In this document: piece by piece, positions 1 to 62,193 of the stretch
Layout: the number at the start of each line of letters is the position of its first letter
Numbering within the stretch: position 1 is the first letter of the stretch
Made by a program: the position numbers and the translations under genes
The notes under the pieces: model-generated
Told to the model about the DNA's origin: nothing
What the model saw: the letters and a program-made list of their open reading frames with translations, nothing else
The model's database searches: none
Assembly (NCBI GenBank): GCA_025454525.1
Contig: JALOOG010000011.1
Coordinates: forward strand, 1 to 62,193
Reading direction: 5' to 3'
Source: Anaerolineae bacterium
GTDB taxonomy: Bacteria; Chloroflexota; Anaerolineae; Aggregatilineales; Phototrophicaceae
Length of the DNA: 62,193 bases

Positions 1-888
1 TATCCCGTGATATACTCCGTACTCTGTAAATCTCTGATTGAAAACACGACGGAAAGTAATGGGTCTACCCCGATCACCAATGATGCTGATGTCATCCACG
101 CCATAGGTGTAATTACCATCTTGGGTGTTGATCGGATTTCCCACATAGGTTTGACCCTGTTGTTGGGTATCTGAGTGTGTACAGGGGTTACAGTGGTTTT
201 CACCTGAGATAGCACCTTCACCTTCTGCTTCACCTTCAAGAGATATTTCGTAAACATAGATATCGCGATCATCTGCCAATGGAAAATCCGAGGAATTCGG
301 ATCACTTGTTATAATACGAACTGTATTAACAGGAGCAGTAAAATTTACAGTCACTTCATTGGGAGTGGCTGATGAAAAATTTATGTATTCTTCGTTCGGT
401 ACATTTGTATCACAATTTAAAGTCCCGCTGGAAAAGGCAACATGTACTTTTGTTAGTGATGGTATTTCAAGCCCATTAACACGAACCTTAACTGAGCCAT
501 TAGGCGTAGGGGGTGGATAAACAGTTGTTGGAAAACGTACAACTAAACAAGGATCTTCTTGTTCACCAATATCAAAAATTGCCCCATCATTATTCGTAAT
601 AGGATCATCATCTTCTCCTAAAGCACGATTTGGATATCCTACATTTCTAAATCCAGATAGGCTTGATGCATAAACAGTCCGTAGTTGAAGTGTACGGGGC
701 GCTGGTGCTGGAAATATGCCCGTTTGCGTATTTACGTTTTCAGTGGGGTTCACTCCGGGATTAAGATGATTGATTGAGATTTGATCGGGTGGTGTGTAAA
801 CGATCGGTTGTATTGGCGCAAGCCCATAAGTGGGTGAAGAACGTTGAATTTGTAGGATTGGGATTAGAAGTTCACCCAAAATGATCAA
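1..888 (-). CDS. Rhs/YD-repeat-type surface protein, N-terminal part (cut by window edge)
   Basis: The minus-strand frame is open from the window edge up to position 960 (stop TGA at 961-963). It encodes a hydrophobic N-terminal stretch (about 878-906) that looks like a signal or membrane anchor, then an extracellular-type Asn/Thr/Pro-rich region. Near the left edge it reads GNPINTQDGNYTYGVDDISI followed by GDRGRPITFRRVFN. That pattern matches the conserved entry block (DUF6531-like) of RHS/YD-repeat proteins, where a 'NPVNxATGNFxxxxTDLSLPGRGLPLxFxRxYNS' motif precedes the YD repeats. The repeats themselves would lie outside the window. No ATG or GTG starts the frame upstream of the hydrophobic segment. 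The TTG at 886-888 is the only usual start-type codon there and has no clear ribosome site, so the start is unresolved and the 5' end could be damaged. Confidence 0.7.
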   Translation of the reverse strand, partial: MIILGELLIPILQIQRSSPTYGLAPIQPIVYTPPDQISINHLNPGVNPTENVNTQTGIFPAPAPRTLQLRTVYASSLSGFRNVGYPNRALGEDDDPITNNDGAIFDIGEQEDPCLVVRFPTTVYPPPTPNGSVKVRVNGLEIPSLTKVHVAFSSGTLNCDTNVPNEEYINFSSATPNEVTVNFTAPVNTVRIITSDPNSSDFPLADDRDIYVYEISLEGEAEGEGAISGENHCNPCTHSDTQQQGQTYVGNPINTQDGNYTYGVDDISIIGDRGRPITFRRVFNQRFTEYGVYHGI

Positions 889-1008
889 AAAAGTAATGAT
901 GATTTGAACACGAGTAGGTTGTTTAGTCCTATTTCCCTCTGTTTTTACATGTAGCGAATTTCAAAAACTTAAAACACTTTCTATCGACTTCTTACAAGCA
1001 AACGCAGA

Positions 1009-1063
1009 CCTTAGATAAAACTTTTACAGTTATCTAAGGTGAGTACTTAGTTCCCCCCTAAGT
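1009..1063. other. Two adjacent intergenic hairpins
   Basis: A perfect 10-bp inverted repeat (CCTTAGATAA 1009-1018 / TTATCTAAGG 1030-1039, 11-nt loop) is followed by a 6-bp one (ACTTAG 1045-1050 / CTAAGT 1058-1063). Neither has a T-run on either strand, so they are not obvious terminators. They lie upstream of the Rhs-type gene and may be operator-like or structural. The rest of 961-1356 is AT-rich and shows no gene I can support. Confidence 0.4.
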
Positions 1064-1356
1064 GTTCGTGTTTACTTGGGTTGTTCACCAACCGTTTACA
1101 TCTATGCTGCCCATAGCTTCCATTATGATGCTTGTTTTTGAGATTTAGTACAAAGTTGATTTGAGTTTTATCTATTCTTCTCTCACAACTCCGTAAACCT
1201 CTTGATATCCCAAAATCAAGAACGCTTAAGATCATAGCAAATGTTTTAGGTAACGCAAGACTTTTAATGTTACAAAACGTTTATGAATTACCATTTAAAC
1301 TTCTAAAGTGATAGTTGGAGAACATTTTGATTTTAGTTAATTTATAATTGAAATAA

Positions 1357-1386
1357 ATCGGGTAGGTCATTTTCAACTTACCCGAT
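1357..1386 (-). terminator. Terminator after sucD
   Basis: Stem ATCGGGTA (1357-1364) pairs with TACCCGAT (1379-1386) and extends inward by a G-U and two Watson-Crick pairs. On the minus strand it lies 13 nt after the sucD stop and is followed by TTTATTTCAATT. It fits a Rho-independent terminator closing the sucCD operon. Confidence 0.75.
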
Positions 1387-1399
1387 CAGAGGCATTTAA

Positions 1400-2260
1400 T
1401 TACTTCAACAATCCGGGAATTTCTTCGGGGTTATCCGCCACACGCACGCCAGCCGCCCGTAACGCATTCATTTTATCCTCGGCCGATCCTTCGCCACCTT
1501 CTACGATTGCGCCGGCATGACCCATACGTGTTCCCGGAGGTGCGCTCCGCCCCGCGATAAATGAAGCGACAGGTTTGGTCATATGTCGCTTGATCCATTC
1601 AGCCGCGTCAATTTCTGCACGTCCGCCGATCTCCCCGATCAAAACAACTTTTTCGGTTTGCGGATCGTTTTCAAACATCTCTAACACTTCAATGAAATTT
1701 GTGCCGGGGACGGGATCACCACCAATTCCAACACAAGTTGATTGCCCCATGCCCGCTTCAGTCAAGGCGTTGATCACTTCATAGGTAAGCGTGCCGCTTT
1801 TTGACACGATACCTACATTTCCCGGAGTCGCCACATAACCGGGGATAATGCCGATCTTTGCCTGTCCCGGTGTGAGTAAGCCCGGGCAATTCGGCCCAAT
1901 CAACCGAATCTCCGGCTTTTGCTTGAGGTATTCCTTGATTTTCATCATGTCCATCACAGGAACAGGATCGGTAATACAAACGATCAACGGCACATTGGCA
2001 TCGATCGCTTCATACATCGCATCAGTTGCACCCACTCCCGGCACGTAGATGATGCTACAATTTGCACCAGTCGCCTCAACGGCTAATGACACAGTATCGA
2101 ATACTGGAACACCTTCTACCCATTCACCACCTTTACCAGCACGTACCCCCCCAACGACTTGTGTTCCGTAATCGACCATCAAACGTGTTTGAAAGCGCCC
2201 TTCCCTTCCGGTAATCCCTTGCACAATCACTTTGGTGTGCTTATCCGCAAGAATGGTCAT
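1400..2260 (-). CDS. sucD: Succinyl-CoA synthetase (ligase) alpha subunit
   Basis: This is the alpha subunit of succinyl-CoA ligase, a TCA-cycle enzyme that converts succinyl-CoA plus NDP and phosphate to succinate, CoA and NTP with substrate-level phosphorylation. The 286-residue length is normal. The CoA-binding Rossmann fold carries VQGITGREG (about 13-21), and the phosphohistidine loop GHAGA places the catalytic His at about 248, as in characterised enzymes. The gene starts 3 bp after the sucC stop, so the two are co-transcribed, and a terminator follows at 1357-1386. Assignment is secure. Confidence 0.97.
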
Positions 2261-2263
2261 AAC

Positions 2264-3421
2264 TTACATCGCTCCTTTTGCCGCTTGTACCGCTTTTTGC
2301 GCGGCTTCCGTTAATGTAGATGCCGTGATTACGTTGGGCAGTTGCGCCGTTTCGATAATTTCGCGTCCTTCTTTGGCGTTTGTCCCTACGAGACGGATGA
2401 TCAATGGGACGTTAGGCTTCACTTCTTCATAGGCTTGTAAGAGACCGCGTGCTACTTCATCGCCGCGGGTAATCCCGCCAAAAATGTTGAACAACACCGC
2501 TTTGACATTTGGATCTGATAAGATGATGCGTAATGCGGCCGCAACTCGATCCGCTTTCGCTCCCCCCCCAATATCGAGGAAGTTAGCTGGTCCAACCTCA
2601 TCACCACCGTAGAGTTTGGTCATGTCCATCGTGGTCATCGCTAAACCGGCCCCATTGACCATACAACCGATCTGTCCGTTTAGCTTGACGTAACTGATTC
2701 CAGCTTCGCGTGCTTGCGTCTCCGATTCATCTTCAGCTGTGAGATCGCGTAAGTCTGCTAGATCAGTGTGACGTTGAAGCGCGTTATCATCAAGTCCCAT
2801 TTTGCCGTCTAACGCGATCAACTTGTTTTCACCTGTAATGACCAAGGGGTTGATCTCGGCGAGTACCGCGTCATTTTGGAGAAACACTTGCCACAATTTT
2901 AAGGCAATATCACCGAACTCTTGCCAATATTCGCGAGGGATGTTGGCACGGCTGGCGACATTCATCACCTGATAGGGGTGAAGACCCATGATCGGGTGGA
3001 TCGGTTCTTTGATCACCAATTCAGGATGCGTTTTAGCGACTTCTTCAATCTCTACCCCACCCTCATAAGAGCAGATCAAGACGGGTTTACCACTGCTACG
3101 ATCGTTGGTAATCCCCAGGTAAACCTCTTTGGTAATACTTGCACCCGGATCCACCAACACGTTATGCACGGTTAAATCCTTGATCTTCATGCCCAAGATT
3201 TTCCCCGCTGCTTCACGCGCTTCTTCTGGGCTTTTGGCCACTTTCACGCCGCCCGCTTTACCACGTCCCCCGGCCAACACTTGGGCCTTAACAACCACCA
3301 CGCCGCCCAATTCCTTGGCGATCTCGTAGGCTTGATCAGATGTCGTAGCGACCTTACCCATCGGCGCAGGAATACCAAAGCGTTGAAAAATCGCCTTGGT
3401 TTGATGTTCATGAAGGTTCAA
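2264..3421 (-). CDS. sucC: Succinyl-CoA synthetase (ligase) beta subunit
   Basis: ATP-grasp beta subunit partnering SucD. It binds nucleotide in the N-terminal half and contributes the [10 protein letters not shown] region and a C-terminal ligase domain ([12 protein letters not shown]). I choose the TTG at 3419-3421. It has GGAGG at 3430-3434 with 8-nt spacing and begins with LNLHEHQ, matching the family's conserved MNLHEYQ start, and it gives 385 residues against about 388 in E. coli. An ATG at 3440-3442 in the same frame has no ribosome site. A TATACT box at 3466-3471 could be the -10 of a promoter for the sucCD pair. Confidence 0.96.
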
Positions 3422-3499
3422 AGTATATTCCTCCCCATTCACACAAAGAATAAAATTTGCCCCGTAGTATAACCAATCAAACTGTGATTCGATATGGCT

Positions 3500-3793
3500 T
3501 TAAAGAATTTCTATCGTTTGACGGGTGACTAACGCTTCGGGGTAATGCGCTTCTAACCATTTGAGCGCATTTTGTAAGATCTCGTTGGTCAATCGCGATG
3601 AATTGCTCACCGTGGAAAAAGCGATCACCGCAGATTGTAAACTATCGTTTTTATCGATTTCCGCAGCGGAAACATTAAACTGATTGTGTAACTTGGTGAG
3701 CATTGATTTTAAAATGCTACGTTTGTCTTTCAGCGAGTGGGACTCTGGTAGGTATAACTCAACGGTGCAAAGGCCTAAAATAGGGTTGGACAT
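3500..3793 (-). CDS. DUF503 (YlxP-like) family protein
   Basis: A 97-residue protein whose N-terminal half (LGLCTVELYLPESHSLKDKR, then a K-rich helix and FNVSAAEID) matches the DUF503/YlxP family. In Firmicutes this family often sits near rbfA and infB and is poorly characterised. The full family length is present. Here it lies alone between sucC and the divergent LysM gene, so the location gives no functional hint. Molecular function is unknown. Confidence 0.85.
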   Translation of the reverse strand: MSNPILGLCTVELYLPESHSLKDKRSILKSMLTKLHNQFNVSAAEIDKNDSLQSAVIAFSTVSNSSRLTNEILQNALKWLEAHYPEALVTRQTIEIL

Positions 3794-3827
3794 AGTGGTT
3801 TATGCGCGATTCATAGCGCGGTTTAAT

Positions 3828-3855
3828 TTGTATGTTTGAACGGGGCTAGTATACT
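3828..3855 (+). promoter_or_regulatory. Possible sigma70 promoter for the LysM gene
   Basis: TTGTAT (3828-3833), 16-bp spacer, TATACT (3850-3855). The predicted transcript start near 3862 lies just after the ATG at 3861, which supports the in-frame ATG at 3900 as the true start. The -35 match is weak (3 of 6). Confidence 0.4.
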
Positions 3856-3899
3856 AGAGGATGTTTAGTTTGTCATTCTACCAATCGCAAGGGGCGGTT

Positions 3900-5777
3900 A
3901 TGAGCAGAACTCCCTTAATCTTTATCTTGTTGGCCATTTTGATCATGTCAGTGGCCGCACAAAATCCCGCACCGGAAAGCACCGCCGATCCCGCCCCAAC
4001 CGCTGGGACATTGGTCAATCCGGGCTTTGAAGCACCCTTTCTCACTCAAGCGGACTTAGGTGATATTGCCCAAGGTTGGAGCGCGTGGCGTTTAATCGAA
4101 AATGCTGATAGCTCACAACCTTTTTATCAAGCAGCGGGTCAAAGTGTCACCCCTGCACGAGTCGCTACTGAGAATGAAAGTCAAAAGATTTTTTTCTTCC
4201 TTGGCAGTGGCACGGGTGGGCTATCGCAAACGGTGAGCGGACTCACAGGCAACACCGCTACTTTTAGCATACAAGCGTATGTCTGGTCATCTAGTGATGA
4301 GTCTAACCCTGATCTAAGTGCCGATCCCGGAATTGTGACGATTGAAGTCGGGATCGATCCAACAGGAGATAGTTCCCCCACTGCATCCACGATCGTCTGG
4401 TCTGATCCGGTGGAACAATACGACGCATTTAATACCTACACAGTTAGCACTCCGCTCTCTGGCGATACACTAACCGTCTATGTGCGCGTGAGTGTGGCCG
4501 AAGCACGGTTGTATACCGATGTGTTTATTGATGATGCGACATTGATCATCGGTGATGAAACCGCGCCGATCGCCACGGAAGAAGCCACTGAAGCGGTTGA
4601 AACCACTGAAGTACCTACGGAAGAGGTCACTGAAGAAGCGACATTAGAAGTCACAGTGACATCTGAGTCGGCGAATTTGGTTGAGACTCCGACGCTTGAA
4701 CCCGTGCCAACCGAAACCTTGATCGAATTGCCTACGGTTGAGATGACTCCAACCCCCGATCCGATTGTGCAGCAAGAAACTGAACTGGCCGCTACAAATG
4801 TCGCAGTTTCGACTGAATTGGTTTTGACTGCTACGGGTCAAGCGATCATCACGGAAACGGCACAGGCTGAACAAGGTGCGTTATTTGCTGGCACTAGCAC
4901 CGCAATCGCTGAGACACAAATCGGCTTTGAACAACAAGCGACTGAGTTGATCCAGACTGTGACTCAAAGCGCGTTAGAAGCCGAGTCAACTCGTTTGGCT
5001 GCGGAACAATTGGCCACGGCCGCTTTACAACCAACACAAACCCTCGTGATTGTTGAACCGACTTTTACCCCTGTGGTGATTGAACCGACCGCAACCGATT
5101 TCTTACCGACACCCGTCCCAACCAATACGGAAGTTCTCGCTACTCCAACCGACATTTCCGGCACACCAATCCCATTAAGTGAGGAATTTCCCGGTCGCTT
5201 ACTCCATACAGTGACCTATGGAGATACTGTGGCCGATATCGCGGTGCTGTATAACAGCACGGTAGAAGCGATCATTTCAGCGAACGGTTTAGGCGAAGAC
5301 GCGCTGATTTTTGTTGGTCAAGGCCTGATCATCCCAGTGCGGATTCCCCCACCCGCTACTTCGACTCCAACGCACACGCCACAAGTGATTGTGGTGACAG
5401 CAACACCGGATCAATCGGGAGTGGATGCCTCTGGGTTCTATGTGGTGCAACCGGGGGATAATCTCTCCACGATTGCGCGTCGCTTTAATACCACTATGAC
5501 CACCCTCGCACAACTCAATGGGATCGTCAACTACAATCGGATCTTGGTGGGACAACGGTTACAATTGCCCACAGGGACATCTGCGCCGAATCCAGCAGCT
5601 ACCCCTGTCCCAACGGCTACCGCGCAACCAACCGTCAACTATACCGTTCAACTCGGTGACTCACTCTATACGATCGCCTTGCGTTATAATGTCACCATTC
5701 AACGCTTGGTTGAAGTGAATCGGATCGAAAACCCGAATCGGATCTTTGTCGGGCAAGTCTTGGTCATCCCACAATGA
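3900..5777 (+). CDS. Exported protein with three C-terminal LysM domains
   Basis: Predicted secreted or envelope protein of 625 residues that probably binds peptidoglycan or related glycans. In order: a signal peptide (hydrophobic run ending near VAAQ), a beta-rich N-terminal domain resembling carbohydrate-binding or 'Pro-Gly-Phe' ectodomains (about 35-215), a long Glu/Thr/Pro-rich linker, an Ala/Thr/Gln-rich segment, and three LysM repeats starting at HTVTYGDTVADIA, YVVQPGDNLSTIA and YTVQLGDSLYTIA. Each repeat ends in the usual GQxLxIP. The start at 3900 is chosen because AAGGGGCGG precedes it and the likely promoter excludes the ATG at 3861. Its stop overlaps the next gene by 4 bp, so the two are probably translationally coupled. 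Confidence 0.85.
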   Translation: MSRTPLIFILLAILIMSVAAQNPAPESTADPAPTAGTLVNPGFEAPFLTQADLGDIAQGWSAWRLIENADSSQPFYQAAGQSVTPARVATENESQKIFFFLGSGTGGLSQTVSGLTGNTATFSIQAYVWSSSDESNPDLSADPGIVTIEVGIDPTGDSSPTASTIVWSDPVEQYDAFNTYTVSTPLSGDTLTVYVRVSVAEARLYTDVFIDDATLIIGDETAPIATEEATEAVETTEVPTEEVTEEATLEVTVTSESANLVETPTLEPVPTETLIELPTVEMTPTPDPIVQQETELAATNVAVSTELVLTATGQAIITETAQAEQGALFAGTSTAIAETQIGFEQQATELIQTVTQSALEAESTRLAAEQLATAALQPTQTLVIVEPTFTPVVIEPTATDFLPTPVPTNTEVLATPTDISGTPIPLSEEFPGRLLHTVTYGDTVADIAVLYNSTVEAIISANGLGEDALIFVGQGLIIPVRIPPPATSTPTHTPQVIVVTATPDQSGVDASGFYVVQPGDNLSTIARRFNTTMTTLAQLNGIVNYNRILVGQRLQLPTGTSAPNPAATPVPTATAQPTVNYTVQLGDSLYTIALRYNVTIQRLVEVNRIENPNRIFVGQVLVIPQ

Positions 5778-6154
5778 GCGAGTGGCGAAAGTTAGTCAAT
5801 GCCAAAACGGGCGCGGTGATTTTACCGCGCCTCCGTTTGTGTATCAGTTGGTGGTGTCATTTTAAGGGGCTTCAGTTTTCCAGTCAGATTGCGCCGGATC
5901 AAGGTCTGCTGTTTGTCACCCGCTCAGAAGGACGGGTTCATACCGCAATCCATATGTTTTTTGTGTTTTATCCGATCGCGGTGTTCTGGTTAGATCGCCA
6001 TTGTCAAGTGGTGGATAAAAAACTCGCAAAACCGTGGCGACCATCGTATGCCCCTAGCAAACCCGCTCAGTATTACCTTGAAACACACGTCGATCTGCTT
6101 GATCATATTCAAGTGGGCGATCTGCTCAATTTTGAACAAGATATGACTTCATAA
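5774..6154 (+). CDS. DUF192 family protein
   Basis: A 126-residue protein with the DUF192 pattern: LVNAKTGAVILPRLRLC, a 'W..FKGL.F' segment, GLLFVTRSEGRVHTAIHMFF with the conserved His, 'PIAVFWLDRHCQVV', and a C-terminal LETHVDLLDHIQVGDLL. DUF192 proteins are small, often exported beta-barrel domains of unknown function. This copy has no signal peptide. It starts inside the last codons of the LysM gene (ATGA overlap), so it is the second gene of that operon. A strong hairpin follows. Confidence 0.85.
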   Translation: MSEWRKLVNAKTGAVILPRLRLCISWWCHFKGLQFSSQIAPDQGLLFVTRSEGRVHTAIHMFFVFYPIAVFWLDRHCQVVDKKLAKPWRPSYAPSKPAQYYLETHVDLLDHIQVGDLLNFEQDMTS

Positions 6155-6156
6155 CA

Positions 6157-6182
6157 ATAATCCCCTCGTTTGAGGGGATTAT
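6157..6182. terminator. Bidirectional terminator between DUF192 gene and clpX
   Basis: A perfect 11-bp stem (ATAATCCCCTC 6157-6167 / GAGGGGATTAT 6172-6182) with a GTTT loop lies between convergent genes. AT-rich ends on both arms let it serve both strands. Confidence 0.75.
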
Positions 6183-6205
6183 ACTGCTGTGTGTTTCAGA
6201 GCGAA

Positions 6206-7495
6206 CTACGCTGCGGGGCTAATTGACCCGTCTGATGACCATGCTAACTCAAGATTATTCGCATCGTAGATGCTTGGACGCGATTCACCTAAAATTGTCC
6301 GGTCATTGATCAACACGCGGCGGATGTCGCTCCGCCCAGGGATCTCGAACATCACATCCAACAAACGGCTTTCGATGATCGAACGCAACCCTCTCGCACC
6401 CGTTTCTCGTTTAAGGGTGAGGTCGGCCGCCGCTTCTAACGCCTCATCGGTAAATTCCAATTTGACATTATCCAACGCTAACAAATGTTGATATTGCTTG
6501 GTAAGCGCGTTTTTCGGTTCTTTGAGGATCTTGATCAACGCATCACGATCTAATGGGTCAACCGTCACCAAGACCGGTAAACGTCCAACCAATTCCGGAA
6601 TGATTCCGTGAACCATGAGATCTTCTGGATTGGCTTGGCGTAAAAGTTCAGTGCGGCTTAGCTCACGGGCGGTCTGTTGCCCAAAGCCTAAGACCCCTTT
6701 CGCGCCGATGCGCTTGGCGATACCTTTTTCAATCCCTTCAAATGTCCCCCCGCAGATAAACAAGATATTGCGGGTGTTGATCTGCAAAAACTCTTGATGC
6801 GGGTGTTTACGTCCGCCTTGGGGTGGCACATTGGCGGTAGTGCCTTCGACAATCTTGAGTAATGCCTGTTGCACCCCTTCCCCCGAAACATCGCGGGTAA
6901 TGGAAGGGTTGTCATTTGATTTACGGGCGATCTTATCGATCTCATCAATGTAGATGATGCCTTGTTCGGCACGGCCGATATCGCCGTCGGCCGCTTGAAT
7001 CAAGCGTAACAAGATGTTTTCGACATCTTCGCCGACATAGCCGGCCTCGGTGAGTGCGGTCGCATCAGCAATACAGAATGGTACATTCAAGATGCGTGCC
7101 AAGGTTTGGGCCAGCAGCGTTTTACCGCTGCCAGTGGGGCCCAACATCAAAATATTACTTTTGTCCAGTTCAACCCCGTCTCCAGACTGCCCTGAACGGA
7201 TGCGCTTGTAGTGGTTATAAACCGCCACACTCAACACTCGTTTGGCATGGACTTGACCGACCACGTATTCATCCAACCGTGACATAATTTCGCGAGGTGA
7301 CAACAATTCCTTGAGGTCAATCTCTGCATTTTCCCGGGAGGTACTGATCAGATCTTCATCCATGAGCAGACTGTGGCAAAGTTCTACACAGTAATTACAA
7401 ATGTACACATCGTTCGGCCCGGCGATCAAACGTTCCACATCATCGGGCCCGCGATCACAGAAAGAACAGCGTTGGATATTGGGTCTATAGCTCAT
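6206..7495 (-). CDS. clpX: ATP-dependent Clp protease ATP-binding subunit ClpX
   Basis: AAA+ unfoldase that delivers substrates to ClpP. The N-terminal zinc-binding domain has Cys10, Cys13, Cys33 and Cys36. The AAA+ core has Walker A GPTGSGKT (about 119-126), the pore loop GYVGEDV, Walker [14 protein letters not shown], the RKH motif ([10 protein letters not shown]) and the sensor-2 TGARGLRSI. The 429-residue length is standard. It follows clpP by 5 bp in the order tig-clpP-clpX seen in many bacteria, so protease and unfoldase are made together. All key residues are present. Confidence 0.98.
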
Positions 7496-7500
7496 CGTGT

Positions 7501-8109
7501 TTACTTTTTGCTACCATTTTCGGAAATTTCTAGCACCGAGTCGATCAAACCGTATTCGACCGCCTGTTGAGCGCTAAAATAAATATCGCGATCGGTGTCA
7601 CGTTCAATTGTTTCCTTGCTCTTGTTGGTGTGCTTGACAAAGATCTCGTTCAAACGGTCTTTCAAGCGCATGATCTCATTGGCTTGAATCACGATGTCTG
7701 AGGCCTGCCCTTGCGCGCCGCCCAAGGGTTGGTGCATGTGGATCGTGGCATTGGGTAACGCCATGCGTAAACCCTTTGTCCCAGCGGTCAATAACACCGT
7801 GCCGAAACTCGCCGTCCAACCTACCGCTGTGGTACTGACGGGCGGATGAATCGCCTGCATCGTATCATAGATGGCCATACCCGCATAAACCACACCACCA
7901 GGGGAATTGATGTACATTTGGATACGACGTTCAGGGTCTTCACGATCCAAAAACAACAATTGCGCGACGATCAAATTTGCGACTTGATCTTGGATCGGCA
8001 TTCCGACGAATACGATCCGTTCTTTCAGCAGAAGTGAATAGATGTCATAGGCGCGTTCACCACGGCTGCCTTGTTCAATCACCATTGGAATCACGTTATA
8101 AATGCTCAT
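7501..8109 (-). CDS. clpP: ATP-dependent Clp protease proteolytic subunit ClpP
   Basis: Serine peptidase that forms the tetradecameric chamber of ClpXP. The catalytic triad is visible: Ser101 in TASFGTVLL, His126 in MHQPLGG and Asp175 in [10 protein letters not shown]. The oxyanion GG of NSPGGVV and the 202-residue length are typical. The N-terminal axial-loop region is short, with no obvious long propeptide. It sits between tig (89 bp upstream) and clpX (5 bp downstream) and is probably in the same transcript. Confidence 0.98.
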
Positions 8110-8198
8110 ACCTTTTATTCATTAGCGCAAACGAATTGCGCTTAACTCCTTTCCTTAGTGTAAACCTAAATCAACAGAGAGATCTATAGGCTAATCCC

Positions 8199-9773
8199 TT
8201 ACGATTCTGAGGGATTAGTTTCGGTTTGGCTATCGTCAGTCTGGGTAGGCAACGGTAATTCAGGCGCTTCCCCCTTGCCGATCGCCACTAAACGTTCAAA
8301 TGCTTTGTCTTGTAGCAAGCGATTCAAGGTGTTGTTTTGAATATTGGCGTTATTGAACATTCCGCGAATGCCTTCTACAGGGATGTTAAACTGTTTCGCC
8401 AAGCGCGCTAAGTGTGCTTCAAAATCGGCTTGCTCAACCCGCACCTGTTCTACATTGATCAATTCACCTAAGACGAGTGACCGCTTGAGCATACGGATGG
8501 CTGATTCGCGATAATCCATAGCGATGTCATCGCGGGTTTTATTTAAGAGACGTTGATACATCTCCAATGAAAGCCCTTGTTGGCGCAATTGCTGATCAAG
8601 GGTCTTGAGCATATCATCAATTTGATCCTGCACCATTTCTTCAGGATAGGCAATCGTCGCCAGATTCACAATGTCGCTAAGGACTTGATCGCTATAACTC
8701 TGATTGACATTTTCGAGGGCTTCTTCTTCTAATTCCTTACGGATGCGCGCACGTAAGTCATCCAAAGTAAACGACGGGGTTGTTTCGTTCACTTCGGCGA
8801 TCACTTCAGCTTCGGCATTAGGGGCGGCCTCAAGGGACGTTTCACCTTCAACCACGGCTGCTTCGGTCGCTTCGGGTTCATCGCTAAGCGAGTCTGGTTC
8901 GTTGAATTTTGCTGCAAACGCATCGTTTAATTCCGGTAATGTGAGGTTTTCGACCTTCTTAACCTTCACGTTAAATTCAACGGTTTTTCCCGCGACTTCG
9001 GCGTTAATTTCTTGTTCTTCGCCGGCTTGCGGATAGGTGATCGTAAATTGACGCAACTCACCCACTGTTACCCCGATCATGTGGTCGGTGAACCCTGGCC
9101 CCATTGGCTCAAGTTTCCCTTGTTTGAGTGTCACCGGAAGATCATGTTGATGAATATAGTGTTCACGGTCATCCTCATGATGATCGCCGTATTCATCTGT
9201 TTCATCGTGTTCGTCGTTATCTTCATCCGCTTCATCGTCATGATCATCATCTTCACTGACAAAGAAGCTGTGAACATCAATCAGCAAGCGATCACCGAGT
9301 TGAGCAGGTTGATCGGTTTCGGTTGCTTCTGCGGCTTGTTCTTGAAGTGCGTGAAGTGAACGTTCCACATCATCAGCGGTAATTTCCGGTAAGTTATAGT
9401 CTACGCGCACACTTCGGTAATCACCTAAGTCAACGGTGGGTTGGAGAGGTACGGTGTAAACAAAGGTAAGTGTAGGCTCAGTTTTCATATCTTGCAAAGC
9501 GCCGGGGCCATAGGGGTTGATGCCGGATTGATTCAACGCCTCGCGATAGATCTCTTGCCCAAGATCTTCTAACGCATCTTGTAAGATATTTTGTTCACCC
9601 ACATAACGCACGATCATTTGGTAGGGCGCTTTGCCCTTGCGAAAACCGGGGATATTGACTTGTTTAGCGACCTTACGCACCACCTCTTGTTTGGCTTTTT
9701 CGAGGCGTTCCATTTCTACTTCAACCGTGAGGCGAGCTGTATGATTTTCAATGTGTTCTGTTTGGAGGTTCAA
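8199..9773 (-). CDS. tig: Trigger factor with a His/Asp/Glu-rich insertion
   Basis: Ribosome-associated chaperone and peptidyl-prolyl isomerase. The N-terminal domain has the ribosome-docking signature GFRKGKAP (43-50), followed by an FKBP-type PPIase domain and the C-terminal helical chaperone arms. At 524 residues it is about 90 longer than typical (about 430). The excess lies mainly in two low-complexity inserts. One (about 174-211) falls inside the PPIase domain and has 22 acidic residues and 7 His. The other (about 285-335) is Glu/Ala-rich. The start is TTG with AAGGA 8 nt upstream. It leads the tig-clpP-clpX cluster, with a promoter-like sequence at 9804-9833. Confidence 0.95.
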   Translation of the reverse strand: MNLQTEHIENHTARLTVEVEMERLEKAKQEVVRKVAKQVNIPGFRKGKAPYQMIVRYVGEQNILQDALEDLGQEIYREALNQSGINPYGPGALQDMKTEPTLTFVYTVPLQPTVDLGDYRSVRVDYNLPEITADDVERSLHALQEQAAEATETDQPAQLGDRLLIDVHSFFVSEDDDHDDEADEDNDEHDETDEYGDHHEDDREHYIHQHDLPVTLKQGKLEPMGPGFTDHMIGVTVGELRQFTITYPQAGEEQEINAEVAGKTVEFNVKVKKVENLTLPELNDAFAAKFNEPDSLSDEPEATEAAVVEGETSLEAAPNAEAEVIAEVNETTPSFTLDDLRARIRKELEEEALENVNQSYSDQVLSDIVNLATIAYPEEMVQDQIDDMLKTLDQQLRQQGLSLEMYQRLLNKTRDDIAMDYRESAIRMLKRSLVLGELINVEQVRVEQADFEAHLARLAKQFNIPVEGIRGMFNNANIQNNTLNRLLQDKAFERLVAIGKGEAPELPLPTQTDDSQTETNPSES

Positions 9774-9803
9774 GGGTTTTTATCCTTACGTGCAGTTTGT
9801 TAG

Positions 9804-9833
9804 ATTATAGCATTCGGCCATGCGCCGTGACGA
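9804..9833 (-). promoter_or_regulatory. Possible sigma70 promoter for tig-clpP-clpX
   Basis: On the minus strand TCGTCA (9828-9833), 18-bp spacer, TATAAT (9804-9809), about 30 bp before the tig start. The -10 is a consensus match and the -35 matches 4 of 6. Confidence 0.5.
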
Positions 9834-9877
9834 TAAATCTTTCATCAGAAAAGGGGTCGCTTCGCCGAATATATACA

Positions 9878-9906
9878 GAAAGGCGCGTATTGCGGTCGCG
9901 CCTTTC
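9878..9906 (-). terminator. Terminator downstream of tRNA-Leu
   Basis: Perfect 10-bp stem GAAAGGCGCG (9878-9887) / CGCGCCTTTC (9897-9906) with a 9-nt loop, 8 bp beyond the tRNA 3' end on the minus strand. It is followed by TGTATATATTC, so the T-tract is weak. It also separates the tRNA from tig. Confidence 0.65.
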
Positions 9907-9914
9907 GATCACAG

Positions 9915-9995
9915 TGGGGAAGGAGGGACTCGAACCCTCACCTCGAAGAGACATGATCCTAAGTCATGCGCGTCTGCCAATTCCGCCACTCCCCC
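9915..9995 (-). tRNA. tRNA-Leu (anticodon UAG)
   Basis: The minus strand folds into a class II tRNA. The acceptor stem is GGGGGAG / CTTCCCC (one G-U pair) with discriminator A. The D-arm is of leucine type (GGCGGAATTGGCAGACGC). The anticodon stem CATGA/TCATG has loop CTTAGGA, so the anticodon is TAG (reads CUA and other CUN codons). A variable arm and the T-arm GAGGGTTCGAGTCCCTC follow. The 3' CCA is not encoded and must be added by CCA transferase. It is a single gene with its own promoter (10015-10044) and hairpin (9878-9906). Confidence 0.95.
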
Positions 9996-10014
9996 ATCGG
10001 AGAAACTAAGTTAT

Positions 10015-10044
10015 ATTATAACCCTCAAACAGGTCAGATCACAA
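10015..10044 (-). promoter_or_regulatory. Promoter of tRNA-Leu
   Basis: On the minus strand TTGTGA (10039-10044), 18-bp spacer, TATAAT (10015-10020). The tRNA 5' end is 20 bp after the -10 box. Good match to a housekeeping promoter. Confidence 0.6.
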
Positions 10045-10090
10045 GGGTTAATCAGTTCAAAAATCACAAGACGATCGATCTCGCTCTAAA

Positions 10091-10318
10091 CGGCGGCGGT
10101 GAAGGCAGCGAAAACTAAAAAAAGATTCGGCGACAGCAGCAACGTAGTTAGGAGGATCGTAAGATTGGATTCCAACACCAAAAAACAAACCTAAAAAGGC
10201 AAAGGCAAGTTGGAATTGCATGTTCATGTGATCCTCCATAGGGGTGATCATGATCGTAATTAAAGAGAGGATAGCACAAATAAGCGAAAAAGTCGTAACA
10301 AATGTCCCGCTTTTCACC
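10091..10318. repeat. Copy A of a long interspersed repeat (about 228 bp)
   Basis: This segment resembles 54556-54779. Shared blocks in the same order are cggcggcgg, ttcggcgacagc.gcaacgt.gttagg, and a near-identical 26-bp block around GTCGTAACAAATGTCCCG (10292-10309 here, 54753-54770 there). A minus-strand frame (10057-10317) could encode an 86-residue hydrophobic peptide, but in the second copy that frame is interrupted, so coding is not supported. The MITE-like element A begins immediately afterwards. Confidence 0.6.
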
Positions 10319-10444
10319 AGTAATCTCAGGAAAGTTTCTTGTATCCAACCCCTCCCTAGACCTCACCCATGCCTAGGGAGGGAATTGGTGTGCGTGGCAT
10401 GGGCTAATCGGTCTCCATGGATGGGGTATTTTTCTGAGGTTACT
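10319..10444. mobile_element. 126-bp MITE-like element, copy A
   Basis: Begins AGTAATCTCAGGAAAGT and ends with an imperfect inverse (CTGAGGTTACT). It is flanked by a perfect 3-bp direct repeat ACC (10316-10318 and 10445-10447). It contains an internal 10-bp palindrome CCCTCCCTAG (10350-10359) / CTAGGGAGGG (10373-10382). Two other copies of exactly the same length lie at 54806-54931 and 56155-56280. It is too short to encode a transposase, so it would be a non-autonomous element moved in trans. Confidence 0.75.
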
Positions 10445-10490
10445 ACCGATGTCTTTTGAAGTGGCTGTTTTGACTCTGAAGTGACAAAAT

Positions 10491-10519
10491 TTGCCGCATC
10501 TCCTAAGCCCTTATACAAT
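10491..10519 (+). promoter_or_regulatory. Possible promoter for the AAA+ ATPase gene
   Basis: TTGCCG (10491-10496), 17-bp spacer, TACAAT (10514-10519), leaving a leader of about 110 nt. Spacing is ideal and the -10 matches 5 of 6. The intervening leader shows no clear structure. Confidence 0.4.
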
Positions 10520-10638
10520 ACCGTCAAACACAGGTTTGTTAGAATTTCTAAACCTTAAGATCTGAGGCGCAACCTTGTGTTATGATTACTGATGTCACAC
10601 TATCCGTTTAGATCAACCGGCTTAGAGGAATTCGACTT

Positions 10639-12033
10639 ATGTCAGATCGTCCGCTAAATCGTCCAAAACGCTTGCAGGACTTAAGTGAGCAGGGACGTAC
10701 CCCACAAACTCCCTCCGCTCCGCCTGCCTCTGCGTCACCTAAGCAATCACAACCTAATCAGCGTTGGAATCCTATGCCGCTGCAAACACTTGAAGATACT
10801 GGGTTAAGCAAATTAGGGATTGCTGATCTGGTTTTAAAAGTTTTGTATTTTAGTGGCGACCTCACAGGATCCGATGTGGCCGATGTCGTTAAGCTCCCGT
10901 TTGCCGGGGTGCTTGATCCGGTGTTTGAGTTTCTCAAACGTGAAAAATTTCTTGAGGTCAAAGGTACAGGCGGTTTCGGGGAGTCCAGTTACCGTTATAT
11001 TATCTCTAGCAAAGGTTCAGATAAAGCCCGGGAAGCGCTTGAACGTAATCAATATGCCGGCCCCGCGCCGATCCCGTTAAGACAATACATTGAATCGCTC
11101 CATGAGCAGAATCGCCATCGCCCCCCTGTCCATCGTCAAGATCTGATGCGATTGATGGAAAACTTGGTGATCGCGGAAGAAATGCTCGATAAAGTGGGCC
11201 CCGCGGTGAACTCTGGTCGGTCGATCTTCTTATATGGCCCTCCTGGAAACGGGAAAACCACCATTGCAGAGCGCGTCGGTCGGATGGTGTTGGGCGATGA
11301 TATGTGGATTCCCTACTGTATCGATGTTGATGGGCAAGTGATTCAAGTATTCGATTCAGTCAACCATGAGTTGAGCGATAATCAAAACCAAGTGAAATAC
11401 GGAACAGGTGTGGTCTCTGACCCGCGTTGGGTCAGCATCCGCCGCCCGATGATTATGGTGGGTGGTGAGTTGACGATGGCGGGGCTTGACCTCACCTATG
11501 ATGAGATCAACAAATATTATGAAGCCCCCTTCCAAGTAAAAGCGAATGGTGGTTTATTCCTGATCGACGACTTTGGTCGCCAACAAGTGCGGGCGGTAGA
11601 CCTCTTAAATCGTTGGATTGTGCCCCTCGAAAAAGGTGTGGACTTCTTAACGCTCAATAATGGGCGCAAGATCGAGATCCCCTTCTTTGTGATGATTATC
11701 TTTTCAACCAACATGGATCCGAAAGACTTGGTAGATGAGGCGTTCTTGCGTCGGATTCGTTATAAGATTGAAGTTGGCAACCCGACTTTTGAGCAGTTCC
11801 GTGAGATCTTCAAGATCATGTGTCGGATTAAAAAAGTCCCTTATGATGAACAAGGTCTAGCGTATTTGCTCAAAGAATGGTACATCAACTATGACCGTGA
11901 TATGCGGATGGTGCATCCACGCGATCTTCTGTCACAGTTGGTCGATATTGCGGCCTATCACAATGTACCGCCCACAATGGCTTCTAAAGAATTGTTGGAT
12001 GCGGCTGCCGCTTCTTACTTCGTTCAACTTTAA
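10639..12033 (+). CDS. AAA+ ATPase with N-terminal winged-helix-like region
   Basis: A 464-residue cytoplasmic ATPase. Residues 1-48 are Pro/Ser/Gln-rich and probably disordered. Residues 55-125 look like a winged-helix domain (SDVADVVKLPFAGVLDPVFEFLKREKFLEV). The AAA+ core has Walker A GPPGNGKTT (200-208), Walker B LFLIDDFGR and an arginine-bearing DEAFLRRIRYKIEV segment. Similar winged-helix ATPases occur widely in Chloroflexota and other bacteria, but the substrate is unknown to me. It is followed 61 bp later by a gene with a receiver-like domain on the same strand, suggesting a shared pathway. Confidence 0.8.
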   Translation: MSDRPLNRPKRLQDLSEQGRTPQTPSAPPASASPKQSQPNQRWNPMPLQTLEDTGLSKLGIADLVLKVLYFSGDLTGSDVADVVKLPFAGVLDPVFEFLKREKFLEVKGTGGFGESSYRYIISSKGSDKAREALERNQYAGPAPIPLRQYIESLHEQNRHRPPVHRQDLMRLMENLVIAEEMLDKVGPAVNSGRSIFLYGPPGNGKTTIAERVGRMVLGDDMWIPYCIDVDGQVIQVFDSVNHELSDNQNQVKYGTGVVSDPRWVSIRRPMIMVGGELTMAGLDLTYDEINKYYEAPFQVKANGGLFLIDDFGRQQVRAVDLLNRWIVPLEKGVDFLTLNNGRKIEIPFFVMIIFSTNMDPKDLVDEAFLRRIRYKIEVGNPTFEQFREIFKIMCRIKKVPYDEQGLAYLLKEWYINYDRDMRMVHPRDLLSQLVDIAAYHNVPPTMASKELLDAAAASYFVQL

Positions 12034-12094
12034 GGGTGAGACGGGCGCAATTGCTCGTCTCTCTTTAACGTAGCCTAACATACATCATGGTCTG

Positions 12095-13111
12095 ATGAAG
12101 CGAAGATTCAGCGCCACCCCTTTACCACGCTATCAGGTGTTTACGCTGGCAGATGGGAATTACGTTGTCCAATGGGATGATAAGCGGGTTCAAGAGCTAC
12201 TCACCGGCAACTATCGAGAATATGAACATCGCCGAGATTTTGGTCATCCTATCACTGATTACGAACTCAAACAGCTAAAGGCCGCGGGGCGTGTCGAACA
12301 TTATAATCGCGATTATGTTTGGTTGTATGCGTTGCCAGAAACCGGACGTTTTGGCGTGCGTAAAGAAATGGGACGGGGTGAACGTATTCGGGCCTATTAC
12401 CTTAGCACTTCTCTGCCAAAATCCCAACAAGATCAGGTGACATTGATCCTTAATAAGATCGGGGCTGGTCATCATTTGTATGTCACCCCACGTCAACATC
12501 TGTTGATCATTATGAACAAAGATGGGACGTACTTTAAAGACAGCGATGAGGCGGAACAGATCCAAAAAGTCCTTCAGACCCGCGTCCCTGATCTGTTTAA
12601 CGACATTACAATCGCCTATGATGAAGTCAATGCCCGCGCCCCATTGGTGGGATTGTCCTCAGATGAAAGCAATTCACCGCTTAGTTTCGATGATCTGATC
12701 GCGAGTCAACGTGATACCAGTATGACCGCCGGCCGTCGCATCTTGATGATGATCCCGAATCAAGAAGAACGGGAGGCGTTTGTGCAATTACTTGGCAGTA
12801 TGGAAATTACACTTTATCAAGCCTCTAAAACCTATGAGGCGTTGGAAACCCTTGAAGATCATCCAATCGATCTATTGTTGATGGATATTCAACTCTCTGA
12901 TATGCACGGTTGGCAAATGATCAGCAAAGTCAAAGAGATCGAAACCCTGCGCGATCTCCCGATTTTGATCATCGGTGATGAGATTGACCTTAGTAAAACA
13001 GTGGCCAAAGTCGATTATCTTACCCGTCCGGTGAGTATTGCGCGTTTGCGTCATAACATTTGGCGTTTATTGCGCGAACGCACCAAAATTTTACGCCCCC
13101 CGCATCATTAA
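12095..13111 (+). CDS. Protein with a C-terminal degenerate response-regulator receiver domain
   Basis: 338 residues. Residues 1-205 have no family I recognise. Residues about 214-330 follow the receiver fold, with the phospho-acceptor position kept as Asp264 in LLMDIQLSDMHGW. The acidic pair normally at the end of beta-1 is missing (RRILMMIPNQEE), the conserved Thr/Ser is replaced (LIIGDE), and the conserved Lys-Pro is Arg-Pro (YLTRPVS, Arg311). These losses suggest phosphorylation-independent signalling. It has no DNA-binding output domain. It lies downstream of the AAA+ ATPase gene on the same strand. Confidence 0.7.
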   Translation: MKRRFSATPLPRYQVFTLADGNYVVQWDDKRVQELLTGNYREYEHRRDFGHPITDYELKQLKAAGRVEHYNRDYVWLYALPETGRFGVRKEMGRGERIRAYYLSTSLPKSQQDQVTLILNKIGAGHHLYVTPRQHLLIIMNKDGTYFKDSDEAEQIQKVLQTRVPDLFNDITIAYDEVNARAPLVGLSSDESNSPLSFDDLIASQRDTSMTAGRRILMMIPNQEEREAFVQLLGSMEITLYQASKTYEALETLEDHPIDLLLMDIQLSDMHGWQMISKVKEIETLRDLPILIIGDEIDLSKTVAKVDYLTRPVSIARLRHNIWRLLRERTKILRPPHH

Positions 13112-13212
13112 TCAATTGGAAACCTCGTTACTCCTGATCAATTTCTTGTAGACTTTTATGAGCGTTGGTAGAGTCAGATCGATCAAAGAAAATTTTTAAT
13201 CATGACGAATGG

Positions 13213-14220
13213 ATGAATTCATTGATTTTTGTCACAGGTGGAACAGGTTTTTTAGGTCGTCACTTATTGCCAGCATTGTGTCGCTCTGGGTATCGGGCGA
13301 GGGTTCTCACCCGTTACCCAGAGCAGCATCCGTGGTTGGCACGTTATGCCAATGTTGAAACGGTTGCGGGGGATCTGCGAGATCGTCAAATTTTACAAAA
13401 AGCGTTGATCGGGTGTCGTTACCTAATTCATGCGGGGGGCTTGTTTCGCTTTTGGGGTGATCCGCGTGAATTTGATGAGATCAACGCGCTTGGCACAGAA
13501 AATATTATGAATGCCGCGCTAGAAGCTGGAATCGAACGGGCAATCCATGTCTCTAGTGTCGCGGTGATCGGTCAACCTGATCCTAAAGACATCATTGATG
13601 AAGCCTATCCACCGAATCCGGTTGAACCGTATCAACATAGCAAATTACGCGCTGAAAAGATCTCACTTCGCATCTTTTCCGAACAAGGTTTACCTGTGGT
13701 GGTGATCCGCCCCGGCGCATTTTATGGCCCGATGGGTGAATATGCGTTTAACCGTTTGTTTTTCAAAGATCCGATGCGCGGCATTATCATGCAGTTGGAC
13801 GGCGGCCGTTACATCATTTTTCCGGCGTATGTTGGGGATGTGGCGCAAGGGATCTTGTTGGCATTGGAAAAAGGCCGCCCCGGTGAGATTTATAACATCA
13901 GCGGTGATTGGATCGCACATCGCGATGCATTTAGTGTGGTGATCCGCGAGGCGAAATTGTGGTATCCCCGCTTACGTTTCCCCGGTTGGGTGGGGATTCG
14001 ATTCTCGCAACTGTTGGAGGCAATTTCACAAATTACCCGTCAAGAGCCATTCTATCCACTCAATATGCAGTCATATGTCTATAATGATTGGCGGGTCTCG
14101 AACGAAAAAGCGCGCCGTGAATTGGGGTTTAATCCGATCTCGTTTGAAGAAGGCGCACGTCGCACCGTCGCATGGTATCGGGCGGGTAAACCGGATCACC
14201 TTGAGGAATTAGAGTGTTAA
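13213..14220 (+). CDS. NAD(P)-dependent epimerase/dehydratase (extended SDR)
   Basis: Extended short-chain dehydrogenase/reductase of 335 residues. The Rossmann motif VTGGTGFLGRH sits at the N-terminus, the VSSVAVIG strand supplies the active-site Ser region, and YQHSK gives the Tyr-x-x-x-Lys pair. Family members act on sugar nucleotides, flavonoids or sterols. The substrate cannot be told from sequence. I choose the ATG at 13213 because it places the glycine-rich loop at the usual distance; a TTG at 13165 in frame would add 16 unlikely residues. It is followed by obgE on the same strand. Confidence 0.85.
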   Translation: MNSLIFVTGGTGFLGRHLLPALCRSGYRARVLTRYPEQHPWLARYANVETVAGDLRDRQILQKALIGCRYLIHAGGLFRFWGDPREFDEINALGTENIMNAALEAGIERAIHVSSVAVIGQPDPKDIIDEAYPPNPVEPYQHSKLRAEKISLRIFSEQGLPVVVIRPGAFYGPMGEYAFNRLFFKDPMRGIIMQLDGGRYIIFPAYVGDVAQGILLALEKGRPGEIYNISGDWIAHRDAFSVVIREAKLWYPRLRFPGWVGIRFSQLLEAISQITRQEPFYPLNMQSYVYNDWRVSNEKARRELGFNPISFEEGARRTVAWYRAGKPDHLEELEC

Positions 14221-14305
14221 GTTACATGGCAAATTCGCCCTATTTGTCTATTTAAATACTGCTATGCTAGGGGACTTCACAAACCAATCAGAAAAAACTA
14301 AACCT

Positions 14306-15577
14306 ATGGCAACTTTTGATGAAGTCAAAATCTATGTCAAAAGCGGTGATGGCGGCGACGGGATCATCGCTTTTCGACGTGAAAAATACATTCCGCGGGG
14401 TGGGCCGTCTGGCGGTGATGGTGGGAGCGGTGGCGATGTGATCTTTCGGGTGAATCCGAAGATGAACACCCTCACCTACTTTCAAACACGCATCCATTTT
14501 AAGGCAAATAATGGTCGGCGTGGCGGTCAAAAGAACATGACAGGCGCACAAGGCGAGCCGGTTTATGTTGAAGTCCCGCCCGGCACGATTATCAAAGACG
14601 CGGAGACGGGCATGATCCTTGCTGATCTGGTGAGCAAAGATCAAGAGGTGATGATCCTCAAAGGGGGACGCGGTGGGCGTGGTAATCAACATTTCGCTAA
14701 CAGTTCTAATCAAACGCCGCGTTTCGCCGAAAAAGGTGAACCTGGTCAAGAAAAATGGCTGATCTTGGAATTGCGGTTGATCGCGGATGTCGGGATTGTC
14801 GGTGTGCCTAATGCGGGCAAATCTACGTTACTCTCGGTGATCAGCAACGCGAAGCCCAAAATCGCCAATTATCCATTTACCACACTTGAACCGAATCTTG
14901 GGGTGGTGGTCTACGATGATCATGATCTGGTTTTCGCCGATATTCCGGGTTTGATCGAAGGCGCGCACGCCGGAGTCGGGTTAGGTCATTCGTTTTTACG
15001 GCATGTGCAACGCACGCGGATTCTGGTACACCTGCTGAATGGTGAAAGCGATGATGTGTTGGCAGATTATAGTCAGATCAACACGGAGTTGGCACTGTAT
15101 GATGAGCAACTCGCGCAAAAACCGCAAATTGTCGCTTATAACAAGATGGATAATCCGGAAGTTGCCGAACGATGGGAACAGGTCAAAGCACAATTAGAAG
15201 CACGGGGAGTCCACCCGATCGCGATCTCCGCGGCCACCCATATGAATACCCGTGAACTTTTACAACGTGTGATGGAAATCTATGCCTCACTGCCTGCTGC
15301 TGCTCCTGCCCCGATCGTGCTGGAGACTCCGATTTATGGCATGGAACAAGATGAGCTTAGCTTTGAGATCACCCGCGATGAAAATGGTGCGTTCCATGTC
15401 AAGGGTAAGCGGATCGAAACGGCAGCCCGCATGACCTATTGGGATTATCAAGAAGCGGTTTTGCGCTTCCAACAGATCCTAGAGACGTTAGGCATCACGG
15501 AGGCGTTAATCAAGGCGGGTGTGAAAGTCGGAGATACTGTCTACATCGGTGATTTTGAATTGGAATGGACGGATTAA
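14306..15577 (+). CDS. obgE: Obg-family GTPase (ObgE/CgtA)
   Basis: Ribosome-associated GTPase involved in 50S assembly and the stringent response. Domain order: glycine-rich Obg fold (residues 1-158), G domain with G1 GVPNAGKST, G3 DIPGLIEGA, G4 NKMD and G5 ISA, then a C-terminal OCT domain (about 340-423). The start at 14306 gives MATFDEVKIYVKSGDGG, matching the family N-terminus; the upstream ATG at 14264 adds 14 non-conserved residues. It precedes nadD, an order common in bacteria (obg-nadD). Confidence 0.96.
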   Translation: MATFDEVKIYVKSGDGGDGIIAFRREKYIPRGGPSGGDGGSGGDVIFRVNPKMNTLTYFQTRIHFKANNGRRGGQKNMTGAQGEPVYVEVPPGTIIKDAETGMILADLVSKDQEVMILKGGRGGRGNQHFANSSNQTPRFAEKGEPGQEKWLILELRLIADVGIVGVPNAGKSTLLSVISNAKPKIANYPFTTLEPNLGVVVYDDHDLVFADIPGLIEGAHAGVGLGHSFLRHVQRTRILVHLLNGESDDVLADYSQINTELALYDEQLAQKPQIVAYNKMDNPEVAERWEQVKAQLEARGVHPIAISAATHMNTRELLQRVMEIYASLPAAAPAPIVLETPIYGMEQDELSFEITRDENGAFHVKGKRIETAARMTYWDYQEAVLRFQQILETLGITEALIKAGVKVGDTVYIGDFELEWTD

Positions 15578-15658
15578 ATCGCTCTGGATTGAAATGGACG
15601 GGTTCAATAGCTTATTGAATTGCCACGGGGGGATTAAATGACTCACTTATTGAAATGG
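15560..15658. repeat. Degenerate ~30-bp tandem repeat, about 3.3 units
   Basis: Units start at 15560, 15589, 15620 and 15650, each beginning TTGrAATGG or similar and sharing a GGATTAAAT/GGTTCAAT core (spacings 29, 31, 30). It spans the obgE 3' end and the gap before nadD. The units are too diverged for a clear function. Confidence 0.4.
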
Positions 15659-15678
15659 AAATGGAAGGCCTAAAGAAC

Positions 15679-16293
15679 ATGGGGGATCAACACATCGGGA
15701 TTTTTGGCGGCACCTTTGATCCTCCACATCATGCCCATTTGCTGATGGCGGAGCAGGCTTGCGAGATGTTGAATTTGTCGCAATTGTTATTTGTGCCGGC
15801 CGCAATCCCACCGCATAAAGATACAACGCGGGTCGGGACAGTGCATCGGTTGAAAATGTTAGAGTTGGCGATTGGTAATAACACACATTTTACGATCTCA
15901 CGGGTCGATCTCGATCGGCCCGGACCTCATTACTCCGCGGATATGGTACGGATTTTATATGAACAATATCCGACAGCACATTTCAGTTTCATCATGGGAG
16001 AAGATAGTTTTCGCAATTTTCACACTTGGAATCGTCCGGAAGCGCTGTATCGCGATGGGCGTTTAACCTTGACGGTGATGATCCGCACCTGTGAAGGCAA
16101 ACAGATTACCGCTGATTATCACGCTGATCGCTTACCAGACTTGGCGCAATATGTACGGATCTTGCCGTTTCCGGTGATGGAAGTGTCGTCTAGTGATGTG
16201 GTGCGACGTTTGAAAGCCGGTAAGAGCGTGCGTTACCTACTCCCAGAGGCGGTGATCGCTTATATCCATGAACATGATCTTTACAAAATGTAA
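15679..16293 (+). CDS. nadD: Nicotinate-nucleotide adenylyltransferase
   Basis: Catalyses NaMN + ATP to deamido-NAD + PPi in NAD synthesis. It has the nucleotidyltransferase (T/H)xGH-type signature GIFGGTFDPPHHAHLLMA, the substrate loop PAAIPPHKD and the C-terminal VSSSDVVRRL (ISSTxIR equivalent). I choose the ATG at 15679 with GGAAGG upstream because the protein then begins just before the first beta-strand; the ATG at 15655 is an alternative. The 204-residue length is normal. It lies 101 bp after obgE. Confidence 0.95.
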   Translation: MGDQHIGIFGGTFDPPHHAHLLMAEQACEMLNLSQLLFVPAAIPPHKDTTRVGTVHRLKMLELAIGNNTHFTISRVDLDRPGPHYSADMVRILYEQYPTAHFSFIMGEDSFRNFHTWNRPEALYRDGRLTLTVMIRTCEGKQITADYHADRLPDLAQYVRILPFPVMEVSSSDVVRRLKAGKSVRYLLPEAVIAYIHEHDLYKM

Positions 16294-16325
16294 TACGCTA
16301 TATCAGATCGTTTAGGCCATTTCTC

Positions 16326-16354
16326 TTGACAAATCCAACATCTCCTTCAAAGAT
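16326..16354 (+). promoter_or_regulatory. Possible promoter for the double solute-binding protein gene
   Basis: A perfect TTGACA (16326-16331) is followed after 17 bp by AAAGAT (16349-16354), a weak -10. A second TTGACA at 16361-16366 lies too near the gene to use. Confidence 0.3.
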
Positions 16355-16389
16355 TAGCGCTTGACAAGAAACCCTAAGGAACGAATCTG

Positions 16390-18084
16390 ATGAAGCGGAT
16401 TGCTTTTTTAGTTTGTTTAGCGCTAATGCTATTGAGTAGTGTCAGTCTTTCGCAAGAGATCCCGACTCTTGTCCCACCGACCTTAGTCCCTCAAGGTGAA
16501 AGCGGCGCGGAAGAAGCGTTGTTAGCCGAGTCGGCCGTGGTGCGAATCATCAATCGGGGGGTGGTTCGGGTAGGCATTCTGTATAATGAGCCGCCCTTCG
16601 GAGAATTAAACCCCCGTGGAGAAGTCAGCGGTTTTGATGCGGATCTGGCCCGTGCGATCGCCGAAACATGGGGGATTGAACTCCGCTTGCGTCAAGTGAC
16701 GCGGCAAACGGCCGCCGATGACCTACGGACGGGGCGAGTCGATATGTTGATCGCGGCCCAAGTGCATCGGCGTGATCTGGATTTTGAGTTCAGTCAAACT
16801 TATCACCTTGCCAGCCAATCGATGATGGTGCGCGCTGGAGATACAGAACCGAAAACCTTGGCAGAATTAGCCAATCGGCGAATCGGCGTGGTTGATGGCA
16901 CCTATTCAGAAGTGGCGTTAAACAATTTTGCGACACGGACGGGTATCCCATTTCAGATTCAACCCTATCCTACATTAGATCGGGCGTATGGTGCGCTGAT
17001 CGGACGTGAGGTTGACGGGGTGATCGGGAGTCGTCATCGCCTTGTCCGAGTGGCGTTGCAACCGGATGTGATCACTATCCTTGAAGAAGCCATTGAACAA
17101 GAACCGTATGCGATCGCGATGCCGCGTCAAGATGTGAATTTACGTAACTTGGTGAATCAAACGCTTCAGCATCTACGTCAAACGGGTAAACTGGCAGAAT
17201 TACGACAAACGTATTTCCCAGAGTCGTCGTATGCGCTTACCTTATGGTCCGGTTTAGGTACAGATGCCCCTAAACCGGATCAATTTACTGCAAGTGTCAC
17301 CTATCCGGGGCAATATGTTGTACCACGTTTGCAAGGCGGGGGGGCGATCCGGGTGGCCGGATTGGGACTCGTGGATCTGAATAATCCCGATCTGCCGGAA
17401 GGGGATCGGCGAATTGAGACATTTCAACGTGGTCTGATCGAAGAAATTACACGCCGTTGGGGAGTGTCGGTGGAATATATCACCACCGAGTCGCCGCTAG
17501 AGTCCGTGGCGAATGGTCAAGCGGACATCGCCATGGGCGTACAGCCTAATTGGGATTGGGATGAGCGCGTTGATTTTACCAACCCGTACTTGTTGCGCGG
17601 ATTACGACTCTTGGTACGAAAAGACAGTAACATTTTTGGGTTTGCAGAACTATTAGGGGGACGTACCGTCGCTGTGCCGTTAAATCAAGCGGGGATTGTG
17701 GCGATCGCTACAGAAGAAGCACGTCAACAAAATGCGATCATCCGTACTGTGCAGATCCGTGAACAGGATTTTGCGATCGAGATTCTTGAAAATCGTAATG
17801 CCGATGTCGCATTTGCCGATAGTGTGCGATTGATCCCGATCTTAGAACAATATCCGAACGATTTTCGGCTTACTGAACGTTGGTATAGTGAGGAATATAT
17901 CGCGTTTGCCACACCGCGTAACGATATTGATTTTCGCCTCTTATTAGAGTACACCCTGCAAGAGCTAATCCGCGATGGTACACTCGATCAATTGTTACGG
18001 CCGGTGATCCTACCGGATGATATGCCCGATTTTGTGATCTATCCCGGAGTTGGTAACACTTACGGCTTTAACATCACTCGTTAG
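16390..18084 (+). CDS. Exported protein with two tandem solute-binding (SBP_bac_3) domains
   Basis: 564 residues with an N-terminal signal peptide (MKRIAFLVCLALMLLSSV). Two type-3 periplasmic binding domains follow. The first (about 55-280) begins RVGILYNEPPFGE and has GFDADLARAIAETWG. The second (about 315-545) begins IRVAGLGLVDL and has DIAMGVQPNWDWDERVDFTN. Single-domain members bind amino acids or other small solutes for ABC importers. Fusing two in one chain is unusual, and no permease or ATPase gene of an importer is adjacent, so it could be a sensor or an orphan receptor. The CAP-domain lipoprotein gene starts 10 bp later, so they are co-transcribed. Confidence 0.85.
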   Translation: MKRIAFLVCLALMLLSSVSLSQEIPTLVPPTLVPQGESGAEEALLAESAVVRIINRGVVRVGILYNEPPFGELNPRGEVSGFDADLARAIAETWGIELRLRQVTRQTAADDLRTGRVDMLIAAQVHRRDLDFEFSQTYHLASQSMMVRAGDTEPKTLAELANRRIGVVDGTYSEVALNNFATRTGIPFQIQPYPTLDRAYGALIGREVDGVIGSRHRLVRVALQPDVITILEEAIEQEPYAIAMPRQDVNLRNLVNQTLQHLRQTGKLAELRQTYFPESSYALTLWSGLGTDAPKPDQFTASVTYPGQYVVPRLQGGGAIRVAGLGLVDLNNPDLPEGDRRIETFQRGLIEEITRRWGVSVEYITTESPLESVANGQADIAMGVQPNWDWDERVDFTNPYLLRGLRLLVRKDSNIFGFAELLGGRTVAVPLNQAGIVAIATEEARQQNAIIRTVQIREQDFAIEILENRNADVAFADSVRLIPILEQYPNDFRLTERWYSEEYIAFATPRNDIDFRLLLEYTLQELIRDGTLDQLLRPVILPDDMPDFVIYPGVGNTYGFNITR

Positions 18085-18094
18085 GAGCGCGCTC

Positions 18095-19003
18095 ATGATC
18101 CGACAACTTAGCCTCATCGTACTTACAGGTCTGATCGCATTGATCGGGTGTTCTCCGGCGGTTCCAACAGCGACCAACATTCCGTCGGTAACAGGGGTAG
18201 CCACTCCTATTTCAGCACATCCGATCACGGACGCGATCAATCAATTACGGACGGACAATGCGATCCCTGTATTGATTGAAAGCGATGCGATCAATCGGGT
18301 GATCGAACGCTATGCAGGGACGATTATCGCGAGTGAACCCCTAGACTTTGAACGATTACGCGCTGATTTGATCGCTGAAGGTTTTTACGCCGATGCGATC
18401 AGTTTGATCACCTATAGCGGCGCAGACGCAACGCAAGTGGGACAAGCGTTAATGACTTCGGATTATCGGGCGGATCTGCTGGATGATCAATTCACCCATG
18501 TCGGAGTGAGTGAGACGGATGATCCGCAATTCGGCACCGTGTTTGTGATCTTACTGACCACTAGCGCTTCATTAAGCGCGCCGGGGGCGAATATCCTCAC
18601 CCCCGGGACACCGGAGGATCAAGGGGAGCGGATCGTCAATTTGCTGAATATGGCGCGCATTCAACAAGGTTTAGGGGAGCTTCGCCTAAACCCACAATTG
18701 ACGGCCGCCGCGCAACTGCATAGCCAAGATATGGCAGCACAAGAGGCCATCTTTCATGATGGGACAGATGGCTCAAGCCCAAGTGATCGGGCTGAACGGG
18801 CTGGTTATGTGGGGCGTGCTATCGGCGAAAACGTGTTGATGCGCGGTGATATCAATGCGTCTGGGGCGTTTGATCAATGGTGGAATAGCCCGCCGCATTA
18901 CGAAAATATGATGAGCGCAACGTTTGATGAGATCGGGATCGCTTATGCGATCGGTGCAGATGGAAATTACTATTATACGATGTTGTTAGGGACACCGCGA
19001 TAA
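18095..19003 (+). CDS. Lipoprotein with CAP (SCP/PR1-like) domain
   Basis: 302 residues. The signal peptide ends in a lipobox (LIALIGC), so it is probably lipid-anchored outside the membrane. The C-terminal half (about 178-300) is a CAP/SCP domain: VNLLNMARIQQGLGELRLNP, the His of AQLHSQDM, the IGENV segment, a second His in WWNSPPHYENMM, and a final strand with YYYTMLLG. Bacterial CAP proteins are secreted and mostly of unknown role. The start at 18095 has AGGAG 7 nt upstream; a longer frame from 18050 overlaps the previous gene and lacks a ribosome site. Confidence 0.85.
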   Translation: MIRQLSLIVLTGLIALIGCSPAVPTATNIPSVTGVATPISAHPITDAINQLRTDNAIPVLIESDAINRVIERYAGTIIASEPLDFERLRADLIAEGFYADAISLITYSGADATQVGQALMTSDYRADLLDDQFTHVGVSETDDPQFGTVFVILLTTSASLSAPGANILTPGTPEDQGERIVNLLNMARIQQGLGELRLNPQLTAAAQLHSQDMAAQEAIFHDGTDGSSPSDRAERAGYVGRAIGENVLMRGDINASGAFDQWWNSPPHYENMMSATFDEIGIAYAIGADGNYYYTMLLGTPR

Positions 19004-19104
19004 ATTGCAGGCCCGTTACAGTAAAATGTGGCTTGCCCTCATCTAAAATCAAGGTATAGTTTGTGTGTTTGCATGGCGCTCAGCGCAGAGATAGGCGAAA
19101 AGCA

Positions 19105-20091
19105 ATGATAGAAGTAAATGAGCTTGTAAAACAATATGGTGATTTTGTCGCCGTGAAGGGGATCTCCTTTAACGCGCAACCGGGGCAAGTAACCGGATTT
19201 TTGGGCCCTAACGGCGCAGGCAAAACCACGACGCTTCGTATGTTAACCGGATTTATGCCGCCTACCGCCGGATCGGCCAAAGTGGCGGGTTTTGATGTGT
19301 TCGACCAAAGTATGGAAGTACGGAAGCGCGTAGGCTACCTGCCCGAAAGTGTGCCGCTTTATCGGGATATGACCGCTGTTCAGTATTTGATGTATATCGG
19401 TGAGATCCGCGGGATCAAACACCGTCGGGAGCGCGCTTATGAGGTATTACGGCGCGTGGGTTTGTCGCATCGCGGAGATAGCTTGATCCGCACCCTGTCG
19501 AAAGGGATGCGTCAACGTGTCGGACTCGCCCAAGCGTTGATCCACGATCCCGAAGTCTTGATTTTGGATGAACCGACGATCGGTTTAGACCCGATCCAAG
19601 TGTTGGAATTGCGCGATTTGATCAGTGAATTGCGTCAAAAACACACGGTTTTGTTTAGCACACATATCTTAAGCGAAGCGGAACAGGTGTGTGACAAGGT
19701 GGTCATTATCCAACAAGGCGCGATCATCGCCCAAGGAACACCCACCGAATTACGCGCTACTTTAGAACGTGGTGGTCGTGTCCTCGTCCGTGCGAATGCA
19801 CCCGTTGAAGATTTGTCCGAGGCCTTAGGGACATTGCCCTCGGTGTTGCATACAGAGATCGTCACAGAAGGGCTTGTCGTCACTCCGAAAACAACCGATC
19901 ATGATCCCCGGCCGGAAGTGGCGCGTCGGATTATCGAACGCGGTTGGAGCTTGATCGAATTACGTCCATTAGCGGTCAACCTTGAAGAGATCTTCTTGGA
20001 ATTGACACGCGCTCAAAAACGGGCCGAAGTTGTGGAAGCGCCTCCCTCAGAAACTCAATCGGAAACCTCAGAAGCTGAAGTGCAGGAGTAA
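19105..20091 (+). CDS. ABC transporter ATP-binding protein (GldA-like)
   Basis: ATPase subunit of an ABC-2-type exporter, 328 residues. Walker A GPNGAGKTT, signature LSKGMRQRVGLAQAL, Walker B VLILDEPTIGLDP and the H-loop FSTHILSEAEQV are all present. A C-terminal extension of about 100 residues ends in a Glu-rich tail. The start at 19105 gives MIEVNELVKQYG, the usual beginning. It leads a four-gene cluster (ATPase, permease, GldG-like auxiliary protein, DUF4340 protein) found in many phyla. In Bacteroidetes the related GldA-F-G set is linked to gliding, but the cargo here is unknown. Confidence 0.92.
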   Translation: MIEVNELVKQYGDFVAVKGISFNAQPGQVTGFLGPNGAGKTTTLRMLTGFMPPTAGSAKVAGFDVFDQSMEVRKRVGYLPESVPLYRDMTAVQYLMYIGEIRGIKHRRERAYEVLRRVGLSHRGDSLIRTLSKGMRQRVGLAQALIHDPEVLILDEPTIGLDPIQVLELRDLISELRQKHTVLFSTHILSEAEQVCDKVVIIQQGAIIAQGTPTELRATLERGGRVLVRANAPVEDLSEALGTLPSVLHTEIVTEGLVVTPKTTDHDPRPEVARRIIERGWSLIELRPLAVNLEEIFLELTRAQKRAEVVEAPPSETQSETSEAEVQE

Positions 20092-20097
20092 AAGACT

Positions 20098-20877
20098 GTG
20101 AGAATCATTTTTGCCGTTTACAAGCGTGAACTGGGTTACTACTTCCGTTCACCGATTGCTTACGCGGTTGCGTTTGCCTTGATGTTATTGTTGGGTTTGT
20201 TGTTTAGTGGTTCGGTTGGGCAAGCGGTAGAATTCAATTTACAGGCACAACAGTTCCAACAACAACCGATCACGGCTAGCCAGCTCATCTCGAACGTACC
20301 GACGGTGTTGGTCTTTTTGCTGTTTTTGGTTGCGCCGTTAATCACGATGCGCTTGATTGCAGAAGAAAATCGTGAAGGCACCCTAGAAGTGTTGATGACG
20401 TTACCGATGAACGAGTCGGCTTTTATCATCGGGAAATTTTTGGCTGCATGGACATACTACACGATCATTTTGCTGTTGACACTGATCTACTACGTCATGC
20501 TCAGTACGATCTCTGTCCCTGACGCGGGTCAAGCATTTACGATCTACCTTGGCGCATGGTTGTATGGCGGGGCGGTGATTGCGGTGTCGATGATCTGGTC
20601 AGCGGTGACTGAAGATCAGATCGTGGCGGCATTCTTGGGCGCGGCTACGGTGCTGGTATTATACCTCACCGAGATCGGCGCATTTTGGGCGAGTCAACAA
20701 GAAATCACGGCCGGTGCCTCAGATTTTATCCGCGAGATCGGTTTAACCGCGCACTATCACTCGACTCTTTTACAAGGCATCATTCGTGCCGAGGACATCG
20801 TTTATTTTATTCTGATGATCGTCGGGGCGTTGTTTATCACGACCCGCTTGGTCGAAATTCGCCGCTGGAGAGCGTAA
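20098..20877 (+). CDS. ABC-2 type permease (GldF-like)
   Basis: 259-residue integral membrane protein with about six hydrophobic segments, starting MRIIFAVYKRELGYYFRSP, the typical ABC-2 permease N-terminus, and containing IAEENREGTLEVLMTLPMNE. It forms the channel partner of the ATPase encoded 6 bp upstream. The start is GTG. The next gene begins 3 bp after its stop, so the cluster is tightly coupled. Confidence 0.9.
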   Translation: MRIIFAVYKRELGYYFRSPIAYAVAFALMLLLGLLFSGSVGQAVEFNLQAQQFQQQPITASQLISNVPTVLVFLLFLVAPLITMRLIAEENREGTLEVLMTLPMNESAFIIGKFLAAWTYYTIILLLTLIYYVMLSTISVPDAGQAFTIYLGAWLYGGAVIAVSMIWSAVTEDQIVAAFLGAATVLVLYLTEIGAFWASQQEITAGASDFIREIGLTAHYHSTLLQGIIRAEDIVYFILMIVGALFITTRLVEIRRWRA

Positions 20878-20880
20878 GCT

Positions 20881-22551
20881 ATGACAAACGAAAAACAAGA
20901 GCCTTTAATTCCCCCGATCTTATTGTTAGGGCTTGGGATTGCCAGCATTTTAGTCGCGATTACGATCGCTTTCACCAATAGCGACAACTTGGTGTTAGCG
21001 TTGATCGCGGCCGGTGTTGGGATCGGTTCATTGGTGGGTTGGGGTTTTTTATCTCAAGATCAATTTTCGAGTGTGGCTTCAGGCCGTGCGCTCCGTTTTG
21101 GTGGGACAAGTTTACTCGTGACGCTCATCGTTATCGTGGCGTTAATCGCGATCTATGCCGGGGTGCGTGGCTTAAACTTACGCTTGGATGTCACCCAACA
21201 AGAAAACTTCTCACTACCTGAATCGGCGCGTGAATTGATCACAGCTTATGGGAATGATCCCACACAGCCACCTGTTCGGATTTTGGCCTTTTACAACGAT
21301 GCTGCCAGTCGTGATCAAGCGACTTTGCTGTTTGACGATTTCGTACAGACCAGCAATAACAAGATCAGTTATGAGTTTGTTGATCCCGATCAAAACCCAG
21401 TGATCGCAGAGCAGTATGAGATCACTCAAGCGGGTCAAATTGCGGTGGTACGACTTGAAAACGGTCAACCGAATCTTGAAACTGCGCTTACGGTCAATTC
21501 ATTGAGCCAAGAAAGCCTGACCAATACGGTGATCGCGGTCGCGGCGTTGGGCGATTTCCGCCTTTATGTATTGGAAGTCGAAAATGGACTTAGCATCGAA
21601 AACGAAACCCCTTCTGGGATGTCGATCTACAATCAAATTATCACCGAAAATTACCAATTCACCACACAATCGATCTCCATTTTCGACATCACTAGCGGAA
21701 CGGTGAACTTAACTGATCCGGAAGCTGACGGGATCGTGTTAATGATTCCGGGTGGGACAAGCGCATTAGACGATGAGTCGCTTAAGGTGATCACCGATTA
21801 CTTGGATGGTGGCGGAGATGCGGTGATCTTTGCAGATGTTAACGTTGAACCCAATGAAGAATCATTAGCAACCGCCCCCAATCTCAACGAGTATTTAGCA
21901 CGGGTGTATGGGGTGAACTTCACCAATAGCTTAGTGTTAGATGATCGCCAAAACTTCCAAAGTTTGCTTGCGATCGTTACCAACTCGTTTGATCCGGCTC
22001 ACCCAGTCACTGAAACATTTGCATCAACAAACAATGTGGCATTGTTATTTGATGCCAGTCACACCTTACAATTTGTGGAAACACCACCCGCAAATGTGGT
22101 TTTAACAACACTGGTGTCATCTGGGCCGGACTCGTATAGTAAATCGATCGATGCTCTGGCGGCTGAAAATGTTGAACAGGTGGATACAGATCCGGTAGGG
22201 CCATTCCCGATTGCGATTGCGGCCGAAAATCAGACCAACGGATCGCGGTTGGTGTTAGTAGGGGCGAGTAACCTACTGAACAATCAATCGTCACAATTCA
22301 GCGGATCAGGCGTGGTCAACATCGATCTTAGCTGGAATACCGCGTTATGGACTGCGGGCTTCTTTGAGTTCTATGAAAACTTACCGCGTGGTATCCGGCG
22401 GGATGCACGCGCACAAGATGCGCCGATTTTAGCTTCAGACAACCAACTTACGTTGATTAACTTTTTAAGCACCCTCGGGATTCCGTTTGGGATCTTGCTC
22501 TTAGGGGGTGGGGTGTGGTTTTTGCGTCGCTCAAAGGTTAAGGAGAGTTGA
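20881..22551 (+). CDS. GldG-like ABC-type auxiliary protein
   Basis: 556 residues. Three hydrophobic helices lie within the first 110 residues, a large extracytoplasmic domain of the GldG/ABC-transport auxiliary family follows (TQQENFSLPESARELI start, substrate-binding-like alpha/beta region, IMLIPGG-type segment), and a C-terminal membrane helix ends with a short basic tail (LRRSKVKES). It completes the ABC-2 module with the two preceding genes. Probably membrane-anchored with the main domain outside. Confidence 0.85.
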   Translation: MTNEKQEPLIPPILLLGLGIASILVAITIAFTNSDNLVLALIAAGVGIGSLVGWGFLSQDQFSSVASGRALRFGGTSLLVTLIVIVALIAIYAGVRGLNLRLDVTQQENFSLPESARELITAYGNDPTQPPVRILAFYNDAASRDQATLLFDDFVQTSNNKISYEFVDPDQNPVIAEQYEITQAGQIAVVRLENGQPNLETALTVNSLSQESLTNTVIAVAALGDFRLYVLEVENGLSIENETPSGMSIYNQIITENYQFTTQSISIFDITSGTVNLTDPEADGIVLMIPGGTSALDDESLKVITDYLDGGGDAVIFADVNVEPNEESLATAPNLNEYLARVYGVNFTNSLVLDDRQNFQSLLAIVTNSFDPAHPVTETFASTNNVALLFDASHTLQFVETPPANVVLTTLVSSGPDSYSKSIDALAAENVEQVDTDPVGPFPIAIAAENQTNGSRLVLVGASNLLNNQSSQFSGSGVVNIDLSWNTALWTAGFFEFYENLPRGIRRDARAQDAPILASDNQLTLINFLSTLGIPFGILLLGGGVWFLRRSKVKES

Positions 22552-22554
22552 TCT

Positions 22555-23466
22555 ATGCGTTTGGATCGTAACACGATTATCTTGATTGTCATCAGTTTAG
22601 TGGTGATCGTTGGGGTCTTGGTGATCAACAATTCCCAGATCAACGCCCCACCCCAAGTCACACCGACGGTTGACACCCAAAGCGGTCAATTGTTAACGGT
22701 GAATCCCGCTGATCTGCGTCAATTGGAGATCCGTAACAACGAAACACTAGCCTTTTTGACTTTGCGCCGTGTCCCGTCCACAAATGCGACGGTGATCATC
22801 CAACCTGAGTCTACAGCAGATGTTACGCCAGAAGTCACCCCCGAAGCGACTCCTGAAATGACACCGGAGTCTACACCGGATCCGATGGCATTTTTGACAC
22901 CAACAGCCGATCCGAATGTGTTGGTGTGGATCATCTCACAAGGGACGAATCTGCAAAATCGCACCACCGACACCCTACAAGCTGAAAATGCGGTCTTGGT
23001 GTTTTCGGCATTGCGTCGAACCAATTTCTTTACCACGGATAATCCGGCTAACTTTGGGTTGGATACACCACGCTTTACGATCATCGCTACGGCCGCAGGC
23101 GGCGAAACTTATCAGGTAGATGTGGGGTTGAAAAATCCGACCGCGCCGCGTTATTACGTGACCCTCAATGGCGATAAAACCACCGTCTACCAAGTCGCAC
23201 AAGATCAGATCGACTCGATGCTCAATTTGATCGTGACTCCACCCTATAGCCAACCTTCGCCGACTCCGTTTTTGACCGCCACGCCGAATCCCTTTAGCGA
23301 AGTGGAACAGACTGCTACCGCGATTGTGATTCAAACACAAACGGCCTCTGCCCCCACAATCACTCCGCTGCCTTCGGCAACACCAACGGTTGATGCGACA
23401 GCTGAAGTTACCCCTGAAACAACCCCTGAAGCTACAGACGCGGTGACACCTGAAGTCACTCCTTAA
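22555..23466 (+). CDS. DUF4340 domain-containing membrane-anchored protein
   Basis: 303 residues. An N-terminal membrane anchor (IILIVISLVVIVGVLVIN) precedes a DUF4340 domain that is interrupted by a Thr/Pro/Glu-rich spacer of the form 'TPEATPEMTPEST'. A similar TPE-rich tail ends the protein. DUF4340 genes regularly close ABC/GldG-like clusters, consistent with its place here 3 bp after the GldG-like gene. Function is unknown. A strong terminator follows. Confidence 0.85.
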   Translation: MRLDRNTIILIVISLVVIVGVLVINNSQINAPPQVTPTVDTQSGQLLTVNPADLRQLEIRNNETLAFLTLRRVPSTNATVIIQPESTADVTPEVTPEATPEMTPESTPDPMAFLTPTADPNVLVWIISQGTNLQNRTTDTLQAENAVLVFSALRRTNFFTTDNPANFGLDTPRFTIIATAAGGETYQVDVGLKNPTAPRYYVTLNGDKTTVYQVAQDQIDSMLNLIVTPPYSQPSPTPFLTATPNPFSEVEQTATAIVIQTQTASAPTITPLPSATPTVDATAEVTPETTPEATDAVTPEVTP

Positions 23467-23489
23467 GCTTAACGATCAAAAGCAAGTTC

Positions 23490-23524
23490 AAAAGCGTAGA
23501 TCAACTTGTTTGATCTACGCTTTT
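23490..23524 (+). terminator. Rho-independent terminator after ABC/DUF4340 cluster
   Basis: A 15-bp perfect stem (AAAAGCGTAGATCAA 23490-23504 / TTGATCTACGCTTTT 23510-23524), 5-nt loop, ending in T-rich sequence. Confidence 0.9.
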
Positions 23525-23553
23525 TAATTTGATCGCATCTGCCTTTATCTATT

Positions 23554-23582
23554 TTGTCGATATATGCAGTTTGCTTTATAAT
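23554..23582 (+). promoter_or_regulatory. Strong sigma70-like promoter for the FHA/Clp_N-kinase pair
   Basis: TTGTCG (23554-23559), 17-bp spacer, TATAAT (23577-23582). The expected transcript start near 23589 lies after the ATG codons at 23554 and 23581, leaving the GTG at 23605 as the first usable start. Confidence 0.65.
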
Positions 23583-23604
23583 GAACAAAACGACAGGGGG
23601 ATCG

Positions 23605-23958
23605 GTGATCGATATAAAAGTCGGCATTGTTATTATGAGTGGTGTCGAGGACGGCACGACCATCAAATGTAGCACCACCAAGGGTGACGGCACAGTCAGC
23701 GCTAATAGTTGGACATTGACGATCGGACGGGCAGAAGATTGTGATCTGCGGTTGCAAACTGATACCTATATTTCGCGTTTACATGCCAAACTGCATTATG
23801 TGAACGGTCAATGGTGGTTAGAAGATTGCGAAAGTCGGAACGGCACGTTTATCACTATGACCAACGATTTTTTTAAAGACACCCGTGTGCGTAGAATGAT
23901 CCCGTTAGAACTTGGGCAGTTATTTCGCATTGGTCGCACTTGGCTTCGCTTAGAATAA
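23605..23958 (+). CDS. FHA domain protein
   Basis: A 117-residue protein that is almost entirely a forkhead-associated domain, which binds phosphothreonine peptides. Visible features are LTIGRAEDCDLRL (the GR of strand 4), YISRLHAKLHY (SRxH) and WWLEDCESRNGTFI (NGT). I choose GTG 23605: it has AGGGGG at 23595-23600 and is the first start after the promoter at 23554-23582. The Clp_N-kinase gene follows after 16 bp, so FHA reader and kinase-like enzyme are likely made together. Confidence 0.85.
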   Translation: MIDIKVGIVIMSGVEDGTTIKCSTTKGDGTVSANSWTLTIGRAEDCDLRLQTDTYISRLHAKLHYVNGQWWLEDCESRNGTFITMTNDFFKDTRVRRMIPLELGQLFRIGRTWLRLE

Positions 23959-23974
23959 GGATCAAGGATGGATT

Positions 23975-25921
23975 ATGCCTAGTATTCTTCTAAAAGATAT
24001 TTTACCGATTGCCCGTCAAGAGTCGTACCGGATGCAACATTACTTCATCGGTGCAGAGCATTTGTTTATCGCGATGTTAGAGATGAAGGGGAGTCTTACA
24101 GCACGCATCCTTGAAGAAAACGGCTTTACACCTGAATATGTGATCAACGCGATCCGCCTCAAGATCGGCAAGGGGGTTCGTCAACAACAATGGTCAAGCA
24201 CACCCAACACCCCGCGCTATCAAAAAATTATGAAATACGCGGAAAAAATTGCCTTAGAACATCGTCATGCTGAACCTGAAGAACGCGATCTGCTGTTGGC
24301 GATCTTGATCGAACAAGATAGTATGCCGGTGCGCGTGCTAAAAGCACTTAAATTAGACATCGAAACCTTAGCGGTTTCGGCACAAAATCATAGCGTAACG
24401 GAAGAAATAATTGACTTACCTGTGAAGATCGTGTTTCATCCCGATGTCACCGATACGAGTCTAAACAAATCGTTTACGATGATCCTAAAACGGATGTTTC
24501 ATGGCTACCCTCACATCCGGATTGAGCAACGTCTGTCAGGGGGGTATAGTGGCGCGCAATTGTTTGTCGTCACCCCTTATCAAATGGACGGGACGCATCA
24601 CGCCGCGGCGGTCGTCAAAATTGGACAAACCGATGATATTCTGGATGAGGCCCAACGTTATGACTCGCATGTCAAAAACACCCTGCCCCCGTTGACAGCA
24701 CGATTAGAGGATAAACCTATCGCACCGGATAACTCACATTATGCGGGGATCAAATACACATTTATCACCGGACATGATGAGACTCCGCGTGACTTGCGTG
24801 CCGTGATCCGCGAATGGGGTGCATCGGCGATCGGGGAATGGTTACGCAATGAACTTTATCCAACTTTTGGGAAAATCTGGTGGATGCAAGGGCGGGCGTT
24901 TCGCTTTGAGACATGGCGTGAATACGATTGGTTACTCCCGCCATTGTTTACAATTGACTTTGTTGAACCGAAGCAAATGCCTGTGGACTCGTTTACTTTG
25001 CGCTTTCCCGTCCGACGCGCACGTTTTTTGACCTTGCAACATGGCGATTATTTGACGATTGAAAACTTTATTGTGCATAAAGTCGATCGCGATCAAAATA
25101 TTATGACCCTTGCGATCGGCAATACCTCGGCAGCAGAAAAAGCGTATCGAATCAAAGTGCGCGGGATCGATTTGAGTAAAAATGTGTATTATCGGGGTGA
25201 AGTCTTGGAGACGATCAGCGGACGGATCTGGGAAACGCGCTCTGATCAGCTCATCATGGCGGCACGGGATCTCCGTCCTGATTTTGACCTTGATGAAGAT
25301 TTGATCCCGGCCACCTCTGATAAAATGCGAAAAATTGTGAATCCGCTCAAACATTATGACACGCTGTTAGATTGGCAAGTCAACGGGCTGATCAGCAAAA
25401 CCCATGGTGATCTGCACTTAGGAAATATTATGGTGGGGCCCGGCAATAGTCCGTTTTTGATCGATTTTGCACATACACGAGATGGTCATACGATTTTTGA
25501 TTGGGCCTGTTTAGAAATTAGCGTCCTTAATGAGGTCGTGATGCCCGTAGCAGGGTCAGATTGGAACGCGGCGCGTAAGGTGATCGAATACCTCATGCAG
25601 ATCAACGCCGGATTGCCTTTAGAAGTCAATAACCCCTTGGCGAAAGCATTGCAGGCGATCATCGAAATTCGTCAGATCGCCCAAGAATGTCTCGGTCAGA
25701 AAGGCCACTGGGCTGAATATTATATCGCTTTAACGATGTGTGCGTTGCGGGCGATCTCATGGGATAATCTCGCGCTTGGGAGTCGGCGTTTGATGTTTTT
25801 AGTGGCTGGACTTTCGTCTCATGAGCTACGTAAATCCTCGAATAGCATTGCCGGAGAAACCCCCTCTCCTGAAGATACGGATGTTAACACAGCAATTTCA
25901 TCCGGAAGCGGGAGTCAATAA
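23975..25921 (+). CDS. Clp N-domain fused to a kinase/phosphotransferase-like domain
   Basis: 648 residues. Residues 1-140 form a Clp_N (ClpA/ClpC N-terminal) double repeat (AEHLFIAMLEMKGSLTARIL, then RDLLLAILIEQDSMPVRVLK) without any AAA+ domain. Residues about 150-600 form a kinase-like fold: a glycine-rich LSGGYSGAQLF loop, VVKIG strand lysine, catalytic HGDLHLGN (His477, Asp479, Asn484) and metal-binding LIDFAHT (Asp497). A beta-rich insertion (about 325-420) lies between the lobes. The layout resembles the 'ternary complex associated' kinase-like domains (TCAD9) described in predicted conflict systems; that label is my inference. AAGGA precedes the ATG. The FHA gene is directly upstream and a terminator follows. 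Confidence 0.75.
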   Translation: MPSILLKDILPIARQESYRMQHYFIGAEHLFIAMLEMKGSLTARILEENGFTPEYVINAIRLKIGKGVRQQQWSSTPNTPRYQKIMKYAEKIALEHRHAEPEERDLLLAILIEQDSMPVRVLKALKLDIETLAVSAQNHSVTEEIIDLPVKIVFHPDVTDTSLNKSFTMILKRMFHGYPHIRIEQRLSGGYSGAQLFVVTPYQMDGTHHAAAVVKIGQTDDILDEAQRYDSHVKNTLPPLTARLEDKPIAPDNSHYAGIKYTFITGHDETPRDLRAVIREWGASAIGEWLRNELYPTFGKIWWMQGRAFRFETWREYDWLLPPLFTIDFVEPKQMPVDSFTLRFPVRRARFLTLQHGDYLTIENFIVHKVDRDQNIMTLAIGNTSAAEKAYRIKVRGIDLSKNVYYRGEVLETISGRIWETRSDQLIMAARDLRPDFDLDEDLIPATSDKMRKIVNPLKHYDTLLDWQVNGLISKTHGDLHLGNIMVGPGNSPFLIDFAHTRDGHTIFDWACLEISVLNEVVMPVAGSDWNAARKVIEYLMQINAGLPLEVNNPLAKALQAIIEIRQIAQECLGQKGHWAEYYIALTMCALRAISWDNLALGSRRLMFLVAGLSSHELRKSSNSIAGETPSPEDTDVNTAISSGSGSQ

Positions 25922-25923
25922 AC

Positions 25924-25945
25924 AGGGGCCATCCATATGGCCCCT
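25924..25945. terminator. Bidirectional terminator between kinase-like gene and aceA
   Basis: Perfect 9-bp stem AGGGGCCAT / ATGGCCCCT with a 4-nt loop between convergent genes. Confidence 0.65.
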
Positions 25946-25953
25946 TCACAATT

Positions 25954-27246
25954 TTAGTGCGTGAGCGCTTGCTCTAAGGTGAATTGTTCGGTCTCGGTTG
26001 ATCCTTCTAACGCCTTGGTGGAGGTTTGTCCGCCCGTGATGATCTCTTGGAGCGCGTCAAAGTACCCTGTTCCCACAAACGCTTGATGTTTCACCGCGCC
26101 GTAACCGTGTTGTTTCTCCGAGTCAAACTCCGCGTCTTGTAAACGTGAATAGGCGGTCATACCTTCATCACGATATTGGCGGGCCAATTCAAACATGCCG
26201 TAATTCAGTGAGTGGAAACCGGCCAAGGTGATGAATTGGAACTTGTAACCCATTGCCGCTAATTCACGTTGGAATTTCGCGATCGTCACCGCGTCTAAAT
26301 GGCGTGACCAGTTGAACGAGGGTGAGCAGTTGTAGAATAACAACTTATTCGGGAATTTCTCGCGGATCGCTTCGGCAAATTGACGGGCTTCATCTAAATC
26401 GGGATGCGAGGTCTCGCACCAGATCATATCTGCATAAGGCGCATAAGCCAATCCACGCGAGATCGCCGCTTCTAAGCCATTCCGGACATAGTAAAAACCT
26501 TCTGGACTCCGTTGGCCGGTCATAAACGGTTGATCATAAGGATCAATGTCACTGGTGAGCAGTGTGGCCGCGTCTGCATCCGTGCGGGCGATGATCATTG
26601 TCGGCACGTCCATCACATCGGCAGCCAAGCGGGCCGCGATGATCTTACGGACAAACTCTTGCGTTGGCACTAACACTTTGCCGCCTAAATGTCCGCATTT
26701 TTTCGCCGAAGCGAGTTGATCCTCAAAATGGACACCGGCTGCCCCTGCTTCGATCATGGCCTTGGTCAATTCAAAGGTGTTGAGAATCCCTCCGAAACCG
26801 GCCTCACCATCGGCAATTAACGGCACAAGCCAATAAGGGCCACGTTTGCCTTCTGAATGTTGGATTTGATCGGCACGCAATAGCGCGTTGTTGATCCGGC
26901 GCACCAATTGCGGCACACTATCCACCGGATAGAGACTTTGATCGGGATAAGTCGAAAGGGAGTCGTTGGCATCGGCGGCCACTTGCCAACCGCTGACATA
27001 GATCGCTTTTAACCCAGCGGCGATCATCTGAACCGCTTGCGTTCCAGTGAGCGCGCCTAAAGCGTTGATGTAATCTTCACGGTTTAAGAGATCCCAAAGT
27101 TGTTCCGCCCCATTACGGGCTAAGCTATACTCGATGTGAAACGATCCCCGTAAGCGGATCACTTCTTGGGCATTATACGGACGTTGAATGCCTTTCCAAC
27201 GCGGACGGGTATTCCATTCTTGGGTGATTTGTTCAGCGTTACGCAT
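25954..27246 (-). CDS. aceA: Isocitrate lyase
   Basis: Glyoxylate-shunt enzyme that splits isocitrate into succinate and glyoxylate. The active-site motif KKCGHLGGK is intact (Cys184), and the FEDQ and WCETSHPD segments of the PEP mutase/ICL superfamily are present. The 430-residue length is that of the bacterial ICL form. It lies 12 bp downstream of aceB on the minus strand, making an aceBA operon driven by the promoter near 28859-28888. Confidence 0.97.
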
Positions 27247-27258
27247 GGGTGAAACTCC

Positions 27259-28806
27259 TTATAAGTAGTCGTAAGCAGGTAAGGTTAAAAAGTCAACAAA
27301 ATCGGGTGATTTAGACATTCGTGCAAATAGATCGCTTGCCAAGTCAAATTTCCCTTGTTGATAACGTGCTTGGCCAAGTTCTTGGGCGATCGCCTCTAAT
27401 TCTTCTTCCAACATCGCATCAAATAATGCCGGATTTAAGGTTTGTCCGTTATCCAATGTGATCCCATGTTTGAGCCATTGCCAACATTGCGCCCGTGAGA
27501 TCTCGGCGGTCGCAGCATCTTCCATGAGATTGTAAAGGGGAACACAACCATTTCCCCCTAGCCATGCCTCTAGATATTGCAGACCGACTTTAAGATTCCA
27601 CCGTAAACCGTGTTCGGTGATCGTGCCTTGACTAGGCGTTAATAGATCTTGCGCTGTGACCTGCACATCATCTCGTTGACGTTCGATCTGATTCGCTTGT
27701 GGCATCAAGCGATCAAATACTTCTAACGCCGTCGTAACTAAGCCGGGATGCGCGACCCATGTCCCATCATGGCCATCGTGTGCTTCGCGTTCTTTATCTG
27801 CCCGCACTTTGGCAAAAGCCTGTTCATTAGCGATCGGGTCATGTTTGATCGGGATTTGTGCGGCCATCCCACCCATCGCATGAACGCCTCGACGATGACA
27901 CACCTTGATCACGTATTGTGCGTAAGCCCGCATAAAGGGGACGGTCATCGTCACTTGTGCGCGATCTGGTAAGACAAATTGTGAATGTTGACGTAATTTT
28001 TTGATGTAGCTAAAGATGTAATCCCACCGTCCACAATTTAAACCTGCTGCATGATCGCGCAATTCATATAAGATCTCGTCGGCCTCAAATGCCCCTAATA
28101 ACGTCTCGATCAACACGGTCGCCCGGATCGTGCCGCGTGGAATGTGGAGCGCATCTTGGGCAAAGTTAAACACATCATTCCATAACCGAGCTTCTAAGTG
28201 GCTTTCAAGTTTGGGTAGATAGAAATACGGCCCCGATCCGCGTTCTAATAACGCTTGGGCGTTGTGAAAAAAATAAAGCCCAAAATCGAATAATGCCCCT
28301 GGTATTGGGCGATCCTCCACTACAAAATGTTTTTCATCTAAATGCCAACCTCGCGGCCGCACCATCAACACCGCCGGATGTCCATCCAATTGATAATGTT
28401 TGCCGTGATCCGCTTGATACGTGATCGTGCGCCGCACTGCGTCCCGTAAATTGATCTGACCTTGCAACAAGTTATCCCAAGTTGGCGCGTTGGAGTCTTC
28501 AAAATCTGCCATGAACACTCGCGCCCCGCTATTTAAGGCATTGATCACCATTTTGCGATCCGTGGGGCCGGTGATCTCCACCCGTCGATCTTGTAAATCC
28601 GTTGGAATTGCCGCGACTCGCCACTCCCCTGTCCGAATGTGAGCGGTTTCTGGTAAAAAGTCTGGCAATTCACCCGCATCGATCGCTTGTTGGCGCGTTT
28701 GTCGCAACTTCAACAATTGATCCCGACGTGACGTAAACTCTTGTGCCAATTTGGTTAAAAAATGTTGCGCCTCTGCCGTAAGCATCTCGCTATATTCCGG
28801 CGGCAT
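27259..28806 (-). CDS. aceB: Malate synthase (isoform A)
   Basis: Condenses glyoxylate with acetyl-CoA to malate. The 515-residue length fits isoform A. Visible features are [39 protein letters not shown] and the [13 protein letters not shown] metal-binding strand. The start ATG is preceded by AGGAGGGGG. It is the first gene of the aceBA operon. The operon allows growth on acetate or fatty acids, which fits the acyl-CoA synthetase fusion elsewhere in the window. Confidence 0.97.
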
Positions 28807-28858
28807 TCCCCCTCCTGTTATGCTTATGCGTCTAATGGTGATTTGTGATACTCTTCAC

Positions 28859-28888
28859 ATTCTACTGGCATAAAGGAGTCCCTGTAAA
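28859..28888 (-). promoter_or_regulatory. Promoter of aceBA
   Basis: On the minus strand TTTACA (28883-28888), 18-bp spacer, TAGAAT (28859-28864); each box matches 5 of 6. It leaves a leader of about 45 nt. Confidence 0.55.
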
Positions 28889-28894
28889 CAACAG

Positions 28895-28916
28895 CTTGTG
28901 TGAAATCAATCACAAG
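28895..28916. promoter_or_regulatory. Possible operator upstream of aceBA promoter
   Basis: Inverted repeat CTTGTG (28895-28900) / CACAAG (28911-28916), 10-bp spacer, 7 bp upstream of the -35 box. Placement suits an activator or repressor site; the regulator is unknown. Confidence 0.35.
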
Positions 28917-28971
28917 TTTTTAGACACTGTGTACGAAAATTAAATATTGATTCGATTTTGAGAAGAGGAAA

Positions 28972-28993
28972 GGCACATCAGATTTGATGTGCC
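28972..28993 (-). terminator. Terminator of the ilv-leu operon
   Basis: Perfect 9-bp stem GGCACATCA / TGATGTGCC with a 4-nt loop, 17 bp after the leuB stop on the minus strand and followed by TTTCCTCTTC. Confidence 0.75.
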
Positions 28994-29010
28994 AAGTGGA
29001 GAAAAAAAAT

Positions 29011-30072
29011 TTATAAAGCAGCTTTCACAGTAGCGCTAAATTCAGATGTGCTGATAAACGATGAACCCCGTGAGGTAATATCGGCAGTGCGAGCGCCGGC
29101 CTTTAAAGCACTATCGATCGCGTTTTCGATCATGAGCGCTTCAGTCTCTAAGGCAAAGCTGTAACGTAACATCATCGCCACACTTAAAAACATACCGATC
29201 GGGTTGGCTTTGCCTTGCCCTGCAATATCGGGGGCCGATCCGTGAACAGGTTCATAAAGTCCGAAAGTGCCGTTTCCAAGTGAGGCGGAAGGCAACATCC
29301 CCAATGAACCCGCTAAAACCGACGCTTCATCGCTTAAAATATCACCAAACATATTTTCCATAACCAACACATCAAACGATGCCGGACGGGTTAACAAGTG
29401 CATAGCACACGCATCTACTAAAACATGATCTAACGCCACATCGCTGTAATCCTCGTGGACTTGCGTCACCACACGTCGCCATAAACGCATCGATGCTAAC
29501 ACATTGGCTTTATCGACAGATGTCACCTTGTTACGCCGTTTTTGCGCGGCCCGAAAGGCAACATGCGCGGCCCGCTCCACTTCCGGCACACTATAGTACA
29601 TTGTGTCGTATGCGTCTGCCCCTTGATCCTGCTCCTGACGCTTGCCAAAATAAAGTCCTCCGGTCAATTCGCGCACGATTAACAGATCGACTCCCTCTAA
29701 TAATTCGGCGCGTAACGGCACATGCTCAAACAAGGCCGGATAGGTTTTAACCGGACGCAAATTCGCAAATAAGCCGAAATGTTGACGCAATTTTAATAAG
29801 CCCTGTTCAGGTCGGACTTTTGCGGTCGGATCTGACCATTGGGGCCCCCCTACCGCTGCCAATAAGATCGCATCTGCTCCCTCACAGGTTTGAATCGTTG
29901 ACGCAGGCAAGGGATCGCCTGTTTGATCGATCGCGATCCCACCGATCAGCGCTTCTTGATAGCTAAATTCATGTCCACACTTGGCCCCTATCGTGTCTAA
30001 GAGATTGAGGGCGGTCTGCATCACTTCGGGGCCGATCCCATCCCCCGGCAATACTGCAATCGTCGCTTTCAT
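29011..30072 (-). CDS. leuB: 3-isopropylmalate dehydrogenase
   Basis: NAD-dependent oxidative decarboxylation in leucine synthesis, and likely also of 3-methylmalate in the citramalate route to isoleucine. Motifs: LPGDGIGPEVM, RELTGGLYFGKR, VDKANVL and the metal and NAD loop NMFGDILSDEASVLAGSLGM. The 353-residue length is typical. It is the last gene of the operon, 34 bp after cimA, and is followed by a terminator. Confidence 0.97.
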   Translation of the reverse strand: MKATIAVLPGDGIGPEVMQTALNLLDTIGAKCGHEFSYQEALIGGIAIDQTGDPLPASTIQTCEGADAILLAAVGGPQWSDPTAKVRPEQGLLKLRQHFGLFANLRPVKTYPALFEHVPLRAELLEGVDLLIVRELTGGLYFGKRQEQDQGADAYDTMYYSVPEVERAAHVAFRAAQKRRNKVTSVDKANVLASMRLWRRVVTQVHEDYSDVALDHVLVDACAMHLLTRPASFDVLVMENMFGDILSDEASVLAGSLGMLPSASLGNGTFGLYEPVHGSAPDIAGQGKANPIGMFLSVAMMLRYSFALETEALMIENAIDSALKAGARTADITSRGSSFISTSEFSATVKAAL

Positions 30073-30106
30073 CTTGCTACTTTATCCTTTTTGTTGATCT
30101 ACATGA

Positions 30107-31681
30107 TTAAACATTGACCACATCGTAAGCAATCTTTAAACCATATTCCACACTATCCACCAACGCCAACCAACTCGCTTGAATGATGTTAGTCCCCGCG
30201 CCAACGGTACTCCACCGTTTCGCGCCATTTTGGGTATCGATCAAAACGCGGGTCGTGGCGGCCGTGCCGTTCGCCCCGTCCAAAATACGCACTTTGTAAT
30301 CGGCTAATTGGAAGTCGTGCAGTTGTGGATAACGCGGGATTAACGCTTTGCGGAGTGCGAGATCTAACGCATTCACCGGCCCATTGCCTTCGGCGGCAGT
30401 ATGGATAACATCGCCTTCAAGGTCAATTTTAACCATCGCTTCGGCCAATTGTCCGCGTCCGCGCCGATCTTCGACAATCACCGTAAAATCGATCAAAGTG
30501 AACAGGGGTCGATAGTCGGATTGTTCACGATACAAACGTACCGCGATAGAGGCTTCGGCCCCTTCAAACACATATCCGACATTTTCAAGCGCTTTGATCT
30601 TATCTAGCACACGTATGGCCGCCGCGTCGGTGACATCAAGGCCAAATTCTTCGGCCTTGCTCAACACGTTGCCACGCCCAGAGAGATCTGACACTAAGAT
30701 CCGCATCTCGTTGCCCACTAACGCGGGATCAATGTGTTGATAGCTATCGACATTGCGCCGAATCGCCGCTACATGAATCCCGCCTTTGTGAGCAAATGCG
30801 CTTTTACCGACATACGCCAGATGTTGATCCGGTGCGAGATTCGCGATCTCGGCGACAGTACGTGATAGATGGGTTAAGTGACGTAATGCACCTTCCGGCA
30901 CACAATAATAGCCCATTTTGATCTCTAAGTCCGGGATGATACTGCATAAGTTGGCATTGCCACACCGTTCCCCGTAACCGTTGATCGTGCCTTGGACTTG
31001 GGTCGCACCGCCTTGTACCGCCGCTAAGGTATTCGCTACGGCTAATTCCGCGTCGTTATGGGTGTGAATACCTAGTGGGGTTTCAGGGAACATGGCACGG
31101 ACAATTTCAACTAAACGGGTGACTTCCCAAGGCAACGATCCGCCGTTGGTATCGCATAACACGATCCAATCCGCTCCTCCGTCTACGGCCGCTTGAAGCG
31201 TTTGCAAGGCATAGTGAGGATCCAATTTTGAGCCGTCAAAAAAGTGTTCCGCGTCATAAATCACCTCTTTACCAAGCGTTTTGAGATAGCGCACGCTGTC
31301 ATAGATGATCCGCAAATTTTCTTCCGGCGTGGTTTGTAATACTTCGGTGACATGCAGCATTGACGTTTTTCCGACTAACGTCACCACAGGCGTTTGAGCA
31401 TCCACTAAGGCGCGGATGTTTTCATCGTCTTGGGGTTGGCTATGCTTGCGACAAGTTGAACCAAAGGCGGCGATCCGTGCGTGTTTGAGCGTGATCCCTT
31501 GGATTGCCTCAAAATAGGCCGCGTCTTTAGGGTTTGATCCGGGCCATCCCCCTTCAATGTAAGCGACACCCAAATCATCTAACAGGCGGGTAATCCGCAA
31601 TTTATCGGCTACCGAAAGCGAAATCCCCTCACGTTGCGTCCCATCGCGTAATGTGGTGTCGTAGATGTAAACTTGTTTCAT
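30107..31681 (-). CDS. cimA: (R)-citramalate synthase
   Basis: Condenses pyruvate and acetyl-CoA to citramalate, opening the threonine-independent route to 2-oxobutyrate and isoleucine. The HMGL-like TIM barrel starts YDTTLRDGTQREGISLS, has the HTHNDAELAVANTLAAVQGG metal-binding segment, and is followed by a C-terminal LeuA-type allosteric domain (about 400-520). The 'GTQREGISLSVADK' start and IEGGWPGSNPKD region separate CimA from the true LeuA at 34147. Similar aldolases (homocitrate synthase) are less likely given the operon. Confidence 0.93.
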   Translation of the reverse strand: MKQVYIYDTTLRDGTQREGISLSVADKLRITRLLDDLGVAYIEGGWPGSNPKDAAYFEAIQGITLKHARIAAFGSTCRKHSQPQDDENIRALVDAQTPVVTLVGKTSMLHVTEVLQTTPEENLRIIYDSVRYLKTLGKEVIYDAEHFFDGSKLDPHYALQTLQAAVDGGADWIVLCDTNGGSLPWEVTRLVEIVRAMFPETPLGIHTHNDAELAVANTLAAVQGGATQVQGTINGYGERCGNANLCSIIPDLEIKMGYYCVPEGALRHLTHLSRTVAEIANLAPDQHLAYVGKSAFAHKGGIHVAAIRRNVDSYQHIDPALVGNEMRILVSDLSGRGNVLSKAEEFGLDVTDAAAIRVLDKIKALENVGYVFEGAEASIAVRLYREQSDYRPLFTLIDFTVIVEDRRGRGQLAEAMVKIDLEGDVIHTAAEGNGPVNALDLALRKALIPRYPQLHDFQLADYKVRILDGANGTAATTRVLIDTQNGAKRWSTVGAGTNIIQASWLALVDSVEYGLKIAYDVVNV

Positions 31682-31713
31682 GTGTTGATTCGCTCCTAAT
31701 AGCGGTGGTCAAA

Positions 31714-31735
31714 CGGGATCGCCTAAGCAATCCCG
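31714..31735 (-). terminator. Intra-operon hairpin between leuD and cimA
   Basis: CGGGAT (31714-31719) pairs with ATCCCG (31730-31735) in a 63-bp gap; on the minus strand TTTGACC follows. Too weak for full termination; it may reduce transcription or protect RNA ends. Confidence 0.35.
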
Positions 31736-31744
31736 GGATGATTT

Positions 31745-32359
31745 TTACGACACGGCTAACGTGTTGATGCGATCACGATGATCAACTTCATAGGATTGGA
31801 TCTCGTTTTCGAGGCCCAATAAAAAGCCTAATTGATCGACTCCGTTTAAGAGGCAGTATTTTGAAAACGGGTCGATTGGAAACGTGATCGCCCGTCCATC
31901 TGGGAGCGTCAAGGTTTGTGAGGCGAGATCAATGCTCACTTCTGAAGTAGGATCTTCTTGCGCTAAGCTGATCAATTGTTGTTGGGTGTCGGCATCGACC
32001 ACCACCGGTAACAACCCATTTTTCAGCGCGTTATTCTTAAAAATATCGGCGAAATAGGTGCTAATGACCGCTTTGAATCCCGCTCCCATTAAGGCCCAAG
32101 GAGCATGTTCCCGCGATGATCCACACCCGAAATTATGGCCGGCGATCAACACTTGCGCGCCTTGGTATGCGGTCTGATTCAGAGGAAATTCTGGTTTCGG
32201 GCTACCATCGGCGTTATAACGCCAATCCGAAAAACAGGCCGATCCTAATCCATCTTTATCGGTCACTTTGAGATAGCGGGCCGGGATGATTTGATCGGTG
32301 TCAATATCGTTAATCGGAAGGGCGACCGTTCGCCCTTGCACTGCTGAAAATGCTTCCAT
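31745..32359 (-). CDS. leuD: 3-isopropylmalate dehydratase small subunit
   Basis: Swivel-domain subunit that pairs with LeuC to isomerise 2- to 3-isopropylmalate (and citramalate to 3-methylmalate). It has [14 protein letters not shown] and the [17 protein letters not shown] active-site loop. The 204-residue length is normal. It begins 2 bp after the leuC stop, a typical coupled pair. Confidence 0.97.
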
Positions 32360-32361
32360 CG

Positions 32362-33786
32362 TTAGACTCTTTCCAATAATTCACGCGGATCGGTGATCAC
32401 CCCGTTGATCGCGGTTGCTACAGCCGTTAGGGGACTGGCTAAGAAGGTACGTCCACCTTTGCCTTGACGGCCTTCAAAATTGCGATTACTGGTGCTGACT
32501 GCATACTCGCCCGGTTGCAATTGATCGCCGTTCATGGCGATGCACATAGAACATCCGGCCTCACGCCATTCTGCACCGGCCGCCCGGAAGATCTGATCCA
32601 AGCCTTCGGCCTCCGCTTGCGCTTTGACACGCTGTGAGCCGGGAACTACCATCATCCGTACCCCTTCGGCCACGCGCTGCCCTTCGATCATTCGCGCCGC
32701 TTCACGAAGATCGGTAATGCGCGAATTGGTGCAACTGCCCACAAATACCACATTCACCGCTTTACCTAAAAGCGATTGTCCCGGTTGCAGATCCATGTAT
32801 CGTAGCGCTTTATCTAACGCGATCTTTTGGCTAACGTCGCCTAAATGATCAGGATCGGGAACGCGATCGGTAATTTTCATACCCATGCCCGGATTCGTGC
32901 CATACGTGATCATCGGGATCAACGCATCGCCATCTAACACCACTTCAGCATCAAAAGTCGCTTCAGGATCGGTGGGTAAGGTACGCCATTGTGCAACGGC
33001 CCGATCCCAGTCCGCGCCCTTGGGGGCATAGGTGCGGCCAGCGATGTAATCATAGGTGGTGTCATCGGGTGCGATCATACCGGCCCGCGCCCCGCCTTCG
33101 ATCGACATATTGCAGATCGTCATCCGGCCTTCCATGCTTAAAGCGCGGATCGCCGATCCCATGTATTCGAGGACATACCCTGTCCCACCGCCGACTCCGA
33201 TCTTGGCAATGATCGCTAAGATGATGTCTTTGGCGGTCACGCCAGGTTGTAATGTCCCATCCACACGGATCGCCATGGTTTTTGGTTTGCTCTGTAACAG
33301 CGTTTGAGTCGCGAGAACATGCCCTACCTCGCTTGTGCCGATCCCAAATGCTAATGCGCCGAATGCGCCATGCGTGCTAGTATGGCTATCACCGCAAACA
33401 ATCGTCATGCCCGGTTGGGTAAGCCCTTGTTCCGGCCCAATCACATGCACGATCCCTTGATTTTCTGTTCCCAAGGCATATAGCGGAATCCCAAATTCTT
33501 GGCAATTCTTGGTCAAAAAGTCCAATTGGAACGCGGCTTGTTGATCGGTCACTGGGATGATTCCATCCAAGTTACGCGGAGTCGTGGGGGTGCTGTGATC
33601 CATCGTCGCTAGGGTTTTATCCGGTCGACGGACTTTTAGGCCACGTTCGCGCAAGAGTGTAAACGCTTGAGGTGAGGTGACTTCATGCACCAAATGCAGA
33701 TCAATATAGAGAACCGCCGGAGTTTCGGCAGTCTGGGGTTTTACAAGGTGACTATTCCAAACTTTCTCAAAGAGTGTTTGCGCCAT
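32362..33786 (-). CDS. leuC: 3-isopropylmalate dehydratase large subunit
   Basis: Aconitase-family subunit carrying a [4Fe-4S] cluster. The cluster cysteines are in [15 protein letters not shown] and in GCSMCIAMN. The substrate loops [19 protein letters not shown] and [12 protein letters not shown] are present. The 474-residue length matches bacterial LeuC. It sits 68 bp after the small DUF4177-like gene within the ilv-leu operon. Confidence 0.97.
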
Positions 33787-33823
33787 GTTGATTTTTCCTA
33801 GTATCTACAAAACTGTGAGTTGT

Positions 33824-33845
33824 GGGGAGCAATCGATTACTCCCC
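33824..33845 (-). terminator. Intra-operon hairpin upstream of leuC
   Basis: GGGGAG (33824-33829) / CTCCCC (33840-33845) around a central AATCGATT palindrome, in the longest (68-bp) gap of the operon. No T-run follows directly, so it may be a processing or stability element rather than a terminator. Confidence 0.35.
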
Positions 33846-33854
33846 ATCCTGCCT

Positions 33855-34130
33855 TTACATGAATTTGGGGCGCTTCAGGTAATACACCCGACGCAACATC
33901 CCTTCTTCGTTGACCAGATATTCCACTGTAACCAGTTCCCAACCTTCTTCGCCTAAAAATGCAAGGACAGTTTCAGGGAATACGTCTGGTTCTTCCACCC
34001 GTTTATGTTGACCATCACTTTGATAATAGGTAACAGTGACCCCATAAACGGCCGTAAATTCTTTGGTGTCATGGTCTTTTTTGCTAAACAAATAGGTGTA
34101 TAAGACATGACAATATTCCCACTTTTGCAT
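33855..34130 (-). CDS. Small DUF4177-like protein
   Basis: 91 residues. The N-terminal KWEYCHVLYTY, the central LGEEGWELVTVEY and the C-terminal RRVYYLKRP match the pattern of DUF4177 proteins, which are small proteins of unknown function. It lies between leuA and leuC, and co-transcription with a biosynthetic operon is its only functional clue. Confidence 0.65.
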   Translation of the reverse strand: MQKWEYCHVLYTYLFSKKDHDTKEFTAVYGVTVTYYQSDGQHKRVEEPDVFPETVLAFLGEEGWELVTVEYLVNEEGMLRRVYYLKRPKFM

Positions 34131-34146
34131 GATTGCCTCCGCGGTG

Positions 34147-35748
34147 TTAAGGATGTTTCAGACTAAGTGTAGCCGCTTCCCCTTCGGGTTTCATCTCGCC
34201 ATATCCTAACACAGCTAACATACGATTTAACGCAGCCAAATAAGCCTTGACACTCGCTACCACAATGTCCGTGTCCGCGCCATAGCCTCCGAAAGAGCGC
34301 TCATCCCCTTCTGGGCTGATTCGCACGGTCACTTCACCCAATGCATCGATCCCGGCAGTAACACTATGCACGCTGTATTCGATCAGGGTGTTGGGGACTT
34401 TCACGATCGCGTCTATGGCACGATAAGCCGCATCTACCGGCCCCGTACCCACGGCAGCATGAATAAATTCGGCCGAATGATCCGCTTTCCGCATTTTGAT
34501 CGTAGCGGTGGGCATTCCCATCGTGCCGCAGGTGACTTGAATATCATCCATACTGAAAATCTCGGCGGGTTTATGAAATTCATCGGCGATCAATGCTTCT
34601 AGATCCGCGTCGGTCACATTTTTCTTGGCATCAGCGAGTTCTTTAAACCGGCCGAACACTTGATTCAGTGCGTCCCCTTCGATCGTATAACCCAATTCTT
34701 GTAGCCGGACTTTCAGCGCATGGCGGCCGCTATGTTTGCCTAATACCAAGCGACTCTGATGCAATCCGATCGTTTCGGGAGTCATGATCTCAAAAGTGCT
34801 GGCATTTTTAAGCATCCCGTCTTGATGAATCCCGGATTCATGGGCGAACGCATTTGCACCGACGATCGCTTTATTTGGTTGCACCGGCATTCCCGTGTAA
34901 TTACTCACGATACGGCTGGTTTTCATGATCTCACGGGTGTGGATTCCGGTGGTTAGTCCGTAATATTGTGGACGGGTGTGCAAGGCCATCACCACTTCTT
35001 CAAGGCTAGTATTGCCAGCCCGCTCCCCGATCCCATTGATCGTTACTTCGACTTGGCGCGCTCCGGCCATCACCCCCGCTAGAGAATTAGCCGTTGCCAT
35101 ACCAAGATCGTTATGACAATGAATTGACCAGATCACACCGCTGCCGGGTCCCGCGCCGGGGGTTTCGGCGATCAAAGTAGCGATCAATTCGCCCCATTCT
35201 TGCGGCATGACATATCCTACCGTGTCGGGGATATTGAGCGTGGTTGCACCACATTGCACGGCCAAAGCACACACTTCGATCAAGAATTGCGGATCGGCTC
35301 GGCCAGCATCCATCGGGCTAAACTCAACATCCTCGCACAAACTTTTTGCATAAGTGACCGCCTTGCGAACGATCTCTAAGGCCTCTGGTTTAGTGGTCTT
35401 GGTGATGTAATTCAGGTGGTAGTCGGACACCCCTAAAAAGGTATGAATGCGGGGTTTTGCCGCTAATTTCACCCCTTCCCAGCAGGTTAAGATGTCTTTT
35501 TCGATTGCACGAGACAAACCACAGATCACGGGACCATCGAGTGTTCCGACCTCTTGCGCGATCCGTTGCACAGCCGCTAAATCATCCGGTGATGCGGCGG
35601 GGAAGCCCGCTTCGATAATGTCTACGCCAAGTTTGGCCAATTGGCGGGCGATCTCCAACTTTTCCGCACTGCTCAACGTTGCGCCGGGGCTTTGTTCCCC
35701 GTCGCGCAAGGTGGTATCAAAAATGAATACGCGATTATTCGCTGACAT
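34147..35748 (-). CDS. leuA: 2-isopropylmalate synthase
   Basis: First committed step of leucine synthesis: 2-oxoisovalerate plus acetyl-CoA to 2-isopropylmalate. The barrel begins [17 protein letters not shown], has the [21 protein letters not shown] metal site and [15 protein letters not shown]-terminal allosteric domain (about 390-520) should mediate leucine feedback. The 533-residue length is standard. Distinguished from CimA at 30107 by its start motif and the HQDG loop. Confidence 0.96.
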
Positions 35749-35763
35749 GATCGCCTTCTTTAT

Positions 35764-36612
35764 CTAGATAAATTTGTACTGATCTACATCGATCACGGGT
35801 TGATACCCCAACTCTTGATAAATGTGATTTGAGGTAGGATTTGCGAGATCGGTATACAAAAACACGAACTTGAGGCCTTGATCTAACGCACGCTGACTCA
35901 CCGCTCCCACGCAAGCACTGGCATAACCGCGATTACGAAATGGTGGTGGGGTATAAACCGCCCCTACACGTCGGCCATGAGGGGTACGTCCAGTAAGGGC
36001 GGCCATCGAAACCGGATGACCCTGATCAACCCAGAGGTAAACTTCACGAACTTTTCCCTCAATTGCCCGATCCACCCATTTTTCAGCTAGGTCGAATGGC
36101 ATTTCCTCCAAGGCCTCACGGTTAAATGCCAATAACCACTCGATCAATAGATCACGATCCTCGATCGCGCCCAAACGGATCGTACCAGCTACCCCTTTCG
36201 GCATATTCACGCTTTCCAACTGATAGATCCGTTCGGCAAGATCCAATTCAAAAGCCCGCCCGCTGATCGTCTGCCAATGTTCAGCAAACGCACGGCTGAT
36301 CCTTTTGATCGCGTTGACCTTATCCAATTGTGGATAAAGGGTGTAAACATCCTCCGCGATCTTGAAGATCGCGGAAGTGGTCATCTCTGAAAGCAACAAG
36401 TTATAGGGAAGCGTCATCATCGCACAACCGACGATTTGACCCCGGTCTTCAACACAAGCAAGATACAAAGGAGGTTCAGGGTTAGCTGTTTGCATCAATA
36501 CGTATCCAATGCCCAACAATAGATTATGTTGTGCCTCATCTCGCATCAAAAACGCTTCGACTAGCGGGTAAAACTGCTGAATATCGCTAAACCGCTTCAC
36601 CTCCAAAGCCAT
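35764..36612 (-). CDS. GNAT-family N-acetyltransferase
   Basis: 282 residues. The C-terminal half (about 135-280) is a GNAT fold with an acetyl-CoA loop FRNRGYASACVGAVSQRAL and a final LYTDLANPTSNHIYQELGYQ. The N-terminal half looks like a diverged second GNAT-like domain, as in many YdgE/FR47-like double proteins. The substrate is unknown. It lies between leuA and ilvC with 15- and 6-bp gaps, so it is co-transcribed with the biosynthetic genes although no such role is established. Confidence 0.8.
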   Translation of the reverse strand: MALEVKRFSDIQQFYPLVEAFLMRDEAQHNLLLGIGYVLMQTANPEPPLYLACVEDRGQIVGCAMMTLPYNLLLSEMTTSAIFKIAEDVYTLYPQLDKVNAIKRISRAFAEHWQTISGRAFELDLAERIYQLESVNMPKGVAGTIRLGAIEDRDLLIEWLLAFNREALEEMPFDLAEKWVDRAIEGKVREVYLWVDQGHPVSMAALTGRTPHGRRVGAVYTPPPFRNRGYASACVGAVSQRALDQGLKFVFLYTDLANPTSNHIYQELGYQPVIDVDQYKFI

Positions 36613-36618
36613 CTCGGT

Positions 36619-37629
36619 TTACTCCTGTTCCTTGATCTGTTTGGCATTTAAAAACGGCATCATCGCCCGTAGATCGGTGCCGACTTTCTCTAGCAAAAGA
36701 TCGTGTTCACCACGACGACGATTTAAAAAGTTTTGCCGTCCGTTTTGATTTTCGGCGATCCATTCTTGCGCGAATTGACCACTTTGAATCCGTGATAACA
36801 CGCCGGCCATTTCTTCCTTGACCATTTGCTCAAATTGATCGCCAACCATATAACCACCATATTCAGCGGTGTCGCTCACGCTATACCACATATAGCTAAG
36901 CCCGCCCTGATACAGCAGATCCACAATCAGCTTTAATTCATGCAAACATTCAAAATAGGCGATCTCCGGTTGATACCCCGCTTTTACTAAGGTCTCAAAG
37001 CTTGACCGGATCAATGCGGTGACACCGCCGCATAACACCACCTGCTCACCAAACAGATCGGTTTCTGTTTCTTCGCGGAACGTGGTTTCGATCACCCCGG
37101 CGCGGGTACAACCAACCCCCCGTGCATACGCCAAGGCCATCGCTTTCGCTTGACCAGACGCATCTTGATGCACCGCGATCAAACCCGGCACGCCCGCGCC
37201 TTCGGTAAACACTTCACGCACGCGATGTCCGGGGGCTTTAGGCGCAAGCATCGTAACATCAATATCTGTCGGTGGGACGATTTGCTTAAAGTGAATGTTG
37301 AACCCATGTGCGAACATCAACATCATGCCCGGCCGTAGATAAGGTGCAATCTCTGCTTCATAAACAGCGCGTTGTTTGGTGTCTGGGATCACGATCATCA
37401 ACACATCCGCCGCTTGAGTCGCCGCGGCCACTGTGTGAACGGTTAACCCGTCTGCTTCGGCTTTTGCGCGGCTTTTGCTGCCTTCATGTAAACCGACCAC
37501 TACTTGCATCCCGCTATCATGTAAGTTGAGCGCGTGTGCGTGACCTTGACTCCCATAGCCGATCACCGCGATCGTTTTTCCCTGTAGTAAGCTTAGATCT
37601 GCATCTTGATCGTAGTAGAGCGTTGCCAT
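36619..37629 (-). CDS. ilvC: Ketol-acid reductoisomerase
   Basis: Second step of valine and isoleucine synthesis (acetolactate isomerisation and NADPH reduction). Class I enzyme of 336 residues. Rossmann motif [16 protein letters not shown], and a '[12 protein letters not shown]' cofactor loop that suggests NADPH. The knotted C-terminal domain has [12 protein letters not shown] and [12 protein letters not shown] metal-binding residues. Confidence 0.97.
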
Positions 37630-37665
37630 TTTCCCCCCTCAATTGGGATGTAAAAGTAAACTGGT

Positions 37666-39186
37666 TTAATCCGCTATGATCAGCGGCGACCATACATAAA
37701 ATTGCGCTAAGTCCCAATGTGTATCGTAATCACGAATTGCGAGACCTTCGAGTAAGGTTGTCATGTCACCCGTTTCCGTTTGATACGCGATCATCCCAAC
37801 AGGAAAACCGTCATTATCGAGATCTGCAAATAACCACCATTGACTATCAGGTGAGGTGGTACGATAGCGCATTGTGCCTTCAAATTCGGTGAACGTTTCG
37901 TCTGTTACCGGATTCCAAAATACGATCATCGGTGTCTCTTGTGGAAAGAATCCATGGGTAGCGATATAGACATACTCCCCTACCCACTTGAACTCCGTAT
38001 CGATATTGACAGGTAAAACGTATTGATACGTATTGACACCATCACTCACCACATGGCGCGGAGCTTCATTTTCCGTCCCCGGATAAACGAACAAACCGAG
38101 ATCGCGTTTTGTGTCAAAACTGACTTCAAATAACGGGGAGTCACCTTGATAAAACGGTGTGCGTTGAAAATCACCCGCAGTCGATACGGTCGTCTGTTCC
38201 ACCAACCCATCTATATCACTATAAATCCAATATTTCAGGGTCTCCCCTTCCCAGTGGAATCCGTGATAAGAGACCACCGGAAAAGGAATTTCTTCGATCT
38301 GCATACTCTCTAAAGTCGTGAGATTGAGCAGGTAGGACGCGCTTCGATTTAACACACTCACGGCATAAGTGCGATCGGGTGAAACCGCCTCAACTAACCC
38401 TTGAGCAAATGACTCGAATGTACCTGCGTTGAAATCTAAAATAGCGACTTCTGAAGCGAGTTCCGATTGCAGCAAAAACCGATCTGAGGCCAGTTGTGCT
38501 ACGACATCACCGTATTCAAACGGAAGGTTTTTACCGTTTAAATCGATCTGTTGGAGATAATCTCCCGTAGTGACATCGATCACCCGTGCTTCAACCGTGC
38601 ATTGTGGCGGATCGATGATACCTTGATAGACGACGATCACCCGCGCTTGATTTTCGATCCAATCCAAGTAGGAAAACTGGCAAGGATACTCTCGGATTAA
38701 GCGGCCTTCTTGTAGATCAACCAACCATGTTGTGAAGGCATAAGTATTCCACAAAAAGGCGTAACGTTGATCGGGGCCTAATCGCTCAATATCCAAGTAA
38801 AACGAATTATCGGTCACTTGATCATCCGATACCGGACGGTAAAGCTCTACGAACGATTGATCACGCACATTAAAGCGGTAAATCGCGCTATTGAAGAACT
38901 CCTCCCCTACCGGATTTTCGACTGATACATATAAATTTTGTCCATCCGCTGACCATACTGGATCTAACAATGAGAGATAGCGTTGATCATGGATCGCGTT
39001 AGGTAAAAAGGCTGATCCCCACGTTTGATCCTCATAGTAGGTCAATACCGTGATACCATTTGAGACATCGGAGGCCGGTAAAGCCATAGAATAGAGCGGT
39101 TCAGCGGTGGATTGTGCCTGTCCGATTATGGACAGACACAACAGCACACACCCCAATAACCAACGGGTGAGATAAACAGCTTTCAT
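37666..39186 (-). CDS. Exported beta-propeller-like protein of unknown function
   Basis: 506 residues with an N-terminal signal peptide (hydrophobic run LLGCVLLCLSIIG, cleavage near AQS). The rest is a series of short beta-strand repeats of the type 'DPVWSADGQNLYVSVENP' and 'SPDSQWWLFADLDNDGFPVG', which resemble TolB/WD40-like propeller blades. No catalytic motif is seen. AAGGA precedes the ATG. It is an exported protein gene wedged between ilvN and ilvC (12- and 36-bp gaps), which is odd for this operon. Confidence 0.65.
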   Translation of the reverse strand: MKAVYLTRWLLGCVLLCLSIIGQAQSTAEPLYSMALPASDVSNGITVLTYYEDQTWGSAFLPNAIHDQRYLSLLDPVWSADGQNLYVSVENPVGEEFFNSAIYRFNVRDQSFVELYRPVSDDQVTDNSFYLDIERLGPDQRYAFLWNTYAFTTWLVDLQEGRLIREYPCQFSYLDWIENQARVIVVYQGIIDPPQCTVEARVIDVTTGDYLQQIDLNGKNLPFEYGDVVAQLASDRFLLQSELASEVAILDFNAGTFESFAQGLVEAVSPDRTYAVSVLNRSASYLLNLTTLESMQIEEIPFPVVSYHGFHWEGETLKYWIYSDIDGLVEQTTVSTAGDFQRTPFYQGDSPLFEVSFDTKRDLGLFVYPGTENEAPRHVVSDGVNTYQYVLPVNIDTEFKWVGEYVYIATHGFFPQETPMIVFWNPVTDETFTEFEGTMRYRTTSPDSQWWLFADLDNDGFPVGMIAYQTETGDMTTLLEGLAIRDYDTHWDLAQFYVWSPLIIAD

Positions 39187-39197
39187 TTTTCCTTGTC

Positions 39198-39776
39198 CTA
39201 GACACTATAACGATGTTCGTTATTATGACCATTTGACCCGATCGGCACAATTGGTTCATATTCCGAGTCTAAGATCCGTACCCCGCGTCCCATGGCAACC
39301 ACCCCCGTTCGCACCATTTCCATGATCCCGATTGGGCGCAATTGTTCGATCACGTTTTCGACTACATCTTCTGGCGCACAAATTTCCACAATCGCGACTT
39401 TCGTCCCGATATCGATCAAGCGGGCCGGAGTACGCTCACAAATTTGTGTCACCGTGTTAAACGAATCGGTGTCATCTGTTCGCACTTTGACCAACGCTAG
39501 ATCGCGGCTTACATGCGGTTCAGCGGAGATCAATTTCACATCGATTACGTTGATCAGTTTAAATAGGTTAGCGACCACTTGACGGGCATCCGCACGTTTC
39601 GCGTCTACCGAGATCGTCATCCGTGACATATAGGGTTTATGGGTGCGTCCAACGGTTAAGCTGTCAAGGTTAAAATTGCGTCGCCGAAACATGCTTACCA
39701 CGCGATTTAACACACCTGGTTTATTTTCAACCAGTGCAACGATCGTATGCTTGGTCGTCTCTTGAGAATTTGGCAT
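39198..39776 (-). CDS. ilvN: Acetolactate synthase small (regulatory) subunit
   Basis: Regulatory partner of IlvB that confers valine feedback inhibition. The N-terminal ACT domain (HTIVALVENKPGVLNRVVSM, then RRRNFNLDSLTVGRT) is followed by a second, C-terminal ALS_ss domain. The 192-residue length is slightly long through a C-terminal tail (about 165-192). It follows ilvB by 17 bp. Confidence 0.95.
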   Translation of the reverse strand: MPNSQETTKHTIVALVENKPGVLNRVVSMFRRRNFNLDSLTVGRTHKPYMSRMTISVDAKRADARQVVANLFKLINVIDVKLISAEPHVSRDLALVKVRTDDTDSFNTVTQICERTPARLIDIGTKVAIVEICAPEDVVENVIEQLRPIGIMEMVRTGVVAMGRGVRILDSEYEPIVPIGSNGHNNEHRYSV

Positions 39777-39793
39777 AAAGTTTTTGGCCTTTA

Positions 39794-41494
39794 CTAAGCG
39801 GTTTCATTCGGTTTCGGACGGCGGATCATGTTATTTAAAGCGGCCCCGGCTGGCACCATCGGATAAACCATATCCTCTTTTTCGACGACATATTCGATCA
39901 AAACCGGGCCTTGATGACTGTGTGCAAATTTCACCGATTCTTCGATCTCTTCGCGATGTGTGACACGCATTGCTGGAATCCCGAAGGCTTCCGCTAACTT
40001 CACAAAATCGGGGTTAAACATCGGGGTAGCGTGATAGCGTTCTTCATAGAAGATCTCTTGCCATTGGCGTACCATGCCTAAAAAGCCATTGTTGATCACG
40101 GCGATATTAACTTTCACGTTTTCTTGTGCGGCGGTCGCTAATTCGCACATTGTCATCTGGAAACCACCATCGCCTACGATCGCCCAAACATCTTCTTCGG
40201 GCCGTCCAAACTTCGCCCCGATCGCGCCCGGTAATCCGAATCCCATCGTGCCGAGTCCGCCACTGGTGATCATGGTGGAGGGGCGTTGATGTGGGTAGTA
40301 TTGCGCTTCTAACATCTGATGTTGACCAACATCCGTCACCGTCACAGCCTCACCACCCGTATATTTCCACAAGTCATTGATCACTTGGGCGGCCAGCAAA
40401 CCCTCACCTTGATAGTGATGCAAAATATCGCGTTCATTGCTGTCTTCTTGCCAATCGCGAATCTGATTAAGCCATGCGGGATGTGTTTTCTTCTCCACCC
40501 CGGGCAGTAATTGGGTTAACACCGTTCGGAGATCCCCCGCGATGCCAACGTCTACCCGTACATTTTTATTCAATTCAGACGGATCAATATCGACATGGAT
40601 CTTTTTGGCATTGAGCGCATAAGTTTTGAGGTTTCCAGTCACCCGATCATCAAAACGCATCCCTAACGCTATCAATAGATCAGCCTCTTGGATCGCATGA
40701 TTACAAGCTGCATGACCGTGCATCCCCATCATACCTAAGGATAAAGGATGATTTTCTGGCATGGCCCCCTTGCCTAACAGCGTCATTGTCACGGGGATAT
40801 TCCCAATCTCGGACAATTCACGTAGAAGTTGCGTCGCACCGGACATTAACAATCCATGCCCTGCAAGAATGATTGGACGCTCCGCTTGATTGATCAACGC
40901 AAGCGCGGCCTGAACATCCTCTAAGGTGGCTGCTGTAGCAGGATGATACCCCGGTAAGCGGATCGGTTCTTCGGGATAATGAAACTCCATTTTTTCGGTT
41001 TGAACGTCTTTCGGAATATCGATCAACACTGGGCCGGGGCGACCAGAGCGTGCGATGTAAAACGCTTCACGGATCGCGTAAGGGAGTTCTTCAATTGAGG
41101 ACACAAGATAATTGTGTTTGGTAATCGGGAGCGTAACCCCTGTCACATCAGTTTCTTGAAACGCATCTGTACCGATTGAACCGCGTGGCACTTGTCCAGT
41201 GATGCAAACGATCGGGGAAGAGTCCATCATGGCCGTAGCGATACCGGTAACAAGGTTAGTTGCACCGGGGCCACTTGTGGCGATCGCCACACCCACTTTA
41301 CCCGTAGCACGGGCGTAACCGTCCGCCATGTGCGAGGCCCCTTGTTCGTGACGCACTAAAACATGGCGAATCTGGGGATACTTGGTCATCGCATCATACG
41401 TCGGCAAGATCGCGCCGCCCGGATACCCGAAAATGATCTCCACGCCTTCCCGTAGAAGGCACTCCATGACGATTTCTGCACCTGTTAGGATCAT
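39794..41494 (-). CDS. ilvB: Acetolactate synthase large (catalytic) subunit
   Basis: Thiamine diphosphate- and FAD-dependent enzyme that makes acetolactate or acetohydroxybutyrate. It has FGYPGGAILPTYDAM, the catalytic-Glu region VRHEQGASHMADGYAR, and the ThDP/Mg motif GDGGFQMTMCELATA ending in AVINN. The 566-residue length is normal. Being specific to the anabolic form fits its place beside ilvN and ilvC. Confidence 0.97.
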   Translation of the reverse strand: MILTGAEIVMECLLREGVEIIFGYPGGAILPTYDAMTKYPQIRHVLVRHEQGASHMADGYARATGKVGVAIATSGPGATNLVTGIATAMMDSSPIVCITGQVPRGSIGTDAFQETDVTGVTLPITKHNYLVSSIEELPYAIREAFYIARSGRPGPVLIDIPKDVQTEKMEFHYPEEPIRLPGYHPATAATLEDVQAALALINQAERPIILAGHGLLMSGATQLLRELSEIGNIPVTMTLLGKGAMPENHPLSLGMMGMHGHAACNHAIQEADLLIALGMRFDDRVTGNLKTYALNAKKIHVDIDPSELNKNVRVDVGIAGDLRTVLTQLLPGVEKKTHPAWLNQIRDWQEDSNERDILHHYQGEGLLAAQVINDLWKYTGGEAVTVTDVGQHQMLEAQYYPHQRPSTMITSGGLGTMGFGLPGAIGAKFGRPEEDVWAIVGDGGFQMTMCELATAAQENVKVNIAVINNGFLGMVRQWQEIFYEERYHATPMFNPDFVKLAEAFGIPAMRVTHREEIEESVKFAHSHQGPVLIEYVVEKEDMVYPMVPAGAALNNMIRRPKPNETA

Positions 41495-41548
41495 TGTTTT
41501 ACCCTTAAATCACTCATATTCATACACAAAACAAAAGCAACCAAACCG

Positions 41549-42490
41549 TTAATCTCCTAATGTGGGTTGTGACTGACGTACATGAGTCAGCCAGCCATGG
41601 TGATCCTCCCGTTGACCTGAGGTAATCGCAAAAAACACTTCTTGTACTGCTTTGGTAATCGGGCCGGGTTGACCTGTGCCAACTTTGATCCGATCCACCG
41701 AACGGATCGGGGTGACTTCGGCGGCTGTGCCAGTGAAGAAGATCTCATCGGCCAAATACAGCATATCGCGGGCGATCGGTTCAAACCGGATCTCGTAACC
41801 GAGATCGCGCAAGATCGTTAACACCGTATCGCGTGTCACCCCTAGTAAGATTGAATTCCATGCCCCGGGCGTATACACAATCCCATCAGACATCACAAAA
41901 ATATTTTCGCCCGCGCCTTCACTGACATATCCGTTAATATCTAACGCGATCCCTTCGCTAAAGCCGTTGTCGTGCGCTTCCATGCTGATAAACTGGCTGT
42001 TCACATATTGTCCGCCGATCTTGCCTAAGGAGGCGGCCGTTCCGGGTGCGCTTCGCCGCCATGAACTCACTTGAACATCCACGCCATGATCGATCGCATC
42101 ACTCCCCAAATAGCGGCCCCATTCAAACGTGATGATGTAGGTATCGACGCTGTTATGACGGCCTTCGAGTCCCATACGCCCAATCCCACGTATCACCAAC
42201 GGGCGCACATAACAAGACTCATGGCCATTTTGGCGAATCGTCTCTAGTACCGCCGTATCCAACTCCGCCGCGCTGTAAGGCAGATCGATCCGCGCAATCT
42301 TGCAGCTATTCACAAGGCGTTTTGTGTGCGGTTGCAACCGAAATACGGCCGGCCCTTGGGGTGTCGCATAAGCGCGAATCCCCTCAAACACACTTGAACC
42401 ATAATGTAAAGCATGGGTGGTGACATGCACGGTTGCATCTTCCCATCGAATCAACTCGCCATTACGCCAAATCAGCGTGCCATTGTTCAT
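41549..42490 (-). CDS. ilvE: Branched-chain amino acid aminotransferase
   Basis: Class IV PLP aminotransferase making Leu, Ile and Val from their keto acids. 313 residues with ALHYGSSVFEGIRAY, the Lys-bearing SLGKIGGQYVNSQF, and GYVSEGAGENIFVM. It is the first structural gene of the operon, 36 bp downstream of the attenuator hairpin at 42530-42551. Confidence 0.95.
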   Translation of the reverse strand: MNNGTLIWRNGELIRWEDATVHVTTHALHYGSSVFEGIRAYATPQGPAVFRLQPHTKRLVNSCKIARIDLPYSAAELDTAVLETIRQNGHESCYVRPLVIRGIGRMGLEGRHNSVDTYIITFEWGRYLGSDAIDHGVDVQVSSWRRSAPGTAASLGKIGGQYVNSQFISMEAHDNGFSEGIALDINGYVSEGAGENIFVMSDGIVYTPGAWNSILLGVTRDTVLTILRDLGYEIRFEPIARDMLYLADEIFFTGTAAEVTPIRSVDRIKVGTGQPGPITKAVQEVFFAITSGQREDHHGWLTHVRQSQPTLGD

Positions 42491-42529
42491 AAACTCAACA
42501 TCCTTTTGAAAAAATGATCCTCAACAAAA

Positions 42530-42551
42530 AAGCCCCCTTGCTTGGGGGCTT
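42530..42551 (-). terminator. Attenuator terminator hairpin
   Basis: 8-bp stem AAGCCCCC / GGGGGCTT with a 6-nt loop; on the minus strand it runs into TTTTTTG. It lies between the leader peptide and ilvE. Confidence 0.9.
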
Positions 42552-42603
42552 CTGCACTTGATTTCAAACTCGCGCATTTTGCGATTAATCGCCACCCAAG
42601 CGG

Positions 42604-42678
42604 TTATGTCTCGTCCTCAATAATAAGTACGAGCGCAATAAGGCAAATAATGACGATTGATTCGCGTAGCTTCAACAT
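42604..42678 (-). CDS. ilv leader peptide (24 residues, Ile/Leu/Val-rich)
   Basis: ATG at 42676-42678 with AGGA 9 nt upstream and stop TAA at 42604-42606. Of 24 residues, 6 are Ile, 5 Leu and 2 Val; residues 8-20 read IVIICLIALVLII. It lies between a good promoter (42730-42758) and the terminator, exactly where leader peptides of ilv operons occur in Proteobacteria and Actinobacteria. Its purpose would be to sense charged branched-chain tRNAs through translation speed rather than to act as a protein. It is too short for ordinary gene finders. Confidence 0.8.
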   Translation of the reverse strand: MLKLRESIVIICLIALVLIIEDET

Positions 42679-42729
42679 GACACCGTTTCCTAAATGAGCG
42701 CTAAACTTGTGTGCTACCTCACAATCAAG

Positions 42730-42758
42730 AGCATAACGAGGATTAAAAACGCTGTCAA
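42730..42758 (-). promoter_or_regulatory. Promoter of the ilv-leu operon
   Basis: On the minus strand a perfect TTGACA (42753-42758), 17-bp spacer and TATGCT (42730-42735), about 50 nt before the leader peptide start. Confidence 0.75.
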
Positions 42759-42781
42759 CAACTTGGTGAAGCTTATAAAAA

Positions 42782-42804
42782 GTTCATGAGAAATGACCAT
42801 GAAC
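42782..42804 (-). terminator. Terminator of the kinase/lipoprotein genes
   Basis: 7-bp stem GTTCATG / CATGAAC, 9-nt loop, followed on the minus strand by TTTTTATAAG, 35 bp after the lipoprotein stop and just upstream of the ilv promoter. Confidence 0.75.
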
Positions 42805-42839
42805 CGTTGTACAAACATCACAAAGTCAGAATCATGCGC

Positions 42840-43373
42840 TTAGGTGGTCATGCCGTAAATATAGAGATAATTTCCAACCGCAAATATATAACCATACGAA
42901 AACGGAGATTTTAGAATAGGCAAGGCCTGATAAGCGGTGGTTTGTAACACCAAGTTTCCGTCAGTGTCTGATTCAAATGCGTTGATAATCTCACTAGGAA
43001 ACCACTCACGTATAAAACTTGGCGCAAGATAAACGCCAGTACGTTCTACCGCTAACCCTAATGAGGTAAGGAGCGGTTCGGTGGATTGATCAAATTCCAA
43101 AATCGCGACGATGTAATAGTCGGTCGGTCCCGGCACATTTGAGGTATTTGTCCCCATGGTATATTGTTGCCATAAGACCGCTTTTGATGTTGGAAATGCG
43201 GTGAGATCTAGATAGTTGGCTAAAATTGACGCATCTTGTCGGGCCATATCCGGTATTGGAGTTGATGATTGACAACCCATTAACCCAAGCAAGCAACCTA
43301 GCAACAAAATCTGTAAGATGTTTTTAGGTTGTTGTAACCGGTAATGTAAAATAGAAAAGCGATCCGCCACCAT
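42840..43373 (-). CDS. Predicted lipoprotein of unknown function
   Basis: 177 residues with a signal peptide ending in a lipobox (LLGLMGC, followed by QSS). The mature part has no family I recognise. I choose the ATG at 43371-43373 because GGAGG (43383-43387) lies 9 nt upstream; the frame's first start (43391) lacks this. It overlaps the end of the TPR-kinase gene by 50 bp, so expression is probably coupled. It may be an accessory extracytoplasmic protein of that kinase, an inference from position only. Confidence 0.65.
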   Translation of the reverse strand: MVADRFSILHYRLQQPKNILQILLLGCLLGLMGCQSSTPIPDMARQDASILANYLDLTAFPTSKAVLWQQYTMGTNTSNVPGPTDYYIVAILEFDQSTEPLLTSLGLAVERTGVYLAPSFIREWFPSEIINAFESDTDGNLVLQTTAYQALPILKSPFSYGYIFAVGNYLYIYGMTT

Positions 43374-45138
43374 TTGGCAATACCTCCACACCCACCTTAC
43401 CCCCTAACCTTTCGACAATGCGCTTGACAATCGATAATCCCAAGCCATGGCCGCGCTCTTTGCGATGTAAGCGTTTGAAGGGCTGAAACAATTGTTGCGC
43501 GTCTTGGGGAGTTAAACTCGTCCCATTATCTCGCACCCAGTAGCGCACAAACCCGTCACTTGGTTTATCCGCTCCGACGGTGACATAAGGCGGTCGTCCG
43601 CCATATTTAATCGCATTGGTGAGATAGTTTACCCAAACTTGTTCGATCCACGACTCCTGCCCCATGGACATCGGCATAAACGGCGCAACTTCAATCACAG
43701 CTTGATACTCTTGGATCATGGTGAACAAGCGCATCTGTACTTCCAATAACAACATAGACATATCCAACCGCTTAATTTGTGGTGCTGCCTCACGCAAGCG
43801 TGCAAACATCAATAACGCATCAATGATTTCAGCCATTTTATTCGAGTTGGTGAGGATCTCGCTTAATGCCTCTTTGGTCATAAAATTGAGGTCTTGTTCC
43901 GTCTCTAAGGCTAAACGCGCATAATTGATGACCACGCTTAACGGATTTTTGAGGTCATGGGCGACTGTATGTGCATACGCATCTAGATCGCTGATCAACA
44001 ACTCACGTTGTTCGATTTCTCGTTGCAATTCGACCGTTTTAAGTTGATAAATTTCCGCCTGATACTTGGCTTTTTCGACTTCATACACCGCTTGCCATGT
44101 TTTCAGACGTTGATCGGAGGTTTCGTTAAACACTCGTGTACGATACTCGTAAAACAGCTTATGATGCTTCAAGGCCTGTTCAAAATCACCGTTTTGTTCG
44201 TAAGCTTCCGCTAAAGTACGATGCACACGAAACAATCCGCTATTGGTGTTGATCTGTTCGGCAATTTTAAGTGCTTCTTGCAAAGATTGGAGCGCTTCTT
44301 GACAATTTCCTTCTGCGATCATCAACTGCCCGATATTCGTCAAAATATGTTGCGTCCGATGCTGATTATTGATCTGGCGTGCGATTTTCAAGGCTTGGCT
44401 AAAGTAACGATGTGCCTGTGAAAATTCGCTTAATTCGGCGTAAACCTCGCCAATGTTCTTTAACGCATCTAATTCACCTTGGACGTTATGGATCTCACGA
44501 TACAATTTTAGGCTGTTTTGACCGTACCTCAACGCTTCATCATGGCTTCCGGTGCGTCGCTGGATAATCCCAAGATTATCTAACGCATCTGCCTCTCCGC
44601 GTACATTTTGAATACGTTGGTAAATTTGCAGACATTCTAGAAAGGACTCGCGTGCTTTATGCAACTCCCCCTGTTGTTCGTAAACGATGCCAAGCGCATT
44701 GACCGCATCCCCAATCTGCTCACTATCGTTATTTTCTTGGCCAACCTGCAATGCCCCTAAATAGTAATGCAAAGCTTCATCATAGTTGCCAATATCACAA
44801 TAGATTGACCCTTTGATGTGATACAACTCCGCTAGATGTTTAAACCCATATTCCGCATTAAACAGATCTAAAGCGACATTGACATGACCTAAGGCCGTCT
44901 CATAACGGGCGGTACGTTGGCAAATAGAAGCAAGATTGCGTAAGCTCAAGGTAATTCCACGAAAATTCGGCGGAGTCGCCGTTTCCGCAAGTCGCTTGGC
45001 CTGCAAACTCAATTTTTCGGAATGTTTGGGATCATTGAGCCGGAGATCCCAGCTTTGTTGGATGAGTGATTCTATAAAGTCTTGGTTTATCATGGGTCGC
45101 AACAGATCATGGTATTTATCAACGGAAATCAAGATCAA
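43324..45138 (-). CDS. TPR-repeat sensor histidine kinase
   Basis: 604 residues, cytoplasmic. At least six tetratricopeptide repeats (about 62-335, pattern 'ALxNLGxIYxxxGxxxxAxxxxxxAL'), a short coiled coil (345-385), a HisKA domain with His394 in TVAHDLKNP and an HATPase domain (WVNYLTNAIKYGG N-box, WVRDNGTSL, GHGLGLSIVKRI G2). TPRs suggest sensing through protein partners instead of membrane signals. Starts with TTG at 45138; the internal ATG near 45093 is an alternative. No response regulator gene is adjacent. It lies 1 bp after argH. Confidence 0.85.
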   Translation of the reverse strand: MILISVDKYHDLLRPMINQDFIESLIQQSWDLRLNDPKHSEKLSLQAKRLAETATPPNFRGITLSLRNLASICQRTARYETALGHVNVALDLFNAEYGFKHLAELYHIKGSIYCDIGNYDEALHYYLGALQVGQENNDSEQIGDAVNALGIVYEQQGELHKARESFLECLQIYQRIQNVRGEADALDNLGIIQRRTGSHDEALRYGQNSLKLYREIHNVQGELDALKNIGEVYAELSEFSQAHRYFSQALKIARQINNQHRTQHILTNIGQLMIAEGNCQEALQSLQEALKIAEQINTNSGLFRVHRTLAEAYEQNGDFEQALKHHKLFYEYRTRVFNETSDQRLKTWQAVYEVEKAKYQAEIYQLKTVELQREIEQRELLISDLDAYAHTVAHDLKNPLSVVINYARLALETEQDLNFMTKEALSEILTNSNKMAEIIDALLMFARLREAAPQIKRLDMSMLLLEVQMRLFTMIQEYQAVIEVAPFMPMSMGQESWIEQVWVNYLTNAIKYGGRPPYVTVGADKPSDGFVRYWVRDNGTSLTPQDAQQLFQPFKRLHRKERGHGLGLSIVKRIVERLGGKVGVEVLPNGGGSLFYFTLPVTTT

Positions 45139-45139
45139 G

Positions 45140-46519
45140 TTAATTGATCAAATGCGAAAGATATTTTCTGGCTGCTTCCAACTGTGACTGTACCGCGCTC
45201 GGTGCAGTCCCACCGAGAGCCACCCGTTTTTCTACGGCTGCTCTAAAATCAAAGACCTCAAGGACATCTTGATCAAACAGGGGAGAAAAAGTTTGAAATT
45301 CGCTAACCTCTAATTGACTGAAGGGGACTCCTCGCATAGCACTATGTCGCACAACCTGCCCCACGACATGATGCGCTTGACGAAATGGCACCCCTTTCCG
45401 CACCAGATAATCGGCTAAATCTGTAGCCAAAAGATCTTCCGAGAGTGCTTGGTGCATCTGATCGCGATTTAACTTCAACGTCGCAATCACAGCAGTGATC
45501 ACGGGAAGCAACTTAGCGACGGTATCGACGCTATCAAATAACGCTTCTTTGTCCTCTTGGAGATCTTTGTTATAACCACTAGGCAATCCTTTTAGCGTCG
45601 TCAAGAAACCCGTTAAATGACCGATCAACCGTCCTGTTTTGCCGCGTGCTAATTCCATTGGATCGGCGTTGCGTTTTTGCGGCATTAAACTAGACCCTGT
45701 GCTATAACGATCATCCAATTGGATAAAACCAAACGCTGGATTGCTATACAGGATCACGTCTTCTGCTAAGCGACTCAAATGTGTTCCCATCAAGGCCAGC
45801 ACAAACAACGTTTCAGCAACAAAATCGCGGTCACTCACAGCATCAAGGCTATTTTGGCTATAGGTGATAAAACCTAGGTTTTGCGCTAATTCGTCTCGTT
45901 TAATAGCAAATGGTGTCCCGGCCAACGCTCCTGATCCCAAGGGACTCACATTCATGCGATGATAAGCATCTTGTAATCTTTCACGATCTCGCACAAGCAT
46001 CCAAAAAAAGCTGAGTAACCAATGCGCCGCAGTAATCGGTTGCGCGGGTTGTAAATGGGTATAACCCGGCATAACCGTATGAAGATGCTGTTCGGCTTGT
46101 GCGATCAAGGCTGCTTGTAAATCGCGGATCTGGACATCTAACCGCGTAATCTGATCGATCACCCACAGCCGAAAATCAGTTGCCACTTGATCATTACGGC
46201 TGCGTCCGGTGTGAAGTTTGCCACCGACTTGACCGATAACTTCGATCAACCGCCGTTCAACTGCGGTATGAATATCCTCATCGCTTGTTTGAAATTCAAA
46301 CACCTCACGCTCAAATTCATCTAGAATTTGACGTAATCCAGTGATGATCTGTTCCGCTTCATCGGTGGTGATCACCTCAGCATCCGCAATTGCCCGTGCA
46401 TAGTGAATGCTCCCATGCACATCTTGTAAGGCTAAACGACGATCAAATGGGAGACTATCATTCAATGCGCGTAGATCACCATCTGTGGGTTCCTGAAACC
46501 GTCCGCCCCATAATGCCAT
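45140..46519 (-). CDS. argH: Argininosuccinate lyase
   Basis: Last step of arginine synthesis, splitting argininosuccinate into arginine and fumarate. The fumarase-superfamily signature GSSLMPQKRNADPMEL is intact, and TGRSRNDQVATDFRLW and GYTHLQPAQPIT carry substrate-binding residues. The 459-residue length is standard. GGGAAG precedes the ATG. It is separated from argG by three genes rather than being adjacent. Confidence 0.97.
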   Translation of the reverse strand: MALWGGRFQEPTDGDLRALNDSLPFDRRLALQDVHGSIHYARAIADAEVITTDEAEQIITGLRQILDEFEREVFEFQTSDEDIHTAVERRLIEVIGQVGGKLHTGRSRNDQVATDFRLWVIDQITRLDVQIRDLQAALIAQAEQHLHTVMPGYTHLQPAQPITAAHWLLSFFWMLVRDRERLQDAYHRMNVSPLGSGALAGTPFAIKRDELAQNLGFITYSQNSLDAVSDRDFVAETLFVLALMGTHLSRLAEDVILYSNPAFGFIQLDDRYSTGSSLMPQKRNADPMELARGKTGRLIGHLTGFLTTLKGLPSGYNKDLQEDKEALFDSVDTVAKLLPVITAVIATLKLNRDQMHQALSEDLLATDLADYLVRKGVPFRQAHHVVGQVVRHSAMRGVPFSQLEVSEFQTFSPLFDQDVLEVFDFRAAVEKRVALGGTAPSAVQSQLEAARKYLSHLIN

Positions 46520-46571
46520 TTGTTCTTCCCGTCGAGCGTAACTTGAATAAACGAAGAATCAAGGAAACAAA

Positions 46572-46603
46572 CCTTGTGGATAAAAGTGTTTTTATCCACA
46601 AGG
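46572..46603 (-). terminator. Terminator between the cNMP-kinase gene and argH
   Basis: Perfect 14-bp stem CCTTGTGGATAAAA / TTTTATCCACAAGG, 4-nt loop, followed on the minus strand by TTTGTTTCC. Confidence 0.8.
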
Positions 46604-46608
46604 CTATA

Positions 46609-48000
46609 TTAATCCTCAATTTCGGAAAGATCAACAGGGATTCGTACAATAAAGCGTGTTTGTCCCGATTTTGAATGTAACTCAATGGTTCCTTTATGCC
46701 GTTGTACGATCCGGTAGGTAATATCCAAGCCTAAGCCTGTCCCTTTCCCGAATGCTTTGGTGGTGAAAAACGGCTCAAAGATCCGCGCTTGTTGATCTTG
46801 AGGGATACCCGGCCCATCATCGGTGATCTCCACCATAGCATAATCATTCTCGCAACGGGTGATCACATGGATCTGACCCTTGCCATCGGTTGCATCAATG
46901 GCGTTATCGATCAGATTCGTCCATACTTGGTTCAGTTCACCGCCATTTCCCATGATCTTCGGCAAATTTACATCATATTCACGGATCACCTCAACGTTTT
47001 TGAGCTTATGGTGGAGAACGCGCAAGGTGTTTTCTAATCCATGATTCAAATCAACTTCTTGTAACTTGCCTTGATCCATATAGGTATATTCTTTGATCGC
47101 CAATACAAGATCGGAGATCCGCGTCGAACTATCCTCAATTTCACGTAACAGAGCGGCGGTATTGAGTGCCAATTGTAACCAATCAAACACATCCGCTAAC
47201 CCATCTGCTGGAAACAGACCCGCTAACGTTTGCAACTGCTCTAACTCAATGCCAGCATCCACAAAGATCGGTGCGATCTCCCAACCATTTTTGATGCCAT
47301 GATCGTTTAACCAATCACCGATCTCATCTTCTAACTCACTCCGTTGAATTGGGGTCAAGGTGATCACTTGTTGATCACGCGCCATATCATAAGGCAGGGT
47401 CATCAAACTATGCAGTTGTGCATCATTTAACCCTAATCGACACAGATGTAATGTTTTGCGTTGTAGATCTGGCATGAGTTCATACAACGCCTGTGAGGAA
47501 CGTCGTGCAGCGGCCGAAGGATTGTTTAACTCATGCGCCAGACCCGCTGAAAATTTCCCCAACGCGGCCATTTTTTCGTTTTGAGTGACGGTGGTCGCAA
47601 AACCGCCCATACGCTCCGCGGCAATCCGTAACACTTTAATGCCCATAGCAGGAATATAGGTGAACATTTCACGAAAAGCGCGTTTATTGAATACAATCAA
47701 TCGTGAAGGACGGATCGCCTTTACCGTTACCATAGACGGTGTACCATTGAGGAGCGCTAATTCGCCTCCAATGATCCCGCGTGGCGTTGTCCCCATCACT
47801 TTCGGGACTCCATCAATCGTCCGTACCACTTGTAACTCACCTTCTAACACCACATAAAATTGTTCGGCTGGATCGCCTTCGCGGATAAAGTAATCGCCTA
47901 CCGCTAATTGACTTTCGACGGTGTTGTCGATCAACCACTGCAATTCATCGTCTGTTAGGATCTCAAACAACGGGATATGACTTAATTCACGTCTGTCCAT
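46609..48000 (-). CDS. Cyclic-nucleotide-binding-domain histidine kinase
   Basis: 463 residues. A cNMP-binding/CRP-like sensor domain (about 9-130, with GDYFIREGDPAEQFYVVLEG and GGELALLNGTP) is fused to a HisKA domain (His156 in AGLAHELNNPSAA) and an HATPase domain (VWTNLIDNAIDATDG, ITDDGPGIP, GKGTGLGLDITYRI). It is soluble with no membrane segment. Its ATG follows the stop of the receiver-oxidoreductase gene by 5 bp, so the two almost certainly form a two-component pair that links a nucleotide or redox signal to a flavoenzyme. Confidence 0.88.
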   Translation of the reverse strand: MDRRELSHIPLFEILTDDELQWLIDNTVESQLAVGDYFIREGDPAEQFYVVLEGELQVVRTIDGVPKVMGTTPRGIIGGELALLNGTPSMVTVKAIRPSRLIVFNKRAFREMFTYIPAMGIKVLRIAAERMGGFATTVTQNEKMAALGKFSAGLAHELNNPSAAARRSSQALYELMPDLQRKTLHLCRLGLNDAQLHSLMTLPYDMARDQQVITLTPIQRSELEDEIGDWLNDHGIKNGWEIAPIFVDAGIELEQLQTLAGLFPADGLADVFDWLQLALNTAALLREIEDSSTRISDLVLAIKEYTYMDQGKLQEVDLNHGLENTLRVLHHKLKNVEVIREYDVNLPKIMGNGGELNQVWTNLIDNAIDATDGKGQIHVITRCENDYAMVEITDDGPGIPQDQQARIFEPFFTTKAFGKGTGLGLDITYRIVQRHKGTIELHSKSGQTRFIVRIPVDLSEIED

Positions 48001-48005
48001 ACACC

Positions 48006-49670
48006 TTATCTAACCTCCGTCAAATACTGATGAATCAATTGCACCGCGATCGATCCCTCACCTACCGCCGAGGCCACACGTTTCACTGACTCTGCCCGTA
48101 CATCCCCTACGGCAAAGATCCCCGGCACACTGGTTTCCAAGAGATAGGGCGCACGTTCTAGCGTCCATCCTTTGGGCAACTTACCACCGCGAATCAATTG
48201 TGCGCCCGTGAGTAAAAATCCTTTTGAATCCATCTCAACCGCATAATTTAACCAATCGGTACACGGTTGCGCGCCGATAAAGATAAACAAACCTGAGGCC
48301 GGATGCGTCGTTTGTTCTCCGCTATCGAGATGACTCACCGTTACGGTTTCCAAGTGATCATTCCCACCCACGGCCGCAATTTCTGTCTCTAACCACACTT
48401 GGATATTCGGGGTATTGTGAATGCGATCAACCAAGTATTGGGACATTTTCGCCTCTAGCGAATTACCACGCACCAATAAGATCACTTCGGATGCAAATTC
48501 AGCTAAATACATGGCAGCCTGTCCGGCAGAGTTTCCCGCGCCGATAATAAACACGGGTTGGTCCTTACATGATACCGCTTCAGTATTCGACGCACCGTAA
48601 TAGACCCCTGCCCCGTTGAGTCGATCAATTCCATCTGCATTCAGCTTACGATATGTCAACCCCACTGACACCACTAAGGCATAACAAGTGACTTCACTTC
48701 CGTCTTTCAATTTCAAAATACGATAAGGGTCTTTCACCTCTAAACCGATCACCTCTTGGGGCGCAAGGATCTCCACCCCGAAACGCTTCGCTTGATCCAC
48801 CGCCCGCCGCGCAAGTTCACTCCCGCTAATACCGGACGGAAAACCAAGGTAATTTTCAATTTTTGAGCTTGTACCTGCTTGACCGCCCGGTGCTTGCCGT
48901 TCGATCATCACGGTGCGTAATCCTTCAGAGGCAGCATATACCGCAGCCGCTAGACCGGCCGGCCCACCTCCGACAATTGCTAGGTCATAAAATGTCTGTT
49001 CAGCACGGGTTTTAAGCCCAATCTTTTCGGCCACTTGAGCCACTGATGGCGCTTGTCCTACCTCGCCATCTGGATACAATAACAATGGCAACTTAGCCGC
49101 GGTTAATTGCAACTGCTGAAGCAGTTCGTGGGTTTCGGACTTTAATTCCACATCTAAGTATTGATACGGCACATGATTCCGCGCTAAAAAGTCCTTCAGT
49201 TCATGTGTCTCTGGCGACCATCGATGACCGACAATCCGTAGGCCTTCAAAGGGTGGGCGATACCCAGCCAACCAATCATCCAACAAGTCATCCAATACCG
49301 GATACAATTTTTCTTCCGGTGGATCCCAAGGTTTCAACAAATAGTGATGGATCGAAGCGGTGTTAATCGCCTGAATTGCGGCATCGGTATCGGCGTATGC
49401 GGTCAACAAGGCCCGTTTTGCATTCGGATAAAAGGGTAATGCTTCCGTCAAAAACTGAACCCCGTTTAATTGTGGCATCCGCTGATCTACTAGAAATAAC
49501 GCGATTGCTTCATTTCGGTGTTTCAATTCACGGACAGCCTCTAAGGCCGCTTGTCCCGAATCGGCACGAATAATCCGATAATTTTCGCCATATCGACGAC
49601 GTAAATCACGAGTGATCGCACTCAACACACTCGCATCATCATCAACCGCCATGATTACAGGTTTTGCCAT
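48006..49670 (-). CDS. Response-regulator receiver fused to thioredoxin-reductase-like flavoprotein
   Basis: 554 residues. An N-terminal receiver domain (1-125) has a complete site: acidic AVDDD, phospho-acceptor Asp62, Thr90 and Lys113. A thioredoxin/glutaredoxin-like linker follows (about 145-215), then an FAD/NAD(P) oxidoreductase (about 228-554) with FAD motif IVGGGPAGLA and NAD motif FIIGAGNSAG. The redox CxxC of thioredoxin reductases is absent; the position reads GVYYGASNTEA. The enzyme therefore cannot act by the classic dithiol route, and the electron acceptor is unknown. GAGGTG lies 6 nt before the ATG. The cognate kinase is encoded next. Confidence 0.88.
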   Translation of the reverse strand: MAKPVIMAVDDDASVLSAITRDLRRRYGENYRIIRADSGQAALEAVRELKHRNEAIALFLVDQRMPQLNGVQFLTEALPFYPNAKRALLTAYADTDAAIQAINTASIHHYLLKPWDPPEEKLYPVLDDLLDDWLAGYRPPFEGLRIVGHRWSPETHELKDFLARNHVPYQYLDVELKSETHELLQQLQLTAAKLPLLLYPDGEVGQAPSVAQVAEKIGLKTRAEQTFYDLAIVGGGPAGLAAAVYAASEGLRTVMIERQAPGGQAGTSSKIENYLGFPSGISGSELARRAVDQAKRFGVEILAPQEVIGLEVKDPYRILKLKDGSEVTCYALVVSVGLTYRKLNADGIDRLNGAGVYYGASNTEAVSCKDQPVFIIGAGNSAGQAAMYLAEFASEVILLVRGNSLEAKMSQYLVDRIHNTPNIQVWLETEIAAVGGNDHLETVTVSHLDSGEQTTHPASGLFIFIGAQPCTDWLNYAVEMDSKGFLLTGAQLIRGGKLPKGWTLERAPYLLETSVPGIFAVGDVRAESVKRVASAVGEGSIAVQLIHQYLTEVR

Positions 49671-49780
49671 GCGTTCACCTCGTTAAGTATTGTGAGTTTG
49701 CAGACAGACGTAGGATCACCTTGGTTCATTACAATCCGACCACGAAATCATCAAAATTTTATATACAGTTCTAACACAAG

Positions 49781-50455
49781 CTATTTTTCAAGGATCTTGT
49801 GTTTTTGGATATGTGCCATCACATGATTCAAGGTTTGTTCAGCATCCATTCCATCGGTTGCAATCGCCACCGCATCATCAGCCAATCGTAAGGGCGACTC
49901 GCGACGGGTGATGTCCTGCTCATCCCGTCGGCGCAAATTCTCCAACACTTCATCCTTAGTCAAGTTGGGATATTGCTGGAGCATCGCATTGAAACGGCGA
50001 TTGGCACGTTCTTCTAAACTGACTTGCAAAAAGAGTTTGAGATCAGCATCCGGCATAACAATCGTGCCAATATCGCGCCCAGCCAAGATCACCTTATCGC
50101 GTTGTGCAACTTCGGTTTGTACCCCTCGCACCACTTTTCGCACCGTTGGATAGGCCGCAATGACTGAAACAGTTTCATTGATCATATCGTTATGTAGATC
50201 ATCGGGAATGGGTTTACCGTTGATCGTCAAATGCAATTGATCGTTTTCATAGGAAACATTGAGTCGCATTTCCTCAACTGCCATGCCTAACGACATCGTA
50301 TCATAGGTTTCTAGCTCAATATTGAGCATTTCCCAAGTTACCGCACGGTACAAGGTTCCCGCATCTAAAAAGATATATCCGAGTTTTTCACCTAAACTTT
50401 TTCCAAGGGTGGTCTTACCACTCCCGGCAGCGCCATCTATCGCGATCCGCGCCAT
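49781..50455 (-). CDS. cmk: Cytidylate kinase
   Basis: Phosphorylates CMP and dCMP. P-loop IAIDGAAGSGKTTLGKSL at the N-terminus, substrate segment LDAGTLYRAVTWEML, the LAGRDIGTIVMPDADLKLFL stretch and the LID-like RRDEQDITRRESPL. The 224-residue length is normal. It lies downstream of argG, separated by a terminator, and starts with ATG 106 bp after argG's stop. Confidence 0.95.
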   Translation of the reverse strand: MARIAIDGAAGSGKTTLGKSLGEKLGYIFLDAGTLYRAVTWEMLNIELETYDTMSLGMAVEEMRLNVSYENDQLHLTINGKPIPDDLHNDMINETVSVIAAYPTVRKVVRGVQTEVAQRDKVILAGRDIGTIVMPDADLKLFLQVSLEERANRRFNAMLQQYPNLTKDEVLENLRRRDEQDITRRESPLRLADDAVAIATDGMDAEQTLNHVMAHIQKHKILEK

Positions 50456-50483
50456 TCATTTACTCCTTGGGCTGTTACAAAAA

Positions 50484-50501
50484 GAGAGCCTAACGGCTCT
50501 C
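50484..50501 (-). terminator. Terminator after argG
   Basis: 7-bp stem GAGAGCC / GGCTCTC with 4-nt loop, followed on the minus strand by TTTTTG. Confidence 0.85.
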
Positions 50502-50561
50502 AATTCTATAAGGATATGAAGCTGAAACCAAACTCTGATGACATTCCGCGTCCATTTTGGC

Positions 50562-51839
50562 TTAATCACGCTTAAAAGCGCTGTAATCTGGGGTATCAAC
50601 CGGGCTAATTTTCCCACCTTCAAGGTTAAGCATCGCTTCAACTTTCATCGGTAAGCCAAACAAGGTGATAAATCCTTCTGCATCTTTTTGATTATACACA
50701 TCTTCTTCACCAAAGGACGCATAATCTTCACGGTACAAGCTGAATGGGCTTTTGCGCCCCGCGACGATCACATTACCCTTGTACAGTTTGAGACGCACTG
50801 TGCCAGTAACCAATTGTTGCGTGACTTGGACAAATGCGTCTAAAGACTCACGCAAGCGCGTATACCACATGCCATTGTACACTAATTCCGCATATTTGAC
50901 CGCGATAAAGTCTTTATAGTGCATCGTGTGTTTGTCTAAACAAATGCTCTCTAATACTTGATGCGCCCGCCGAATCACCGTGCCAGCAGGTGTTTCATAG
51001 ACTCCGCGGCTTTTCATGCCAACCAAGCGATTTTCAACAATATCCACCCGTCCAACTCCATGACGGCCCGCAATCTGATTCAACCGTTGGAATAATTCGA
51101 CCGCGGACGGTGTCTCTCCATTCAAGCTGACCGGATAGCCTTTTTCAAAGCCAATTTCGATGTATTCAGGGGTTTCGGGTGCGCTTTCGGGACTGGTAGA
51201 CATCTGAAACATCGCTTCTTCCGGTTCATTCCACGGATTTTCCAGTAGACCGCCTTCATGACTGAGATGAAACAGGTTGCGATCACGGCTATAGATCGAT
51301 TTTTCCGTGGCCGTCACCGGAACTTGATGTGCGGCCGCATAAGCCAACGCATCTTGACGGCTGCGAATATGCCATTCACGCCACGGGGCGATCACTTTCA
51401 ATTTGGGGTTTAAGGCCATCGCGGTTAACTCAAAGCGCACTTGATCGTTGCCTTTACCGGTACAACCATGTGCGATCGCGTCTGCGCCTTCGCGTTCTGC
51501 AACTTCAACGAGATGTTTTGCGATCAATGGCCGCGCAAATGACGTTCCTAACAGATATTCACGTTCGTAAACCGCCCCCGCTTGCATTGTTGGAAACACA
51601 AAATCACGTAAAAATTCTTCACGTAGATCGCGGATATAGAGTTTACTCGCCCCAGAACGTAAGGCCTTTTCTTCAAGTCCGTCAAGTTCCTCTTCTTGTC
51701 CCAGATCGGCAGTGAAACAGATCACCTCGCATTGATAGTTTTCGCGCAACCATGGCACAATCACCGACGTGTCTAACCCGCCGCTGTAAGCCAATACCAC
51801 TTTATTGATCGCTTTGTGCGTCATACCCGTTGACTTCAC
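50562..51839 (-). CDS. argG: Argininosuccinate synthase
   Basis: ATP-dependent ligation of citrulline and aspartate. The P-loop-like [16 protein letters not shown] is near the N-terminus, and [15 protein letters not shown] and [12 protein letters not shown] are conserved substrate segments. 425 residues. The start GTG at 51837-51839 overlaps the upstream gene's TGA by 4 bp (GTGA), which supports coupling; an ATG 15 bp further in is an alternative. A terminator follows. Confidence 0.96.
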
Positions 51840-52288
51840 TTTCTTTGTGTGCGTTGCTGTTCATCATCAAAATATTCGATTTCACCGTCTGGCCCAACTG
51901 TCGCATTGTCCAGATCGACTTCCTCACGTTTTTGCTTGCCATAAAGCACGTTGTCCATCATGCGCTGACTCATCACCCGCGCAAAGGCTTGCGCCCGCAA
52001 TTGACGATCCCCAATTCCCAGATCCATCAACAAGGCAATGAATTGAAAAAAGAGTCCCATCGCCCAACCCAAAGACGGTAGGAAAGCCGCTAAAAACAAG
52101 GTGTCGGACATTGATTCGGATAACTGTTCTAATCCTGGCGTAGAGGCAATTCCCCCCCATACTAGGGATATAAAAACGACAAACATCAACAAATTTACGC
52201 CCAAAAACACCATTTTACTCACCCGTTTTTGCCGTCGAAGTTCTTCCTCAATCTGTTGACGTAATGCCTCTTGATCCATTGAATTCAT
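51836..52288 (-). CDS. Small membrane protein, 2TM-domain-like
   Basis: 150 residues. A charged N-terminal helix ([16 protein letters not shown]) precedes two hydrophobic segments ([18 protein letters not shown] and a second around 80-100) and a polar C-terminal tail rich in Glu and Asp. The layout resembles 2TM domain proteins, which have unknown function. I choose the ATG at 52288 for its GGGAG ribosome site 6 nt upstream; a longer frame to 52390 runs through the previous terminator. Its stop overlaps the argG start. Confidence 0.65.
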
Positions 52289-52311
52289 GATGGACTCCCA
52301 TAAAATTAAAA

Positions 52312-52335
52312 AACCCCGTTTTGAGTATCGGGGTT
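52312..52335 (-). terminator. Terminator after the PA14/SH3 gene
   Basis: 7-bp stem AACCCCG / CGGGGTT, 10-nt loop, followed on the minus strand by TTTTTAATTTT. Confidence 0.85.
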
Positions 52336-52415
52336 CTGTACGTTTCGCACAAACATTTGTTGCGAAAGTCACAAAATCGGAGCGCAACACGGGTTACGCC
52401 CCGATCACTTGATGC

Positions 52416-53780
52416 TTATTGCACCGGAATTTGATCGAAGATCACCACACCGCGCACAAACCGGGCCGAAACCCAACCGCTCACGCCATTGTAGTTCACC
52501 CGATACCACGAATTGTCCCCCGTCCGTCCGACCACTTGCATAGAAGCCCCACGCGGGATCACCAACACACGATCGCCTTCCGTAGATGCAGATGGACGTA
52601 AATTGAGGTTAAACGTCGCGCTCACGGTGTTCGCCGCAGGTTGCGTCGGAGTCCCGGGTAATGGGCTTTCCCCTACCACTGGCACCGCACCCGCATTGAT
52701 CGGGGTGATAAATGCTCCGCTCACCCACCCTAACACGCCATTGACGTTCACTTGCCACCATGTCCCCGCTTGATTCTTCCCGACGATCGGATAAGTTTCA
52801 CCACGCCGAATCTTGGTGAGAATCTGGGTGTTGACACTAGAAGGTGCATTACGGACATTAAGCGTACCCGCTGTCACCGTTGCTGTTGCTGTGGTGGGTG
52901 CAGTGGGTGTGGTCGGGGCATTGGTCGGGCCGGTAAATTGGAAATTGATAAACGCACCAAAGCCCGCCTCAAAGTATTCAACAACGATCGTTGTCGGGCC
53001 TCCCGGTAAAGTGAACCCGGCTGTATACCCCTGCCCCGTGGCTAAACGCCATTCATTGATATAGGCGATCCCATTGACAAACACCCGTACCCCGTCATCC
53101 GCATTCACTTGGATAAAGTAATCGCCGGGTGCAAGGTTGCGCGTGGTCGTCCAACGCACCGAGAAGTTATCCGCTGGAATCCCGCTGATCGCCGGCCCAC
53201 CTAACCCCCAATTGCGTGAAGGATCCGACTCGTTAACCGTAGCCACAGGTGAACCTTGCAAGTTGGGGTTGTTATAGTATTGCGCTAACCATGATCCCCC
53301 TGTACTTGGTACGGTTGAGAGGTTGATCCATGAAAGTTTTAGAAACGCATTACCCGTCACTTCCCGATAATCCAACTGCACGGTATGAGATCCCTCGGTG
53401 AGTTGTACATCAACCGTGCGAGTCGCTCCGGGGGTGGGATCATCAAAAGTATAGATCAATGAACGTTGATCGATCCCCAACTGGAAAGCATCATCGGCGA
53501 TGATCGTAAAACGATAGTTGCCAGCCGTGAAAAAAATGTCCGCTGTAAACCGCGCCGAAAAGTTATCCGCCGGAATCCCAGTGACTGGGCGACCCGTTCC
53601 CCAATCGAAATTGATCTCGCTGTAGGTGGTTTGGACTGAGGGGGGATCAGCCAAAAATGGATTGTTGAAAAACGACGCATTCCAAGTCGCCGTCTGCGCT
53701 TGTACAGGATGATGCAGGCTACCGAAACCGAATACTAGCACCAAGGCAAGTAAAGGAAGCCCAAAGAACACACGTTGCAT
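52416..53780 (-). CDS. Exported protein with two PA14-like and two SH3 domains
   Basis: 454 residues with a signal peptide (LLALVLVFGFG, cleavage near VQAQ). Two PA14-like domains (about 30-150 and 165-285) share 'W.A.FFNNP..' starts, 'GIPADNFSxR(F/W)T' and 'DDAFQLGI/DDGVRVFVNG' strands; PA14 modules bind glycans. A Thr/Pro/Ala linker is followed by two bacterial SH3_3 domains (LNVRNAPSSVNTQIL and LNLRPSASTEGDRVL starts), which often bind cell-wall peptides. It is probably a cell-surface or cell-wall attachment protein. Confidence 0.88.
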   Translation of the reverse strand: MQRVFFGLPLLALVLVFGFGSLHHPVQAQTATWNASFFNNPFLADPPSVQTTYSEINFDWGTGRPVTGIPADNFSARFTADIFFTAGNYRFTIIADDAFQLGIDQRSLIYTFDDPTPGATRTVDVQLTEGSHTVQLDYREVTGNAFLKLSWINLSTVPSTGGSWLAQYYNNPNLQGSPVATVNESDPSRNWGLGGPAISGIPADNFSVRWTTTRNLAPGDYFIQVNADDGVRVFVNGIAYINEWRLATGQGYTAGFTLPGGPTTIVVEYFEAGFGAFINFQFTGPTNAPTTPTAPTTATATVTAGTLNVRNAPSSVNTQILTKIRRGETYPIVGKNQAGTWWQVNVNGVLGWVSGAFITPINAGAVPVVGESPLPGTPTQPAANTVSATFNLNLRPSASTEGDRVLVIPRGASMQVVGRTGDNSWYRVNYNGVSGWVSARFVRGVVIFDQIPVQ

Positions 53781-53909
53781 AGAAGATTGACCTTTCCACT
53801 GTTAAACGATGATCTGCAATACTTGTTACAGACCAAGTTACACTTGATTCATTGTATCATAGTCAAGGGATGATTTTCTAGCATGTTTACCCTACGATTA
53901 CCCTACGAT

Positions 53910-54491
53910 TCAGTCTTGCTTATCTTGATCTTGGGCGATCTTGCTGGAAAGCGGTTGTTGTTGATCGCGATATTTTGCTTCGGCCTTCTTCCAATAAGGT
54001 ACTTCTACCGGAGATGACAACGGCTCAAAAGTCAAGGAACAGACGCGCATCCCTGAATATAACGCCACAGGCATTTGACCATGATTTGCTAACTCTAACA
54101 CGATCCGTCCGCGCCAACCGGGGTCGATCACATTCGCTGTAGCGTGAACGATGATGCCCAAGCGACCTAAACTACTCCGCCCTTCCAATCGTGCCACAAT
54201 ATCATCGGGTAACTCCACCCATTCAAGGGTGATACCTAAAACAAAACTGTTCGGATGTAATACAAACGGTTGATCATCCTCTACGGTAAGTGTTTTCATG
54301 ATGTCACGGGCTTGTAGGCCATCACGCACATCAATGTAGGGGTGTTTGTTGTACTCAAATACGCTAAACTCATGGCTAAGCCGAAGGTCTAATGAACACG
54401 ATCCTAACTGTGTCGTAAGATCCGGAGCGGGATTTAGGCTGATTTTGCCTTCATTTAACAGGCGTTTGATGTCACGATCTGAATAAATCAT
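53910..54491 (-). CDS. dcd: dCTP deaminase
   Basis: dUTPase-superfamily enzyme that makes dUTP from dCTP (or dUMP if bifunctional). 193 residues. It has the conserved ARLEGRSSLGRLGIIVHATA with the catalytic Glu region and the VIDPGWRGRIVLELAN strand. The C-terminal tail is Gln/Asp-rich. It stands alone, with about 130 bp before the PA14/SH3 gene and the repeat region upstream. Confidence 0.94.
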   Translation of the reverse strand: MIYSDRDIKRLLNEGKISLNPAPDLTTQLGSCSLDLRLSHEFSVFEYNKHPYIDVRDGLQARDIMKTLTVEDDQPFVLHPNSFVLGITLEWVELPDDIVARLEGRSSLGRLGIIVHATANVIDPGWRGRIVLELANHGQMPVALYSGMRVCSLTFEPLSSPVEVPYWKKAEAKYRDQQQPLSSKIAQDQDKQD

Positions 54492-54555
54492 AAGTCGTTT
54501 CCAAAGATGAAAAAAAGCGATTATATCCGATCAAAGAGCAACTCAGCAGAGCAAT

Positions 54556-54779
54556 CGGCGGCGGCAGAGGTAGCGGCTAACGTAAAAATTTTTTCGGCGA
54601 CAGCGGCAACGTTGTTAGGTTGGTTGTAATAGTCAGCGCTCAAATATCGAATAGCAAAAATCATCTCTAAGGCTAAACAGCGTGTTCATCAGATACCCCT
54701 TTTGTATGAGATCGATCGTGTTAGCTGAAGTATAGTACAGATGAGCGAAAAAGTCGTAACAAATGTCCCGAGTTTCCAT
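54556..54779. repeat. Copy B of the long interspersed repeat (about 224 bp)
   Basis: Homologous to 10091-10318 along its length, including the block ending GTAACAAATGTCCCG. It follows dcd and is immediately followed by 26-bp tandem units and MITE-like element B. The hydrophobic peptide frame of copy A is broken by stops here. Confidence 0.6.
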
Positions 54780-54986
54780 TTGAAAATACAAACGTTACGA
54801 TCTAAAGTAGGTATAGAAACGTTTTTTGCGTCCAACCCCACCCTAGCCCTCACCCATGTATGGAGAGGGAACTGGCCCGCTTAAGATGAGCTGCTGCATC
54901 TCCATGGGTGGGATACTTTCCTGAGATTACTTAATTGAAAATACAAACGTTACAATCTAGTTGAAAATACAAACGTTGCAATCTAG
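54780..54986. repeat. Three 26-bp tandem units split by element B
   Basis: Units at 54780-54805, 54935-54960 and 54961-54986 begin TTGAAAATACAAACGTT and differ at two or three bases. Units 1 and 2 would be contiguous but for the 126-bp element plus a duplicated TAA. Confidence 0.8.
54806..54931. mobile_element. 126-bp MITE-like element, copy B
   Basis: Same length as copies A and C. About 90 percent identical to C by hand alignment (13 mismatches). The right end CTTTCCTGAGATTACT is the exact inverse of copy A's left end; its own left end (AGTAGGTATAGAAACG) has diverged. Flanked by TAA on both sides (54803-54805 and 54932-54934). Inserted at the boundary between 26-bp repeat units. Confidence 0.8.
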
Positions 54987-55012
54987 ACAGATTATCAAGC
55001 CAATAAGGTCAA

Positions 55013-56032
55013 ATGATGCTCTCTTCACAAAGTTACTTTCAATTTACCCCTGATCTACTGATCTGTCGTCTGTTAAATGGATTATGGCAGGTTTCCGGCG
55101 CACATGGCGCAATCGATTCCCGTAAAGCGATCCCGGAGATGCTTGATTATCATCAAGATGGTTTTATCACTTGGGATCTGGCTGATCATTATGGGCCGGC
55201 CGAGGAATTTATTGGGCAGTTCCGAAAAGCTTTAGGTGATCACTTCGGTGTAGCGGCCCTTGAACGATCACAAGCGTTTACCAAATGGGTACCCCAACCT
55301 GCACCGATCACCCCTGTCATGGTAGAAAATGCGATCAATCGCTCACGTCAACGGATGGGAGTCGAAAGCTTGGATCTGGTACAGTTTCATTGGTGGGAAT
55401 ACCGTTTTCCGGGTTACTTAGAAGCGTTGGATCAGATGAACACACTCCGTAAACGCGGTTGGATCAAACATCTCGCTCTCACCAATTTTGATACCTCCCA
55501 TTTACAAGAGATCGTTGAACATGGGATTCCGATCGTCTCTAACCAAGTGCAATTTTCGATCATTGATCGCCGTCCAGAAGCCTTGATGATCCCGTATTGT
55601 CAAACTCAAAAGATCACGCTCTTGACCTATGGGACGCTATGCGGTGGTTTGCTCTCTGAACGTTATTGGCAAGCCTCTGAACCCCGTCCAGATCAATTGA
55701 ACACCGCCAGCTTACGCAAATACAAAAATATGATCGATGCGTGGGGTGGATGGAATTTGTTTCAAGAACTGCTCACCGTGTTAAAGCGGTTGGCTGATCG
55801 CTATGGCGTGAGTATCGCGAACATCGCAACTCGTTACATCTTAGATAAGCCTCAAGTGGCGGGGGTGATCATCGGTACACGCTTGGGAATCCAAGAACAT
55901 CGCCAAGACAACGCACGGGTCTTTTCATTTACACTGAGCGCAGATGATCTCGCTCAAATTCATCAAATAACAGCACATTCCCGCGATCTGATGAGGCGAA
56001 TCGGGGATTGTGGGGACGAATATCGTCGTTAA
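55013..56032 (+). CDS. Aldo/keto reductase family protein
   Basis: 339-residue (beta/alpha)8 oxidoreductase of the AKR superfamily, probably using NADPH. The catalytic tetrad can be located: Asp in TWDLADHYGPAEEFIG, Tyr in the same segment, Lys in AFTKWVP and His in LVQFHWWEY. The cofactor-binding IIGTRLGIQEHRQDN is near the C-terminus. The substrate is unknown. AAGG precedes the ATG. The gene lies between two copies of the 126-bp element (B and C), so it might be a transferred segment, though codon use looks like the neighbours'. Confidence 0.88.
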   Translation: MMLSSQSYFQFTPDLLICRLLNGLWQVSGAHGAIDSRKAIPEMLDYHQDGFITWDLADHYGPAEEFIGQFRKALGDHFGVAALERSQAFTKWVPQPAPITPVMVENAINRSRQRMGVESLDLVQFHWWEYRFPGYLEALDQMNTLRKRGWIKHLALTNFDTSHLQEIVEHGIPIVSNQVQFSIIDRRPEALMIPYCQTQKITLLTYGTLCGGLLSERYWQASEPRPDQLNTASLRKYKNMIDAWGGWNLFQELLTVLKRLADRYGVSIANIATRYILDKPQVAGVIIGTRLGIQEHRQDNARVFSFTLSADDLAQIHQITAHSRDLMRRIGDCGDEYRR

Positions 56033-56071
56033 CTTTATCAATCTAGACGGAAGAGCGGGTAAAAAGCCTTC

Positions 56072-56167
56072 GTAGGTACAGAAGTAGGTACAGAAGTAGG
56101 TATAGAAGTAGGTATAGAAGTAGGTACAGAAGTAGGTATAGAAGTAGTTACAAAAGTAGGTACAGAA
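56072..56167. repeat. Eight-unit 12-bp tandem array
   Basis: Eight consecutive copies of GTAGGTAYAGAA (unit 7 reads GTAGTTACAAAA). The unit equals positions 2-13 of element copies B and C, and the last unit is the left end of element C. Probably an expansion of the element's left terminus. Confidence 0.85.
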
Positions 56168-56280
56168 AAGTTTTTTGCGTCCAACCCCACCCTAGCCCTC
56201 ACCCATACATGGAGCGGGAACTGGCCTGAATGAGATGAGCTGGCCCGTCTCCATGGGTGGGATACTTTCCTGAGATTACT
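56155..56280. mobile_element. 126-bp MITE-like element, copy C
   Basis: Shares both ends and internal sequence with copy B. No matching 3-bp flanking repeat is seen (AAA left, GAT right), as expected if the left edge was rearranged by the 12-bp expansion. Confidence 0.8.
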
Positions 56281-56423
56281 GATTTTGGCGGTCACGTTTT
56301 CAATCTTACAATTCGCCTGATCATGCACCTGCCTTACTCACAAGTGATCGGATTCAAGCAATTTTTACTGACTCGATCTACAATTTCTCTGACCGCCCAA
56401 AATTAGTGCTAAAAGAAAATTTT

Positions 56424-58907
56424 ATGAAACGTCAACTGCGCGGCATCAAACGACAAGATATTCAACTCGATTTTAATCTGTATCGTCGGGATGTCCCAAT
56501 TAAGGGGATCGCCGGAGCTAAACTCAGTGTGATCGATATGCAGCCGGAAGCGGTGAAACAAACGATCATGTTTGTGCATGGTTATGCGGGTTGCGCGGAA
56601 ACTTGGGAATTTCAGATCAACCATTTCGTGAAAAAATATCGTGTGGTGATCCCAGATCTACGCGGTCATGGTCAAAGCGATGCACCTTATTCACAGTACA
56701 CCATGTCTGAGATCGTAGAAGATCTTCAAACGATCGTGGAGCATCTCAATTTACCAGAGCGTTTTGTATTGGTCGGACATTCCTTTGGCGGTTCGATCTG
56801 CATCGAATACGCTAACGCTTGTCCCGAACGCTTAGAGAAGCTGGTTTTAGTGGCTACCGCGGGGGAATATCCGTTACCGCGTGCCGCTATTTGGGCATAT
56901 TTGCTTCCAACCGCATTTTATCAATTGTGGTGGAAATATCGACCGCGTTGGAATGCCGATATTCATGTGATGAAACGTCTTATGCTCAACAACCTTCGTA
57001 AGTGGAAGGGGTGGTCATTAGTCCGTAACATCCAAACTGAAACCTTGGTGATCACTGGTGAACGCGATACCTTTTTCCCGCGATATGTGTTTGATGACAT
57101 CGGCACGATGATCCCGAATGGTGAAGTGTATGATGTCGGATCAGCGAAACATAAAGTCCAATTAGAGCGCCATGAAGCTGTGAATCGGGCGATCGAACGT
57201 TTTATTGATACTGAACATAAACGAAAATCATGGCGCGATCTTGATACTACTGAACAGTTGCTCAAGAAACGTCCGTGGGTGCGGAGTTATTCCAAAGATA
57301 CACCGTTGACAATCCCGATCCCGCGTCAACCGTTGTTCCGATTTTTGGAAAGCGCGGCGAATTGGACCCCTAAGCGGATCGCTACGATCTTTCGCGGTGA
57401 GAAATTGACCTATGAACAGCTTGAAGATCAAGTGAACCGCTTTGCCCATGCTCTACAAGGCCTAGGGGTACGTCCGGGGGATCGGGTGTTTATTGTGTTA
57501 CCCAATTCACCGCAATTGATCATCGCGTATTATGCGACGCTGAAAATTGGGAGCGTGGTGGTGATGCCGAATCCGGATGCTCAAATCAGTGGGATTCTTG
57601 GCGAAATTCGTCAAGTGAATGCCCAAGTGATGATCACCCTTAAACAATACAGCGAATTGGCGCAAGCAGCGAAACAACATTCCACTATCACCTCCGTGAT
57701 TTTCACCGATCTGCATCATCAAACGCTCTCACCCGATGAACGACGCGAACTTAAGAAGGTCGGGAGCATCATGGAGAGTATGATTGAAATTGTGCCGGAA
57801 GGTACACCGCCGCCTGAAGTTAAGGTACAACCAGAAGATCTAGCCGTGATTGTGTTTACCAGCGGCACAACAGATGAGCCGAAAGGGGTGTGCTTAACTC
57901 ACTACAATCTGGTGGCGAATACGCTCCAGACGCGCCATTGGGTACCAGATCTGATCTACGGTCAAGAGACCTGTCTCACCGTGTTACCCTTGTTGCATAG
58001 TTACGGCATGACCACGGCGATGAACGTGCCGATCGCCTTGGCTGCAACGATCGTCCTGTTACCGGTGTTTGAATTACAGGAAGTGTTGGAACACATCAAA
58101 AAGTATAAACCGACGATCTTCCCCGGCGTGCCGTCGATCTATACCGCGATCAATCACGCCCCGAATGTGCGAAGCTATGGCTTATCGTCCATTAAAGCGT
58201 GTATCAGCGGGGCTGCACCACTTCCAGTAGAAGTACAGGAAGAATTTGAGAAATTGACCCGCGGCCGTTTGGTAGAAGGCTATGGATTATCAGAGTGTTC
58301 ACCGATCACCCATGCGAATCCACTCTACGGTACACGCAAAATCGGATCGATCGGCGTGCCGCTCCCGAATACTGAAGCGAAGATCGTAGATTTGATCACA
58401 CATCAAGACTTACCGGCTAATCAGATCGGGGAGTTGGTGGTCAGAGGGCCACAGGTCATGCAGGGTTATTGGGGGGATCATCAAGGCGAAGTGGAAAACC
58501 CAGAGTCGATCATCCGCAACGGTTGGCTCTATACAGGGGATGTGGCGGTGATGGATGATGATGGATATTTTCAGATCATCAGTCGAAAACGTGATACGAT
58601 CATGGCCGGAGAATACAGTGTGTATCCGCGTGATGTTGAAGAAGTCCTCTATGAAAACAGCAAGGTTTTAGAGGTGGCGGTGGTCGGTATCGCGCTGATC
58701 GGACAAGGGCAAAAGGTCAAGGCGTTTGTTGTGCCACGTCCGGGGACAAAGTTATCGAAAGAAGAATTGATCCAATTGTGTCGGCGGAGGTTAGAAGAAT
58801 ACGCCGTGCCATGGGATATTGAGTTTCGAGAAGAACTACCAAAATCGTTTGTTGGCAAGGTGTTACGACGGATGTTGGTAGATCAGGAGCCATCAAGCAG
58901 AAGTTGA
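56424..58907 (+). CDS. Alpha/beta-hydrolase fused to AMP-forming acyl-CoA synthetase
   Basis: 827 residues. Residues 1-265 are an alpha/beta-hydrolase (HGYAGCAETW, nucleophile elbow VGHSFGGS with Ser120, acid in GERDTFFP). Residues about 300-825 are an ANL-family acyl-CoA synthetase or ligase: AMP-binding loop VFTSGTTDEPKG (478-489), EGYGLSECSP, LYTGDVAVMDDDGY, SRKRDTIMAGEYSVYP and the catalytic Lys of LPKSFVGKVLRR. The fusion suggests hydrolysis of an ester followed by CoA activation of the freed acid. I choose the ATG at 56424; a GTG at 56406 is possible. The patatin gene follows after 9 bp. Confidence 0.88.
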   Translation: MKRQLRGIKRQDIQLDFNLYRRDVPIKGIAGAKLSVIDMQPEAVKQTIMFVHGYAGCAETWEFQINHFVKKYRVVIPDLRGHGQSDAPYSQYTMSEIVEDLQTIVEHLNLPERFVLVGHSFGGSICIEYANACPERLEKLVLVATAGEYPLPRAAIWAYLLPTAFYQLWWKYRPRWNADIHVMKRLMLNNLRKWKGWSLVRNIQTETLVITGERDTFFPRYVFDDIGTMIPNGEVYDVGSAKHKVQLERHEAVNRAIERFIDTEHKRKSWRDLDTTEQLLKKRPWVRSYSKDTPLTIPIPRQPLFRFLESAANWTPKRIATIFRGEKLTYEQLEDQVNRFAHALQGLGVRPGDRVFIVLPNSPQLIIAYYATLKIGSVVVMPNPDAQISGILGEIRQVNAQVMITLKQYSELAQAAKQHSTITSVIFTDLHHQTLSPDERRELKKVGSIMESMIEIVPEGTPPPEVKVQPEDLAVIVFTSGTTDEPKGVCLTHYNLVANTLQTRHWVPDLIYGQETCLTVLPLLHSYGMTTAMNVPIALAATIVLLPVFELQEVLEHIKKYKPTIFPGVPSIYTAINHAPNVRSYGLSSIKACISGAAPLPVEVQEEFEKLTRGRLVEGYGLSECSPITHANPLYGTRKIGSIGVPLPNTEAKIVDLITHQDLPANQIGELVVRGPQVMQGYWGDHQGEVENPESIIRNGWLYTGDVAVMDDDGYFQIISRKRDTIMAGEYSVYPRDVEEVLYENSKVLEVAVVGIALIGQGQKVKAFVVPRPGTKLSKEELIQLCRRRLEEYAVPWDIEFREELPKSFVGKVLRRMLVDQEPSSRS

Positions 58908-58916
58908 GGTTAAGAT

Positions 58917-59771
58917 GTGATGCGGCCAAAAGTAGCCTTAGTCTTGGGTGGGGGCGGGAGTCGTGGGATCGCGCATCTAGGGGTATTAGATGTGTTGATG
59001 CAAGCGGAGATTCCGGTTGATATGATTGTTGGGACAAGCATGGGTGCGATCGTGGGTGCGTTATATGCGGCGGGGTATGCACCACGCGAGATCGCCAAGC
59101 GGTTATCATCGATGCGTGGTATGAACTTGTTGAGCATGAATTTATTCAGCGCGAAAGCACGTCAACAGCGGGTGGCGGATCAACTAGCGCCTGTATTTGC
59201 AGGGAAAACGTTTGCCGATCTTGAACTTCCGTTAGCGGTTACAGCGGTAGATATGATCAGCGGTAATGAAGTGGTGTTAGCGGATGGCCCGTTGATTCCG
59301 GCCTTGTTAGCCAGTAGCGCGGTGCCGGGGGTGTTCCCACCTGTAGAGATCGAAGGGATGCAATTGGCAGACGGGGGTGTGATCGATAGCGTGGCCACGC
59401 ATGTCGCTTATCAGTATCAAGCGGATGTGATCATCGCGGTTGATGTGTATCCGCCTTTAGAACAGGATAATCCGTGGGTTGATCCGATCACAGCGGTGAT
59501 CGGGTTAAATGTGCCGTTTCTCTCATCCACCGGATTACGTCCGCCGGGAGTAGTGTCGTCGCTATGGCGATCCGTCCGGGTGATCACTTGGCATCTGCAT
59601 GAAAAACGCTTGCAAGAACATCCGCCACATATCTTGATCCGCCCACCGATTGGGGACACCAGTTCCTTAGATTTTAGCGATTTAGAGGGCCCATTCGAGG
59701 CGGGATTTCGTGAAGGGGAGCGGATCTTGCCAATGATTCAGGCCATGCTCCGCACCCCACAAGGTGAATAA
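58917..59771 (+). CDS. Patatin-like phospholipase
   Basis: 284-residue serine lipid hydrolase. It has the oxyanion loop LVLGGGGSRGIAH, the nucleophile GTSMG (Ser41) and the catalytic Asp of LADGGVIDS (Asp151). No signal peptide, so it probably acts in the cytoplasm or at the inner face of the membrane. It starts 9 bp after the hydrolase-acyl-CoA synthetase gene, so released fatty acids could be activated by that enzyme (inference). GTG at 58917 or ATG at 58920 are both usable, with GAGG 7-10 nt upstream. Confidence 0.9.
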   Translation: MMRPKVALVLGGGGSRGIAHLGVLDVLMQAEIPVDMIVGTSMGAIVGALYAAGYAPREIAKRLSSMRGMNLLSMNLFSAKARQQRVADQLAPVFAGKTFADLELPLAVTAVDMISGNEVVLADGPLIPALLASSAVPGVFPPVEIEGMQLADGGVIDSVATHVAYQYQADVIIAVDVYPPLEQDNPWVDPITAVIGLNVPFLSSTGLRPPGVVSSLWRSVRVITWHLHEKRLQEHPPHILIRPPIGDTSSLDFSDLEGPFEAGFREGERILPMIQAMLRTPQGE

Positions 59772-59779
59772 ATCGGATT

Positions 59780-61072
59780 TTAGGGCGCGGGTTCGGCAGT
59801 CGATTCAGGGGCGAACGTTGGCGCTCCAATGGGCAAAACTTGATTCGCAGTGGGATCGATCAGGCCGACCTCACCCGCCCGGACGATCCCTAACCGTTGG
59901 ATTTCGACGGTAAAGCCACCGCGCCCGGCCTCGCTCAACAACTCTAGTTCATAACTGCCGTCGTTGGGGATCACTTGGTGCGTAAACCGCGCATCAAAAT
60001 CCCCTAAATCTAGTGCTTCGGTGTTATGGTCTTCGTTTTCGATCAAGATGATGTCGCGTTCATCTAATAAGCGGATTGCTGGGTCAATCTGACTGTTCAG
60101 AGCGCGTGCAGTGACGGTGATCAATTCGCCACGGGTAAAATTTAGCGGGAAAGCGATCACTTGTCGCTGTAAGATGTTGCCTGTGTATAACTCAACCGGA
60201 TTTTCAACGGGTTGTAAGATCCCATATTGTGCGATGATCAATTGAAATGTGCCGAAAGTGGTCTCATCAAAAGCGTATATTTCGGCGATATATTCCCCGT
60301 CGGCTGGGATCACCAAATATTGAATTTGAGCATCGGTCACACTTAAAAAGTAATCCTCAGACTGCACATCGTCATTAAAGGCGATCAAGTTGCCTTGGGG
60401 ATCAAAAATTTGCAAGTTGGGGTCAAATTCTGCATTGCCTGTGAGTACCGACAAGGTGATCAATTCGCCGCCTTTGAGGTTGAGACGTTGTTCAAAACCT
60501 TCACCCGGGCCGATCCGCCCTTCAATAAAGGTCAATTGACCGAGACCTAACGTTGGGGGTGTGGCTTCTTCTGTACCGACACTGACTTGTCCGGCGGAAT
60601 CAAAGGTTTCTAATCGGATGCTGTAAGTTCCTTGAGGTAAAAATAGGCGATCGATCACCGAGTCCTTATTGCCAAGATCCACACGTTCGGAGACATAATC
60701 ATCATTGAAGAAGATCAAACGGCCTTGTGCGTTATATAAGATGACTCCGGTGTTGATGTCTGGGTCAATGGCGCGGGCGACTACATTCACATAACGCGCT
60801 TGATCAAGGGTAAAGGCGATTTCTACGGGGCCGGTGGTGGTATCTACGGTGACAAATTCACCAAAGGCGGCTTGAGTGCGTGTGGTTGGGGTTGCCGTGG
60901 GGGGAGGTGGGCCTTGTTCTCCGAAGGGATCAAGATCGATCACAATTGGAGTGCCTACGGGGGTAGAGGTGGGTGTTTGTGTAAGCGTCGGCGGAGTGGC
61001 AGTAGGGCTAGAAGTAGGGGTACAACCGACGATCAGCACCATAAGGAACGCGATCAAGGTGAAACGCGGCAT
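59780..61072 (-). CDS. Lipoprotein with PPC-like repeats
   Basis: 430 residues. Signal peptide with lipobox LIVGC, then a Thr/Pro/Ser spacer (TPTSSPTATPP). The mature part has three beta-sandwich repeats, each with 'L.FNDDY/AFNDDVQSED' and 'LPQGTYSIRLE/IPADGEYIAEIYA/IPNDGSYELELL' motifs, as in pre-peptidase C-terminal (PPC) domains. No enzyme domain is attached. It is probably anchored on the cell surface. GGGAGC precedes the ATG. It is convergent with the patatin gene with only 8 bp between stops. Confidence 0.82.
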   Translation of the reverse strand: MPRFTLIAFLMVLIVGCTPTSSPTATPPTLTQTPTSTPVGTPIVIDLDPFGEQGPPPPTATPTTRTQAAFGEFVTVDTTTGPVEIAFTLDQARYVNVVARAIDPDINTGVILYNAQGRLIFFNDDYVSERVDLGNKDSVIDRLFLPQGTYSIRLETFDSAGQVSVGTEEATPPTLGLGQLTFIEGRIGPGEGFEQRLNLKGGELITLSVLTGNAEFDPNLQIFDPQGNLIAFNDDVQSEDYFLSVTDAQIQYLVIPADGEYIAEIYAFDETTFGTFQLIIAQYGILQPVENPVELYTGNILQRQVIAFPLNFTRGELITVTARALNSQIDPAIRLLDERDIILIENEDHNTEALDLGDFDARFTHQVIPNDGSYELELLSEAGRGGFTVEIQRLGIVRAGEVGLIDPTANQVLPIGAPTFAPESTAEPAP

Positions 61073-61197
61073 AAGAATTGCTCCCGATGAAAGCTAAACA
61101 GGCCAAAATAGCCATTATACGGTCTAAATCTAGCACAAACATCCCTCAATAGGTTAAACTTAGTGTTATAGTGAATACGCAATTTCGCGGAGGATGT

Positions 61198-61614
61198 ATG
61201 ACGAATGATGCGCGGAGATGGTTCTATAGCACCCCAGAACCACGCCCTTATTACATTGAAGAACGGATCAATCAATCGTTGTGGAATAACCGTCTACAAG
61301 GGTTGTTTATGTCTTGTACCCAAGCCACTTTGCCGATCAAGATGGAAGGCAATTGGAATGGGATGCCCGTTCATTTTGAATGGGAACCCGGCAAATATTT
61401 TATTTTGCGGATGGGCGAAAAACGTAAAGATCTGATCGCGGTGGTGCGGCAAATGTTGTTTAACCTGACCCCCGTTTTAGAATATGAAGCGGCGGATGGC
61501 CTGTATACGATCGAATGGCATACCGACGGCGGTCAAGCCCGTTGGAAGCAAATTCAAGGCAATCCTAGCTATCAAGGTTTGCGCCGGATCTCTAAACGTA
61601 GTGTAACCTCTTAA
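61198..61614 (+). CDS. Hypothetical protein
   Basis: 138 residues, cytoplasmic, rich in Trp and Tyr (WFYSTPEPRPYYIEE, then GNWNGMPVHFEWEPGKYFILRMGEKRKDL). I recognise no family. The ATG at 61198 has GGAGG at 61189-61193. A TATAGT box at 61166-61171 may be the -10 of its promoter, which would exclude an upstream in-frame start at 61171. A hairpin follows. Confidence 0.65.
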   Translation: MTNDARRWFYSTPEPRPYYIEERINQSLWNNRLQGLFMSCTQATLPIKMEGNWNGMPVHFEWEPGKYFILRMGEKRKDLIAVVRQMLFNLTPVLEYEAADGLYTIEWHTDGGQARWKQIQGNPSYQGLRRISKRSVTS

Positions 61615-61623
61615 CCTAAATGA

Positions 61624-61651
61624 GCGCACGATCTCATTGAGGATCGTGCGC
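61624..61651 (+). terminator. Hairpin between the hypothetical gene and the GNAT gene
   Basis: Perfect 10-bp stem GCGCACGATC / GATCGTGCGC, 8-nt loop, starting 9 bp after the stop at 61614. No T-run follows, so it may not be a full terminator. Confidence 0.5.
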
Positions 61652-61671
61652 GCCTCTTGAAAAGGCACATC

Positions 61672-62190
61672 ATGGAGATCAAGATCTTATCCGCAAGCGA
61701 AATTAAAATGCGTTTCACGCAATTTAGCGATCTGTTGATCGATGTGGTCAATGGGGGTGGAGCGGTGAGCTTTTTACCCCCGTTAGCGCGTGAGACGGCT
61801 GATCAATTTTGGGAACGGGTGATCGATGATGTCGCTACAGGTCATAAAATCCTTTTGGCCGCGATGATCGATGATCAAGTGGTGGGTAGTGTTCAATTGG
61901 CCCTGATGCAAATGCCGAATCAAGTATATCGTGCCGAAGTGCAAAAGTTATTGGTGTTGAACGCCTATCGTCAACGTGGGATTGGGCAAGCGCTGATGGT
62001 GAAGTTAGAAGAAGTCGCCTTAGAGGTTGGGCGTACCTTGCTCATTTTAGACACGCTACAAGGGGATAGTGGAGAGCGTCTGTATCGGCGGTTGGGTTGG
62101 ACAGAGTTGGGCGTAATCCCAAAATTCGCCTTGATCGATGAGCATACCCTTGCCGCAACTGTATTTTTCTATAAACACCTCGTAGGCTAG
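61672..62190 (+). CDS. GNAT-family N-acetyltransferase
   Basis: 172 residues covering a full GNAT fold. The acetyl-CoA pyrophosphate loop is in VLNAYRQRGIGQALMVKLEE (R-Q-R-G-I-G), preceded by the beta-4 strand YRAEVQKLL and followed by LLILDTLQGDSGERLYRRLG, as in many small acetyltransferases of antibiotic- or amine-acetylating types. The substrate is not deducible. The ATG at 61672 has AAGG 7 nt upstream; a TTG at 61657 would add five residues. The gene is complete, ending 3 bp before the window edge. Confidence 0.88.
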   Translation: MEIKILSASEIKMRFTQFSDLLIDVVNGGGAVSFLPPLARETADQFWERVIDDVATGHKILLAAMIDDQVVGSVQLALMQMPNQVYRAEVQKLLVLNAYRQRGIGQALMVKLEEVALEVGRTLLILDTLQGDSGERLYRRLGWTELGVIPKFALIDEHTLAATVFFYKHLVG

Positions 62191-62193
62191 GTG

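Follow-up and report, generated by a model that had tools for sequence, protein, structure and literature searches.

A putative leader-peptide attenuator before an ilv-leu operon of an Anaerolineae bacterium, and related elements before branched-chain amino acid genes in Chloroflexota

The window, by which we mean the whole 62,193-nt stretch of DNA that was analyzed, is one contig of a 5.24 Mb draft genome in 230 contigs, and the closest named IlvE loci are mostly from Chloroflexi and Anaerolineae MAGs (e.g., Chloroflexi bacterium OLB13, 75% identity). The window encodes 12 ORFs on one strand from 42490 to 29011 (13.5 kb, ilvE to leuB, the count including a 91-aa ORF). HMM matches confirm ilvE, ilvB, ilvN, ilvC, leuA, leuC, leuD, and cimA, together with an isocitrate/isopropylmalate dehydrogenase. 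The 12-gene ilv-leu operon proposed in an earlier, sequence-only reading of this DNA is borne out; there was no match to ilvD among the 12 operon ORFs. The operon comprises:

41549..42490, minus strand: ilvE, the first gene (NF005146, 411.7 bits; TIGR01122, 396.6 bits)
39794..41494, minus strand: ilvB (TIGR00118, 772.6 bits)
39198..39776, minus strand: ilvN (TIGR00119, 139.2 bits)
37666..39186, minus strand: 506-aa ORF between ilvN and ilvC, without a match in NCBIfam and Pfam
36619..37629, minus strand: ilvC (TIGR00465, 446.3 bits)
35764..36612, minus strand: GNAT-family acetyltransferase (PF00583, 4.3e-14)
34147..35748, minus strand: leuA (TIGR00973, 673.2 bits)
33855..34130, minus strand: 91-aa ORF, the twelfth gene in the count, with only a sub-threshold DUF4177 match
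32362..33786, minus strand: leuC (TIGR00170, 717.3 bits)
31745..32359, minus strand: leuD (TIGR00171, 199.4 bits)
30107..31681, minus strand: cimA, citramalate synthase (TIGR00977, 718.2 bits)
29011..30072, minus strand: leuB, the last gene (PF00180, 452.7 bits), named from its context
28972..28993, minus strand: terminator-like hairpin after leuB from a pattern scan, a possible operon end

The pattern scan gave 11 terminator-like matches for this region, no more than shuffles yield (mean 13.9). Directly downstream of leuB, at 25954-28806 (minus strand), lie two ORFs that by eye resemble isocitrate lyase and malate synthase.

Upstream of ilvE, the minus strand carries an element with the following parts:

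42753..42758, minus strand: -35 hexamer TTGACA, read directly from the sequence
42730..42735, minus strand: -10 hexamer TATGCT, read directly, with a 17-nt spacer to TTGACA
42604..42678, minus strand: leader peptide ORF MLKLRESIVIICLIALVLIIEDET, 24 codons from ATG at 42678 to TAA at 42604
42610..42633, minus strand: hairpin H1 (-9.2 kcal/mol in the window), lying within the leader ORF at its 3' end
42591..42602, minus strand: segment 2, the 5' half of the antiterminator (CGCTTGGGTGGC), from sequence and covariation
42540..42549, minus strand: segment 3 (GCCCCCAAGC), the 3' half of the antiterminator and 5' arm of the terminator, from sequence
42526..42537, minus strand: segment 4, GGGGGC with a T run, forming an intrinsic terminator with segment 3 in the predicted fold

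Direct reading of 42758-42526 confirmed the promoter, the 24-codon leader, in which 13 codons specify Ile, Leu, or Val (I/L/V), segment 2, and the terminator, in the order that had been described. The putative promoter (42758-42730) is sigma-70-like. The leader TAA is followed by CC and then GCTTGGGTGGC, such that segment 2 starts 2 nt after the stop. The terminator 5' arm can pair with this segment as GCTTGGG/CCCAAGC plus GGC/GCC around a bulged T, which agrees with the 10 bp and one bulge originally noted, and the terminator itself (GGGGGC at 42537-42532, TTTTTT at 42531-42526) has a predicted fold of -17.7 kcal/mol. This terminator is missing from the list of a pattern scanner, probably because its stem runs on into the T run. 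By itself, the promoter match is at chance level (1 found, against a mean of 1.3 in shuffles) and the single-sequence fold of the element is unremarkable (z -1.39); it is conservation across the family, unlike promoter or fold alone, that raises the element above chance.

Among 36 other genomes of the same family, 34 had an IlvE locus with upstream DNA (G020, without an IlvE match, and G022, with a partial match only, were left out), giving 35 loci with the window included. The element was identified upstream of ilvE in 34 of the 35, as an I/L/V-rich leader ending at a GCTTGGG-like segment and then a matching terminator; in the exception, G010, the element is directly before ilvB (locus L174). 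The search rule (an I/L/V-rich ORF, GGG at its stop, and CCYC beyond) also accepted 13 of 350 shuffled copies, and none of 35 reverse strands or 35 stretches inside ilvE. Of the 34 family leaders, 32 have an exact TTGACA within the preceding 200 nt, where shuffles would give 2.8. A looser rule over a longer stretch (a TTGACA-like hexamer, 16-18 nt, and TA) was satisfied at all 34 family loci (3.6 expected) and at 62 of the 80 further loci introduced below; a stricter rule over a narrower stretch was satisfied at 65 of 114 loci, but at 10 of 34 in the family. These counts point to conservation of a promoter-like site. In the 34 family loci the hairpin is followed by at least three T residues, although the T tract of L006 is poor.

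The two halves of the antiterminator vary together: CGTTTGGG occurs with CCCAAACG, TCTTGGG with CCCAAGA, and GCTGGGG with CCCCTCAGC. For the 34 family rows, the covariation score of the antiterminator is 0.201 against 0.074 in shuffles (0 of 500 shuffles as high), two-sided changes are seen at 5 of 10 pairs (reached by 8 of 500 shuffles), and sliding the pairing partner along this alignment lowers every measure of covariation. The sequence checks suggested with the first reading, when run, showed the leader frame, its I/L/V codon bias, and both competing pairings to be kept in relatives with compensatory changes. At the level of the order, none of six loci (L038-L043) has a leader in the 700 nt before ilvE; in G836, apparently the genome of L038, there is a match to the RNA model about 2 kb upstream of ilvE.

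At 17 of 34 family loci (L008-L010, L012, L014, L016-L021, L023, L024, L028, L029, L032, and L044), the stretch between the attenuator and ilvE contains a second long hairpin, its tail rich in T (e.g., GACGCGCTTTCC...GGAAAGCGCGTTTTTATTT); it is absent before ilvE in the window. Nine loci, L007 and eight of those with the second hairpin, also encode a short ORF whose core (SPWTE ... DALSxxYN, with variants) is conserved and which overlaps the 5' arm of the second hairpin where both are seen; the one such ORF compared with Pfam had no match. The hairpin and ORF could possibly constitute a second, translation-coupled terminator.

An RNA model built from the 34 family rows alone (R1) has one strong match in its own genome, namely this element (96 bits; next E 0.047). 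R1 matches 152 of 396 genomes of the class at E ≤ 0.01 and 54 of 400 genomes of the phylum at E ≤ 0.001, the two samples overlapping. Among 33 other named genomes, which are mostly Chloroflexota and overlap in part with those sampled, R1 matches 24; the nine without a match include both Kouleothrix genomes. Outside Chloroflexota, one of 46 named genomes was matched, at a low-complexity locus (L239). A second model (R2) was built from 102 matches, using 100 of 114 loci (20 of the 34 family loci and all 80 others). At E ≤ 0.001, R2 matches 277 of the 396 genomes in the class sample and 114 of the 400 in the phylum sample; counted by hand, 42 of the latter belong to the class and 72 do not. These tallies are not independent of the fetched loci because the training rows were drawn from these samples.

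As a control for R2, seven of 119 genomes of Acidobacteriota (the phylum of Silvibacterium) were matched at E ≤ 0.001. Of the loci inspected by eye, L250 is of low complexity, and L248, L249, and L251 lie beside ilvD or ilvE-ilvB; these three predicted ILV leaders with a terminator look like real attenuators. L251 carries an ilvB fragment 87% identical to that of the window over 146 aa and an ilvE with 54% identity, for which transfer or a misbinned contig is possible. The control matches in Acidobacteriota and at L239 indicate that E-values near 1e-3 are optimistic; at the stricter E ≤ 1e-6, R2 matches, by hand count, 203 of 396 class genomes against one of 119 Acidobacteriota genomes (L248, beside ilvD).

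The 80 further loci comprise 60 from the class list, taken strongest first (including the family locus L174), and 20 from outside the class; they were chosen by a model that contains the segment 2:3 pairing. Gene context was not used in finding them. The first gene downstream is ilvB at 50 loci (for one, L237, no more than a weak match to a related enzyme was seen), ilvD at 24, and a leuA-like gene at one; the remaining five have no branched-chain amino acid (BCAA) query gene downstream, and at two of these fewer than 1500 bases remain. With L174 excluded, ilvB, ilvD, or leuA follows the element in 74 of 79 outside-family loci. The commonest gene order is ilvB-ilvN-ilvC-leuA (30 loci), then ilvD-ilvB-ilvN-ilvC-leuA (17). 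Related predicted switches precede the same genes in many Chloroflexota.

Paired copies of the attenuator lie close together on one contig in L179 (601-718 and 787-926) and L237 (601-723 and 1478-1602), in both cases upstream of BCAA genes, and on G226:C88 (4568-4686 and 4815-4944). In L184 and L198 a copy of the element precedes a short ORF that by eye resembles the ORF downstream of ilvD in L164; the L198 ORF has no match in Pfam.

In the leader frame, picked at each of the 114 loci as the richest in I/L/V, these make up a fraction of 0.71 of the codons, against 0.18 in the other two frames and 0.39 in the best of three frames of shuffled regions. Leu (30%), Ile (20%), and Val (18%) make up 67.5% of the 1710 residues before segment 2 or the stop, and Phe, Met, Trp, and Ala together about 4%. 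The predicted leader ORF is therefore enriched in codons for the amino acids that the operon makes. A hydrophobic leader peptide with a terminator after it might also be read as a small hydrophobic protein, the hairpin being the ordinary terminator of a short upstream gene. We find this reading barely credible, given that Phe, Met, Trp, and Ala are nearly absent, so that the deduced composition is unlike that of a membrane segment, and that the length and ends of the leader vary while I/L/V stay; it would also leave unexplained both the position before ilv genes and the covarying pairing of segments 2 and 3.

This pairing is better within a locus than between loci: for segment 2 and its own segment 3 it amounts to -18.4 kcal/mol, with foreign ones to -14.1 kcal/mol, and none of 1000 permutations was as good (110 loci, with L015, L213, L224, and L225 left out because their segment 2 is misplaced; misplacement affects at least these four of the 114, which are still in the 114-locus frame, stop, pairing, and hairpin counts). 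In 102 aligned rows, fitted to the model structure, covariation is 0.381 against 0.122 in shuffles (0 of 500 as high), and two-sided changes occur at 9 of 10 pairs (reached by 2 of 500 shuffles); shuffles and permutations alike leave the relatedness of the loci in place. The pattern argues that a mutually exclusive antiterminator and intrinsic terminator, as predicted, have been kept by evolution.

Of the 34 family leaders, 30 stop 0-5 nt ahead of segment 2. At the other 80 loci the leader stop precedes segment 2 in two cases, falls within it in 22, and comes after it in 56, with 53 of these 56 within 16 nt and exceptions at 22 nt (L213, with its misplaced segment 2), 24 nt, and 33 nt. A ribosome footprint of about 26 nt has been given (PMC13236596), and a ribosome at the leader stop would in most cases cover segment 2 at least partly. 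An alternative use of such an ORF is at the level of translation rather than termination, by reinitiation or by freeing the ilvE ribosome-binding site; reinitiation has been proposed to raise translation where leader genes are close to structural genes (PMC4833913), and segment 2 of many relatives contains a Shine-Dalgarno-like GGGAGG. The leader stop is, however, separated from ilvE by 113 nt in the window, a distance that reaches 427 nt among relatives, and the stable hairpin with its T residues recurs throughout the 34 family loci (the poor tract of L006 noted), such that a mainly translational role seems scarcely plausible to us.

Within the family, hairpin H1 is marginal (3 of 34 loci at p ≤ 0.05 against synonymous shuffles; 55 of 1000 permutations over 33 loci). 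Among the 80 further loci, 35 reach p ≤ 0.05 against synonymous shuffles, and in 77 mainly outside-family loci the H1 arms match better within than between genomes (0 of 1000 permutations). Duplexes between the leader and segment 2, as in a 1:2 hairpin, scarcely beat synonymous shuffles (p ≤ 0.05 in 9% of the 34 and 7% of the 80 loci), and a trp-type topology with a 1:2 hairpin is thus not supported. A 1:2 hairpin is not required in all attenuators, and its lack of support here lowers only the claim of a trp-type topology.

Control of the terminator by a riboswitch or T-box, through binding of a metabolite or uncharged tRNA and with the short ORF incidental, would be a further alternative, and T-boxes do regulate ilv-leu genes in Firmicutes. 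No Rfam family reached its threshold at the element, either in the window or in 18 related loci, and the T-box covariance model (RF00230) matched nowhere in the window and not at the element in the 18 related loci. Moreover, the I/L/V leader is conserved, and the modeled element has only about 125 positions; we judge this explanation highly improbable.

From its conserved anatomy, the element is predicted with great confidence to be a transcription attenuator of the leader-peptide (ribosome-mediated) type, sensing the charged tRNAs of Leu, Ile, and Val, and the initial interpretation as an attenuator of the ilv-leu operon is supported by these comparisons. We infer leader translation, ribosome stalling, termination near 42526, and a response to amino acids, as follows. 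When Leu, Ile, and Val are plentiful, the ribosome would reach the leader stop and cover segment 2, allowing the 3:4 terminator to form and transcription to stop near 42526. When one of them is short, the ribosome would stall upstream, the 2:3 antiterminator would form, and RNA polymerase would continue into all 12 genes. Because Leu, Ile, and Val are all frequent in the leaders, shortage of any one should relieve termination, and the switch would very probably turn on the BCAA genes only when those amino acids run short. H1, at the end of the leader, probably acts as a pause that paces RNA polymerase or as a spacer that holds the leader off segment 2.

In the window, the RNA up to segment 3 alone is predicted to fold as the antiterminator (-22.1 kcal/mol), and the best fold retains the terminator when the 13 nt directly following the stop are masked. 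Even with nothing masked, however, the predicted fold of the complete leader contains the terminator, equilibrium folding favoring the terminator. Energies alone therefore do not show a switch, which would rest on cotranscriptional timing.

We advance only tentatively the idea, possible if somewhat doubtful, of a distinct lineage of BCAA attenuators running through Chloroflexota, in which H1 replaces the 1:2 hairpin and the leader stop precedes the antiterminator half in one family but falls within or beyond it in most others. The attenuator would provide a regulator for the whole BCAA pathway in Chloroflexota and, if confirmed, would imply coupling of the ribosome to RNA polymerase in these bacteria; textbook attenuation, which needs coupled transcription and translation, would then be placed in a phylum for which no description was among the matches listed in open-licence papers. 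Should the ILV leaders beside ilvD and ilvE-ilvB in a few Acidobacteriota genomes be genuine, leader-peptide attenuation would be either much older, or more often reinvented, than its reported range suggests. The RNA models make the element a candidate Rfam family.

Among Rfam families, the best sub-threshold match, spanning the whole model, is to the enterobacterial pheA leader (RF01859, Phe_leader; 30.8 bits, below the gathering threshold of 55). The pheA leader has the same order of leader, antiterminator, and terminator, with Phe codons where the window has I/L/V codons. In Escherichia coli, ilvGMEDA, ilvBN, and leuABCD have multivalent or Leu-rich leaders for the same pathway; those attenuators show a 1:2, 2:3, 3:4 topology, whereas here 1:2 is not supported, and in the window, unlike in E. 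coli, one element precedes ilv and leu genes together.

One report held that, ermC apart, leader-peptide attenuators were not known outside Proteobacteria and Actinobacteria before its own Firmicutes his case (PMC2965389), and his attenuators in Firmicutes have since been added (PMC9413887). A regulon survey that included five Chloroflexi genomes confined itself to the Rfam leaders for His, Trp, Thr, and Leu, and suggests a possible origin of such attenuators in gamma-proteobacteria (PMC3766115). Within Chloroflexi, T-boxes have been noted for two genomes of Dehalococcoides (PMC2494555); Leptospira is the only reported source of an ilvB RNA motif (PMC8632094); and Chloroflexi are named among groups with few sequenced genomes or related strains (PMC4833913). 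The suggestion that the element may be new holds insofar as no Chloroflexota BCAA attenuator was among the matches listed in the open-licence literature; novelty is unproven, and as a mechanism it would be a classic one.

Leader-peptide control of BCAA genes is also reported for the Leu-rich attenuator peptide of ilv-leu in Staphylococcus aureus, of the Firmicutes (PMC5794164), a likeness of description rather than of compared sequences. Closer are the ilvB leader-peptide attenuators described in Actinobacteria (PMC1262725; PMC13236596), where, as here, a BCAA-rich upstream ORF and an intrinsic terminator precede an ilvB-N-C operon, as in Mycobacterium ilvB1NC, and where a ribosome at the stop masks the antiterminator, as would be the case here. 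The Mycobacterium tuberculosis sensor, in a different phylum, is described as four codons (LVVI), whereas the leaders here have long runs; compared by description, the operon in the window, unlike ilvB1NC, also holds leuA, leuC, leuD, cimA, leuB, and ilvE. The predicted element belongs in kind to the classic ribosome-mediated attenuators that have been described in Proteobacteria, Actinobacteria, and Firmicutes, and it departs from the textbook in having no supported 1:2 hairpin, in carrying a separate H1 in the end of the leader, and, in most outside-family relatives, in a leader that runs into or through segment 2.
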